From Lysobacterales bacterium (GTDB lineage: Bacteria; Pseudomonadota; Gammaproteobacteria; Xanthomonadales; Marinicellaceae), in the NCBI GenBank assembly GCA_026982315.1, contig JALSHI010000057.1:1-48256 (forward strand): a stretch of 48,256 bases of DNA, read 5' to 3'. Made by a program: the position numbers and the translations under genes. The notes beneath the pieces were generated by a model, which did no database searches, had not been told where the DNA came from, and was given only the letters and a program-made list of their open reading frames with translations. Within the stretch, counting starts at the first letter, position 1; every line of letters starts with the position of its first letter. Below, one piece after another: positions 1 through 48,256 of the stretch.

Positions 1-516
1 GTTGTCGGGGTTGGTTCGCACATGCAATACATGGCCGGGCAGCAGGCTGTGCATATGGACAAAAAAACAGCCATCGGCAGCCACGCCACTGGCGGCAAAA
101 TGACTTAGCAGCCGTTCCCGGTTGAGTCTTACAGGTCCGTTGGCGGCCAGTAATGACAACAGAGGTGCTGGTCGCTCGGCCAGGTGAATATGCTGGTCGG
201 TTTCTATCCAGTGTGCGCGCATATTGCCCAAAGGATCGGCGCACACCCAGGCGTGCCCGCAGCGGCGGTTCTCAATGACTGCGATAAACTCGCCATCGCA
301 CTGCGCCAGTTTTTCCCATTTTGGCCTGGCCGCGTGGTGGAGTGGTTCGTCACCGGCTTCCAGTAAATATTCCATCAGCGCCCGGGCCGAAAGCGGCGGC
401 CCGGACATATCAGTTCGAAAAACCCGCCCGTAAACCCGGATTCGCCTGTCGTTGCAAAAATAGGCATCGACGGGCAAATCTGCTGAAAACTGCAGGGAAA
501 TCGGCGAATGTGTCAT
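1..516 (-). CDS. Asparagine-synthetase-like protein, N-terminal part (cut by window edge)
   Basis: Reading leftwards from ATG 516-514, an open frame of 172 codons runs off the window. The translation carries the pattern of the class II glutamine-amidotransferase half of asparagine synthetases: a 'CDGEFIAVIE' strand, then 'ADPLG' (the family's RD.LG region), then 'FFVHMHSLLPGHVLHV' (the F..I..L.PG.. region before the synthetase domain). The usual N-terminal Met-Cys nucleophile is absent, since the protein begins MTHSPIS, so glutamine hydrolysis is unlikely. Such Cys-less relatives are common in exopolysaccharide loci, and the sugar-nucleotide genes that follow on the other strand fit that setting. 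Lasso-peptide cyclases are another Cys-less branch, but no precursor is visible. The ATP-binding domain lies outside the window, so function stays open. Confidence 0.6.
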   Translation of the reverse strand, partial: MTHSPISLQFSADLPVDAYFCNDRRIRVYGRVFRTDMSGPPLSARALMEYLLEAGDEPLHHAARPKWEKLAQCDGEFIAVIENRRCGHAWVCADPLGNMRAHWIETDQHIHLAERPAPLLSLLAANGPVRLNRERLLSHFAASGVAADGCFFVHMHSLLPGHVLHVRTNPDN

Positions 517-716
517 ATGGGCACTTAATGGTAGACGAAAACATTTTATGCGATTTACGTGATCGGTTTTTTACCTTTCCGGCACACACGCTGTTGTGTC
601 ACGGCTTGTTACAAAAAAGTATGCGGGCCAACGTATTTGTGGGATTGTGGTAATATTGACAATGGGAATCTGTAAAGCAACTGCAGAGGGTAAGGTAAAC
701 ATTAAGGGAAGGGATA

Positions 717-2690
717 ATGGGAAACGGTTTCTATGGTCTATTGATGCTGGCCATGACAACGTGGGTATTTGCCGCCGGGCCAACAGCGGTTGAAGGCGAT
801 CTGAAGGCCGGTATGTCGTTGACCACCGTGGTGGATCGGGCGCGTGACGCCGGCTGGCAGCCAGAACCACTCTTGCACACCCTGGTTGATAACGGGGTTG
901 ACCTGGTCAAGGGCGTGCAAACCATCAGCCGCGAATGGCATCAATGTGACGCCACCTATGCTGTGGCCGGTGCGGCGGCCCGCATGGCGCCGTTGCGGGC
1001 GGATGAAGTGGCTGCGGCCATCGCCAATTTGCGCAGCTGCCAGTGTGACGCCAAAAGCCTGTGGGCCAAAACTCGCCTTAATCGGCGCCTGCGGCCGGAA
1101 ATCCAACGGGTGTTGGTGAAAGTGGGGGATGTTTGCAGCTGCGCGGCGGCCGGGATTGAGGCCACGGTCGAGGCGGCCCCCGATCAGGCTGAAAATGTCA
1201 TAGAAGCCGTTATTAATGCCAAAAATCCGCCGGACAATACCAGTGACCGTTTTGGCGAAGTGGGGGCATTGCCGGAATCAGGCCAATGGCTGTCGGCGGA
1301 TGACCCGTCGTTGCGTTCCCGCGATGTCAACCTGGAGCGTCTGTCCGATGTGTGCGAGGGCGACTACAACGAGCGGGGTGATTTTGAACTCGCCCGGCAA
1401 TGGCGGGCCTTGCCGCTGGATGATATTGACTCCCTGGGTCGGCATCAGGCCCGTTGTGACGAACCGGAAATGTCCGGGCGGGATGAACAAGAAGAAAAAA
1501 GACATAGCGGTTCCGGCTTGATCTTATCGCAGTATTACGAAGGTCAGAATCACAATCAGGCTCTGGAACTGTACAACCCCACGGACAAGACCATTTACCT
1601 TTCCGAAGAGCCGTATAGCGCGGAAATCTATTTTCACGGCTATGCCGTGCCCGGTGAAGTATTAAACCTGAAGGGAGAGGTGCCGCCGCGATCCACTTTT
1701 GTGGTGGTCAATGCCCTGGCGGACAACCCGCGCCTTAAGGCCCGGGCCGATCAGTTGGTGTTCGGCTTGAATTTTTCCGGCGCCGATGCGGTGGTGCTAA
1801 AAAGTCGCCTGGACTGGAATGATTGCGATTGTGCGGTGACCTCGGTGGCGGCCACGATGCGCGCCGCGCATACACAGGCTGTTGCAGATAATAGCCATAA
1901 CAGCCAGTCATCAGTGGATGCGGATGAATTCTGGCTGACGCGTTTGAAGCAGCATTACGCCCTGAACGACACACCGGCCCTGGTAGTGGATTCCGCAGGA
2001 GAACTGCCGGTGGCACCGGAACAGGAAAAAACTTCCGCGCTAGCGGAAAATCCGCCCCTGCTGCATCCGGGCACCTGGCGGCGTAAATCCGCAGTCTGTT
2101 TTGGTGACAGAGTGGAGCTGGATCCCTTTGAACCGGAATATCAGTGGCGTGTGCGTCCTGAGGCATTAACAGACAATCTGGGCCGGCATCAGGTTCGCCA
2201 TTGCCCGGAAACCCCGCAGGAATTGTTGTTATCGGAAATGGTGATCAAAGACACCAATAACCAGGCACTGGAAATCTTTAACGGCACAAGCGAGCCCATC
2301 GATTTTTCCCGTGATCGTTATGTGCTGGAAATTTACCGGGATGACAATCTGGTTCCTGACGAACGCATTTCACTTTCCCGTGGCCGGTTGCCTGCCGGGC
2401 AGGCTTTTGTGCTGGTCAATGCGGATGCCGACGAGCAATGGCAAGCCAAGGCGGACCAGAAGGTCAAGCAGTTAATGCTGAACAACAGTTATGCCGTGGT
2501 TTTGCGGAAAGTGGTGGCGCCGGCCTACCAGTCTTGCTATGCGGAAGTGGCCAGTTGGCTACGAAAAAATCCCGATCCGCAATATCTGAGCTATATTCCG
2601 ATTCTGGTGGTAGATCCCTATATTGGCCCGCAATCCGGTGACGACCCGCGAGACGGCGACCACGGCGGAGACCTGGCCAGCCCGAACTGA
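717..2690 (+). CDS. Secreted protein with two lamin-tail-like domains
   Basis: This 657-residue protein has a hydrophobic N-terminus (about residues 5-19, ending in AAG) that looks like a signal peptide. The start is supported by a purine-rich AAGGGAAGGG just upstream of ATG 717. Two stretches, near residues 268-365 and 503-600, share the lamin-tail (LTD) pattern: N-Q-ALE-[LI]-[YF]-N, a Y-x-[AL]-EIY strand, 'L.G..P....FV[VL]VNA.AD', and 'AVVL[KR]'. Each is preceded by a related module with a 'VC.GD' start and an 'LGRHQ.R' end, so the C-terminal three quarters is an internal duplication of roughly 235 residues. The N-terminal part is rich in paired cysteines (CQC, CSC, later CDC). LTDs in bacterial secreted proteins are thought to mediate binding. 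No catalytic domain is seen and the partner is unknown. Confidence 0.75.
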   Translation: MGNGFYGLLMLAMTTWVFAAGPTAVEGDLKAGMSLTTVVDRARDAGWQPEPLLHTLVDNGVDLVKGVQTISREWHQCDATYAVAGAAARMAPLRADEVAAAIANLRSCQCDAKSLWAKTRLNRRLRPEIQRVLVKVGDVCSCAAAGIEATVEAAPDQAENVIEAVINAKNPPDNTSDRFGEVGALPESGQWLSADDPSLRSRDVNLERLSDVCEGDYNERGDFELARQWRALPLDDIDSLGRHQARCDEPEMSGRDEQEEKRHSGSGLILSQYYEGQNHNQALELYNPTDKTIYLSEEPYSAEIYFHGYAVPGEVLNLKGEVPPRSTFVVVNALADNPRLKARADQLVFGLNFSGADAVVLKSRLDWNDCDCAVTSVAATMRAAHTQAVADNSHNSQSSVDADEFWLTRLKQHYALNDTPALVVDSAGELPVAPEQEKTSALAENPPLLHPGTWRRKSAVCFGDRVELDPFEPEYQWRVRPEALTDNLGRHQVRHCPETPQELLLSEMVIKDTNNQALEIFNGTSEPIDFSRDRYVLEIYRDDNLVPDERISLSRGRLPAGQAFVLVNADADEQWQAKADQKVKQLMLNNSYAVVLRKVVAPAYQSCYAEVASWLRKNPDPQYLSYIPILVVDPYIGPQSGDDPRDGDHGGDLASPN

Positions 2691-2850
2691 TTGGCCCATC
2701 TATCATCAAATGTCCGCTCCGTATTGCCGGACCGGCAGTATTCGGGGGAGCCGTGTGCTTACGGCTTCGGTATCTTTCATTGTCTTACAGGCGGGGTTGT
2801 CGCACAATAACGCGGTGTGGCAGATTCCGGTCTGTTTTTAGTTTTATCAA

Positions 2851-4137
2851 GTGAGTTATATTAATGTGAATGCCGATACCAGAATAGCGGTGATTGGCCT
2901 GGGGTATGTGGGGTTGCCCTTGGCGGTGGGTCTGTCCAGACACTTCCCCACGGTGGGTTTTGACATTGACTGCCAGCGGGTGCGTCAGTTGCGCCAGGGT
3001 CATGATCGTACCGGAGAAATTTCTGCCGAGGCGTTGCGCCAGGCCAGTGATCTGGTATTGACAGACAAGCTGGAAGATTTGGCGACCTCAACAGTCTATA
3101 TCATCACTGTGCCAACGCCGGTGGACGCCAATAATCTGCCTGATCTGGGCCCCTTGGAAAAAGCCTCGCAGGCCATCGGACAGCAATTAAAGCCTGGCGA
3201 TGTGGTGGTTTATGAATCCACGGTTTACCCCGGCGCGACTGAGGAGGTGTGTGCGCGCATACTGGAGCAGGCCAGCGGTTTGACGCTGAACCGTGATTTC
3301 AGCATTGGTTACTCGCCTGAACGCATTAACCCCGGGGACAAGGTCCACCGCCTGCAGACCATTACCAAGGTGGTGGCGGCATCCACGCCGGAAACCGCCG
3401 CCCGTCTCAAAGCCATTTACGAAAAGGTGGTCAGCGCCGGTGTTTATGTGGCGACGGATATCAAAACCGCGGAAGCGGCCAAGGCCATTGAAAACACCCA
3501 GCGGGATGTCAATATCGCCTTTATGAACGAGCTGGCGCAAATGTTTCATCACTTGGGGCTGGATACCCACGCGGTGATTGAAGCGGCGGCCACCAAGTGG
3601 AACTTCCTGCCGTTTACGCCGGGTCTGGTGGGCGGACACTGCATTGGTGTGGACCCTTATTACCTGATTCACAAGGCGCAGGAAAGTGGTTATTTCCCCC
3701 GGATTATTACCACTGCCAGGCGCCTGAATCAGGAGATGCCGGCTTATGTGGCCGATCGTTTGCTGAAATTACTGGCGTTGCACAAAATTCATGTGGTGGG
3801 CGCGCGGATTTTGGTGCTGGGGCTGACCTTTAAGGAAAACTGCCCGGATTTGCGTAATACCCGTGTGGTGGATGTGGTGCGGGAATTGCAACAGTATCAT
3901 GCCCGGGTGGACGTGCATGATCCCTGGGCCGATCCGGATCAAGCTCGGGAAGAACTGGGCTTTTCGTTGACTGACAAGCCACAAGACCAGGCTTATGACG
4001 CCATTGTGTTGGCGGTGGCTCATCGACAATTTGTTGAACATGGCGCCGAACTTATCGCCCGCTGGCGCAAGCCCGCGAGTGTGGTTTTTGACCTGAAAAA
4101 CGCTTTGCCGGATCATTATGTGGATGACAGACTATGA
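2851..4137 (+). CDS. UDP-N-acetyl-hexosamine/UDP-sugar 6-dehydrogenase (TviB/WbpO type)
   Basis: This 428-residue protein should oxidise C6 of a UDP-sugar to the uronic acid with two NAD+. It has the Rossmann glycine motif G-L-G-Y-V-G at residues 16-21, 'VPTPVD' and '[11 protein letters not shown]' in the N-terminal domain, and the catalytic Cys264 within [12 protein letters not shown]. The C-terminal UDP-binding domain carries '[15 protein letters not shown]'. These details match the Vi-antigen TviB/WbpO branch (UDP-GlcNAc or UDP-GalNAc dehydrogenase) better than plain UDP-glucose dehydrogenase. The start is GTG 2851; an in-frame GTG at 2866 would shorten it slightly. Its end overlaps the next gene by four bases (ATGA), so the three genes to 6316 are translationally coupled. 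Substrate assignment is an inference from family resemblance. Confidence 0.9.
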
Positions 4138-5150
4138 CAACAGACGCGGTTTTGGTGACTGGTGCGGCCGGTTTTATTGGTTACCATGTGAGCCAGGCGC
4201 TGTTGGCGCGTGGTCAGCGGGTAATTGGCATCGATAACCTCAACGATTACTATGACGTCAACCTGAAAGAATCCCGCCTGGCGCTTTTGCAGGCTCATGC
4301 GGATTTTGTCTTCCAGCGCCTGGATATTGCCGAGCATGAGCGTCTGCGGGACTTGTTTGCCCAGCATAACATCAAGCGCGTGGTCAACCTGGCCGCCCAG
4401 GCCGGGGTACGGTATTCCATTGAAAATCCCTGGGCCTATCTCAATAGCAACCTTGCCGGTTTTTTATCGATCCTTGAAGCGTGTCGGCAACATGGCGTGA
4501 CGCATCTGGTCTATGCCTCCTCGTCATCAGTCTATGGCGCCAATACCGCATTGCCTTTTCGGGTGGAAGACGGTGTCGATCACCCGCTGTCACTCTATGC
4601 GGCCACCAAAAAGTCCAATGAACTGATGGCCCACAGCTATTCGCATCTGTATGGCATCCCCAGTACGGGTTTGCGTTTTTTTACCGTATATGGGCCGTGG
4701 GGACGGCCGGATATGGCTTTATTTTTGTTTACCCGGAAAATTCTTGCCGGGGAGCCCATTCAGGTTTTCAACCATGGCCGTCACACCCGGGACTTTACCT
4801 ATATCGACGATATTGTCGAAGGCGTTATCCGGGTGCTTGACAACCCTCCCGAGCCGCAACCGGATTATGATTTTTCCCAAGGCACTCCGGCAGCCAGCAG
4901 CGCGCCATATCGGGTGTACAACATTGGCAATAATCAGCCGGTGCAGTTACTGGACTATATTCAGGCTATTGAAAAGGCCCTGGGCAAAAAAGCTGTAATG
5001 GAAATGCTTCCCCTGCAAAAAGGCGATGTGCCGGATACCGCCGCGGATGTTTCGGCGCTGGCGCGTGATGTGGGCTTTCGCCCTTCCACGCCGGTTGAAA
5101 CCGGCATTGCCCGCTTTGTGGACTGGTATCGCAACTACTATCAGGTGTGA
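4134..5150 (+). CDS. NAD-dependent epimerase, UDP-glucuronate 4-epimerase type (CapI/LspL)
   Basis: This 338-residue extended short-chain dehydrogenase has the N-terminal NAD motif 'TGAAGFIG', the signature '[16 protein letters not shown]' typical of UDP-glucuronate 4-epimerases, 'YASSSSVYG', and the catalytic pair Tyr155/Lys159 in YAATK. It also has '[17 protein letters not shown]' and '[14 protein letters not shown]'. It would convert a UDP-uronic acid to its C4 epimer in the cytoplasm, directly after the dehydrogenase encoded upstream. The product is probably a galacturonic-type sugar donor for a surface polysaccharide. The gene starts inside the stop region of the dehydrogenase gene (ATGA) and its own TGA overlaps the GTG of the next gene. 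Confidence 0.9.
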
Positions 5151-6316
5151 GTAATCAGCGGCAGCATGGTTCATATGATTGGCCAAGGCCCGAAAGCCGG
5201 CCTCAGGCCCTCAGGAGACTGGTGGCGGCCGACTGTATCTGGCCTGAAAAATATTGCTTGTCGCAGGATACGAAACCGGCCTTAGAGCCGAGCACTGGCG
5301 CGGAAAAAATCTGGGCGGTGCGCCATGGCATGGCGCCTGTATTGGCCTGGTATGGTCAGCAGGACAGCGCGCCTGGAACCACCGGGAGCCTTCGGACGTG
5401 TCAAACGCCTTTACAACGCGCCTGGCTGTTATCCCTGGCCATGCAAAAACACTGGGACGCGCTTTGTGTGAATGTGACCAGCCGGGGACAGGCGCACCAC
5501 CGGCCTGTGCTGGTCTTCAAGGGCCAGGCGTTGGCCCACGCCATTTACCCACATCCGGCGCTGCGGGCCCGTTCGGACATGGACATACTGGTGCGGCAGG
5601 CGGATAGAGACTGGTGGCACAATCAGCTGCAGACCCTGGGCTTTTGTGTGCTGCCGTCACGCCAGGGGCGCTGGGTTAGCTTTCAAAACACTTACGTCAA
5701 GCCCTTGCCTGGTGGCCGCCGGCTGTTGGTGGACATGCATTGGCGCATCAACAACCGTGTGGACTTTCACCGGCAGCAAGCTTTTTCGGTTTTGGCAAAG
5801 CGAGCCACAGCCCTTTCGCTGGGGCGGCATCAGATCCATACACTGAATTCTGTGGATGCCTTGCAACTGGCTGTTTTCCACTATTATGGCCACCGGCCGG
5901 AAGACCGCAAGCACTTGTGGCTTTATGACGTGGCGTTGTTGTGGCCGTTAGTGGCCGAACGAAATAACGCTCAGGGATTGTTGCCGGACATGGCGGGGCT
6001 ACTGCATTCCATGCGCAAACAGCTGGAGCGGGTGTTTACTGGTTGTGTGTTCCCATCCATTGCGCCAAAGGCCGCATCGCAGGGCCAAGGATTTATGCCC
6101 TATGCGGAACAACGGCAAAGCAAATGGCGAGATTTCCGCCACCGCTGGCGGCAACTGGAATCCTGGAAAGCCCGCTGGGGCTTGCTGGCGGATTACCTGT
6201 TCCAGCCGAGAACTTATGTGGCCAGGCGCTTTTCCGCACCAGTGGATTGGCGGATATGGCTGTATTATCCACGCATGTGGTGGCAGGATTTTCGCCGTTT
6301 GCTAAAGCGTCATTGA
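5147..6316 (+). CDS. Nucleotidyltransferase-like protein (NTP_transf_5 type)
   Basis: This is a 389-residue protein starting at GTG 5147, which overlaps the upstream TGA. Its centre contains '[14 protein letters not shown]' followed by '[10 protein letters not shown]' (about residues 123-148), the helix and D-x-D metal motif of the NTP_transf_5 nucleotidyltransferase family. This is followed by 'LVDMHWRI' with further acidic and histidine residues. Members of this family recur in exopolysaccharide and some peptide-modification loci, but their reaction is not established. The operon position makes a role in polysaccharide assembly or modification likely. The last 11 codons plus stop (6281-6316) are repeated exactly at 10412-10447, so this gene's 3' end marks the left edge of an inserted element; the reading frame itself is intact. 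Confidence 0.65.
6281..6316 (+). repeat. Left 36-bp direct repeat (putative attL)
   Basis: This copy is identical to 10412-10447. It begins exactly at a codon (Trp379 of the nucleotidyltransferase) and ends with that gene's TGA. Bases on both sides differ from those beside the right copy, so 36 bp is the full exact match. Confidence 0.85.
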
Positions 6317-6349
6317 CAGCTTGTGAATTGATGTAGAGTCAAGCGGGCT

Positions 6350-7389
6350 TTACTCATTGGGTTCGGTTATTCCTGCCTTCTCCATTTCAGCATTGATTTT
6401 TTCCTGCCATTTTTCAAACCCCGCGCTTGGATGCAATGTGAAGATAACATCTGTGAGGACAGGTTTTTTTGAGCCTTTTACTTTTTGGGTGATATTTCTG
6501 GCTTCAAACTTTCTTAGTGTTTTTGTGCATTCATGTTTTTCTGATCGGTTGATTTGACAACAGGGGCAGATCATTTTTTCGAGTGTGAGTTTAACCCTTC
6601 TTGATGCACGGGAAAGTGGTTGGTCTTTTTTGATTCTTCCTGAGTTTTCGATAATGGAGGAGAGTGTCAGGTTGAAAGCGGGTTCTTTCCCATGAATGCT
6701 TGAGGCCACGGAGCCTGGATTGGTAAATTCGAGCAGCATGACCTTGTTTATCCATCTTGACAGCGGGCTGAAGCTAAACAGGTGGTGGGGGAGGGCTTTT
6801 CTTAATCTGTTATTGGAAACAGCATCGGAGATGGATCTATGAAGCACCCGGATACCGATTTTTGAATCAAAAACATCGTCATCACTTTCTTCGAGCACCC
6901 AGCCACCGAGCAGGCTTCCTCTCCATTTTTTTGGGGTGACTTGATGATTTCGATATTGCACCCGGAGAGGACTGATATTGATTCGATGATTTGGTCGTAA
7001 TTGATGGAGACTCCGAATCCTTTGAGTTTTTTTTGCAGTTCCGAGGCTGAGAACCATACCAGGAGGTTTTCATCCACTTGTTTCAGTTGTTTTTTTTCGA
7101 CCACCAGTTGGATGATGCCATCGAAGACGGTTTCTTCCATGGATGACGGGAATATTGGCAGTCCTTTTCCGTTTGTGGTTGAGATGATGGCGGGGAATAT
7201 CTTGACGGTGGCGTATTGTGTTTCATGTTCCAGCACCGGCACTTCGCCTTGTTCCACGGATTCTGCCAGTTCTTTGCTTTTTTTTCTGGTGGTGGTAAAG
7301 ATGGGGAGTTTCGACCAGGGGGAGAATATGCTGATATTTTTTTCACCGCCAATCTGTAATTTTTCCGGCATGTTTTTGGGTTTGTTCAT
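6350..7389 (-). pseudogene. Plasmid replication-initiator-like gene, interrupted by a -1 frameshift at an A7 run
   Basis: The frame from ATG 7389 (MNKPKNMPEK) and the frame ending at TAA 6350 join at a run of seven A on the coding strand (6926-6932 on the plus strand). One extra A, or a -1 slip on A-AAA-AAT, gives a continuous product of about 346 residues. The upstream part has 'GKGLPIFPSSMEE', 'VWFSASELQKKLKGFGVSINYDQIIESISVLSGCNIEI', and the downstream part 'RWINKVMLLEFTN' and 'TDVIFTLHPSAGFEKWQEKI'. This order resembles winged-helix plasmid initiators of the RepA/TrfA sort. Supporting context is the adjacent DnaA-box pair and the small co-oriented gene upstream. It could be a decayed gene, a sequencing error, or a site of programmed frameshifting; family assignment is by eye. 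Confidence 0.5.
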
Positions 7390-7398
7390 GGGTTTCTT

Positions 7399-7695
7399 TC
7401 AGTCCAGTTCGATATTGATCCCGCCGAGAATGGCCCATTCTGGCATATTGTCAGAGAGTTCATCAACGGCGCTTTTGGGGCCGAGCAGCACGGGGCCTTC
7501 GGCGGTGATGGCGAAGGGTTGGAACCCCAGTTTTCCGCCGATGCTGTAGATACGTTCATGGAGCCGCCGGCAGCCTTCATACAGGCAAAGTTCAAGGTCG
7601 CCATCATAGAGTTCATCAACGGCTTTTTCCAGCACTTTTGCTGTGATTGGGTGGTTTGGCAGAACCACCTGGACATTGACTTGTTCTTTGTTCAT
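7399..7695 (-). CDS. Small uncharacterised protein upstream of the rep-like gene
   Basis: This 98-residue protein starts at ATG 7695 behind a strong ribosome site (GAGGAGAC, 5 bases upstream). It has no signal peptide or membrane segment. Acidic residues are frequent, and the sequence reads as a compact soluble domain ('KAVDELYDGDLELCLYEGCRRLHERIYSIGGKLG' region, given here only as the residue 24-57 segment). Its stop is 9 bases before the start of the replication-initiator-like gene on the same strand, so the two are probably one transcript. A replication-control or partner role is possible from position only. I do not recognise the family. Confidence 0.6.
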   Translation of the reverse strand: MNKEQVNVQVVLPNHPITAKVLEKAVDELYDGDLELCLYEGCRRLHERIYSIGGKLGFQPFAITAEGPVLLGPKSAVDELSDNMPEWAILGGINIELD

Positions 7696-7761
7696 ATTGT
7701 CTCCTCACTGGTTAAAAATTAGCCAAACCAATAAAAAACGCAAAGAATCTTGTTCTTTGTT
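7680..7761. repeat. 13-bp direct repeat (CTTGTTCTTTGTT) around the rep operon start
   Basis: The 13-mer occurs at 7680-7692, overlapping the first codons of the small gene, and again at 7749-7761 upstream. The upstream copy is also the right half of an inverted repeat, CAAAGAA (7741-7747) and TTCTTTG (7753-7759). The arrangement suits an operator for autoregulation of the rep operon, but no promoter was confidently identified. Confidence 0.4.
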
Positions 7762-7954
7762 GTATTGTGTTAAGGTTTATCCACAGAAGCTGTGGATAAG
7801 TTTTTTTACGGATTATGTTTGCCAATTCTGCTGGCACCTTCAGGTTCAGTTTTGCTCTGGTGATGGCAACATAAAGTACTCTGACTTCCTCGTCGCTCAT
7901 TTCGTTTATGGGGTTGAAAGCCCTAGGATGGTATTCACATAAGCGGCAATGGGA
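7712..7954 (-). pseudogene. Remnant of a UvrD/Rep-type helicase (motif VI region)
   Basis: An open stretch without a proper start, reading leftwards from a TGA at 7957-7955, encodes 'PINEMSDEEVRVLYVAITRAKLNL' in segments. 'VRVLYVAITRAK' is the hallmark motif VI of superfamily 1A helicases (UvrD, Rep, PcrA), which lies near the C-terminus of proteins of about 600-750 residues. Everything upstream of this motif is missing, so it is a fragment left by deletion. The tail reads through the paired DnaA boxes and ends at 7712, so the last 35 or so residues may be post-deletion sequence rather than original helicase. Confidence 0.6.
7777..7799. other. Pair of inverted consensus DnaA boxes; candidate plasmid origin
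   Basis: TTATCCACA (7777-7785) and TGTGGATAA (7791-7799) are two exact strong-consensus DnaA boxes facing each other across GAAGC. They lie 80 bp upstream of the two-gene rep-like operon in an A+T-rich stretch, as expected for a plasmid replication origin that uses host DnaA. The same bases form a 10-bp hairpin with an AAG loop followed by a T run on the plus strand, so a terminator is the alternative reading, although no plus-strand gene lies upstream that would need one. Confidence 0.6.
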
Positions 7955-8022
7955 TCAACGCCGCGCTCTTTCAGGCTGGCCTTGCCTCAGTTTTTTACCA
8001 GGTGCTTCAGGGAGCTGACTTG
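7906..8022 (-). pseudogene. Short coding-like debris between the IcmB-like gene and the helicase remnant
   Basis: Directly after the stop of the IcmB-like gene, the same frame continues as 'QVSSLKHLVKN', a stop, then 'GKASLKERGVDPIAAYVNTI' and 'LGLSTP' before TAA 7908-7906. The second segment has the look of real protein sequence (charged helix, then Pro-Ile-Ala-Ala) but has no start. It is probably the end of a gene otherwise lost. I cannot name its family. Confidence 0.3.
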
Positions 8023-9108
8023 CTAATTCAGTCGTTTTTTGGCGTCACTAACATTATCAAAATTAGACACATCCACCCAGGTTGTCACGGAGGTCTGGGC
8101 GGTAACTATTTGCCCTTTGTGCTCTTTTGAGTAGGCTGCCATGCGTGTATAGCTTTCCCGCAAGTCGCCGAAACTGAAAATTTTTGAAATGTTTGCGTAC
8201 TTGGCTTTCCAATGCTCATCCTCCCGGCTGGAGATCATCATGGAAAATCGGTAGGGAAGCCTGTCAATGGCGGCTCTTTCCGCGAACTGCTGAAATGTGA
8301 CGGCCTCTGAAGGAAAGTAGCTCAGATCGAAACTCGAATAAATTCTGTCGCCTATTCTTATTGTTTCAAAATCCTCTACGATAATCTTGGCTTCTGTTAG
8401 TTGTCTATTCAGCTTTTGAGGGAGGATGAGGATATTTTTATCCTCATCCTCTCTTGGAAATCTGACATCATCCGGGAGCAGTTTCGGGGTTTTCTGGCTT
8501 CCCGGGTTGAATGTTCTGTGAATAAACTCGCCGGCGCTGTAGCAGTCGATCAATTCACAATCAATGTAATGTGATTTAAGATCGACGATAACATTGCTGA
8601 CATAGCTACCGTGACTATCAAACAGTCGCCGTCCGAATTCCTCGGAAATTTCAGAAACCGGGGAATTGTCGAAAAATTTTTGTACTTCATCGGCCTTTTC
8701 AGATGATCTCCGCGTTGTCCAGATGGCCATGTAAATATCCACAAGAGAGCAATACTCGGCCAGTTTCTTGTTACGGCTATCTATCAGCCAGGATATATCC
8801 ATGCCGATGCGCTGGGCGGCTTTCTTGTTGGGCAAGGTAAGCCGCTCGACGGTGGACGACACTCTGTTTCTCGTAGAGTCGTACTGCTTACAAACATGAA
8901 TGGCATGTCCATATTCTTCCATAATTGGGGACAGGTCATTGGCGAAACCATTAAGTATTCGCCCATAAATTCCCTTTATGGGCTGAATTCTGCTGTCACG
9001 GCCACGAACAATACTGCAAAGACTTCCATTTCCTGTGGAAAAGATATAGCGACCGACACTACCATCGAGGTCGCTATAGTTTTCCAGCTTCATGATCTTG
9101 GGGGTCAT
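8023..9108 (-). CDS. IcmB/DotO (TraU)-like type IV secretion protein, N-terminal part only
   Basis: The 361-residue product starts at ATG 9108, shared with the upstream stop as TAATG, with AAGGGA as ribosome site. It shows 'GSLCSIVRGRDS', 'YGHAIHVCKQYD', 'KKAAQRIGMDISWLIDSRNKKLAEYC' and 'DIYMAIWTTRRSSEKADE'. That order (RPGH-x-hxV..., A.RIG.D..DL...R, hhhhWTrPs) matches my recollection of the N-terminal region of IcmB/DotO and IncI TraU, the VirB4-class ATPases of Dot/Icm systems. Those proteins are about 1000 residues; here the frame stops before any Walker A motif, so the ATPase domain is missing and secretion activity is not expected. Coupling to the membrane-protein gene upstream is intact. 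The assignment is by eye and should be treated as moderate. Confidence 0.45.
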   Translation of the reverse strand: MTPKIMKLENYSDLDGSVGRYIFSTGNGSLCSIVRGRDSRIQPIKGIYGRILNGFANDLSPIMEEYGHAIHVCKQYDSTRNRVSSTVERLTLPNKKAAQRIGMDISWLIDSRNKKLAEYCSLVDIYMAIWTTRRSSEKADEVQKFFDNSPVSEISEEFGRRLFDSHGSYVSNVIVDLKSHYIDCELIDCYSAGEFIHRTFNPGSQKTPKLLPDDVRFPREDEDKNILILPQKLNRQLTEAKIIVEDFETIRIGDRIYSSFDLSYFPSEAVTFQQFAERAAIDRLPYRFSMMISSREDEHWKAKYANISKIFSFGDLRESYTRMAAYSKEHKGQIVTAQTSVTTWVDVSNFDNVSDAKKRLN

Positions 9109-9476
9109 TACCAATCCCTTACATTTTCCATGTATTGATCGATATCATCCCAGTATTGATCTCCGGCAGCCTCTTTTTTGGCTACAGCCATGAAAAGTGC
9201 CAATCCGATGATAGCGAGAAACACGGCCCCACCCAGAAATCGAAGACCTTTCCTCCTGCTGTATAGTCGATCATGGTCAATAAAAAGGAACTTCGCTGCC
9301 ATTACCCCCAGCAAGATAGCTCCGACGATTGACAAGCGCATAAAGAGTTTCACAACCCAGATGAACAGGTTATCTATTCGGGTCACCATATCCTCAAAAC
9401 TGGGAACGGCGCCAAAAGCCGCACATGAGAAAAGGGTCAAGGCAAAGCCAAGATAGATAATTTTTTTCTTGCTCAT
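9108..9476 (-). CDS. Small inner-membrane protein, possibly of a type IV secretion system
   Basis: This 122-residue protein starts at ATG 9476 behind GGAG. It has a signal-like first segment (about residues 5-22, 'LGFALTLFSCAAFGA'), then a short amphipathic stretch with 'FEDMVTRIDNLFIWVVKLFMRLS', a second membrane segment near residues 45-60, a basic loop 'DHDRLYSRRKGLR', a third membrane segment (residues 77-95) and an acidic tail. In Dot/Icm and IncI transfer regions, small proteins of this build (IcmC/IcmD, TraQ/TraR) lie just before the IcmB/TraU gene. Here the stop overlaps the IcmB-like start by one base. The specific family is inferred from position and topology only. Confidence 0.5.
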   Translation of the reverse strand: MSKKKIIYLGFALTLFSCAAFGAVPSFEDMVTRIDNLFIWVVKLFMRLSIVGAILLGVMAAKFLFIDHDRLYSRRKGLRFLGGAVFLAIIGLALFMAVAKKEAAGDQYWDDIDQYMENVRDW

Positions 9477-9625
9477 AATTTTTCTCCATTTCAATAAAAA
9501 TAAGTACCATACATAAGTTTTTTATCCTGTCTTATCCGAAAATCAAGTAGTCAGAGGAAATAATATAGACTCGTTTATTCTTTTTTTGCTGCATTCACAG
9601 GTGACTTCAAAATCATTCAGGTTCT

Positions 9626-9653
9626 TCTCTAGGCTGGTTTTCGAATCTAGAGA
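9626..9653. repeat. Stem-loop, 7-bp arms
   Basis: TCTCTAG (9626-9632) pairs with CTAGAGA (9647-9653) around a 14-base loop. It lies in the non-coding part of the inserted element, about 100 bp before the larger nested hairpin. Confidence 0.45.
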
Positions 9654-9750
9654 CTCTTCTGTTGTCCTTTCCTGATGGTTTCCGTAGTTTTCATATGAGT
9701 TGATTGGTGGAAGCTTCTGTTGCTCACTTGAAGTTTCGTGCCCAACCTAG

Positions 9751-9846
9751 AATTTAGGAAGATGCTTGCTACCTGTCTTATCGCTGACAGGTTCTTCCCG
9801 GTTTGGGCGGGCTGGTTCGTTATTGATGGACACATCTTCCTAAATT
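9751..9846. repeat. Nested inverted repeats, 14-bp outer and 7-bp inner arms
   Basis: AATTTAGGAAGATG (9751-9764) and CATCTTCCTAAATT (9833-9846) are exact complements. Inside them ACCTGTC (9771-9777) and GACAGGT (9786-9792) form a second hairpin with an 8-base loop. The block also contains imperfect copies of CAGGTTCTTC..GGCTGGTT, found first at 9619-9640. Candidate roles are a transfer origin, a structured RNA or the remnant ends of a small element; none can be chosen from sequence alone. Confidence 0.5.
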
Positions 9847-9882
9847 GTCGTGTGATTTTAGGCGGCTGCCAACAGGGCTTTT

Positions 9883-10191
9883 GTGCCGAACGCTGTTTTC
9901 TTCCTTATGTTTCTCCAAAGAACCACCAACCATCTTGATATTTTCAAATCATGGCATATCGCGAATAATCAAGCATTTTTTCAGCACAATTACCCTGACC
10001 AGATTTTCTTCCTTGATATTGTCTGCTTGAGTGACGCAATTGGACATGGAAACAAGAGAATCGCTTTCTATGGGGGGGTGGAAAAAAGGTTGTGTTTCCC
10101 GTCAGAGATAGAAACCAACCAGGCATCGGCACTGTTAATCCTCTTCAGTTCAAATCCTTCAGAAACGGAAATGCTATTGCCTGAAAAATAA
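9883..10191 (+). CDS. Doubtful small protein in the element
   Basis: A 102-codon frame begins at GTG 9883, seven bases after AGGG. The product has a plausible amino-acid mix in its middle ('NYPDQIFFLDIVCLSDAIGH') and no recognised domain. It is the only substantial plus-strand frame in the otherwise non-coding kilobase of the insertion and crosses a run of seven G. It may be a real accessory gene or chance; I see nothing to decide it. Confidence 0.2.
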   Translation: MPNAVFFLMFLQRTTNHLDIFKSWHIANNQAFFQHNYPDQIFFLDIVCLSDAIGHGNKRIAFYGGVEKRLCFPSEIETNQASALLILFSSNPSETEMLLPEK

Positions 10192-10245
10192 ACATCCTCC
10201 AGAGTTCTATCCTAAACTGAACGCTTGGTACTTTTTGAAAAAAAA

Positions 10246-10269
10246 CACTTTTTGTCATGACAAAAAGTG
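10246..10269. repeat. Perfect 24-bp palindrome
   Basis: The half-site CACTTTTTGTCA is followed immediately by its exact complement with no loop, centred on TCATGA at 10257/10258. Loopless palindromes of this size are typical of dimeric regulator or partition-protein binding sites rather than terminators. It lies about 140 bp inside the right-hand direct repeat. Confidence 0.55.
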
Positions 10270-10382
10270 AATGCAACGTAATTTTTTTGTATATTAGCTC
10301 TAGCTGGTGAGCAAATAATCTTGCTAATCGCGTGATTCACGTGATGATCGTGCTCCTCTCTTCGTCACCGGGATCGTATAGC

Positions 10383-10404
10383 ATTGGCATAAATTACTGC
10401 CAAT
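10383..10404. repeat. Inverted repeat beside the right element boundary
   Basis: ATTGGCA (10383-10389) and TGCCAAT (10398-10404) flank an 8-base spacer, ending 7 bases before the right 36-bp repeat. A recombinase or accessory-factor arm site is one possible reading. Confidence 0.35.
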
Positions 10405-10411
10405 ATCAAAC

Positions 10412-10447
10412 TGGCAGGATTTTCGCCGTTTGCTAAAGCGTCATTGA
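10412..10447 (+). repeat. Right 36-bp direct repeat (putative attR)
   Basis: Exact second copy of 6281-6316. Here it is non-coding and separated from sdpR by the promoter region. The 10448 onward sequence is presumably what originally followed the nucleotidyltransferase stop codon. Confidence 0.85.
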
Positions 10448-10481
10448 TGCGATGGGCTGTGGTGTTATCTAAGTGCTTGAC

Positions 10482-10518
10482 TTGCATTGTTTTGATATTT
10501 AGCTTATAGTCTAAATAT
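10482..10518 (+). promoter_or_regulatory. sdpR promoter with overlapping palindromic operator
   Basis: TTGCAT (10482-10487) and TATAGT (10505-10510) are spaced by 17 bases. ATATTTAG (10495-10502) and CTAAATAT (10511-10518) form an exact 8-bp inverted repeat that covers the -10 box and reaches the ATG. The predicted transcript start, six to seven bases after the -10, falls on the A of ATG 10517, and there is no ribosome site, so a leaderless mRNA is likely. The operator placement fits autorepression by an ArsR-family dimer. Confidence 0.6.
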
Positions 10519-10810
10519 GAGTGAGATTCACACCAATGAGCGCACCCAGTCGGTTTTTCATGCCCTGGCCGATGCCAGCCGGCGGGAAATACTGCGCTTG
10601 TTGCGGGATGGAGAGATGACAGCCGGTGAAATTGCGGCGCATTTTGACTTCAGCCGCGCCAGTTTGTCGCATCACTTGAGCCAGTTGCGGCAGGCCGAAC
10701 TGGTGCGGGTTCGTAAGGATGGCCAGCGGCGCATTTACTCTCTGAATACGTCCCTGTTTGAGGATGTGCTGGCCTTTGTTTTTCAGTTTATCGGCGAGAA
10801 AAAACCATGA
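10517..10810 (+). CDS. sdpR: ArsR/SdpR-family winged-helix autorepressor
   Basis: The 97-residue protein is a single ArsR-type winged helix: 'VFHALADASRREILRLL', then the recognition helix region 'FSRASLSHHLSQLRQAELV', then the wing 'VRKDGQRRIYSLN'. It lacks the metal-binding cysteines of ArsR/SmtB sensors, as is usual for the SdpR branch. The gene ends overlapping the SdpI-like gene by four bases (ATGA), the arrangement of the Bacillus sdpRI immunity operon. It probably represses its own promoter through the palindrome at 10495-10518. What signal relieves repression is not visible, although in the Bacillus system the membrane partner sequesters the repressor. Confidence 0.85.
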   Translation: MSEIHTNERTQSVFHALADASRREILRLLRDGEMTAGEIAAHFDFSRASLSHHLSQLRQAELVRVRKDGQRRIYSLNTSLFEDVLAFVFQFIGEKKP

Positions 10811-11463
10811 AAAATGTGTTCAAGATCGGTCTCTTTTTAATAGCAGGTGTCAGTTGGTTGTTATTGGCGATTTATTTTTCTCGTCTGCCCGAATTGATTC
10901 CCATTCACTGGAACATCCACGGCGAGATTGACCGCTGGGGCAGTAAAAACTGGGCGATTTTGCTGCCGGGCATCATTAGCCTGACGGTGGTTTTGGCCTT
11001 TGTGTTGCCGCTGATTTCCCCGCGCGGGTTTCGTCTGGATGGCGCAACGCATGCTTTAGTGAAGGTGATCTTCTGGATTAGCGCATATTTGCTGCTGGTG
11101 CAATGGTTGATTCTACAGGCCAGTCTAAACCCTGAAATGGATCTGATACGCTGGCTTTTCATGGCCACAGGCGGCTTGCTGGTGGCTGTGGGCAATTTGC
11201 TGGGTAAATTCCCCAAGAATTTTTTTGTGGGTGTTCGCACACCCTGGACATTGGCCAATGATACGGTCTGGGATAAAACCCACCGTTTGGCGCGGACCTG
11301 TTTTGTGGTTGCCGGAATGATCCTGCCGGCGAGTGCCATTTATGCCAGGCAGTCAGGTTGGCTTGTGGCCGGAGCCATTCTGTTGGCGGTTTTGGTTCCG
11401 GTGGTTTATTCTTATATCGCTTATCGCCAGCAAGAAAGGTCTGTTTATGGCAAGCGCGGGTGA
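10807..11463 (+). CDS. sdpI: SdpI-family membrane protein
   Basis: This 218-residue integral membrane protein has about six hydrophobic segments. The N-terminal part has the DUF1648 signature 'LPELIPIHWNIHGEIDRWGSK', and the C-terminal half the SdpI signature 'NLLGKFPKNFFVGVRTPWTLANDTVWDKTHRLA'. In Bacillus, SdpI protects against the SDP toxin and signals to SdpR. In proteobacteria the pair is widespread without the toxin genes, and none is seen here, so a general envelope-stress or immunity role is inferred. It is coupled to sdpR by ATGA and its stop is 30 bases from the end of the convergent thioredoxin-rhodanese gene. Confidence 0.85.
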   Translation: MKNVFKIGLFLIAGVSWLLLAIYFSRLPELIPIHWNIHGEIDRWGSKNWAILLPGIISLTVVLAFVLPLISPRGFRLDGATHALVKVIFWISAYLLLVQWLILQASLNPEMDLIRWLFMATGGLLVAVGNLLGKFPKNFFVGVRTPWTLANDTVWDKTHRLARTCFVVAGMILPASAIYARQSGWLVAGAILLAVLVPVVYSYIAYRQQERSVYGKRG

Positions 11464-11493
11464 ATGTGTTTTGATAGCGGCTTTTCACCGCTT

Positions 11494-12483
11494 TCAGCGT
11501 TCCGGTTGTTTTTTGGCCTTCTGCTTTTGCCGCTGATAATCCAGATAGCGGCTATACCCGCCTGCCAATGTGTGGACGTTATCAAATCCAGCCAGTTTCA
11601 GGCCCATCATGGCCTGGGCGGCCACCACCCCGCCGGTGCAGTAGAGAATGATTCCCCGGTCTCTCGGCAGTTCATTTCGGCGTTCAAACACTTCGCGCCA
11701 CTCTATGTGGATGGCACCAGGAATATGGCCTTGTTGGTATTTTTCCTGGCTGCGGGTGTCCACCCATAAAAAATCCCGCATCTTGTCGGCGGGGATTTGC
11801 TGAATGGCGATGGCGTTGCCTTGCGGCGGCGCAAAGGCATAGAAGTCTTCCAGGGTGTCATAGAGCGTAGACAGGTTATCCGGCTGGGTGGAATCCCGGG
11901 AGGAAAGCGTGTCCGCTGGTTTGGCAGACAAGAGCTGTTGCAATGTTTTTTGAACCGCAGCGGCCACTTCTTCAGGATTTTGACCACTTTGGCGGCGATA
12001 AACCAGTTGCATGTTTTTGTTAAAAACCAATACTTCCGGCACCGCCTTGACGCCGTAAAGCGGCGCAATTTTCTCCCCGTGAATCAGTACCGGGAACTGA
12101 TAATCATGCGCCATCATAAAGGCTTCAGGATCAGCGGAGTCCCAGGCATTGATGGCGAGAAACTCTACGGTATCCCGGGGCAGTTGTTGATACAGGCGCT
12201 CCACTTTCGGCATGAGCTTGTGACAATAGGGGCACCAACTGGCCCAGAAAACCAGGACATGAGCTTTTTTGCCAGCAGACGGGAAAGTATAGGTTTCTCC
12301 CCAGGCGTCATTGAGGCTCCAAGTGACTGATTTCGTCGTTGCCCGGGAGGGTTCGGCCTGGGCATTGGGGCTGGATAACAGAGCAAACAGGAGCATAACG
12401 CCGGAAAAAACCGCCAGAGAGGCGGTGTGAACAGAAAGGTGGCCGGAAGCCTTGGCACCAGAGGTCAAGGGAAAAGTGACCAT
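11494..12483 (-). CDS. Exported thioredoxin-rhodanese fusion protein
   Basis: This 329-residue protein starts at ATG 12483; the longer upstream frame lacks plausible signal features. Residues 1-43 form a signal peptide ending in NAQA. Residues 55-180 are a thioredoxin/TlpA-like domain with the redox motif Cys84-Pro-Tyr-Cys87 in 'FWASWCPYCHK' and the cis-Pro in 'VKAVPEVLVF'. Residues 225-320 are a rhodanese domain with 'VDTRSQEKYQQGHIPGAIHI' and active Cys282 in 'LYCTGGVVAA'. The protein probably works in the periplasm. Joining a disulfide-handling domain to a sulfur-transfer domain suggests reduction of a persulfide or thiosulfonate, which suits a sulfur oxidiser, but the substrate is unknown. 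Confidence 0.85.
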   Translation of the reverse strand: MVTFPLTSGAKASGHLSVHTASLAVFSGVMLLFALLSSPNAQAEPSRATTKSVTWSLNDAWGETYTFPSAGKKAHVLVFWASWCPYCHKLMPKVERLYQQLPRDTVEFLAINAWDSADPEAFMMAHDYQFPVLIHGEKIAPLYGVKAVPEVLVFNKNMQLVYRRQSGQNPEEVAAAVQKTLQQLLSAKPADTLSSRDSTQPDNLSTLYDTLEDFYAFAPPQGNAIAIQQIPADKMRDFLWVDTRSQEKYQQGHIPGAIHIEWREVFERRNELPRDRGIILYCTGGVVAAQAMMGLKLAGFDNVHTLAGGYSRYLDYQRQKQKAKKQPER

Positions 12484-12624
12484 AATGTTTATGCGCTCTT
12501 TGGGAAAACGCTTTATTGTACCCGAGTGGGTCCAGCATGACACCTTCGGTGATGGGTGGTGACTTTGGCAACGCAAGATTATGCGGCGCCAGGTTTCATA
12601 ATAAGCGAGGTCCCGGTCCCATAT

Positions 12625-12651
12625 AAAAGGCCGGCGCAAGGCCGGCCTTTT
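12625..12651. terminator. Hairpin terminator after the subtilase gene
   Basis: AAAAGGCCGGC (12625-12635) pairs perfectly with GCCGGCCTTTT (12641-12651) around GCAAG. It lies 22 bases past the stop of the minus-strand protease and can act in both directions. Confidence 0.75.
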
Positions 12652-12673
12652 GTGCTTTGATTAGGAACGTTGC

Positions 12674-14626
<1,953 letters not shown>

Positions 14627-14770
14627 GGAAAAACCTTCCTCTTTAGCGTTATTGAAATGGTTAATCTTTCGGTCATTTGCGTGCAAACAAACTGGGTGAG
14701 TCGCCCTCCGCTGGCCTGGTCAATTTGTGGCACGAAATGAACCGAGCGCTGAATATAGCACAGCGATTTT

Positions 14771-14800
14771 AAAAAAATGCGAAGCGATTCACATTTTTTT
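14771..14800. repeat. A7/T7-flanked hairpin upstream of the subtilase
   Basis: AAAAAAATGCGAA (14771-14783) pairs with TTCACATTTTTTT (14788-14800) around GCGA, with one mismatch on the plus strand that becomes a G-U pair on the minus-strand RNA. It looks like a terminator for transcription coming from pfp, or a regulatory site for the protease. Confidence 0.45.
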
Positions 14801-14894
14801 GCAATCTCTGAAAAAAGATGTGGCAATCACGCCAGAACTGTGCGCAATATCAGGCGAGCTGATGAAGCAATAAGAAAAACAGATGCCGCGTCAT

Positions 14895-14925
14895 AATACG
14901 GCCGGCATGTGCTGCCGGCCGTATT
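14895..14925. terminator. Hairpin after pfp
   Basis: AATACGGCCGGCA (14895-14907) and TGCCGGCCGTATT (14913-14925) are exact complements with a 5-base loop, 34 bases past the pfp stop. The T tract is weak, so termination may be partial. Confidence 0.55.
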
Positions 14926-14958
14926 TGTTTGTGAACGCGTGATTGTGGGAGGCAGGCA

Positions 14959-16218
14959 TCAAATCGCAAATGGTGGCAGTTTTTTTTCAGCCAGTTGTTT
15001 TTTTAGTCGCACATAACGTGGCAAGCCATTGGCATAGGGCGGATAATCCTCGCCCTCGATAAGCGGTTGCAGGTAACGGCGACATTTTTCCGTGATGCCA
15101 AAGCCGTCCTCGGTAATATAGTCGCGAGGTAGCATTTTCTCTACATTGGCCATGTCCTTGAGCTCCGCCACGTCGATATCCCATCGATAAGGAGAGTCAC
15201 TCAAGCGCCGAATCACTGGCATGACCGAGTTGCGACCTTGCAGCGCCAGTTCAACAGCGGCCTCGCCCACCGCATAGGCCTGGGCCACATCCGTGGCCGA
15301 GCCCAGGTGGCGCGCCGAGCGTTGCAGATAATCAGAAACTGCCCAGTGGTATTTAAAGCCGAGTTTGTCCCGCACCAGGTTGGCCAGCACCGGCGCCACG
15401 CCGCCGAGCTGGGCGTGTCCAAAGGCGTCTCGGGTACCGGCATCGGCCAGAAAACGGCCGTCAGGGTAACGCACGCCTTCTGAGACCACCACCGAACAAT
15501 AGCCGTATTGGTCAACGGAATCTTTGACCCGCTGCAAGAAAGCCACTTCATCAAAGGGAATTTCGGGGAAAAGGATAATCTGTGGCGGGTCATCATGGGT
15601 GTGCCCGGCCAGGCCGCCAGCAGCGGCGATCCAGCCGGCATGGCGTCCCATCACTTCCATGATGAACACCTTGGTCGAGCTTTCGGCCATGGATTCCACA
15701 TCCAGTGAGGCCTCTTTAATAGAAACGGCAATATACTTGGCGGTGGTGCCAAAACCCGGGCAGGTATCAGTGATGGGCAAGTCGTTATCAATAGTTTTGG
15801 GCACGCCGATGCACGATACCGGGTAGCCCATTTCATCCGCAATTTTGGAAACCTTGAATGCGGTGTCAGACGAGTCCCCGCCGCCATTGTAGAAAAAATA
15901 GCCAATGTTGTGGGCTTTGAACACTTCCACCAGGCGTTCATATTCCTTGCGCTGCTCGGTTAAGTCCTTGAGCTTGTAGCGACAGGAGCCAAAAACCCCG
16001 CCGGGGGTATGGCGCAAGGCGGCAATATCGGCATCCGATTCACACGCGGTGTCAATCAGTTCTTCCCGTAACACACCAATGATGCCGTTTTTCGCACCAT
16101 AGACGGTGCCGATTTTGTCCGCATGTTTTCGAGCGGTTTCAATCACGCCACAGGCAGTGGCATTGATGACGGCAGTGACGCCTCCTGATTGGCAGTACAA
16201 GGCATTTTTTGTGCTCAT
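14959..16218 (-). CDS. pfp: 6-phosphofructokinase, probably pyrophosphate-dependent
   Basis: This 419-residue enzyme of the PfkA superfamily phosphorylates fructose 6-phosphate at C1, or the reverse. Start ATG 16218 (MSTKNALYCQSGG) is preferred over two ATGs 18-21 bases upstream because AGGA lies 11 bases before it. Motifs are 'SGGVTAVINAT', 'YNGGGDSSDTAF' (Asp115, Ser116), 'GVPKTIDNDLP' and 'MEVMGRHAGW'. In ATP-dependent enzymes the phosphate-donor site has Gly where this protein has Ser116 and Lys141. Lysine in P-K-T-I-D is the known marker of pyrophosphate-dependent enzymes. A reversible PPi enzyme serves both glycolysis and gluconeogenesis and is frequent in methylotrophs and sulfur oxidisers. 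It is divergent from adk across 190 bases. Confidence 0.9.
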   Translation of the reverse strand: MSTKNALYCQSGGVTAVINATACGVIETARKHADKIGTVYGAKNGIIGVLREELIDTACESDADIAALRHTPGGVFGSCRYKLKDLTEQRKEYERLVEVFKAHNIGYFFYNGGGDSSDTAFKVSKIADEMGYPVSCIGVPKTIDNDLPITDTCPGFGTTAKYIAVSIKEASLDVESMAESSTKVFIMEVMGRHAGWIAAAGGLAGHTHDDPPQIILFPEIPFDEVAFLQRVKDSVDQYGYCSVVVSEGVRYPDGRFLADAGTRDAFGHAQLGGVAPVLANLVRDKLGFKYHWAVSDYLQRSARHLGSATDVAQAYAVGEAAVELALQGRNSVMPVIRRLSDSPYRWDIDVAELKDMANVEKMLPRDYITEDGFGITEKCRRYLQPLIEGEDYPPYANGLPRYVRLKKQLAEKKLPPFAI

Positions 16219-16307
16219 GGCAGGCAGGTTCCTCATCATAGGGTTAACAAAAAAGCCATTCTACACGAAAAAATCCCCCCAATTATTGCGAAAAACGGGC
16301 GTTTTTG

Positions 16308-16336
16308 TTGACTTGAAGGGCGCAAAACACCAGAAT
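16308..16336 (+). promoter_or_regulatory. Possible adk promoter
   Basis: TTGACT (16308-16313) and CAGAAT (16331-16336) are separated by 17 bases, about 70 bases before the adk start. The -10 match is only fair; a TAATAT further down (near 16369) is an alternative without a good -35. Confidence 0.35.
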
Positions 16337-16408
16337 ATCGCCTCTATTGCGGTCCGTTAGACTTTTCTAATATACGGGCCATCGATCTTGGTGAACTAGG
16401 ACAATTAA

Positions 16409-16972
16409 ATGAGACTGGTATTACTCGGCGCGCCGGGCAGCGGTAAGGGCACGCAGGCCAAACTGTTAACAGAAAAATTGCACGTGCCACATATTTCCAC
16501 CGGCGATCTATTGCGTGCGGCGGTGGCGGCGGAAACTCCACTGGGTCAGGCGGCCAAAGAGGTTATGGATCGTGGCGAATTGGTGTCCGATGATATTGTC
16601 CTGGGTATGCTCAAGGAGCGTTTACAAGCCGATGATGCGGCAAAAGGTTTTATTCTGGATGGCTTTCCCCGCAATCTGGTGCAGGCGGAAATGCTGGATC
16701 AGTTGCTGGGTGAGATTGACATGCCGGTGGAGCATGCAGTTTTGATTCAAGTAGATCCGGAAGAAGTGGTGGCGCGTATCGCCAAACGGGCCGAGGCTGA
16801 AGGCCGGGCGGATGATACCGAAGAAGTTGTGCGTCACCGCTTGGGGGTTTACCGGCAGCAAACCGAACCTGTGGTGGAGCATTACCGGCAGGCCGGTGTG
16901 CTTAGCGAAGTTCATGGCACAGGCAGTATTGAAGAAGTCCAGCAGCGTATTCTTGAGGTGCTGCGGTTCTAG
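16409..16972 (+). CDS. adk: Adenylate kinase, short (LID-less) form
   Basis: This 187-residue cytosolic enzyme interconverts ATP + AMP and 2 ADP. The P-loop is G7-A-P-G-S-G-K-G-T15, followed by 'ISTGDLLRAA' (AMP-binding), 'DGFPRNLVQAEMLD' and the short arginine-rich lid 'HRLGVYRQQTEPVVEHY'. It lacks the 27-residue zinc-type LID insert, which gives the short isoform length. It starts with ATG preceded by a weak AGGA about 9 bases upstream. It is convergent with miaA, and its terminator hairpin lies inside the miaA coding end. Confidence 0.95.
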   Translation: MRLVLLGAPGSGKGTQAKLLTEKLHVPHISTGDLLRAAVAAETPLGQAAKEVMDRGELVSDDIVLGMLKERLQADDAAKGFILDGFPRNLVQAEMLDQLLGEIDMPVEHAVLIQVDPEEVVARIAKRAEAEGRADDTEEVVRHRLGVYRQQTEPVVEHYRQAGVLSEVHGTGSIEEVQQRILEVLRF

Positions 16973-17003
16973 AAGGTGGATGGCCGTTGCCGGCTTTACT
17001 GAT

Positions 17004-17957
17004 TTAACAATCCAGAAAATCCGCCACCAGCTGGCGGATTTTTTTGTGACTGTCTGCGGTGCTTGGGTCCAGCCACACCGCGTCTTTTTCCTTGCGTAAC
17101 CAGGTCCATTGGCGTTTGGCCAGTTGCCGTGTGGCGACAATACCCCGGTAACGCATTTCCTTCCGGTCCAGTTTTCCGTCCAGATATTGCCACACTTGCC
17201 GGTAGCCCACGGCCCGCATGGCCGGCAAATCGGCATGGATGCGGGGGTGTTGCCGCAGTTGTTTGACTTCGTCAATAAAGCCGGTGGCCAGCATGTGGTC
17301 GAAGCGGTGTTCAATCCGTTGATGCAGCACAGAGCGGTCAGGTGGGGCAAGAATAATTTTCAGGGCCCTGAAGGCGCAAGCCTGTGACGGGTTTTGTTGG
17401 GCGAACCAGTAACTCAATGGCTTGCCTGTCACGTGCCACACTTCCAGGGCGCGTTGAATACGTTGGGGATCATTGGGGTGGATCCGCGCGGCGCTGGCCG
17501 GGTCAACGGCCTGTAATTGCCGGTGCATGGCCGGCCAGCCAATGCGTTTTGCCTGTTGCTCAAGTTGCTCGCGCGTGGCGGCATCAGCCTGGGGCAATGT
17601 GGACAGGCCCTGTTGCAGGGCGCGAAAATATAACATGGTGCCCCCGGCCAGCAATGGCACCTGGCCGCGGCCTGTGGCTGTATCGATTTCTGCCAGCGCA
17701 TCAGTACGAAAATCGGCGGCCGAGTAGCTGTGCCACGGATCGCGAATATCCACCAGTGCATGGGGCGCCCGCTGCAATGTGGCGCGGTCGGGTTTGGCGG
17801 TGCCAATGTCCATGCCCCGGTAAACCAGCGCCGAATCCACGGAAATGATATGGCCATTGAAGCGCTCGAACAGGTCGATCACGGCTTCGGTCTTACCGGC
17901 GGCGGTCGGGCCCATGATGCAAACGACACGAGGGCGCTGGTGGTGGGTGCTCCTCAT
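17004..17957 (-). CDS. miaA: tRNA dimethylallyltransferase
   Basis: This 317-residue enzyme transfers a dimethylallyl group to A37 of tRNAs that read UNN codons. The P-loop is G16-P-T-A-A-G-K-T23. Later motifs are 'IISVDSALVYRGMDIGTAKP', 'LLAGGTMLYFRALQQGL', 'HPNDPQRIQRALEV' and 'AVGYRQVW'. A longer frame exists upstream, but ATG 17957 overlaps the mutL stop as ATGA, the usual coupled arrangement of mutL-miaA. Its last 13 codons contain the hairpin that terminates adk on the opposite strand. No hfq gene follows, unlike the enteric operon. Confidence 0.95.
   Translation of the reverse strand: MRSTHHQRPRVVCIMGPTAAGKTEAVIDLFERFNGHIISVDSALVYRGMDIGTAKPDRATLQRAPHALVDIRDPWHSYSAADFRTDALAEIDTATGRGQVPLLAGGTMLYFRALQQGLSTLPQADAATREQLEQQAKRIGWPAMHRQLQAVDPASAARIHPNDPQRIQRALEVWHVTGKPLSYWFAQQNPSQACAFRALKIILAPPDRSVLHQRIEHRFDHMLATGFIDEVKQLRQHPRIHADLPAMRAVGYRQVWQYLDGKLDRKEMRYRGIVATRQLAKRQWTWLRKEKDAVWLDPSTADSHKKIRQLVADFLDC
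17016..17048 (+). terminator. adk terminator embedded in the miaA 3' end
   Basis: AAAATCCGCCA (17016-17026) pairs with TGGCGGATTTT (17032-17042) around CCAGC, followed by more T. On the plus strand this is a standard intrinsic terminator 44 bases after adk, and on the minus strand it encodes the last residues of MiaA. Confidence 0.8.
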
Positions 17958-19783
17958 TGGCCGCGCAAAAAGAACTTGTCCAGCTGTTTCATGTCCAGTT
18001 GCACCCAGGTGGGGCGGCCATGGTTGCACTGGTCGGCGCGCTCGGTGCGCTCCATATCACGCAACAAGGCGTTCATTTCCATGATGGTCATGGCACGGTT
18101 GGCCCGGACCGCGCCATGACAGGCCATGGTGGCAAGAATATCGTTGATGGCTTTTTCAATGGCGGTGGATGAACCCAGGGTGACGATTTCCGCCAGCACG
18201 TCCCGAAGCAATGATTCCACATCGGTGTTGGCCAGCAGGGATGGGACGCTGCGCACAATAAGTGATTCCGGCCCGCTGACATCCAGATTGAACCCCAGTT
18301 TTGCAAACCATGGCCGGTATTCTTCGACGGCCAGGGTTTCCTTTTCACTGACAGCCATGGTAATGGGCACCAGCAAGTTCTGGCTGCGAATGCCTTTTTC
18401 ATGGTTGTTCATGGCGGATTTCATCCACTCGTAAGTAATGCGTTCGTGGGCGGCGTGAATGTCCACAACCACCAACCCATGAGCATTCTCCGCCAAAATG
18501 AACACGCCGTGTAACTGGGCTTTGGCGTAGCCCAGGGGTGGGATTTCCTCCTTGTGTCCGCTATCAGGCTGTGGGGAATCGACAGGTTCAGGTATGGAAG
18601 GTACTGTGGCCATTTGTGCCAAATAGCTCAGGGACGACTCCGCCACTTGTGGTGAGACGGTGTGACTTTGGTTCAAGCGCAATCCTTGTTGCCAGGCGTG
18701 GCTGGCCAATGGCGTGTTGCTGGAGTTGGTGTGGTTGTCCGATGGAATCACAGCGCTTTCCCTGGGTGCATACACCTCGCTGCCAGGGCGGGTATGGGCC
18801 AGGGCGTGGTGTAATGACCCAAAAATAAAGTCATGCACGCGGCGGGCATTGCGGAAGCGCACTTCGTGTTTGGTGGGATGGACATTGACATCCACCAGCA
18901 CCGGATCCAGTTCCAGATAAAGCACAAAAGCCGGATAGCGGCCGTGGAACAGCACGTCCTGGTAAGCCTGGCGTACCGCATGACCAATGAGCTTGTCGCG
19001 CACCATGCGGCCATTGATATAGAAAAACTGGCGATCCGGCTGGGCGCGGTTCCAGGTGGGCCGGGCCACCCAGCCATGAAGCCGCATGGATCCCCGCTGT
19101 TCATCAATGGTGATAGCGTGATCGAAAAAGTCCGCGCCCAGTAACTGAGCGATGCGATTTTTCTGGGTGGATGCGTTATCTCCGCCAGTGGAATTGCGTA
19201 TGACCTTGCCGTTATGGCTCAGGGTGAAGCCGACATCAAAGCGCGACAGGGAGATTTTTTTAATCAAATCGTCAATGCGCAAGAATTCGGTGCGGTCGGT
19301 TTTCAAAAAACGCCGCCGGGCTGGTGTGTTGTAAAAAAGGTCGCGCACCGTTACCCGGGTGCCAGGTGGCGCAGCTGCCGGTTTGGGTGCCTGGCAGCGG
19401 CCGCCATCACACACCAGTTCACAGGCATGCTCGGCCTCGGCGGGGCGGCTGGTCAGGCTAAAACGCGATACGGAAACAATGCTTGGCAAAGCCTCACCCC
19501 GAAACCCCAGTGAATGCAGGGATTCCAGATCCTCCAGGGAATGGATTTTGCTGGTGGCGTGACGCTGGATGGCCAGGCGCATTTCGTCCGGACTCATGCC
19601 GCAGCCGTTGTCGCTGACCCGAATACATTTTTTGCCCCCCTGCTCAATGTCTATCTGAATCTGGCTGGCGCCGGCATCCAGGGCGTTTTCCACTAGTTCC
19701 TTTACCACCGAAGCAGGCCGTTCGATGACTTCACCGGCGGCAATCTGGTCAATCAGCAAATCAGGCAGTTTATGGATACGCAT
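17954..19783 (-). CDS. mutL: DNA mismatch repair protein MutL with endonuclease motif
   Basis: This 609-residue protein has the GHKL ATPase domain first: Glu29 in ELVENALDAGA, 'DNGCGM', 'GFRGEALPS' and 'GTRVTVRDLFYNTPARRRF'. A variable linker (about residues 340-410) follows. The C-terminal dimerisation domain carries 'DIHAAHERITYE', which fits the D-x-H-A-x2-E-x4-E metal motif of nicking MutL proteins, plus 'ACHGAVR' and 'CNHGRPT'. The organism therefore probably nicks the new strand with MutL itself rather than MutH. It lies between xthA (15 bases upstream) and miaA (4-base overlap), so the three are likely co-transcribed. Confidence 0.95.
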   Translation of the reverse strand: MRIHKLPDLLIDQIAAGEVIERPASVVKELVENALDAGASQIQIDIEQGGKKCIRVSDNGCGMSPDEMRLAIQRHATSKIHSLEDLESLHSLGFRGEALPSIVSVSRFSLTSRPAEAEHACELVCDGGRCQAPKPAAAPPGTRVTVRDLFYNTPARRRFLKTDRTEFLRIDDLIKKISLSRFDVGFTLSHNGKVIRNSTGGDNASTQKNRIAQLLGADFFDHAITIDEQRGSMRLHGWVARPTWNRAQPDRQFFYINGRMVRDKLIGHAVRQAYQDVLFHGRYPAFVLYLELDPVLVDVNVHPTKHEVRFRNARRVHDFIFGSLHHALAHTRPGSEVYAPRESAVIPSDNHTNSSNTPLASHAWQQGLRLNQSHTVSPQVAESSLSYLAQMATVPSIPEPVDSPQPDSGHKEEIPPLGYAKAQLHGVFILAENAHGLVVVDIHAAHERITYEWMKSAMNNHEKGIRSQNLLVPITMAVSEKETLAVEEYRPWFAKLGFNLDVSGPESLIVRSVPSLLANTDVESLLRDVLAEIVTLGSSTAIEKAINDILATMACHGAVRANRAMTIMEMNALLRDMERTERADQCNHGRPTWVQLDMKQLDKFFLRGQ

Positions 19784-19798
19784 GACGTGCTTAACAGC

Positions 19799-20566
19799 TT
19801 AAAGGTCAAACTCGGCAATCACCGGCGCATGGTCTGAAGGCCGTTCCCAGGTGCGTGGCTCCACATCAATCCAGGCGGCCTTGAGTGTTTTTGCCAGCGC
19901 GGTGCTGGCCAGTATCAGGTCGATGCGCAACCCCCGTTTTCGCCGAAAAGCGGCGGCGCGATAGTCCCACCAGCTAAAATGACCGGCCTCATCGTTCAGC
20001 GCCCGGAATGTGTCCACCAGCCCCAGGTCGAGCAGCCGCTGTAACCACATGCGCTCTTCTGTGGTGCAGTGTATGCGCTCATGGCATTCTTCCGGGTCAA
20101 AGACATCGCGATCATCTGGCGCGATATTGAAATCCCCCATCACCACCAGGTAGGGGTACTTTTTTAGCTCCTGGGCCACAAAGCCGGTGACTTTTTCCAG
20201 CCAATGTTTTTTATAGGCGAATTTTTCACTGCCGGGTTCCTGGCCGTTGACCACATACAGATTAATGATCCGGATATTATTGATAGTGGCGGCGATCACA
20301 CGGCGCTGGGTATCTTCCAGCCCGGGGACATTCTTGATTACATCAGCAGGTTCTTCCTTGCTGATAAGTGCAACACCGTTGTAGGTGCGCTGGCCATTGA
20401 AAACGGCGTAATACCCTTTTTCAGCAAAGGCATCCAGCGGAAACTTGTCGTCAGGAATTTTCAGTTCCTGCAAGCCCAGCACGTCCGGGTGTTCCTTGTC
20501 CAGCCACTGCAACACATGGGGCAGTCGTACGTTGAGGGAGTTGACATTCCAGCTGGCGATTTTCAT
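19799..20566 (-). CDS. xthA: Exodeoxyribonuclease III
   Basis: This 255-residue AP endonuclease / 3' exonuclease acts in base-excision repair. The endonuclease/exonuclease/phosphatase fold is shown by 'KIASWNVNSLNVRLPHV', 'LGLQELKIPD' (metal-binding Glu), 'VVMGDFNIAPDDRDV', 'RIDLILAS' and the final 'SDHAPVIAEF' with the catalytic Asp-His. Its length is normal for the ExoIII family. It is the gene before mutL on the same strand, and mutM (base-excision repair) lies 3 kb away. Confidence 0.95.
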   Translation of the reverse strand: MKIASWNVNSLNVRLPHVLQWLDKEHPDVLGLQELKIPDDKFPLDAFAEKGYYAVFNGQRTYNGVALISKEEPADVIKNVPGLEDTQRRVIAATINNIRIINLYVVNGQEPGSEKFAYKKHWLEKVTGFVAQELKKYPYLVVMGDFNIAPDDRDVFDPEECHERIHCTTEERMWLQRLLDLGLVDTFRALNDEAGHFSWWDYRAAAFRRKRGLRIDLILASTALAKTLKAAWIDVEPRTWERPSDHAPVIAEFDL

Positions 20567-20635
20567 ATTATGGATATCCTTTGGCGTTGAATGAAAAAGA
20601 CAGCCTGTTGTGCAGGCAGAAGAACCGCATCATGC

Positions 20636-21076
20636 CTAAAATGGCTTGGCAAACACCAGCCAAAGAATGCCCAGCAGGGCGAAAACCGGCATTTCATTGA
20701 ACCACCGGAACCACACATGGCTGTGCTGTTCCTGGCCCCGGAGAAACCTTTTGTGGATGCGGATGCACCAGTAATGGTAAGCGAGCAATAGCGCCACCAG
20801 GGTGATTTTCGCATGAATCCATCCGTGCTTGAAGTAAAGGCTGTTGAAGCCACCAGACTGCATATAGAGTAACCAGGTGCCGGTGATCAGCACAAAAACG
20901 GCGGTGAAATTCATCATGCGAATCAGGCGTGCCTCCATGCCCGATAACAATTGTTTTTCGCACGTATCCTGTGCCATGGCATGATTCACAAACAGCCGGG
21001 GCAAATAAAAAATGCCGGCAAACCAGCTAATGACAAAGAATACATGAAATGTTTTAGCCAAGATAATTGCAGACAT
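20636..21076 (-). CDS. hemJ: HemJ-type protoporphyrinogen oxidase
   Basis: This 146-residue integral membrane protein starts at ATG 21076; an upstream TTG in frame is less likely. It has about four membrane segments and the family signature 'KTFHVFFVISWFAGIFYLPRLFV' (His11), 'SLYFKHGWIHAKITLVALLLAYHYW' and a C-terminal 'FNEMPVFALLGILWLV'. HemJ oxidises protoporphyrinogen IX in haem synthesis of bacteria that lack HemG and HemY. The conserved His and Lys residues sit in membrane segments. Haem supply is relevant for the several c-type cytochromes of the Sox cluster, but the gene is simply upstream of the repair genes. Confidence 0.88.
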   Translation of the reverse strand: MSAIILAKTFHVFFVISWFAGIFYLPRLFVNHAMAQDTCEKQLLSGMEARLIRMMNFTAVFVLITGTWLLYMQSGGFNSLYFKHGWIHAKITLVALLLAYHYWCIRIHKRFLRGQEQHSHVWFRWFNEMPVFALLGILWLVFAKPF

Positions 21077-21258
21077 AACTTGCCCCAAGGGAGTCAGACG
21101 GCCCCTATTCTAACCTGTGGAATGCGTTATCCTGCCTGCGATTGTGAAAATGAGCCGGTTTCAGAGGCAGAGAGGTTGTTCATGTGCGGTTGAGTCATGT
21201 TTATGGGGGGGCGATTGACAGCCCCTGATATAATTAACCCTTTAATTCAGGAAAGACC

Positions 21259-22059
21259 GTGGCCATTACGCCTCCGCAAACCCCCAAACTGGTTATTCAA
21301 CCGGCGCCAACACACTCCAGACTGACTGTTATTAAACGATGGCTGTTATGTATCGTAGTGGTGTCGATGGTCAGTGTTTATCTGGGGTATCAGTGGGGCC
21401 AGGGACAGGAGAAAAAATGGCAAAAACGGTTTCAATCGCTGCAAAATGAATACCAGCAACAGCAAAAGCAATGGCGGCAAACCCGGTCCCAACTGGTTTT
21501 GGTCAAAACAGAACACGAAGTTCAGCAAGTGGCCATGCAGGAGCTTCAGGCGCTTTTGCGTAAACAGGCCGCCGCTCTTGAGACACGCAAACAGGAACTG
21601 GATTTTTACCAACGCCTGTTAAGCCCGGAAGTCAGTGGCAAGGGGTTGCGGGTCTTTGAGGCTCGGGCACAACCTTTGTCTGAAAACCGCTGGCGCCTTT
21701 CAGTGATTTTGGTGCAGCGTATTGAGCGGGCCCGTCAGGCCGAAGGCGATCTGGATATTTTTGTGCAGGGGCGTAAGAATGGACAGGCCGTCACCGTACC
21801 GGTGAAGTTGATGGTCGATCAGGGTGGTAACTCCACGATTTTTCGCCACTTCAAATTCAAGTATTTCTTGCCGGTGGGTGGTGTTTTGACATTGCCTGCA
21901 GGTTTACAGCCGGAAGAAATTCTGTTTCGCTTGAAGCCGCGAGGCAAAAGGGCCAAAATAGTGGAGAATCGTTTTGACTGGCAGACCATTACCGCGCAGC
22001 AATCTCAAGCCGCAGACGCAAGTCAAGCGCCGCTTCTGCAGAAAGAAATGCTTCATTAA
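21259..22059 (+). CDS. Membrane-anchored coiled-coil protein (DUF6776-like)
   Basis: This 266-residue protein starts at GTG 21259 behind AGGAAAGACC. One membrane segment (residues 27-46) follows a basic N-terminus, then a coiled coil rich in Gln, Lys and Arg (residues 50-118), then a periplasmic domain with 'DFYQRLLSPEVSGKGLRVFE', 'IFVQGRKNGQ' and 'FKFKYFLPVGGVLTLPAGLQPEEI'. Genes like this occur directly upstream of bactofilin genes in many gammaproteobacteria, as here (24 bases apart). A role in envelope or cell-shape organisation with the bactofilin is inferred; no activity is known. Confidence 0.75.
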   Translation: MAITPPQTPKLVIQPAPTHSRLTVIKRWLLCIVVVSMVSVYLGYQWGQGQEKKWQKRFQSLQNEYQQQQKQWRQTRSQLVLVKTEHEVQQVAMQELQALLRKQAAALETRKQELDFYQRLLSPEVSGKGLRVFEARAQPLSENRWRLSVILVQRIERARQAEGDLDIFVQGRKNGQAVTVPVKLMVDQGGNSTIFRHFKFKYFLPVGGVLTLPAGLQPEEILFRLKPRGKRAKIVENRFDWQTITAQQSQAADASQAPLLQKEMLH

Positions 22060-22082
22060 CCGCATAGCAACAGGACATAAAA

Positions 22083-22532
22083 ATGTTTAATCACAAAGAC
22101 AAGCCGCAAAGCGTGGCCAGCACACAAACTCACCTGGATTCACTTATTGGGCAGGGCACTGAAATCAAGGGTGATGTGAAATTTACCGGTGTGTTGCATG
22201 TGGATGGCACAGTGGAAGGCGCGCTGGTGGCCACTGGCAGTGAAGATGTGATTACCATTAGCGAAAATGGTCATATTATTGGTCGTATTCAGGTGGCCAA
22301 TGTGGTCATTAACGGCCAGGTGGAAGGCGATATTGAAGCCAATGGCAAGATAGAGGTGGCCAGCCGCGCACGCATCAACGGCAATATTTACTACAAGAAC
22401 ATTGAAATGGAAGCCGGCGCCCAGATTAATGGACAGTTAATCTACAAAGGGCAGGTTGAGGGAAAGGCCCCTGCGCCCCATCACGGTGATAAAAATTCCC
22501 CAGGTAAAACCCAAAAAGCAGTAACCAGCTAA
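22083..22532 (+). CDS. Bactofilin
   Basis: This 149-residue cytoskeletal protein has a central domain (residues 20-115) of short repeating beta units ('[19 protein letters not shown]', '[22 protein letters not shown]', '[24 protein letters not shown]') that form a beta helix and polymerise without nucleotide. The tails are disordered and rich in Pro, Lys and Gly. Bactofilins position peptidoglycan enzymes or polar structures. The gene sits between the membrane-anchored coiled-coil gene and erpA, with 1 base to erpA. Confidence 0.92.
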
Positions 22533-22533
22533 C

Positions 22534-22866
22534 ATGACCCAAATCACGCTCACTGATAACGCCGCTGAAAAAATTCAGCAACTGGTTCTGGAAGAAGGCA
22601 ACCCCGACTTGAATTTGCGGGTTTATATTATCGGCGGCGGCTGCTCCGGCTTTCAGTACGGATTTGCTTTTGAAGAAGGCACTGAGGCGGGTGATTTAAG
22701 TGTGGAAAAAGATGGCGCCCGGGTGATTATTGATCCCATGAGTTATCCTTATCTGCGTGGCGCCACCATTGATTATCTGGAAGACCTCCAAGGTTCACGT
22801 TTTGCCATTCATAACCCCAACGCCAAAACCACCTGTGGTTGTGGCAGTTCCTTTTCTATTGAATAA
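22534..22866 (+). CDS. erpA: Iron-sulfur cluster insertion protein ErpA
   Basis: This 110-residue A-type carrier delivers [4Fe-4S] clusters to apo-enzymes. The three conserved cysteines are present: Cys37 ([11 protein letters not shown]) and Cys101/Cys103 (TTCGCGSSF). The 'ISTA/ErpA' features '[11 protein letters not shown]' and '[15 protein letters not shown]' favour ErpA over IscA. It begins one base after the bactofilin stop, with its ribosome site inside that gene, so the two are coupled. Confidence 0.93.
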
Positions 22867-22877
22867 AGCGGGAAAAC

Positions 22878-23765
22878 ATGGGCCGTATTCTGCCGTCCAT
22901 TTTCTTTACTGACAGCCGCTTGGACCGCGCCACCCATTTGCGTGGCCGCCCCGAACAACTGGCCGCTTTGGCCACTCAGGGAAAAACCTGCTACTTGCCC
23001 GTTTACAATGGCCGACACCTGTATACCACAGGAGCCGGCAAGCAACTGTGGACACTGGACAAGCCGGTGCCCGGGACGACCCCCTGCTTTCTGGGGGTTC
23101 TGGAGGAGACTTATTGGTTCGCCTGTCCTGTCGATGGCCAACAGGCCCAGACGCTGGAAGCCCAGGCTGGACAACGATTTACCTCCCTGCGGCGTTCAGC
23201 CTTGCACATGGACTCGGAACAGGCGCATATTGCCATGTATTCCCGCGGGTTGGACCTGTGGCAGCGGAATCGGCGTTATTGTCCCCGATGTGGCACGCCC
23301 AACCGTGTGCATTCGGCCGGTCATCGCTTGTTATGTCAAAACGGCCATGAGCAATTTCCTCATATTGAACCGGCGATTATCGTGTTGATCAGCAAGGGTG
23401 ACCGGTGTTTGCTGAGTCGTAAGGCCAACTGGCCGCCGAATGTTTACTCCACCCTGGCAGGGTTTGTAGAGCCAGGGGAAACCCTGGAAGAAGCCGTTTG
23501 TCGGGAAATGCTGGAAGAGGCCAATATCCGCGTGACGAACATACAGTATCAGGGCTCTCAACCCTGGCCGTTTCCGGCCTCGTTGATGCTGGCTTTTACC
23601 GCCACCGCCCTTAATGAAGAAGCACGGGTGGATGACGAGCTGGAAGATGTTCAGTGGTTTTCCCGGGAGGATCTGAAAAGCGCCATTAAGCAAGGACTGG
23701 TTACCATTCCGCCACGCTTTACCGTTGCCCATACCCTGATTAGCGAGTTCCTTCAACGTGCCTGA
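22878..23765 (+). CDS. nudC: NAD(+) diphosphatase / NAD-decapping hydrolase NudC
   Basis: The 295-residue protein has an N-terminal domain, a zinc ribbon 'CPRCG...LCQNGHEQFP' (about residues 136-158; the fourth ligand appears to be His rather than Cys), and the Nudix box 'GFVEPGETLEEAVCREMLEEANI', described by its ends and G..E..REM.EE core. The downstream 'SQPWPFPASLMLAF' is the NudC-specific signature. It cleaves NADH/NAD to NMN and AMP and removes NAD caps from RNA. It starts 11 bases after erpA, and its end overlaps mutM by 8 bases. Confidence 0.93.
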   Translation: MGRILPSIFFTDSRLDRATHLRGRPEQLAALATQGKTCYLPVYNGRHLYTTGAGKQLWTLDKPVPGTTPCFLGVLEETYWFACPVDGQQAQTLEAQAGQRFTSLRRSALHMDSEQAHIAMYSRGLDLWQRNRRYCPRCGTPNRVHSAGHRLLCQNGHEQFPHIEPAIIVLISKGDRCLLSRKANWPPNVYSTLAGFVEPGETLEEAVCREMLEEANIRVTNIQYQGSQPWPFPASLMLAFTATALNEEARVDDELEDVQWFSREDLKSAIKQGLVTIPPRFTVAHTLISEFLQRA

Positions 23766-24582
23766 GCTGCCGGAAGTGGAAACCACCGTTGCGGGCATTC
23801 GCCCCTGGCTGGAAAATAAAACCATCAGGCAAATGACCATTCATCAGCCCCGCTTGCGCTGGGCTGTTCCCGCAGATTTGCCTGAGCGTGTTGGTGGCCA
23901 GGTTATTACTGCCGTGCGCCGCCGGGGAAAGTACATAATCGTAAATACGGCTGCAGGCGATATGCTGGTTCACCTGGGCATGTCTGGCTCCTTGCGAATT
24001 GATACTCATGGCAACGGACGTCGAAAACACGATCATGTCGAATGGCAAATAGGCGATGCGGTATTACGCTTTCATGACCCGCGCCGGTTTGGTTGTGTGT
24101 TGTTCGCTGAACAGGCCGAACAGCACCGGTTGATTGCATGTTTGGGCGTGGAGCCGCTGGACGAGGCGTTTCATGCCGATTACCTTTACCGGCGCTCCCG
24201 TGGCCGGCGGCAGGCCGTCAAAAATTTCATCATGAATGCCCGGATCGTGGTGGGGGTGGGTAATATCTATGCCAGCGAAGCGCTGTTTGCCGCGGGGATC
24301 TGGCCGGAAGCCGAAGCCGGTAGGCTATCACGCGCCAGTTACCAACGTTTGACCGAGGCCATCCGGCAGACGCTTTCTGAGGCCATTGGAGCCGGGGGCA
24401 CCACCTTGCAGGATTTTGTCAATGCAGATGGTCAGCCAGGATATTTCGCACAGTCCCTCAAGGTGTACGGCCGCGCCGGGCAAGTCTGTATCCGCTGTGG
24501 CGCAACGATTGTTAAGCGTCAAATCGGCCAGAGAAGCAGCTATTTCTGCCCCCGCTGCCAGCAGACGGGGCGCTACCGCTAA
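23758..24582 (+). CDS. mutM: Formamidopyrimidine-DNA glycosylase
   Basis: This 274-residue base-excision enzyme removes 8-oxoguanine and Fapy lesions. It starts with GTG 23758, giving P-E-L-P-E-V-E after removal of Met, where Pro2 is the catalytic nucleophile and Glu3 the acid. Later motifs are 'HLGMSGSL', the conserved 'VVGVGNIYASEALF', and the C-terminal zinc finger 'CIRCG...FCPRCQQTGR'. The start lies 8 bases inside nudC, so the genes are coupled. Confidence 0.95.
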   Translation: MPELPEVETTVAGIRPWLENKTIRQMTIHQPRLRWAVPADLPERVGGQVITAVRRRGKYIIVNTAAGDMLVHLGMSGSLRIDTHGNGRRKHDHVEWQIGDAVLRFHDPRRFGCVLFAEQAEQHRLIACLGVEPLDEAFHADYLYRRSRGRRQAVKNFIMNARIVVGVGNIYASEALFAAGIWPEAEAGRLSRASYQRLTEAIRQTLSEAIGAGGTTLQDFVNADGQPGYFAQSLKVYGRAGQVCIRCGATIVKRQIGQRSSYFCPRCQQTGRYR

Positions 24583-24790
24583 AAAGAGTATCAGCGTCGA
24601 TCCAACTGGGGTTGTTGGGCGACTCAGTCACAGGCAATTGCCCTTGCAGAATCCTGTTAATGCATTTTTTTCTGTATGGGCTGGATTTATGGCCGCTGAA
24701 GCTGGTAATATTAGTGATTGCTAATTCAAAATGGCCGCGTTAAACAGACAACAATGCCCGGCCGGATAAAAGTTGATCGGAGACCAACCC

Positions 24791-26152
24791 ATGAGTAAAG
24801 GCACAAACAAAGGCGCAATAGATTCTCAGCCAGAAGCATTGAATCGCCTGTTGCACAGCGAAGCTGATAAACTCAGCGGCGTCGACCGGCGCCGGTTTAT
24901 CAAAAATGCGGCGGTATTTTCCTCTGCGGTTGTGGCCGGTTCGGCCATGGCCAGCAGCAATCTGCCACCGAATACACCCGAATGGACCAAAAAGCTGGGC
25001 TTGCCGGTCAATACCCACCCTTATGGCCAGCCTTCGCCTTATGTGGCAGAAAAAATCGTGCGCCGCCGGGTGCCCTGGCTGACGCCGGACGCCATTGCTT
25101 CCATCAGCTTCACGCCGTTGGCGGATATCAAGGGGATTATCACGCCCAATGGCTTGGTTTTTGAACGAGACCATGCTGGTGTACCCACCATTAACCCCGA
25201 TGAGCATCGCCTGATGATCCATGGTTTGGTGGAAAGGCCCATTATTTTTACCATGGAAGATCTGATGCGTTTCCCCAGTGAGTCGCGTATCCATTTTCTG
25301 GAGTGCCCGGCCAATGGCGGCATGGAGATCAAGGGACCGCAAATGGGTCGCCTGCAATTCACCCATGGCATGAATAGCTGTTGCGAATGGACTGGTGTGC
25401 CTTTGCGTTATTTGCTGGAAGAAGTGGGCGTCAAGCCTGAAGGCAAGTGGATTCTGGCCGAAGGCGCCGATGGCGCCGCCATGAGCCGCTCCATCCCTAT
25501 CGAAAAGGCTCTGGATGACTCCTTGGTGGTTTATGCCCAGAACGGTGAGCCACTGCGGCCGGAAAACGGTTTTCCGATTCGCTTGTTCAACCCGGGCTGG
25601 GAAGGCAACACCATGATTAAATGGCTGCGCCGCCTGGAGGTGGGAGACAAACCCTATTATCAGCGTGAAGAAACCTCCAAGTATACCGATCTGTTATATC
25701 CGCGCCGCGAAGACTACAAGGACCGCTATGGCAAGGCGTATATTTTCTCCATGGAGATGGAGGCCAAGTCCGTGGTGACTTTTCCCTGCCCGGAAAAACC
25801 CCTGAAAGGCAAGGGCAAATATATCCTTGAAGGGCTGGCCTGGTCTGGCAAGGGGCGCATCAAGGCCGTTGACGTTTCCTTCGATGGCGGTGTTACCTGG
25901 CAAACGGCTCAGTTGAAGGGGCTGGTGTTGCCAAAGGCCTGGACCCGGTTTGCACTGCCGTTCAACTGGAATGGCGAAAAACTCCTGGTCCAGAGTCGCG
26001 CCATTGATGAGACCGGCTATGTGCAGCCCACATACAAGCAAATGCGAGATGCCCGTGGCACGCACTTTATTTACCACAACAATGCCATCCACACCTGGAT
26101 GGTCAAAGAAAGCGGAGAGGTGGACAGTGTTCAGATTTTCGAAAAAGGTTAA
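24791..26152 (+). CDS. soxC: Sulfane dehydrogenase subunit SoxC (molybdopterin)
   Basis: This 453-residue periplasmic protein starts at ATG 24791 behind GGAGACC; the TTG upstream is less likely. A twin-arginine signal, 'DRRRFIKNAAVFSSAVVAGSA', spans residues 33-53. The sulfite-oxidase fold includes the molybdenum ligand Cys172 in 'FLECPANGG', 'WTGVPLRYLLEEVGV', 'RLFNPGWEGNTMIKWLRRLEV' and a C-terminal dimerisation domain with 'VDVSFDGGVTW'. SoxC, with SoxD, removes six electrons from the sulfane sulfur bound to SoxY, which lets the cell oxidise thiosulfate fully without storing sulfur. It is the first gene of the sox cluster, 208 bases after mutM. Confidence 0.93.
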   Translation: MSKGTNKGAIDSQPEALNRLLHSEADKLSGVDRRRFIKNAAVFSSAVVAGSAMASSNLPPNTPEWTKKLGLPVNTHPYGQPSPYVAEKIVRRRVPWLTPDAIASISFTPLADIKGIITPNGLVFERDHAGVPTINPDEHRLMIHGLVERPIIFTMEDLMRFPSESRIHFLECPANGGMEIKGPQMGRLQFTHGMNSCCEWTGVPLRYLLEEVGVKPEGKWILAEGADGAAMSRSIPIEKALDDSLVVYAQNGEPLRPENGFPIRLFNPGWEGNTMIKWLRRLEVGDKPYYQREETSKYTDLLYPRREDYKDRYGKAYIFSMEMEAKSVVTFPCPEKPLKGKGKYILEGLAWSGKGRIKAVDVSFDGGVTWQTAQLKGLVLPKAWTRFALPFNWNGEKLLVQSRAIDETGYVQPTYKQMRDARGTHFIYHNNAIHTWMVKESGEVDSVQIFEKG

Positions 26153-27176
26153 AAACTCAGGCATGCTGGCGGGGACTGCGCTGGCATTGGCTGGATTGCT
26201 TTCTGCTTGCCAGGCGGAAATCGATGCACAACCCCAGGCTCAGAAGCCGGTAACGGACAAGGCCGCTGAAAAGGCAGTTGAAAGCACGGGCAGTCCTTAT
26301 CGGTCCCTGAAAGTGGATATAGCAGGCATTAGCGTGGGCAAGCCGGCAACACCAGAAGAAATCGCTGGGTGGGATATTGACGTTCGCCCTGATGGTCATG
26401 GTTGGCCGGACGGTTCCGGTACGCCGGCTCAAGGTGAGGGACTGTATGATGAGAAATGCGCCAGTTGCCACGGGACTTTTGGTGAGGGTGAGGGTGCTTG
26501 GCCCAAACTGGCCGGTGGTATTGGCACAATTAAGACGGGAAGCCCGGAAAAAACCGTGGGCAGCTACTGGCCGTACGCATCCACCCTGTTGGACTATGTC
26601 CACCGCGCCATGCCGTTTCCCAGCCCACATTCCCTGAGCTGGGATGAGGCCTGGGCGATCAGCGCCTATGTGTTGTATCTGAACGAAATCATCACAGACG
26701 AAGACTTTGTGCTGAGCAAGGAAACTTTTGCCAGCGTACACATGCCTAACGAAGACGGGTTTATCCCGGATATGCGCCCGGATACACCACAGGAACGCTG
26801 CATGAAGGACTGTGTTGATCCGTCGAAAATAGAAATCAAAGTGGCCTTGCTGGGCTACTGCTCGGGTGCAGAAGACTGCATTGATAACGGAGCCAGTGGC
26901 AAGGAAAAGCCGGATCCGGCCCAATTGGTGGGTAAAAAAGTCTATGAAAGCGCCTGCAAGCTGTGCCACGAAGGTGGTTTGGGTGGCGCTCCCAAACTGG
27001 GAGATGTCGATGAATGGCGCAAACGGGCGGAAAAAGGCATGGATACCCTGATTAAACATGCCATTGAAGGTTTTCAGGGCGAAGCCGGTGTCATGCCGCC
27101 CAAGGGCGGACAGACCCAATTGAGTGACGAGGATGTCGCCGCTGCGGTTCGATATATGGTCGAACAGAGTCAATAA
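26127..27176 (+). CDS. soxD: SoxD diheme cytochrome c, predicted lipoprotein
   Basis: This 349-residue electron-accepting partner of SoxC starts at GTG 26127, 26 bases inside soxC. Two facts favour this start: GGAGAGG lies eight bases upstream, and the frame then gives a classic lipoprotein signal, basic 'FRFSKKVKNSG', a hydrophobic run and the lipobox L-L-S-A-C. Two class I haem sites are Cys111-x-x-Cys114-His115 (CASCH, Met in 'RAMPFPSP') and Cys277-x-x-Cys280-His281 (CKLCH, Met in 'GVMPPKGG'). A lipobox is unusual for SoxD, which is generally soluble. The residue after Cys is Gln, not Asp, so outer-membrane sorting is expected if it is acylated. Confidence 0.9.
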   Translation: MFRFSKKVKNSGMLAGTALALAGLLSACQAEIDAQPQAQKPVTDKAAEKAVESTGSPYRSLKVDIAGISVGKPATPEEIAGWDIDVRPDGHGWPDGSGTPAQGEGLYDEKCASCHGTFGEGEGAWPKLAGGIGTIKTGSPEKTVGSYWPYASTLLDYVHRAMPFPSPHSLSWDEAWAISAYVLYLNEIITDEDFVLSKETFASVHMPNEDGFIPDMRPDTPQERCMKDCVDPSKIEIKVALLGYCSGAEDCIDNGASGKEKPDPAQLVGKKVYESACKLCHEGGLGGAPKLGDVDEWRKRAEKGMDTLIKHAIEGFQGEAGVMPPKGGQTQLSDEDVAAAVRYMVEQSQ

Positions 27177-27185
27177 ACCAACCAA

Positions 27186-27210
27186 AGCCAGGCGGTGTTA
27201 TCGCCTGGCT
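27186..27210 (+). repeat. Hairpin between soxD and soxX
   Basis: AGCCAGGCG (27186-27194) pairs exactly with CGCCTGGCT (27202-27210) around GTGTTAT. There is no T run after it, so it may be an mRNA-stability or attenuation element rather than a full terminator. It ends 20 bases before soxX. Confidence 0.55.
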
Positions 27211-27230
27211 TCCATCACAGGGGTAGTAAG

Positions 27231-27593
27231 ATGATAAAAAAAGCCTTGTCGACTTTCCTGCTGATATTGTTGGCCAGCGCCAGCTTCCATTCGCAGGCCC
27301 AGGAGGATATGGATATTGAAAAAATCCGCGCCATGGGTAAACAAGTGGTGGCTGACCGGAAGAAAGGTAACTGCGTCGCCTGTCACGTTATTGAAGACAT
27401 GGAGGCACCGGGCACATTCGGGCCGCCTTTGATCGCCATGAGCGCTCGTTATCCGGACAAGGCGAAGTTGCGCGCCCAGATTTGGGATGCCACGCGGCGA
27501 AACATGCTGACTTCCATGCCGCCATTTGGCAAACACATGATTTTAACCGAGGAAGAAATTGACTGGGTCACAGAGTATATTTACTCTCTGTAA
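27231..27593 (+). CDS. soxX: Cytochrome c SoxX
   Basis: This 120-residue protein starts at ATG 27231. Residues 1-24 are a signal peptide ('FLLILLASASFHSQAQ'). The single haem c site is Cys48-x-x-Cys51-His52 (CVACH) with the distal Met in 'MLTSMPPFG'. 'GTFGPPLIAMSARYP' is the SoxX-specific region. SoxX pairs with SoxA to form the enzyme that attaches thiosulfate to SoxY. Here soxX is separated from soxA by soxYZ, a variant of the usual soxXYZA order that keeps the same genes. Confidence 0.92.
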   Translation: MIKKALSTFLLILLASASFHSQAQEDMDIEKIRAMGKQVVADRKKGNCVACHVIEDMEAPGTFGPPLIAMSARYPDKAKLRAQIWDATRRNMLTSMPPFGKHMILTEEEIDWVTEYIYSL

Positions 27594-27671
27594 GTGCTTT
27601 CCAAGCAACAGGTGATGCAGATTTTTTCCTCAAACTCGATTTATGACTCTTTTTAATTGCGGAGAAAAGCG

Positions 27672-28127
27672 ATGAAACTAAGTAGAAGAGGCGCCCTCAA
27701 GCGCCTGTTGGCCGGCAGCGCCGCGGTTTTTCTGGTGCCTGTCAGCGCCTTGGCCAAGTGGGCTGAAAAAGCCTTTAATGCCACCAAGCTGGATGAAGCC
27801 ATCAAATTGTTATGGCCCAATGCCAAGCTGGAAAAAAGTGACAAGGTCCGCTTGAAAGCGCCGGAAATCGCCGAAAACGGCGCAGTGGTGCCTGTCACCA
27901 TTGGCAGTGATTTGCCAAATGTAAAGTCCATGGCCATTTTTGTCGAAAAAAACCCGTCTCCCTTGACCTCCAAGTTTGATCTGTTCAAGGACGCCAAGCC
28001 GGAATTCTCCCTGCGAATTCGCATGGGTGAAACATCCAAAGTCATCGCCGCAGTGGAAACCACTGACGGCAAGGTTTATTTCACCGAAAAAGAAGTCAAG
28101 GTCACCATTGGTGGTTGTGGCGGTTAA
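27672..28127 (+). CDS. soxY: Sulfur carrier protein SoxY
   Basis: This 151-residue periplasmic protein starts at ATG 27672 behind GGAGAAAAGC. A twin-arginine signal, 'SRRGALKRLLAGSAAVFLVPVSALA', spans residues 4-28. The fold continues to the mobile C-terminal arm G-G-C-G-G, in which Cys149 carries the sulfur intermediates by covalent linkage. SoxY works as a dimer with SoxZ, encoded 26 bases downstream. Neither gene shows damage. Confidence 0.95.
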   Translation: MKLSRRGALKRLLAGSAAVFLVPVSALAKWAEKAFNATKLDEAIKLLWPNAKLEKSDKVRLKAPEIAENGAVVPVTIGSDLPNVKSMAIFVEKNPSPLTSKFDLFKDAKPEFSLRIRMGETSKVIAAVETTDGKVYFTEKEVKVTIGGCGG

Positions 28128-28153
28128 TCCGGTCAAACACAGGAGAGTTTATT

Positions 28154-28459
28154 ATGGGTATGAAAGTAAAAGTGAAACTTGCAGGTGATCAGGCCAAGGT
28201 CAAACTGCTGATTCGTCATCCGATGGAAACCGGTCGCCGCAAGGATGACAGCGGAAAAATCATTCCGGCCAAATACATCCAGACATTGACGTGTCACGCC
28301 AATGATGAACTGTGCTTTGAAAGCCAGTTTGGCACAGGTGTTTCCAAGGATCCGTTTTTGTCCTTTACCTTGCTGAACCGCAAAGCTGGTGACAAACTGA
28401 AGTTCAAATGGGTGGATTCCACTGGCGATTCGGATGAAAAAGAGGTTGTTATCAAGTAA
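28154..28459 (+). CDS. soxZ: SoxZ, partner of the SoxY sulfur carrier
   Basis: The 101-residue protein starts at ATG 28154 behind AGGAGAG; a longer frame upstream lacks a ribosome site. It has the SoxZ features 'LLIRHPMETGRRKD', 'PAKYIQTLTCHAND' and 'FESQFGTGVSKDPFLSFTL'. It has no signal peptide and is expected to be exported bound to SoxY through the latter's Tat signal. A strong terminator follows directly, so soxC-Z may form one transcript. Confidence 0.95.
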   Translation: MGMKVKVKLAGDQAKVKLLIRHPMETGRRKDDSGKIIPAKYIQTLTCHANDELCFESQFGTGVSKDPFLSFTLLNRKAGDKLKFKWVDSTGDSDEKEVVIK

Positions 28460-28466
28460 TCAACAC

Positions 28467-28498
28467 ACCGGCACCCGAGATATGGTGCCGGTTTTTTT
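28467..28498 (+). terminator. Terminator after soxZ
   Basis: ACCGGCACC (28467-28475) and GGTGCCGGT (28484-28492) pair around an 8-base loop and are followed by TTTTTT. It splits the sox cluster into soxCDXYZ and the following soxA unit. Confidence 0.85.
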
Positions 28499-28552
28499 CA
28501 CACGCCAGGTGTTGTATAAAAAACAGCACAGGTTTTGTAAAAGAGGTAAGGC

Positions 28553-29392
28553 ATGATCAGGTTATTGACTTTCGTTTCGCTTCTGTTATTGGGCACAGTC
28601 AGTGCATGGGCGCAGACCACTGACACCACACCAGCAGAGGACAGAGAAGCCTTGCGCAAGTTTTTCCAGAGCAAGTTTCCGGATATTCCCCTGGATGCCT
28701 ACAAGGACGGTGCCTATATTTTTGACCCCAAGGCCCGTGCCCAGTTTGAGGAAATTGAAGAGTTTCCGCCATGGGAATTTGATGTTGAAGAAGGCGAGGA
28801 GCTGTTTAACACACCTTTCAAAAACGGCAAAACCTACGCCGACTGTTTTGAAAACGGCGGTATTGGCATTGCACAAAAGTATCCCTTATGGGACGAGAAA
28901 CGGCAAGAAGTTGTTACCCTGCCTTACGCCATCAACCTGTGTCGGGAAGCCAATGGCGAGCAGCCTTTGCCGTACGAAAAAAGTGATTTGCTGAAGGTGC
29001 AGGCCTATATGGCCTACACATCGCGTGGCAAACGTATCGAAGCCCCGGAACCAACGGGGAAAGCCCTGGAAGCCTATAAAAAAGGCCGGGAGTATTATTA
29101 TTCCAAGCGTGGTCAGTTGGATATGACGTGCGCCAATTGTCACCTGCAGCACGCAGCCAGTCGTTTGCGCTATGAATTGCCTGGCCCATTATTGGGGCAA
29201 ACCACCCATTGGCCGGTATACCGTTCGAAATGGGAGGAGTTGGGGGATATCCAGCGTCGTTATAAGGAATGTAACAAACAGGTGCGGGCCAAGGACCTGC
29301 CGTATCAGGCCGAGGAGTACCGGAACCTGCAATATTACATGCACCTGATGGACGTTGGTTTGGAATTTAATGGCCCTTCCAGTCGTAAATAA
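28553..29392 (+). CDS. soxA: SoxA, monohaem-type c cytochrome of SoxXA
   Basis: This 279-residue thiosulfate-linking subunit starts behind AAGAGGTAAGG. The signal peptide is residues 1-20 (ending AWA). The C-terminal domain has the haem motif Cys193-x-x-Cys196-His197 (CANCH) and the active-site Cys240 in 'YKECNKQ', which ligates haem and carries the persulfide. The N-terminal domain, which in diheme SoxA has a second CxxCH, here has only two isolated cysteines ('YADCFENGG' and 'INLCREANG') that probably form a disulfide. It therefore belongs to the monohaem class. It lies in a separate unit with the SoxK-like lipoprotein gene. Confidence 0.92.
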   Translation: MIRLLTFVSLLLLGTVSAWAQTTDTTPAEDREALRKFFQSKFPDIPLDAYKDGAYIFDPKARAQFEEIEEFPPWEFDVEEGEELFNTPFKNGKTYADCFENGGIGIAQKYPLWDEKRQEVVTLPYAINLCREANGEQPLPYEKSDLLKVQAYMAYTSRGKRIEAPEPTGKALEAYKKGREYYYSKRGQLDMTCANCHLQHAASRLRYELPGPLLGQTTHWPVYRSKWEELGDIQRRYKECNKQVRAKDLPYQAEEYRNLQYYMHLMDVGLEFNGPSSRK

Positions 29393-29414
29393 GGTCCTAA
29401 CCTGAGGAAAAATC

Positions 29415-29807
29415 ATGAACAAAACAATTCTGATGGTGACACTGCTGACAAGCCTGTTTCTGGGTGCTTGCAGCTCAGGCAGCGACAATGCGCAAACACC
29501 TGCGGCTGGTTCGGCACCCCCAGAAAACAGCCAAGCGGCTGAATCTGCCCGGCTACCGCTTTCCGAGCAAGCGAAACAAGCGCTCGAGCAGGCGATAAAG
29601 CACTATGAAGACTTTGCCCGCCAGCACCGCAGCTTTTTATGGCGGGATACCGAGCTGTTGATTGCCCAGACGAAAGAAGCCCTGCAAAAAGGCGAATTTG
29701 ACCTGGTGCTCCAAAGCGCTGAAAAAGTGGAAAAAGAAGTCAGGCTGATGCAGGGACAGGTCGAATTCGCGAAAAAGAACTGGCGCAAGTTTATGGTCAA
29801 CCCATAA
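29415..29807 (+). CDS. SoxK/SAXB-like lipoprotein, putative SoxXA-binding protein
   Basis: This 130-residue protein has a lipoprotein signal ending in the lipobox L-G-A-C (Cys19; the next residues are Ser-Ser-Gly, so no inner-membrane retention signal). It continues with a Pro/Ala/Ser-rich linker to about residue 45, then one amphipathic helical domain rich in Glu and Lys (residues 48-130, 'QAKQALEQAIKHYEDFARQHRSF' to 'EVRLMQGQVEFAKKNWRKF'). It is 22 bases from soxA and shares the terminator. Small proteins encoded beside soxA that bind SoxXA (SAXB/SoxK) have this location and size. Similarity is not strong enough to be certain. Confidence 0.5.
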   Translation: MNKTILMVTLLTSLFLGACSSGSDNAQTPAAGSAPPENSQAAESARLPLSEQAKQALEQAIKHYEDFARQHRSFLWRDTELLIAQTKEALQKGEFDLVLQSAEKVEKEVRLMQGQVEFAKKNWRKFMVNP

Positions 29808-29839
29808 ATATGGCACTGCCTGACTGGCTGAAGCACCAC

Positions 29840-29874
29840 AAGGTGGATAACAAGCATTGTTTTCCACCTTTTTT
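29840..29874 (+). terminator. Terminator after the soxA unit
   Basis: AAGGTGGA (29840-29847) pairs with TCCACCTT (29863-29870), with further A-T pairs inward, and is followed by TTTT. soxB therefore has its own upstream region of about 95 bases. Confidence 0.75.
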
Positions 29875-29968
29875 ATTCCACCGATAATTCCTTACTGATT
29901 TTTACAGTCAATACCCCTGATAAACGGCGGGATACCTGGTTGTTCAGGGACTGCTACGGAGAAAACCC

Positions 29969-31753
29969 ATGGCCCTTAATCGCAGAGAATTTATTCACCT
30001 TTTGGCAGCTGGTGCCGGTGCCGGACTCCTGAGCGCCTGTGGCAGAGACATGTCGCCGGGTGCCCTCAAAGACGGACTGGCTTATGACCTGCCTACATTT
30101 GGCAATGCCCGCTTGTTGCATATTACCGATACCCACGCACAGTTATTGCCCATTTATTTTCGCGAACCCAATGTGAATTTGGGCGTGGGCCCCATGAAGG
30201 GACGGCCGCCGCATTTGGTGGGCCACCACTTTTTGAAATACTTTGGCATCCCTGAAGGCACGCAGCTTGCGCATGCCTTGACCTATCTCGACTTTGAAGA
30301 AATGGCTCAGCGCTACGGAAAAGTCGGTGGCTTTGCTCATCTGGCCACCCTGGTGAACAAATACCGGAATGAGTTTGGCCCGGACAACACCTTGTTACTG
30401 GATGGTGGTGACACCTGGCAGGGCTCCGGCACGGCTTTGTGGACCCAGGGTGAGGACATGGTCAAGGCCTGTAATGCGCTGGGCGTGGATGTGATGACTG
30501 GCCACTGGGAATTTACCTATCCAGAAGAAGTGGTTCTGGCCAATGTTGAAAAATTCAAAGGGGAATTCGTCGCCCAGAATGTGATCGCCACCGAAGAGGC
30601 GCTGTTTGACGATGTTCCGGTCTTTGATGAAGACACCGGCCATGTTTTCAAGCCATATACCATCAAGACCCTTAACGGCCACCGCGTGGCGATTATCGGC
30701 CAGGCTTTCCCCTACACCCCCATTGCCAACCCCAAACGCTTCATTCCGCACTGGACATTTGGCATTCGTGACAGTGAGATGCAGAACATCGTCAACAAGG
30801 TGCGTGAACAAGAAAAGGTTGATGCCGTGATTGTGCTGTCTCATAACGGCATGGATGTGGATCTGAAAATGGCCTCAGTGGTCAGCGGCATTGATGTCAT
30901 ACTGGGTGGCCACACCCATGATGGCGTACCCAAGCCGGTGCTGGTGGAAAACACCGGCGGCAAAACCCTGGTGACCAATGCCGGTTCCAATGGCAAGTTT
31001 CTGGGCGTGCTGGATCTGGATATTGGCAAGGGGCGTGTCAAAGGTTATCGCTATCACCTGATGCCGGTTTTCTCCAGATTGCTGGCGCCAGACCAGGCGA
31101 TGGAAAGCCTGATTACGGAGCTGAGACGGCCTTATGTGGACAAACTGGAAGAGAAGCTAGCTGTTTGTGACGAGCTGTTGTACCGGCGTGGCAACTTCAA
31201 TGGCACATTCGACCAGATTATCTGTGATGCCCAGCGGGTGGTGGGTGATGCCCAGATATCCCTGTCGCCGGGCTTCCGCTGGGGCACCACCGTTTTGCCC
31301 GGGCAGGACATCACCATGGAGCGGGTGCTGGACCAAACCGCCATGACGTACCCGGAAACCTATGTGCGGGAAATGAAAGGCGCGGACATTAAACGCATCC
31401 TGGAAGATGTCTGCGATAACCTGTTCAACAAAGACCCCTATTACCAGCAAGGTGGGGACATGGTGCGTGTGGGTGGCATGGACTACGTTTGTGAACCGGG
31501 CGCGGAAATGGGACAACGCATCAGCCACATGACCCTGGATGACGGCACGCCGATTGAGGCAGGCAAAACCTACAAGGTGGCTGGCTGGGCCACGGTGGGT
31601 TCCAAAGCGCCGGGCGCCCCCATTTGGGAGGTGGTCAGCACCTATTTGCGTGACAACAAGAGCGTCAAAATCAACAAACTGAACGTGCCCAAGCTCAAGG
31701 GCGTCAAGGACAATCCCGGGATCGAAGACTACCCCGGCGAGATCCTTTCCTGA
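29969..31753 (+). CDS. soxB: Thiosulfohydrolase SoxB, predicted Tat-exported lipoprotein
   Basis: This 594-residue dimanganese enzyme releases sulfate from SoxY-bound thiosulfate. The N-terminus has a twin-arginine signal ('NRREFIHLLAAGAGAG') that ends in L-L-S-A-C (Cys24), so it could be a Tat-exported lipoprotein. Metal-binding motifs of the 5'-nucleotidase fold are 'LLHITDTHAQLLP', 'LLDGGDTWQGSGTALWTQGEDMV' in segments, 'DVMTGHWEFTY', 'VLSHNGMDVD' and 'LGGHTHDGVPKP'. The C-terminal domain has 'GFRWGTTVLPGQDIT' and 'YKVAGWATVG'. It completes the Sox cluster and is followed by a strong terminator. Confidence 0.95.
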   Translation: MALNRREFIHLLAAGAGAGLLSACGRDMSPGALKDGLAYDLPTFGNARLLHITDTHAQLLPIYFREPNVNLGVGPMKGRPPHLVGHHFLKYFGIPEGTQLAHALTYLDFEEMAQRYGKVGGFAHLATLVNKYRNEFGPDNTLLLDGGDTWQGSGTALWTQGEDMVKACNALGVDVMTGHWEFTYPEEVVLANVEKFKGEFVAQNVIATEEALFDDVPVFDEDTGHVFKPYTIKTLNGHRVAIIGQAFPYTPIANPKRFIPHWTFGIRDSEMQNIVNKVREQEKVDAVIVLSHNGMDVDLKMASVVSGIDVILGGHTHDGVPKPVLVENTGGKTLVTNAGSNGKFLGVLDLDIGKGRVKGYRYHLMPVFSRLLAPDQAMESLITELRRPYVDKLEEKLAVCDELLYRRGNFNGTFDQIICDAQRVVGDAQISLSPGFRWGTTVLPGQDITMERVLDQTAMTYPETYVREMKGADIKRILEDVCDNLFNKDPYYQQGGDMVRVGGMDYVCEPGAEMGQRISHMTLDDGTPIEAGKTYKVAGWATVGSKAPGAPIWEVVSTYLRDNKSVKINKLNVPKLKGVKDNPGIEDYPGEILS

Positions 31754-31775
31754 GCAGCGTATCGCTACACAACAC

Positions 31776-31804
31776 AAAAAGCCCCGCGGAAACCGGGGCT
31801 TTTT
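31776..31804. terminator. Bidirectional terminator between soxB and the lipoprotein gene
   Basis: AAAAAGCCCCG (31776-31786) pairs exactly with CGGGGCTTTTT (31794-31804) around 7 bases. It serves soxB on the plus strand and the minus-strand gene ending at 31837. Confidence 0.85.
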
Positions 31805-31836
31805 TATGGGAGGCCGGGCGGATTAACAGCGGGTGC

Positions 31837-32346
31837 CTAGTTGGACAAGAAATCTCCAGGCAGCGCCCGCTGCCATTGGGCGGCAGATAACTGATATGTG
31901 TCACCTTGCTGCTGGAACTCCAGCTCGAATGCCAGCAAGTCGGCGCGAATGGAGGCAAGCAGTCCCGGATCATCCACGGCTTGTCCACTCATGGCGGTCA
32001 GAAGGTACACCCGAGCCTGGCTGCGCTCGGAATTCAGCCATTCAATTCCCTTGATGCGCACCAAAATATGGGGTGAGCGGTGGCGCAGAAAATAAAATCT
32101 GGCCAGTTGCCGCAGTTCGGCTTTTTGCCGCTGGGCGCTGTCATGGTAGTTATCGGCGATATATTCCATGAATTGCCTGACATCCCGTGCCTCGGCGGCG
32201 GCCTGCATAGCGGCGATGGTCTGTCTCAAGCGACTTTCAGCACTGTCCGCGGGGGCCGTGCTGCAGGCGCTCAGCAGCAGAATCAGTCCGGGCCAGAGGC
32301 CAAGCAGAAAACCGCGGCGAAGGGCGTTAGTGCGGCGGCTAATCAT
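31837..32346 (-). CDS. Predicted lipoprotein encoded after the AsmA-like gene
   Basis: The 169-residue protein starts at ATG 32346, overlapping the AsmA-like stop by 8 bases; the longer frame upstream is only the AsmA gene in another frame. A hydrophobic signal ends in the lipobox L-L-S-A-C, then 'STAPADSAESRLRQTIAAMQAAAEARDVRQFMEYI', whose helical DUF4440/SnoaL-like opening (residues 38-62 region) suggests an NTF2-type fold. No catalytic residues are evident. Coupling to the AsmA-like gene suggests an envelope function. Confidence 0.7.
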   Translation of the reverse strand: MISRRTNALRRGFLLGLWPGLILLLSACSTAPADSAESRLRQTIAAMQAAAEARDVRQFMEYIADNYHDSAQRQKAELRQLARFYFLRHRSPHILVRIKGIEWLNSERSQARVYLLTAMSGQAVDDPGLLASIRADLLAFELEFQQQGDTYQLSAAQWQRALPGDFLSN

Positions 32347-34567
32347 CGCCAAAAAGCCCCTGTAGCAGTTTTTTCTTGAGCTTGTCTTCTGTGCTTTGGG
32401 GTTTTTCTTCGTTTGTCTGATCCGCCTTTTTCGGCTGACCGGTGGACTCATTGCCGTTGTTTTCTTTTTCGTTTGCTGATGATTCCTTGTCATCTTCTCC
32501 CAATAAGCGGCCGATCAGCTTTTTCTCAAGGGCTTTTTTCTTTTTGTCGATTCGGGCTTTCTGGGTTGTCAGCAGCAATTTGGCCACGTCAATGCGCACA
32601 GATGGCGCGGTCAGAGGCCCGGACAGACGCACAGGTATGGGCACATTCAGCAGTTGCCGGTACTTGGGATCAACCCAGTCATCCGGTAAATGGGTGAGTG
32701 TGGGCGCAATGCTGCCGTCGATGGTCATGGCGTCCAAATCAATCCTGATCTGCCCGCCAACGGTCAGAAAAGGTGTGATTAGCGCCAACTCGCGGCTGGC
32801 CAAAATGCCTTGGTTAATGTCACCGATAAAGCGAATTTGGGCAAACTCGGTTTTTTTGTCCGTGCCGGAGACACCGGCGGCCGGGGCATCACCGGTTTTG
32901 TTTGTTGCGCGTAATTGCTGCAGCGTATCGAGCGCCTGTTTGATGGTGGCCAGAATGTCGACCCCGTAGAAAGCGCCATCGTTCAGTTCGTAGGCCACTG
33001 TGCCATGGGCGGTTTTCAGCGGTTTAGGCGCAAAAGGGTCATCTATGGCCACGTTCAGTGTCAGCTCGCCCAGTCCTGTCAGCCACTGGTCACCGGCCAC
33101 ATCCGCCAGCAATGGGCCGACCTGGATATTTTCTGCACGACTCTCCAGTGTCACCTTGTTACGGGGCGCATTGGCATCAACCAGTACCTGCGTGTTGAGC
33201 AGGCCCTGATAGAAATCGGCCCGCATGGGCGTGATGCGCAAACGGCCGCCATTGGTGACGATTTTTAGGCGGGTGTTTTCAAACCGGGCGCCAGCCACTT
33301 GCAGGGTGTTAATGGTCATCTGGCCATTCAGGTGACCAAAGTTCAGGGCGCCAGAGGCGGTGTTCGTTGTCGTGGCTTCATGGCTGGCCGACTCGGGGTT
33401 ATCTACAGGGAAATAGTCATCCGCATTGAGCGTGTCCATAGTTAGCTCGAACTGGCCTGAGAGCTGGTTGATGTCGCTAAAATCAAGCTTTCCGGAAAGG
33501 CGGGTTTTGTCCAGTTGAGCCTGAATGTCAGAAAGCTGCAAGCGGCTTCCCTGTAACCGCCAGGGTGTTTGCACAGAAAAACGGGACATGGCCTCGGCAT
33601 TGGCAAAAGCCAGCGGCGCGCCACCTGTGGTGGATAAAAAGTCCCGCAAGTTGATATCCTTGGTTTGGATTGTCCCGGCGTAGTTTCCGGCTCCGCTCCA
33701 GTGCCCTTGGGCAGTGGCGCGCACCTCGGCATTGGCCAGTTGCAGGCGAATATCAGGAAAATCCAGACGGGATTGGCCAAAATCCAGATGCGCCGGTTGC
33801 GTTAGAGACAAATTTACAGGTATCAGGCTGGTGCCGTTTTTTAACTGGCCATCCAGGGTCAGTTTTTTGATATCGGCAGTCATATCGGCTGAATCCAGCA
33901 CATGCGCCAATAGAATCCGCCCCTCGAGTGCGCCGCTAAAGCCATAGTCCGGGAGGGCCACAGTGGTGTCCAGACGCACATCCACCGGCTGGCCGGCCTC
34001 AATGCGGCTGGTGCTCAGATTGGTCTCTTGCAGTTCCGCCCGAATGGCGGCGGCCTGATCGTGGTAGTGAATGGCCGCGTCAGTGATTTCGATACCGGAA
34101 ATTCTGATATTGGGACCGGCCCCGGCGCTTGTGTTGTCCTGCGCCCCGGTGTCACTGGCCAGGGCGTCAACAATGCCCTGCCAATTACTGCGGCCATCGC
34201 GCGCCACCTGCAGGTTGATATCGGCGCTCCTGGCGGCCACGGTGCCCACACGAATCTGCTTTTTCAGCAGGGGCATGATTTTGACCCGTGCTGATAAGGT
34301 TTCTGCCCGGGCCAGGTGGTCGCCGGAAAAGCCCGGCGCATTGGCAATCGTGACGTCATGGAAACTCAAGGCCAGCCAGGGAAAAACCTGCCACTCAATG
34401 GGGCCTGCCAAAGACACAGGTCGCCCAACCTGCTGGCTGATGAGTTGCTCGATCTCTGTTTTATGTTCATTGGGGTCAAAAAAACGGGGCAATAATATCA
34501 CTGCGGCAACCAGCACAAGGGCCATGACCAGTATGGTGCCAAACAGCCACTTGATGAGTTTTTTCAT
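32339..34567 (-). CDS. AsmA-family protein
   Basis: The 742-residue product starts at ATG 34567 behind AAGGAAA, and the in-frame upstream part is ignored. The first 30 residues form a membrane anchor ('LIKWLFGTILVMALVLVAAVILL'). The N-terminal AsmA domain has 'TEIEQLISQQVGRPVSLAGPI' and 'WLALSFHDVTIANAPGF'. Mid-protein beta-rich repeats ('LSGKLDFSDINQLSGQFELTMDTLNA') are followed by the C-terminal AsmA_2 region ('GLGELTLNVAIDDPF', 'IDGSIAPTLTHLPDDW'). The last 70 residues are Lys/Glu-rich. AsmA-like proteins span the periplasm and act in outer-membrane lipid or assembly processes. The next gene is coupled by overlap. Confidence 0.85.
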   Translation of the reverse strand: MKKLIKWLFGTILVMALVLVAAVILLPRFFDPNEHKTEIEQLISQQVGRPVSLAGPIEWQVFPWLALSFHDVTIANAPGFSGDHLARAETLSARVKIMPLLKKQIRVGTVAARSADINLQVARDGRSNWQGIVDALASDTGAQDNTSAGAGPNIRISGIEITDAAIHYHDQAAAIRAELQETNLSTSRIEAGQPVDVRLDTTVALPDYGFSGALEGRILLAHVLDSADMTADIKKLTLDGQLKNGTSLIPVNLSLTQPAHLDFGQSRLDFPDIRLQLANAEVRATAQGHWSGAGNYAGTIQTKDINLRDFLSTTGGAPLAFANAEAMSRFSVQTPWRLQGSRLQLSDIQAQLDKTRLSGKLDFSDINQLSGQFELTMDTLNADDYFPVDNPESASHEATTTNTASGALNFGHLNGQMTINTLQVAGARFENTRLKIVTNGGRLRITPMRADFYQGLLNTQVLVDANAPRNKVTLESRAENIQVGPLLADVAGDQWLTGLGELTLNVAIDDPFAPKPLKTAHGTVAYELNDGAFYGVDILATIKQALDTLQQLRATNKTGDAPAAGVSGTDKKTEFAQIRFIGDINQGILASRELALITPFLTVGGQIRIDLDAMTIDGSIAPTLTHLPDDWVDPKYRQLLNVPIPVRLSGPLTAPSVRIDVAKLLLTTQKARIDKKKKALEKKLIGRLLGEDDKESSANEKENNGNESTGQPKKADQTNEEKPQSTEDKLKKKLLQGLFGDD

Positions 34568-34648
34568 GAGAATTTCCTTGGGCTTTGTGGGATTTTGCAT
34601 AATACTACGCCCGTGCGCCGAGCGCGTTTAAACTTCGTTAATTATGAC

Positions 34649-35176
34649 ATGAGACAACCAATGCCCTTAACGGTTGCAGACCCGAACATACGCATACTGC
34701 CCTTTGATGATTTGTCGCTATCACAGCTTTATCAGCTGCTGGCTTTGCGGCAAAAGGTGTTTTGTGTGGAGCAGCAGTGTCCCTATCAAGACGTAGACTG
34801 TCTGGACCAGCATGCCTGGCATGTATTGCTGTCTGAAAGGCACCCTGCCAATGCACCCCTGCTGGCTTACGCCCGTATCCTGCCACCGGGCGTGGTGGAG
34901 AAAAACGACGCCTGCATCGGCCGGGTGGTTTCCGATCCGGCGTTTCGCGGGCAGGGATTGGGCAAAAAGGTCATGCATGTGGCCATAGACTTTTGCCAGA
35001 AACAATTTCCGGCAGCAGGCATCAGTCTTTCGGCGCAATCCTATTTGCATGACTTTTACCACTCGCTGGGCTTCAGCAATACGGGCGAATTTTACCTTGA
35101 AGACAATATTCCGCATCAAAAAATGCGGCGTCCAGCCGGCCTTACGGCCACGCTCTCGACAGGAAGTCCGGCATGA
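34649..35176 (+). CDS. GNAT acetyltransferase, ElaA type
   Basis: The 175-residue protein starts at ATG 34649 or possibly ATG 34661, neither with a strong ribosome site. The ElaA features are 'LYQLLALRQKVFCVEQQCPYQDVDCLDQ' in its first third, 'GRVVSDPAFRGQGLGKKVM' (acetyl-CoA-binding R-x-x-G-x-G), and 'QSYLHDFYHSLGFSNTGEFYLEDNIPH'. The substrate of ElaA proteins is unknown. Its stop overlaps the start of the acyltransferase gene (ATGA). It is divergent from the AsmA-like gene across 80 bases. Confidence 0.85.
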   Translation: MRQPMPLTVADPNIRILPFDDLSLSQLYQLLALRQKVFCVEQQCPYQDVDCLDQHAWHVLLSERHPANAPLLAYARILPPGVVEKNDACIGRVVSDPAFRGQGLGKKVMHVAIDFCQKQFPAAGISLSAQSYLHDFYHSLGFSNTGEFYLEDNIPHQKMRRPAGLTATLSTGSPA

Positions 35177-36066
35177 AATCCGCTTTGTTTCGGGCATTGT
35201 TATGGACAAGCAGCCGTTTTAGCCTCAAAACCAACCAGCGCCTGGCGGAAATACTGGCCGGAGGGGTGTGGCGCTGGTCCCGGCGTCACCGGCAGGTGAT
35301 TCAGGCCAATATCCACGCCTGCTTTCCCGAACTTTCAGCCGAGCAGCAGTCGCGCCTGGCCCGCCAGTCTCTGGCCGAAACACTGAAAACCCTGCTGGAA
35401 CTGGGGCCGGTATGGAAAACCCATGGATCCTCTGTTGATGATTTGATCCGGCAGGTGCATGGCTGGTCAGCCGTCCAGGAAGCGGTGGCGCGCGGTCAAG
35501 GTGTGCTGATCGCCGCGCCACATCTGGGCAACTGGGAGGTGCTGGGGCTGTTTTTGTCTCGCTTGCCGAATTTCTCGCTGCTATACAAGCCGCCGGAGGC
35601 CCGGGGGCTGGAAGATACCCTGCGACGGTATCGCGGCCAGAATGGCGCCAGACAAATCGCCGCCACACCCACCGCTGTGCGGCATATCTTGCAAACCCTC
35701 AAAACAGGGGGCGTGGTCGGTATCTTGCCGGATCAAAAACCCAAGGCTGGCCAGGGCGTTTTTGCGCCCTTTTTTGGACAACCGGCCTACACCATGACTC
35801 TGTTTTCCCGGCTGGCGGCAAAAACCCGGGCGCCGGTGTTTATCGCTGCGGCCATTCGCCGGGCCCATGGCGACGGTTTTGATGTCCATTTTATGCCATG
35901 CGATGCCGCCATTTATAGCCCAACGGAGGAATCCGTGGCGTGTTTGAATGCGGCCCTGGAAGCCATGGTGCGCCAGGCGCCAGCGCAGTATCAGTGGAAT
36001 TACAAGCGGTTTAGCATCACGCCGGCAGGCTGTGCCAATATCTACCAGCGTCCCGTTGAAAGCTAG
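35173..36066 (+). CDS. Lipid A / lysophospholipid acyltransferase, LpxL type
   Basis: This 297-residue inner-membrane-associated acyltransferase is of the LpxL/HtrB family. It has the catalytic HxxxxE box in 'APHLGNWEVLG', followed by 'LLYKPPEARGLEDTLRRYR', 'VGILPDQKPKAGQGVFAPFFGQPAYTM' and the C-terminal 'YQWNYKRF'. It would add a secondary acyl chain to lipid A using acyl-ACP. The slightly short length and the absence of a clear N-terminal membrane helix leave the exact acceptor undecided. It is coupled to the GNAT gene and overlaps the convergent dinB by four bases. Confidence 0.88.
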   Translation: MKSALFRALLWTSSRFSLKTNQRLAEILAGGVWRWSRRHRQVIQANIHACFPELSAEQQSRLARQSLAETLKTLLELGPVWKTHGSSVDDLIRQVHGWSAVQEAVARGQGVLIAAPHLGNWEVLGLFLSRLPNFSLLYKPPEARGLEDTLRRYRGQNGARQIAATPTAVRHILQTLKTGGVVGILPDQKPKAGQGVFAPFFGQPAYTMTLFSRLAAKTRAPVFIAAAIRRAHGDGFDVHFMPCDAAIYSPTEESVACLNAALEAMVRQAPAQYQWNYKRFSITPAGCANIYQRPVES

Positions 36067-37130
36067 AACAGGCGGGGTTGCTCCGGTTTGTTCCGGGGGG
36101 CGAAGCGCACACCCAGACCAATCAGGCGCACTGGCCGCTGGCTTCTGGACCAGGCAGTCTGCAGCAAGGCGCTAAAGTCAGCCAGACCGATATGTTGCCC
36201 GCGGCTTTGCGCCGTGGTGGTTTTAAAATCGGCAAAGCGCAGTTTGATATGGCGACTGTGTATGCTATCCCGGGGATGTTTGTGCAAATGCGTTTGCAGC
36301 CGCTTGAGAAACTCCAGATACAACCGGTGTAGCTGCTCCTGGCAGGCAGGCAAGCTGGCCATATCGGTGGGGAAGGTATCTTCCACACTCAGAGACTTGC
36401 GAATTCGGTGGCTGACCACTGGCCGGTCATCACGGCCATGGCTCAGTTCATGCAAACGCTGGCCAAAAGCCCCAAAGTGCTGTTGTAAGGTCAACAACGG
36501 AACCTGCTGCAACTGGGCGCAGGTTTGAATGCCCAGTTTTGCCAGTTTGGCAGCGGTGACGCGCCCCACACCGGGAATTTTGGAGACCGGCAAGGACCGC
36601 ATAAAAGCGCCAACCTGTTTGGGCGTGATGACTTTCTGTCCATTGGGCTTGTGCCAGTCACTGGCCACCTTGGCCAGAAACTTGTTGGGGGCTACACCGG
36701 CAGACGCCGTGAGTTGCTCGCCGTCGAAAATCCGCTGGCGAATGGCCTCGGCCATCCGCGTGGCGCTGCCTTTGCAGGCATCGCTATGGGTCACATCCAG
36801 AAACGCCTCATCCAGGGACACCGGCTCAACACAAGTGGTGAATTCCCGGAAAATGGCCATGATTCGGGCCGAAACAGCGCGATACAGGGGCATGTTGACT
36901 GGCAGGACGATAAGATCCGGGCACAGCTGTTTGGCCCGGGCCATGGACATGGCCGAATGTATGCCAAAGCGTCGGGCCGCATAGGAACAGGTGGCCACAA
37001 CGCCACGGCCTTGCGGGTTGCCGCCCACGGCGATCGGCTTGCCGGCCAGGGCCGGGTTTTCGCGCACTTCCACTGAGGCATAGAAACTGTCCATGTCGAT
37101 GTGGATGATTTTTCTGCGGCTATTCTGCAT
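36063..37130 (-). CDS. dinB: DNA polymerase IV
   Basis: This 355-residue Y-family translesion polymerase has the catalytic carboxylates in 'HIDMDSFYASVE' near the N-terminus and 'PVSLDEAFLDVT' (about residue 103). Further motifs are 'GGNPQGRGVVATCSYAARRFGI', the thumb region 'VSKIPGVGRVTAAKLAKLGI', and a C-terminal little-finger domain. There is no beta-clamp motif that I can identify with certainty at the extreme C-terminus, although 'PEQPRLF' resembles the usual QLxLF-like end. It is convergent with the LpxL-type gene, the coding regions sharing four bases. Confidence 0.95.
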   Translation of the reverse strand: MQNSRRKIIHIDMDSFYASVEVRENPALAGKPIAVGGNPQGRGVVATCSYAARRFGIHSAMSMARAKQLCPDLIVLPVNMPLYRAVSARIMAIFREFTTCVEPVSLDEAFLDVTHSDACKGSATRMAEAIRQRIFDGEQLTASAGVAPNKFLAKVASDWHKPNGQKVITPKQVGAFMRSLPVSKIPGVGRVTAAKLAKLGIQTCAQLQQVPLLTLQQHFGAFGQRLHELSHGRDDRPVVSHRIRKSLSVEDTFPTDMASLPACQEQLHRLYLEFLKRLQTHLHKHPRDSIHSRHIKLRFADFKTTTAQSRGQHIGLADFSALLQTAWSRSQRPVRLIGLGVRFAPRNKPEQPRLF

Positions 37131-37243
37131 GGGCGTATTATCGCGCCGGAGGCGGGCTGGTAACAGACCCTGGCATGATAAACTTGCAGACCTCGATGCT
37201 GTCCAATGCGGGCAGACAGGTTTCCCGGAGGCGGAAGAAAATC

Positions 37244-37456
37244 ATGGTAATCGTCTATGCATTGGTGATGTTGAGCGTAGTGCTGGTGGGGTTTTCGGTA
37301 TGGGCCTTTTTCTGGGCGGTGCGCAATCACCAGTTTGATGACCTGGATACACCGGCTTTTTCAATACTTGAAGATGATGATGCACCACCGGCCCCACAGG
37401 CGACAAAAAAAACAGCCGCGGTCACAAATCACCCCGATTCTGCGGATTCGTTGTAA
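37244..37456 (+). CDS. ccoS: cbb3-oxidase maturation protein CcoS
   Basis: This 70-residue protein starts at ATG 37244 behind GGAGGCGGAAG. It has one membrane helix ('IVYALVMLSVVLVGFSVWAFFWAV') followed by the CcoS signature 'NHQFDDLDTPAFSILEDD' and a disordered tail. CcoS helps insert haem and copper into cbb3 cytochrome oxidase. The ccoGH/I genes that usually precede it are not in this window, so the maturation genes are split or lie elsewhere. A TauE/SafE-like gene follows, as often found beside ccoS. Confidence 0.9.
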   Translation: MVIVYALVMLSVVLVGFSVWAFFWAVRNHQFDDLDTPAFSILEDDDAPPAPQATKKTAAVTNHPDSADSL

Positions 37457-37498
37457 CGATGGCTGGCTTTATTGACTGGCCTGTAACCGGATGAACCC

Positions 37499-38209
37499 AT
37501 GAGTGGTCTGGCGCCCTTTTTGATTGGCCTGTTTTCCAGCGTGCATTGTTTGGCCATGTGCGGCGGCTTGTGCGGCGTGTTTTGCGGCCGCCGCAGCCGC
37601 TGGCAGGATGTGGCGCTGGTGAATATGGGGCGTATTATCACCTATACAGTGCTAGGCGCTGTTTTTGCCGGCCTGATTCAGGGTTTGGCGCTGCGTCTCC
37701 CAGTGGCGCAGTGGGGCTTCTGGTTACGTACAGCGTTGGGACTCACATTGATATTTATGGGGTTGGCCCTGCTGTTTCGGAGCCGCGGCTGGTCCATGCC
37801 TCTGGCCGAAAGCCCGTTATGGCGCCGCCTGCAAAAGCCCTCGCAGCGTCAATTACAGAAAAACAGCCCTTATGCCAATGTTCTCAAGGGGCTGATATGG
37901 GGGTTGATTCCTTGCGGTCTGTTATATGGCGTGCTGGTGGCCGCGGCCACCACCGGGCATTGGTTGAAAGGCGCCGGGTTTATGTTCTTTTTTGGCCTGG
38001 GCACCTTGCCGTCCATGTTTGTGGCCGCCGGTTTGCTGCACCGCTGGCGAGAGGTTTTAACCGGGCCGGCCTGGCGTGCTGGCGCCGGGATTTTTATTGC
38101 CTTGATTGGCTTGTGGACACTGGCGGCGCCCTGGGTTGCCGGAAACCTGTTTCCACAGCAGGCGGTTTTTACACCCATTGCCGCTTTTCTTGAAAGTTGT
38201 GTGCCCTGA
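37499..38209 (+). CDS. TauE/SafE-like membrane protein next to ccoS
   Basis: The 236-residue protein has six or seven membrane helices. Its N-terminus, 'LIGLFSSVHCLAMCGGLCGVF', carries the His-x5-Cys pattern (HCLAMCGGLCG) of the DsbD/CcdA-related 'sulfite exporter TauE/SafE family' proteins encoded beside cytochrome oxidase maturation genes. 'LWGLIPCGLLYGVLVAAATTG' is the mirrored second half. A role in copper or redox delivery to the oxidase is likely from context, while export of sulfite is a family label and not shown. It lies 43 bases after ccoS. Confidence 0.85.
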   Translation: MSGLAPFLIGLFSSVHCLAMCGGLCGVFCGRRSRWQDVALVNMGRIITYTVLGAVFAGLIQGLALRLPVAQWGFWLRTALGLTLIFMGLALLFRSRGWSMPLAESPLWRRLQKPSQRQLQKNSPYANVLKGLIWGLIPCGLLYGVLVAAATTGHWLKGAGFMFFFGLGTLPSMFVAAGLLHRWREVLTGPAWRAGAGIFIALIGLWTLAAPWVAGNLFPQQAVFTPIAAFLESCVP

Positions 38210-38224
38210 AACGAGGATTATGCC

Positions 38225-40414
38225 ATGCCCGCAACCACAGCCGTTGAGCGTGTAGAGAGCCTGGAGGCTGGTGTGCAACGCATACTGGCCCATGTCCAGG
38301 GGCACGCGGTGGTGGGCGCCCCGCTGGGCATAGGCAAGCCGAACCCGCTGCTGAATGCCTTGTGGCGCCATGCAGTCAAGCACCCGGAATTTCGCCTGGA
38401 GCTGTTTACCGCTTTGTCGCTGGCGGTGCCCAAAGCGGCTTCTTCCATGCAACAGCGCTTTCTGGAACCTTTCGTGCAGCGCTATTTCGCTGGATATGAG
38501 CCGCTGGAATACCTTGAGCCTCTGCATAACAGCCAGGTGCCGGACAATATCCGCATCAGCGAATTTTACTTTCAGCCTGGCAGCATGCTGCGATCGCCCC
38601 AGGCCCAGCGCTGGTATGTGAGCAGCAACTACACCCACGCGGCGCGGGATATGCTGGCCACCGGCATGAATGTGCTGGTGCAGCAAGTGGCGGCCCGGCA
38701 GGAAAATGGCCGCAGGCGCTTGTCACTGGGCTCCAATACCGATGTCACCCTGGATCTGGTGGCGCGTTTGCGGGAGTCGCCCGAACTACCCCGGCCACTG
38801 CTGGTGGCCCAGGTAAATCCCTCCATGCCTTTTATGACTGGTCAGGCGGAAGTTGATGAAGACTTTTTTGACCTGATTATCGATGATCCGGCGCATTACT
38901 TTTCGCAATATGCCGTGCCCAGACAAGCCATTAACGATACTGATTATGCCATTGGGTTGTGGGCCTCGACCCTGATTGAGGATGGCGGCACGCTGCAAAT
39001 TGGCATTGGCTCGCTGGGTGATGCCCTGGTGGCTTCTCTGGAATTGCGCCATCGGGATCCGGCGACCTGGCAGGCGGTGCTGGATCAACTTGGCGGCCTG
39101 CAAAGAATTCCTGCCAGTGTCAGAAAATATGAACACATGGGGGTATTTTCTGCCGGCCTGTATGGCGCCAGTGAAATGTTTACAGAAGGCTTTCAGGCTT
39201 TGCGGTCGGCAGGTATTTTGAAACGGCATGTCTACGATGATGAAGTGTTGCAGGCATTGCTAAATACCGGACGGATTCAGGAACAGGTGGATGCCAACAC
39301 CGTGCAGGTATTGCTGGATTGCGGCGCCATTGAACCGCAGTTTACCGAGGCGCAATTCAAGTGGCTGCAATACTGGGGCATTCTCGCCGATACGGTGAGC
39401 TGGCAAGACGGGATTCTGGTGTTTGTCGATGGCACCACGGTTCCGGCCGATTTAAGCCGGCCCGAGGTGATGCAAATGTTGGTTGAAAAAGGCCTTGGAC
39501 AGCGTTTGAAACACGGCGTGTTGTTGCACGGCGCATTTTTTCTGGGTTCACGCCGATTTTATCAGTGGCTGCATGACATGCCGGAAGCAGAACGCGAAAA
39601 ATTTCAGATGGTACCGGTGAGTTTCGTCAACGAACTGTACGGGCGGGAAAAACTTGACCGGTTACAGCGCCGCAAAGCCCGCTTTATGAACACCACCATG
39701 AAAGTGAATGTGCTGGGTGCGGCGGCCTCGGACGGCCTGTCCAACAACCTGGAAGTCAGTGGTGTGGGTGGTCAATACAACTTTGTGGCCATGGCCCACG
39801 CCTTGAGGGACAGCCGCTCGGTGCTGATGTTGCGCAGTGTGCGCGAAAAACAGGGCCAATGCAGCAGCAATGTGGTCTGGACCTATGACTATGACACCAT
39901 TCCCCGTCATTTGCGGGATATCGTGATTAGCGAATATGGCATTGCCGATTTGCGTGGGAAAAATGACGAGGAATGCATCAAGGCCATGCTGGGCATCTGT
40001 GACGCCCGTTTTCAACACAGGCTGGCGGAAACGGCCAAGAAATACGGAAAACTGGACAAAAACTGGCAATTACCGGCCCATTACGCCAACAATACGCCGG
40101 AAAACTTAAGCCGCATTCTGGATAAATACCGGCAACAGGGGCTGTTTTCGCCTTATCCTCACGGTTGTGACTTTACGGCGGAAGAATTACGCCTGATCGC
40201 GGCGCTTAAATGGTTGCAAGCGGCCACCGCCAACTGGTGGGGACGGCTGCGCACGGTACTGCGCGCCTTGACAGTGCGCCCGACAGATGCAGAAAAGCCC
40301 GCTTTGGAGCGCATGAATTACGCTCAGGTCAGCGGCTGGCGGGATATCCTTGAAAAACGGCTGCTGGTGCTGGCCTTGCGCCAGGCGGACTCCACGATAA
40401 CTATTAAGAAATAA
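38225..40414 (+). CDS. Acetyl-CoA hydrolase/transferase-family protein
   Basis: The 729-residue protein starts at ATG 38225 behind ACGAGGA. The CoA-transferase fold shows 'VVGAPLGIGKPNPLLNALW', 'ISEFYFQPGSMLRSPQAQRWYVSSNYTHAARDM', 'NPSMPFMTG', 'LQIGIGSLGDAL', and a C-terminal acetyl-CoA-hydrolase domain with 'VNVLGAAASDGLSNNLEVSGVGGQYNFVAMAHAL' and 'VISEYGIADLRGKND'. About 100 extra residues in the middle (about 300-460) make it longer than acetate CoA-transferases such as Cat1. The catalytic Glu could not be fixed by eye. It probably moves CoA between short acyl groups; the substrate is unknown. Confidence 0.85.
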   Translation: MPATTAVERVESLEAGVQRILAHVQGHAVVGAPLGIGKPNPLLNALWRHAVKHPEFRLELFTALSLAVPKAASSMQQRFLEPFVQRYFAGYEPLEYLEPLHNSQVPDNIRISEFYFQPGSMLRSPQAQRWYVSSNYTHAARDMLATGMNVLVQQVAARQENGRRRLSLGSNTDVTLDLVARLRESPELPRPLLVAQVNPSMPFMTGQAEVDEDFFDLIIDDPAHYFSQYAVPRQAINDTDYAIGLWASTLIEDGGTLQIGIGSLGDALVASLELRHRDPATWQAVLDQLGGLQRIPASVRKYEHMGVFSAGLYGASEMFTEGFQALRSAGILKRHVYDDEVLQALLNTGRIQEQVDANTVQVLLDCGAIEPQFTEAQFKWLQYWGILADTVSWQDGILVFVDGTTVPADLSRPEVMQMLVEKGLGQRLKHGVLLHGAFFLGSRRFYQWLHDMPEAEREKFQMVPVSFVNELYGREKLDRLQRRKARFMNTTMKVNVLGAAASDGLSNNLEVSGVGGQYNFVAMAHALRDSRSVLMLRSVREKQGQCSSNVVWTYDYDTIPRHLRDIVISEYGIADLRGKNDEECIKAMLGICDARFQHRLAETAKKYGKLDKNWQLPAHYANNTPENLSRILDKYRQQGLFSPYPHGCDFTAEELRLIAALKWLQAATANWWGRLRTVLRALTVRPTDAEKPALERMNYAQVSGWRDILEKRLLVLALRQADSTITIKK

Positions 40415-40522
40415 TTATTAAGAAGCAGATTACGGTTTTTGTAGGTCTAGGCAGCATATTGAGCGTAAAATACACTCCCTTAGCTTTCTGCAACCTGCAA
40501 GCAAATATCACAGGAACATGCC

Positions 40523-41077
40523 ATGTACAGTATGACCTCAGAGCCATTCAAACTGGAACGCGATGTGGAAGCCATTGCGGTGCCCAGTGGCGAAACGGTT
40601 GAATTGCCAGCCGGCGTGGTGGGCTATATTACCCAGGCGCTGGGCGGCAGCTTTACGGTCTATGTGGATGGCAGCATGTTCATGATTTTGGGGCACAATG
40701 CCGATGCGCTGGGCAAAAACCCGCTGCCAGCGCCTGTGCTGCCGGAAAATGCCACTCAGGATGAGGTGGAAAAGGCGGTGTGGGAACAGCTGAAAAACGT
40801 TTACGATCCGGAAATTCCCGTTAACATTGTCGATTTAGGGTTGGTTTACGAGTGTGATGTGCGCCCCAGTGATGGCAAAGACGGCTATGACGCCCATATC
40901 AAAATGACCTTGACCGCACCGGGGTGTGGCATGGGCGATGTGCTGATTTCCGATGCGACCACCAAAATCAAGTTAATTCCGGATATCAACCAGGTGAATA
41001 CCGAGCTGGTGTTTGATCCGCCGTGGAGCCATGACATGATGAGCGATGTGGCGAAGCTGGAAACAGGGATGTTGTGA
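40523..41077 (+). CDS. sufT: Fe-S cluster assembly protein SufT
   Basis: The 184-residue protein has an N-terminal extension (residues 1-80, 'AIAVPSGETVELPAGVVGYITQALGGSFTVYV') typical of SufT. The DUF59/MIP18 domain follows: 'VWEQLKNVYDPEIPVNIVDLGLVYECDV' and 'MTLTAPGCGMGDVLISDA', with the conserved Cys in the APGCGMG loop, and 'ELVFDPPWSHDMMSD'. It helps mature Fe-S proteins. It stands alone here (no suf operon) and ends at a strong bidirectional terminator. Confidence 0.92.
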   Translation: MYSMTSEPFKLERDVEAIAVPSGETVELPAGVVGYITQALGGSFTVYVDGSMFMILGHNADALGKNPLPAPVLPENATQDEVEKAVWEQLKNVYDPEIPVNIVDLGLVYECDVRPSDGKDGYDAHIKMTLTAPGCGMGDVLISDATTKIKLIPDINQVNTELVFDPPWSHDMMSDVAKLETGML

Positions 41078-41092
41078 TTTTCCCTGGCAGCC

Positions 41093-41133
41093 GTCCATAA
41101 AAAACCCGGCCAGACGCCGGGTTTTTTATGGAC
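41093..41133. terminator. Long bidirectional terminator between sufT and prc
   Basis: Two perfectly complementary 18-base arms (41093-41110 and 41116-41133) flank CAGAC. The core is ACCCGGC/GCCGGGT with A6 and T6 next to it, so it terminates sufT and the convergent prc. Confidence 0.92.
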
Positions 41134-41147
41134 AATATGCGTTGGCG

Positions 41148-43394
41148 CTAGCCGGAGCTGGACCCCGAAGCTTTCGCTAAACGGCTTTTTTGCAGTTGCA
41201 GCCAGTCGCTGACAATGCGGGCGGCCTCAAACAGTTCATAATCCACCCGGTTTTTGTCGTCCTCCTCTTCGACGGGTTCGCCGTCTTCATTGAGCAGTGG
41301 CGGTTTGTCCGTGCTTTCGCTGCTGTCAAAAACAATATTGACATCGCTTAATGCCGGGTCATGCTTGCCGGCGGCAATGGCTTTGCGCTGGGCTGCGCGT
41401 TCGGCTTTGCGGGCTTCCAGCTTGTCGGCTTCTGCCTGGCGCTGTTTCAGATTGAGACTGACTGTCTTATCGGCCTTCATTTCGGCATAACGGGCCTGAT
41501 CTTGTTTCAGAAACTCAAACTCGGGATTGACCTTCTCCCGGGCTTCAAACCGCTGTCTGAGGATGGGAATGAGCGCGGTCAGGTCGTTCCAGATACGGTA
41601 GGAAGCCTGCTTGATGCTGCTCCACGGCAAGGCGTTTTCCAGCTCGCTTTCGCCATATTTGTCCGACCCCGGGTGGCGAGGAAAGGCGATATCGGGAATC
41701 ACGCCGCGATGCTGGGTGCTGCCGCCTGATATGCGGAAAAACTGCGCCATGGTCAGTTTTAGCTGGCCGGCTGGGTGCGCTGTGTCGTTGACATAGGAGT
41801 CCAGTGGCAGCATGTTTTGCACCGTGCCTTTGCCAAAAGTCCGTTCACCGACAACAACAGCCCGGCCATAGTCCTGCAAGGCAGCGGTAAAAATCTCCGA
41901 GGCCGATGCGGACAACTTGTTGACCAGCACAACCAGCGGCCCATCCCAGGCCACGCTGCTGTCATTGTCCCGGTTGACTTCCACGAAGCCGCGGGAGTCC
42001 TTGATTTGCACCACAGGCCCCTTTTTAATGAACAGCCCGGTCAGGTCGGTGGCCTCCACCAGAGAGCCGCCGCCATTGCCGCGCAGGTCCATGACAATGC
42101 CCTCCACGCCTTCGGCCTTGAGCTTGTCGATAATTTTCTTCACATCGCGGGTGGTGCTGCGGTAGTCGGGATCGCCACGCATGCGGCCTTCAAAGTCCAG
42201 ATAAAAAGTGGGCAGGGTGATCACGCCAATAGTGTGGTCCTTGCCATTGGCATGCACCTTCAGGATTTTGTACTGGGCGGCCTGTTGTTCGAGTTTGACT
42301 TTGTCGCGCACCAGTTTGACTTCGTGGGGTTTGGCGGAAGCGGGCTCATCCTTGTTGATAACCAGCAGGCGCACGGTGCTGCCCTTGGGGCCGCGAATTT
42401 TGTCCACCACGTCATCCAGCCGCCAGCCAATGACATCTTCCATGGGGCCGTCCTCGCCCTGGCCAACGGCCAGAATGCGGTCACCCTTTTTCAGGCGTCC
42501 GTCCATGCTGGCCGGGCCGCCTTTGATAACACGCTGGATCGTGGTGTATTCGTCTTCCGCGCCCAGCAAGGCGCCAATACCCTCCAGTGACAGGCTCATA
42601 TTGATCTTGAAGTTCTTGGAACTGCGCGGCGCCAAGTAGCTGGTGTGCGGTTCAATCAGAGAGGCATAGCTGTTAATGAAATACTGGAAAACATCTTCAG
42701 CACCGGTTTCGGCCACGCGCTTTTGAATGCGCTGGTAACGTTTGCGCAGTGTTTCGCGGGTTTTTTCGTCATCCTTGCCAGCGAGTTTCAGGCTCAGGAA
42801 GTCATTTTTGACCCGCTTGCGCCAAAGCTCATCCATGTCCGCCCGGGTTTTTGGCCAGGGAGCGTCCTCCCGGTTCCACTGGTAGGTTTCGTCCTTGCTG
42901 AAATCAAAGCCCTTGTCCAGTAATGCGCGCGCGGTTTCCATGCGTTCGTTAATGCGTTGGGTATACCGGTTCCAGATCGCAAATGCAGGCGCCACCTTGC
43001 CTTCGGAAAGTGCATCATCCAGCTGCGTGGCATATTTCTGAAACTCGGCGATATCACTGGCATAAAAATATACCCGGTTGGGATCCAGCGTCTTGATGAA
43101 GTTATCCAGAATTTCGCGCGAAAAATCATCGTCCAGCTTATGGGGTCGGTAATGGGCTTGGGACAACAGCCGCACAATCCACTGGCTGACCTTTTGCTGG
43201 TAATCCGCCTCTTGCAGCGGCTGAGCGCCTTTGGTGGTGGCAGGTTTTTCTTTCGCATGTGTGCTGATAGGGGCATTGGCCACCGCTTGAGCCTTTTTCT
43301 GCGTGGCTGCCAACGTCAGACTGCCCAGGGCAATGACAAGTAGCGCCAATATCAGCGGGCGTGTTTTGGCAACTGAGAAAAAATTGGCCTTCAT
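41148..43394 (-). CDS. prc: C-terminal processing peptidase (tail-specific protease)
   Basis: The 748-residue periplasmic S41 protease has an N-terminal membrane/signal segment ('TRPLILALLVIALGSLTLAA'), a helical N-terminal domain, a PDZ domain with 'LSLEGIGALLGAEDEYTTIQRVIKGGPA', and the protease core 'MDLRGNGGGSLVEATDLTGLFI' and 'LVNKLSASASEIFTAALQDYGRAVVVGERTFGKGTVQ'. In that core the Ser of SASAS and the Lys of GKGTVQ form the Ser-Lys dyad. A Lys/Arg/Glu-rich C-terminal part (DUF3340) follows, ending 'EDDKNRVDYELFEAARIVSDWLQLQ'. It degrades periplasmic proteins with nonpolar tails and trims penicillin-binding-protein partners. It starts behind GGAG seven bases upstream. Confidence 0.95.
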   Translation of the reverse strand: MKANFFSVAKTRPLILALLVIALGSLTLAATQKKAQAVANAPISTHAKEKPATTKGAQPLQEADYQQKVSQWIVRLLSQAHYRPHKLDDDFSREILDNFIKTLDPNRVYFYASDIAEFQKYATQLDDALSEGKVAPAFAIWNRYTQRINERMETARALLDKGFDFSKDETYQWNREDAPWPKTRADMDELWRKRVKNDFLSLKLAGKDDEKTRETLRKRYQRIQKRVAETGAEDVFQYFINSYASLIEPHTSYLAPRSSKNFKINMSLSLEGIGALLGAEDEYTTIQRVIKGGPASMDGRLKKGDRILAVGQGEDGPMEDVIGWRLDDVVDKIRGPKGSTVRLLVINKDEPASAKPHEVKLVRDKVKLEQQAAQYKILKVHANGKDHTIGVITLPTFYLDFEGRMRGDPDYRSTTRDVKKIIDKLKAEGVEGIVMDLRGNGGGSLVEATDLTGLFIKKGPVVQIKDSRGFVEVNRDNDSSVAWDGPLVVLVNKLSASASEIFTAALQDYGRAVVVGERTFGKGTVQNMLPLDSYVNDTAHPAGQLKLTMAQFFRISGGSTQHRGVIPDIAFPRHPGSDKYGESELENALPWSSIKQASYRIWNDLTALIPILRQRFEAREKVNPEFEFLKQDQARYAEMKADKTVSLNLKQRQAEADKLEARKAERAAQRKAIAAGKHDPALSDVNIVFDSSESTDKPPLLNEDGEPVEEEDDKNRVDYELFEAARIVSDWLQLQKSRLAKASGSSSG

Positions 43395-43705
43395 GTATAA
43401 TCTCCGTGAACTTTATGGGGTCAGCTTTGCCTTAAAGGCAGACTTTAACGGCTGTTTCCCTGGTTTTGAAGCCCGTTTGAGCCTTGTTTGACATGAATGC
43501 GACTAGTGTAGCCGCCACGCCCGGGGAAAACAACCGGCTGATTTCGTGGCTTGTAGGACAACCATGTTAGTGTCGTGGTTCAACCCGAAAAGTGCTTTGT
43601 GACAATTGGGCCATCTGAGTCCGGAGAACGCAAAATGGCGCGTGGCTCCATGGCCTGGCGTTACCAGCAATAATCGTTAAATATTTTTGACAAATGGAGA
43701 CAACA
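43395..43705. other. Divergent intergenic region between prc and the FKBP gene
   Basis: No gene is seen in these 311 bases. The stretch 43428-43440 is an odd-centred palindrome (TGCCTT-A-AAGGCA) 34 bases upstream of prc, possibly a regulator site. Promoters for both genes must lie here, but no box pair is convincing. Confidence 0.4.
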
Positions 43706-44434
43706 ATGAAGAAAATTTTCGCTACGGCCTCACTGGCTGTGTTAATGAGTGGCGCTGCAGTGGCAGTGGACTTCAAATCGGATGATGCCAAAATCAACTA
43801 TATGATCGGCAGTGACGTGGGCCGTTACCTGAAAGCTTCGGAAACCACATTCGACGAGGCGGCTTTTGCCAAGGGTGTCAAGGACGCCATAGCCGGGCGG
43901 GACATCGCGCTGACTGATGATGAATTGAAACAGGTGCGCATGATTATGCAGAAAAAGCAACAGGCGGCCCAAGCCAAAATGCGCGAAGAACAAATGAAGA
44001 AGTTTGAAGAAGCCAAGAAAGCCAACAAGGAGAAAAGCGAAGCTTTCCTGGCCAAGAAAGCCAAGGAAAAAAATATCAAGAAAACTGATAGCGGCCTGAT
44101 GTACGAAGTCCTGAAGGAAGGCAATGGCAAACAGCCCAAGTCAGCTGAAGACACCGTGGTTGTGCATTACCGTGGCACCACCATTGACGGCAAGGAGTTT
44201 GACAGCTCATACAAGCGGGGCCAGCCGGCCACTTTCAAGCTGAATCAGGTGATTAAAGGCTGGACAGAAGGCGTGCAATTGATGAAGGAAGGCGCCAAAT
44301 ATCGCTTTTACATTCCGGCGGATCTGGCCTATGGCGAAAACGCGCCACCGGCCATTGGCCCCAACCAGGCGCTGATTTTCGAGGTTGAGCTGCTGGAAGT
44401 GAAAGACGTGGCCAAAGATACAGCGAAAAAATAA
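43706..44434 (+). CDS. Periplasmic FKBP-type peptidyl-prolyl isomerase (FkpA/Mip type)
   Basis: The 242-residue protein starts at ATG 43706 behind GGAGACAAC. Residues 1-20 are a signal peptide. The N-terminal dimerisation domain ('INYMIGSDVGRYLKASETTFDEAAFAKGVKDAI') leads into a long Lys/Glu/Ala helix (about residues 78-128). The FKBP domain comes last: 'DTVVVHYRGTTIDGKEFDSSYKRGQPATFKLNQVIKGWTEGVQLM' in parts and 'YRFYIPADLAYGENAPPAIGPNQALIFEVELLEV'. It catalyses proline isomerisation and acts as a chaperone in the periplasm. A strong terminator follows. Confidence 0.93.
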   Translation: MKKIFATASLAVLMSGAAVAVDFKSDDAKINYMIGSDVGRYLKASETTFDEAAFAKGVKDAIAGRDIALTDDELKQVRMIMQKKQQAAQAKMREEQMKKFEEAKKANKEKSEAFLAKKAKEKNIKKTDSGLMYEVLKEGNGKQPKSAEDTVVVHYRGTTIDGKEFDSSYKRGQPATFKLNQVIKGWTEGVQLMKEGAKYRFYIPADLAYGENAPPAIGPNQALIFEVELLEVKDVAKDTAKK

Positions 44435-44460
44435 ACCGCTATTGAAATATGTGACAGAAA

Positions 44461-44492
44461 CAAAAAACCCGCCTGCCTTGGCGGGTTTTTTG
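44461..44492. terminator. Terminator after the FKBP gene
   Basis: CAAAAAACCCGCC (44461-44473) pairs exactly with GGCGGGTTTTTTG (44480-44492) around six bases; bidirectional, also serving the convergent TPR-sulfotransferase gene. Confidence 0.9.
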
Positions 44493-44520
44493 TGGGCGCA
44501 GAGACACAGTCATTGATATA

Positions 44521-46578
44521 TCACCCATGGCTTACAGAGTGCTCACTGGCAGCCGCATAACCCAGTTTTTCCACCCAGGGTTGTAAAATCTGCAAGGCTT
44601 CCCGCATATAGGCCAAATAATGTCGGTGACGATAACGCGATGCGGTGTAGACAGGTTGATTGGCCTGGTTGAAGCTGGGTGTGGTAATGGTGCCACGCTG
44701 GACAGTTTTTTGATGATAGCGTAACACATCGTCATGCCAGGGCAGGCCGCTTTGGGTGATGAGTTCCCGGGCTTGAGGCTCAAAATCGCTCACCAGTTTT
44801 TCATACACCACAGTGTGATAAGGGATTTGCCAGCTCGTTGTAGCGCTTTCCCATGCGGACAGCAAGGCGTTGTAAGTATGAGCAGCCTGGTTAATATCCA
44901 ACAGGTTAGTCATAAAGCTGTTCAGTTGAAAATTTTGCATAAAGCAGCTCAGTATCACATCAGCCGGATGCCGTTGGGCGAAAATAATCTTCGCTTCTGG
45001 AAACAGAGTGTGTACCAGCCCTGCATGCAATGCGTTCATGGGGGATTTGTCTACAACAGTTGGTCTGATTTTGCCAGCAATATAATCAGGCAGCAAATCA
45101 AAATACAACTTCCGTAGTTGCTGTTTTTCTTTGTGATTAAGTTGTTGAAGCCTTTCCGCGTAATTGATGGCAGAAATGTTTTCTATGCTTTCGTAAACCT
45201 CGTTCAGGATTTGCGCTTCCTCAAGCACGCTTACGTCGGGGTGGGCGGCGAGGATATTATCAATCAGGGTGGTGCCTGAACGCGGAAAGCCCACCACAAA
45301 AACCAGTTTATGAGGGGAGTCTGCCGGTTTGTCCTGCTTTTCTGCCTGTGTGGTTTGTGTGGGGCAGGCGTTAAAACTTTGCGCTATGGCTTGCGCCCGC
45401 TGAATAAATTTATCTTTTTGGGGAGAAACTTTCCGCCATATGATCCCCATTTGTTGGTTGGCTCGATAAAAAGCATCCCAGGCTGCGGAAAAATCCTTTA
45501 ACTTGTCGGCATTATGTCCTTTTTCATAATCGATATCTGCCAGTAAGGCCGGGTCGGGTTCTGGTTTTTTTGCAGCGATTTGTTGTGCGGTTGAGAGCAC
45601 CTTCAGCGCATCAATGTGGGCTTTTTGATGTCTGAGGTGTTTGGCTTCCTGTAGTGTAATTTCCAGATTATCGGGCCACTTGCTTTTGGCTTCTCTTAAT
45701 GTGGCTTTGGCAGATGCGGACTGACCGCTCATTTCCTGCAACTCAATCACAAAGGCATAAGCTTGTGGTGTATCTTCCTGTAATATGACGGGAAACAGGG
45801 CCGAGGCTTTTTTCCGCTGTCCACCGTAGCTGTACGCGCTGGTCAGTTCTTTTATTGCCTCGGCCATGTGTGGCCGTTTCTGCAAGCACGTTTCCAGGTG
45901 GGTGATGGCTTTGGCGTATTTTCTGCGGTCAATGCATAAACGCCCCAGCCACAATAATAACTTCGGTTCGTCGGGGTAATATTCAAGGGCCTGTTCTGCT
46001 GTGGTTGTGGCCTCTTTAAGTTGAATTAATACAGCCTGGGCTTTAATTAACCCTAGCCAGTCTTCCAATAAGGGCTGGGGTGCCTGGGTCAGGATGCGCC
46101 AGTGGGGAGATGCCTCGGAAAAAGCATGAGTTGTCTGCAGTACATTTGCCAGATTTCTTCGGTAATCCAGATTATCTGGTTGAAGATGCAGGGCTTTTTC
46201 CAGGCATTCAATCGCATACTCGAATTGTTCTTGTTCGCTTTTAATCAAGCCAAGATTATTGAGAGCTGCGGCATGATGGGGGTTCAGTGCCAGACAGCGC
46301 TCATAAGCCTGGCAGGCTTGGTCAAATTGCCCATTTTCCTGATAAAGCACGCCACGGTTATAATGTACCTCGGCATTCTCGCCAATGCGCCTGGAAAGCT
46401 CGTCAAACCACTTTTCCGCCGTGTTCAGATCGCCCTTGCGACCATGAGCGAGGGCAAGAAAAAGAAATAGCTGTGGGTGTTGTACTCCGGTTTTTCTTAA
46501 TTTGTGGCACAGGTCAATGGCCTTGTCAAAATTCTGGCTTTCCAGCGCTTGGATGATATGTTGGGGCGAAATGGGCAT
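44521..46578 (-). CDS. TPR repeat protein with C-terminal sulfotransferase domain
   Basis: The 685-residue product starts at ATG 46578 (MPISPQHIIQ); upstream in-frame sequence looks non-coding. The N-terminal two thirds (residues 5-370) is a solenoid of TPR helices ('AEVHYNRGVLYQENGQFDQACQAYERCLALNPHHAAALNNLGL' being two units, given here in part). The last 260 residues are a sulfotransferase: 'FVVGFPRSGTTLIDNILAAHP' (PAPS 5'-phosphosulfate loop), 'VDKSPMNALHAG' and 'IIFAQRHPADVILSCFMQNF' (3'-phosphate loop). The acceptor is unknown. Fusions of this kind resemble tyrosylprotein- or glycan-sulfating enzymes. Base composition is more A+T-rich than the core genes, which suggests acquisition. Confidence 0.9.
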   Translation of the reverse strand: MPISPQHIIQALESQNFDKAIDLCHKLRKTGVQHPQLFLFLALAHGRKGDLNTAEKWFDELSRRIGENAEVHYNRGVLYQENGQFDQACQAYERCLALNPHHAAALNNLGLIKSEQEQFEYAIECLEKALHLQPDNLDYRRNLANVLQTTHAFSEASPHWRILTQAPQPLLEDWLGLIKAQAVLIQLKEATTTAEQALEYYPDEPKLLLWLGRLCIDRRKYAKAITHLETCLQKRPHMAEAIKELTSAYSYGGQRKKASALFPVILQEDTPQAYAFVIELQEMSGQSASAKATLREAKSKWPDNLEITLQEAKHLRHQKAHIDALKVLSTAQQIAAKKPEPDPALLADIDYEKGHNADKLKDFSAAWDAFYRANQQMGIIWRKVSPQKDKFIQRAQAIAQSFNACPTQTTQAEKQDKPADSPHKLVFVVGFPRSGTTLIDNILAAHPDVSVLEEAQILNEVYESIENISAINYAERLQQLNHKEKQQLRKLYFDLLPDYIAGKIRPTVVDKSPMNALHAGLVHTLFPEAKIIFAQRHPADVILSCFMQNFQLNSFMTNLLDINQAAHTYNALLSAWESATTSWQIPYHTVVYEKLVSDFEPQARELITQSGLPWHDDVLRYHQKTVQRGTITTPSFNQANQPVYTASRYRHRHYLAYMREALQILQPWVEKLGYAAASEHSVSHG

Positions 46579-46727
46579 AAAAATGATTTCGAGGGAGTTG
46601 GCTTGTTTTGTGGTTTTTGCGGCAGCCCATTGTACCATGGCCCATGAATAGGCCATTGCTGGTTTATAACTCCCAGGTTATCGGGCTTCTTATTTTTCAA
46701 GAGCCTAAATTCAAAATCGGTCATTGC

Positions 46728-47802
46728 CTAAAACCATCCGCATTGAACATTATTCACTATAAAAGACCAATTTGAACCCGCGTTTATGGCGGCGATCAAA
46801 ATGCCTTCAGCATTATTATCAAAATTTACTGTCCCGCCTATCCAGTTTGCAGAATCCACATCGATTCCTTTCCAAGGGGTATGGATGATCCAGTTTGATC
46901 CTGTAAATCGCCAAATCCTGTAAGCAACCCAGTGTGAGGTGTTGGCATGCAGCTCCAGTCTGTATCGAGGGAAATGCTGATAATCAGGCTCAGAAGGCGT
47001 GCCAGCATTTATAGTAACTGGGCCGTCGAACATTTCCGCACCACAAGTTTGGCTGAAAACAGCTGATTGCCAATATGCGGTATTGCCAGTATTACTTGGA
47101 ATGATTTGGTACCATGCCTCAACTTCGCTATTAAAGCGAGAATTGCTTCCGCACCCTGCAGACCCCCTCGGGGTTCCCCCATTATGGTTGTCTCCTAAAA
47201 TGTTTCCCCATCCATGTAGTGTTTGATTAACTAGAGGCTCTTTAAAAAATAACATGTTTACCATATGGGTGGAGCCCCTGAAGTTGAAGGTGAAAAAGTC
47301 AAAAACGAGCCATTGCGTGCCTGTGTTGGGCGGTCGGTTTGTATTCAGGAACTTTTGTGAGCCGAGGGATTGTTGGTTGGCAGGGGTGTTGATGTCTTTG
47401 ACCAGACTGAAACTGCCTGGTAGAGGGCATACGGAAGTGCTGGATTTGTTATCACGAAACTTTTGTTGTGAGTTTTTACCGGGTAAGTTTTTAAGAATAA
47501 CGGGGTATTTTGAGTGGATCCTGGCCACTGTTTCCAGCGGAATTATTGTGTTTTCTATGTGGTAGCCTCCAGACTGATTTTGGGTTAGCTGTATGCTGTA
47601 TATATTCCCCTTCGAGTCAACATCCAGGTATACAGGGGGGGGCGCTTAAATCTATTGGCTGTGGAGGCGCATTGATGTCCAGGTTTGGGATAGGCTGAGG
47701 GACAAACTTTGCGTTAAGCTCAGTTTCTAAGAAGCTTTCTGCAGCGATACCAGAGGAAGCAAGACCCAGCAATGGCAGGAAGAAAAAGTGAATTTTTCTC
47801 AT
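46728..47802 (-). pseudogene. Secreted protein gene interrupted by a frameshift in a C8 run (possible phase-variable ORF)
   Basis: ATG 47802 opens a signal peptide ('KIHFFFLPLLGLASSGIAA') and a Pro-rich stretch, but the frame stops soon after a run of eight C on the coding strand (47635-47642). With one C fewer the reading continues as 'PVYLDVDSKGNIYSIQL' straight into the long frame ending at 46728, giving about 357 residues. The downstream part has 'WLVFDFFTFNFRGSTHMVNM', many aromatic residues, several cysteines and a C-terminal 'NNVQCGWF'; it looks like a beta-rich secreted domain. I recognise no family. The run may be a sequencing error, a decayed gene or a slippage switch. Confidence 0.6.
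47635..47642 (-). repeat. Homopolymer of eight C (coding strand) within the secreted gene
   Basis: Eight G on the plus strand. Seven would put the two halves of the secreted-protein gene in one frame; eight stops it within ten codons. Tracts of this kind near the 5' end of surface genes are classic slipped-strand switches. Confidence 0.6.
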
Positions 47803-48044
47803 GATGACTCCTTAAGCGGCTGTTGTGAACTAATTTGTATCATTAAATAAATAACGCTGTCAATATCCTTATGACTAGTTTCATGCTATTTTTATGCGCA
47901 ATTTAATTTTTTTATCAGGATGTGGGTTTGATGGAGCAGACTTAGGGAGTTGTTTTGGTGTCTGTTCAGTGTATTATGGCCACACCTTTCCCCTTGCAGC
48001 AGGTATGGAGAAAACCTTTGAATCTAAACGGTGGATTAGCATTG

Positions 48045-48256
48045 ATGAAACGCATTCTTTTTTCTGCATGGCTTGCGTCCGGCCTTGCACAAGCGAACTT
48101 GAGTGACAAGCTGAAAGAATCCGGCATTGATTTTACCCATTTCAATGGCATGACCGGCAAACTGTACTTTCACGAAATGATGGGCGGCGGCGTGGCCTTG
48201 CTGGATTACGATAATGATGGTGATCTGGATATCTATTTTGTGCAGGGTAATTTTAT
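48045..48256 (+). CDS. ASPIC/UnbV- and FG-GAP-type secreted protein, N-terminal part (cut by window edge)
   Basis: ATG 48045, nine bases after GGTGGA, opens a frame of 70 codons that runs off the window. Residues 1-17 ('KRILFSAWLASGLAQA') are a signal peptide. The rest, 'GIDFTHFNGMTGKLYFHEMMGGGVALLDYDNDGDLDIYFVQGN', has the FG-GAP/VCBS Asp-x-Asp-x-Asp-Gly calcium loop and the conserved opening of the large CRTAC1-like proteins with a C-terminal ASPIC/UnbV domain. Such proteins are beta-propeller surface or secreted proteins. It is divergent from the interrupted secreted gene. Confidence 0.75.
   Translation, partial: MKRILFSAWLASGLAQANLSDKLKESGIDFTHFNGMTGKLYFHEMMGGGVALLDYDNDGDLDIYFVQGNF

Follow-up and report, generated by a model that had tools for sequence, protein, structure and literature searches.

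The window analysed here, a stretch of 48,256 nucleotides, carries a gene for a predicted exported protein whose reading frame is broken at a run of eight C. The placement of this run, an intact homolog with seven C, poly-G runs in promoters across the genome and a second out-of-frame gene with a C11 run support the reading of the gene as a contingency locus. Slipped-strand phase variation is the explanation that we favour and consider probable, and the gene is probably one of a multi-locus set of such loci.

Reading frames at the C run

The G8 run on the plus strand at 47635-47642 corresponds to exactly eight C in the minus-strand gene 47802->46728 and surpasses every other G/C run of the window in length. 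The features of the gene are as follows.

46728..47802, minus strand: predicted exported-protein gene, 61 codons with C8 and 357 with C7 (open reading frame and intact homolog)
47635..47642, minus strand: C8 run (G8 on the plus strand), the proposed switch, codons 54-57
47740..47802, minus strand: signal-peptide-like N-terminus MRKIHFFFLPLLGLASSGIAA, cleavage likely after AA (heuristic and reading of the translation)
46731..47639, minus strand: downstream frame P0001, 303 aa, no stop, no family match (translation and family searches)
47803..47875, minus strand: leader; a ribosome-binding site (AGGAG) close to the ATG, preceded by TTGACA-18-TACAAA (sequence)

As sequenced, the C8 allele stops after 61 residues (MRKIHFFFLPLLGLASSGIAAESFLET...IPGC*). 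With C7, 357 codons are open according to the computed frame, terminating at 46728, and the C6 version again stops early. These results bear out two claims of the sequence-only reading, that eight C place a stop shortly after the signal peptide and that seven C encode a 357-residue protein; export of this protein is predicted, as its N-terminus is scored signal-peptide-like by the heuristic. A change of one unit thus toggles between the full-length (C7, 357 aa) and truncated (C8, 61 aa) products. With C8 at codons 54-57, the run also exceeds the PhasomeIt cut-off for homopolymers inside an ORF or promoter, which is G/C of at least 7 (PMC6321876).

The overlap between the end of the upstream frame and the start of the downstream frame is no more than 29 nt, of which the run occupies 8. 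Runs of 8 are not rare per se in the genome, where 19 runs of at least 8 and 63 of at least 7 are present. At the rate of 19 runs of at least 8 in 2,244,227 bases, the chance of a run falling in the 29-nt overlap is about 3e-4. This coincidence indicates that the break is caused by the run, irrespective of what the run means biologically. The unlikely feature is that a run sits exactly at the single point where the 357-codon frame, open everywhere else, is interrupted.

The AGGAG site and TTGACA-18-TACAAA suggest that transcription and initiation are intact. This promoter was read by eye; the pattern listing omitted it, the -10 element having no final T.

Homolog, neighbours and possible loss of the gene

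Searches of Pfam, NCBIfam and PHROGs gave no match to the downstream frame P0001, and none of its matches in the PDB was convincing. The weak PDB matches are designed repeat proteins and were judged to be chance, and a match to a Vibrio phage (24% identity, E 0.03) was taken in the same way. No relatives were found among plasmids, viral contigs and genome contigs, and the AlphaFold prediction on the single sequence was uninformative (pLDDT 35). The downstream frame has an only weakly positive codon-usage score, lower than that of one reverse frame; thus, the reality of the protein rests on its homolog and not on codon usage.

In 398 genomes of the order, the sole homolog was found in genome G124 of another family (L082:478-1584, minus strand); no more were found in a further 369 genomes of the class or in 39 of the family of G124. 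The homolog is intact, with 368 aa and its own signal-peptide-like start, and it matches the downstream part over all 303 residues (about 35-36% identity, E 5e-42). This intact counterpart over 303 aa indicates that the full-length product of the window gene is a genuine protein. The DNA of the homolog (TTC TCC CCC CCA CCT ATC TAT) contains C7 at the SPPP(I/V)Y site, at most one codon from the corresponding place in the window gene (AGC GCC CCC CC.. GTA TAC). The matching place agrees with C7 as the open state. The C7 of the homolog may be a conserved switch or a mere Pro-rich stretch, and as a by-product of Pro-Pro-Pro it would count against switching. Divergent from the homolog in the same genome is a gene for an exported, repeat-like protein, the 5' part of which contains in-frame G7 and G8 runs (L082:1947-1953 and 2111-2118).

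The surroundings of the window gene are as follows.

44521..46578, minus strand: TPR-sulfotransferase gene, downstream on the same strand (TPR and Sulfotransfer_3; start by homology to L081)
48045..48256, plus strand: divergent FG-GAP/UnbV gene running off the window (the L081 ortholog matches UnbV_ASPIC)
46578..48045: interval holding the accessory gene, about 1.47 kb, and about 185 bp in the congener G002, which has no such gene (ortholog comparison)

The domains and the L081 orthologs agree with the position given earlier for the tract, near the 5' end of the gene and between the TPR-sulfotransferase and divergent UnbV-like genes. According to the ortholog alignment, the TPR-sulfotransferase probably starts at 46578 and not at 46656. 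No terminator-like site was found between the window gene and the sulfotransferase gene, and the two genes are possibly co-transcribed. From the upstream position on the same strand and the lack of such a site, the OFF state might lower the sulfotransferase by polarity. Elsewhere in the window, an intact-looking MutL is encoded at 17954-19783 (minus strand) and a DinB-type (IMS) polymerase at 36063-37130 (minus strand). Slippage at runs is normally held down by mismatch repair.

In G002 (L081), a gap of 185 bp with no gene in it separates the TPR-sulfotransferase and UnbV orthologs, which are arranged head to head. None of 60 relatives, two congeners among them, has the gene, and by this comparison the window gene is classed as accessory. 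Its GC content is 45% (vs 53%), and its codon-position GC is 45/43/46 (vs 60/43/63). The low GC and the flat codon-position GC suggest a recent arrival.

As the gene is accessory, plain loss after acquisition is possible: an acquired gene would have suffered a one-base slip in its C run, with no selection for return. The absence from both congeners and nearly all relatives, the abutting flanks in G002 and the foreign-looking composition are all in keeping with such inactivation, and C runs are common sites of accidental frameshifts. However, no second stop or frameshift is present across the 302 codons downstream of the run, and other runs in the genome lie at exported-protein promoters and in an out-of-frame gene for a glycan-type methyltransferase. 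The sequence-only reading had taken many further disruptions as the mark of plain decay; none was found downstream of the run, and the one homolog has none either. We regard fixed loss as rather unlikely; it ranks after phase variation and before an assembly error.

G/C runs elsewhere in the genome and family

The G/C runs were counted by pattern searches, and all 19 runs of at least 8 in the genome of the window (G000) were inspected. The spectrum for G/C lengths of 7/8/9/10/11 is 44/12/5/1/1, with only a slight long tail, and the genome as a whole shows no excess of long G/C runs. Five of the 19 runs form the spacer between TTGAC and TANNNT.

G000:C9:27306-27336: promoter-spacer poly-G, locus L040
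G000:C15:21473-21503: promoter-spacer poly-G, locus L042
G000:C32:8997-9027: promoter-spacer poly-G, locus L043
G000:C50:26003-26033: promoter-spacer poly-G, locus L044
G000:C1:35727-35752: promoter-spacer poly-G, locus L036

The null for the TTGAC-N-Gn-TANNNT placement is 0.0004 per run at random window positions, where the positions include coding DNA and the pattern was picked after the runs had been viewed. The five runs are 8-10 in length and precede genes for a lipoprotein, an exported RHS-repeat protein and other exported proteins. The same arrangement is also present in congener and sister-genus genomes. A search for TTGAC...Gn...TANNNT detected 14 further sites in the other 32 genomes of the family, vs 1 for the reversed control, and the pattern is absent from 13 genomes of other families. 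According to the heuristic, a signal-peptide-like start is present in 14 of the 15 scorable genes downstream of the spacer runs, vs 5 of 38 ORFs of the window.

The lengths of the runs differ between related promoters, and two gene families retain the promoter run across genera while its length varies. In the lipoprotein family (proteins about 38% identical), the run is G9, G9 and G10 in G000, G009 and G023, respectively. In a second exported family (A2; 49% identity), it is G8 in G000 and G10 in G025. For a hydrogenase-protease gene, the promoter run is G8 in G007 and G7 in G025, and the flanks of the two are nearly identical. The sister loci thus appear to be of the porA type, with poly-G between the -35 and -10 elements, an exported protein downstream and a length differing in related copies.

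Most of the spacers measure 18-19 bp, as would be expected if the poly-G of the family promoters were a fixed regulatory element (e.g. an activator site or an altered spacer) without a length switch. Against such an element, related promoters have run lengths from 7 to 10, including the G7/G8 pair with near-identical flanks, and the Neisseria meningitidis porA promoter works by such length change, the run length setting expression (PMC3639595). We consider a fixed element unlikely. If it were correct, the support for switching of the window gene would fall to its own architecture.

Two further runs lie near genes. In the window, a G7 run at 21205-21211 is located 17 bp upstream of a perfect TATAAT and takes the place of the -35 element in a candidate promoter for an ORF from about 21259 (plus strand). 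A C8 run at L011:351-358 (G000:C21) closely precedes a gene for a small exported protein (MKAPCFALAVVFLLGASPYAAA...) and may belong to the promoter of that gene.

Within genes, two runs are out of frame, namely the C8 of the window gene and a C11 run in a Methyltransf_24 gene.

G000:C28:17967-17977: C11 run in the Methyltransf_24 gene (gene L058:3835-4724)

The Methyltransf_24 gene would be open with one C more or two fewer. Its neighbours are a large sulfatase-like gene for a membrane protein on one side and a glycosyltransferase-9 (GT9)-like gene on the other; the setting resembles the surface-polysaccharide type and is a classic one for contingency loci. In L007:13-1521 (minus strand; G000:C12), an ORF of 503 aa that has Reprolysin-like metallopeptidase domains, codons 5-7 hold an in-frame C9 run, and the true start of the ORF may follow this run.

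Length errors occur in runs of 8, and the homolog carries C7; the true run could thus be C7 and the gene intact, with C8 an error of sequencing or assembly. However, runs of 8-9 are in frame in nadK, a histidine kinase gene, ispF, birA and a Lipase_bact_N lipoprotein gene (Pfam was run for the last only, and the other four were recognised by eye). At least five intragenic runs in frame, in unrelated genes, argue against a general homopolymer error; the assembly error foreseen in the sequence-only reading gains no support from these runs, and we consider it improbable. As a further alternative, C8 could act as a programmed slippery site, where slippage of RNA polymerase or a +1 ribosomal frameshift yields some full-length protein from the C8 allele without a DNA switch. 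The context GCC-CCC-CCC-TGT with a stop a few codons on is compatible with a +1 shift or transcript slippage. Against this, C7 keeps the homolog in frame and makes recoding there unneeded, and we consider the alternative highly improbable.

Proposed switch and known systems

In slipped-strand phase variation, the window gene would be transcribed and its translation would begin normally. Replication slippage in the C run would then shift the frame of codons 54-357. Cells with C7 (by frame logic also C10) would make and export the 357-residue protein, and cells with C8 or C6 would make a short stub only; the sequenced genome would represent the OFF state. The same device may act elsewhere in two forms, as spacer poly-G between the -35 and -10 elements tuning the transcription of exported proteins, and as poly-C in the Methyltransf_24 gene of the surface-polysaccharide-like cluster.

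The phase-switch architecture proposed from the sequence alone holds in its layout, and the C7 of the homolog, the genome-wide poly-G spacers and the second out-of-frame poly-C gene are in agreement with it. The switching itself, as a reversible high-rate length change with expression following the length and a surface or secreted location of the product, we infer. Its best support is genomic, namely the recurrent runs elsewhere. Two further points stand against switching. The tail of the run-length spectrum is slight, unlike that of Campylobacter, where the spectrum peaks at 9-10. Also, C8 is short; runs at the cut-off of at least 7 include ones too stable for true switching (PMC6321876), and switching at C8 may be slow.

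The locus alone is an ordinary candidate, and its membership in a probable multi-locus repertoire raises its interest. The genus of the window and its sister genus belong to a little-studied gammaproteobacterial lineage and are known mainly from uncultured genomes, and no multi-locus phase-variation repertoire of this lineage is described in the literature searched. The chances appear evenly balanced that the two genera, which have no known disease link, carry such a repertoire, composed of poly-G promoter spacers and intragenic poly-C. Its targets would be lipoproteins, other exported proteins and a glycan methyltransferase. According to a 2025 review, the confinement of multi-locus phase-variable repertoires to pathogens is an open question (PMC11868660). 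If true, the present reading bears on this question, and a direct test case would be a lineage of environmental-type MAGs in which poly-G fills at least five promoter spacers, poly-C puts one or two genes out of frame and the arrangement is conserved across genera. The next question would be what the lineage evades or exploits (phage, grazers or host).

The sister loci resemble the porA promoter in the poly-G site between the -35 and -10 elements, in the exported proteins downstream and in the differing lengths. The comparison, made at the sequence level, concerns these loci and not the window gene, and the spacers here are mostly 18-19 bp with G7-G10. Campylobacter has phase-variable glycan methyltransferases, and the C11 run near the 5' end of the Methyltransf_24 gene, beside a glycosyltransferase-type gene, is similar; the methyltransferase family and the organism are different. 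The closest comparison for the window gene is with the intragenic poly-G/C genes of Campylobacter and Neisseria (e.g. the haemoglobin receptors hmbR and hpuA). The window gene differs from these in its short run of 8, its protein family new to the libraries, its Lysobacterales-related lineage and its switching, which is presumed from the architecture. It shares with them a G/C run of at least 7 in the 5' part, the one-base toggle and several candidate loci per genome, and its product, like theirs, may be exported or at the surface.
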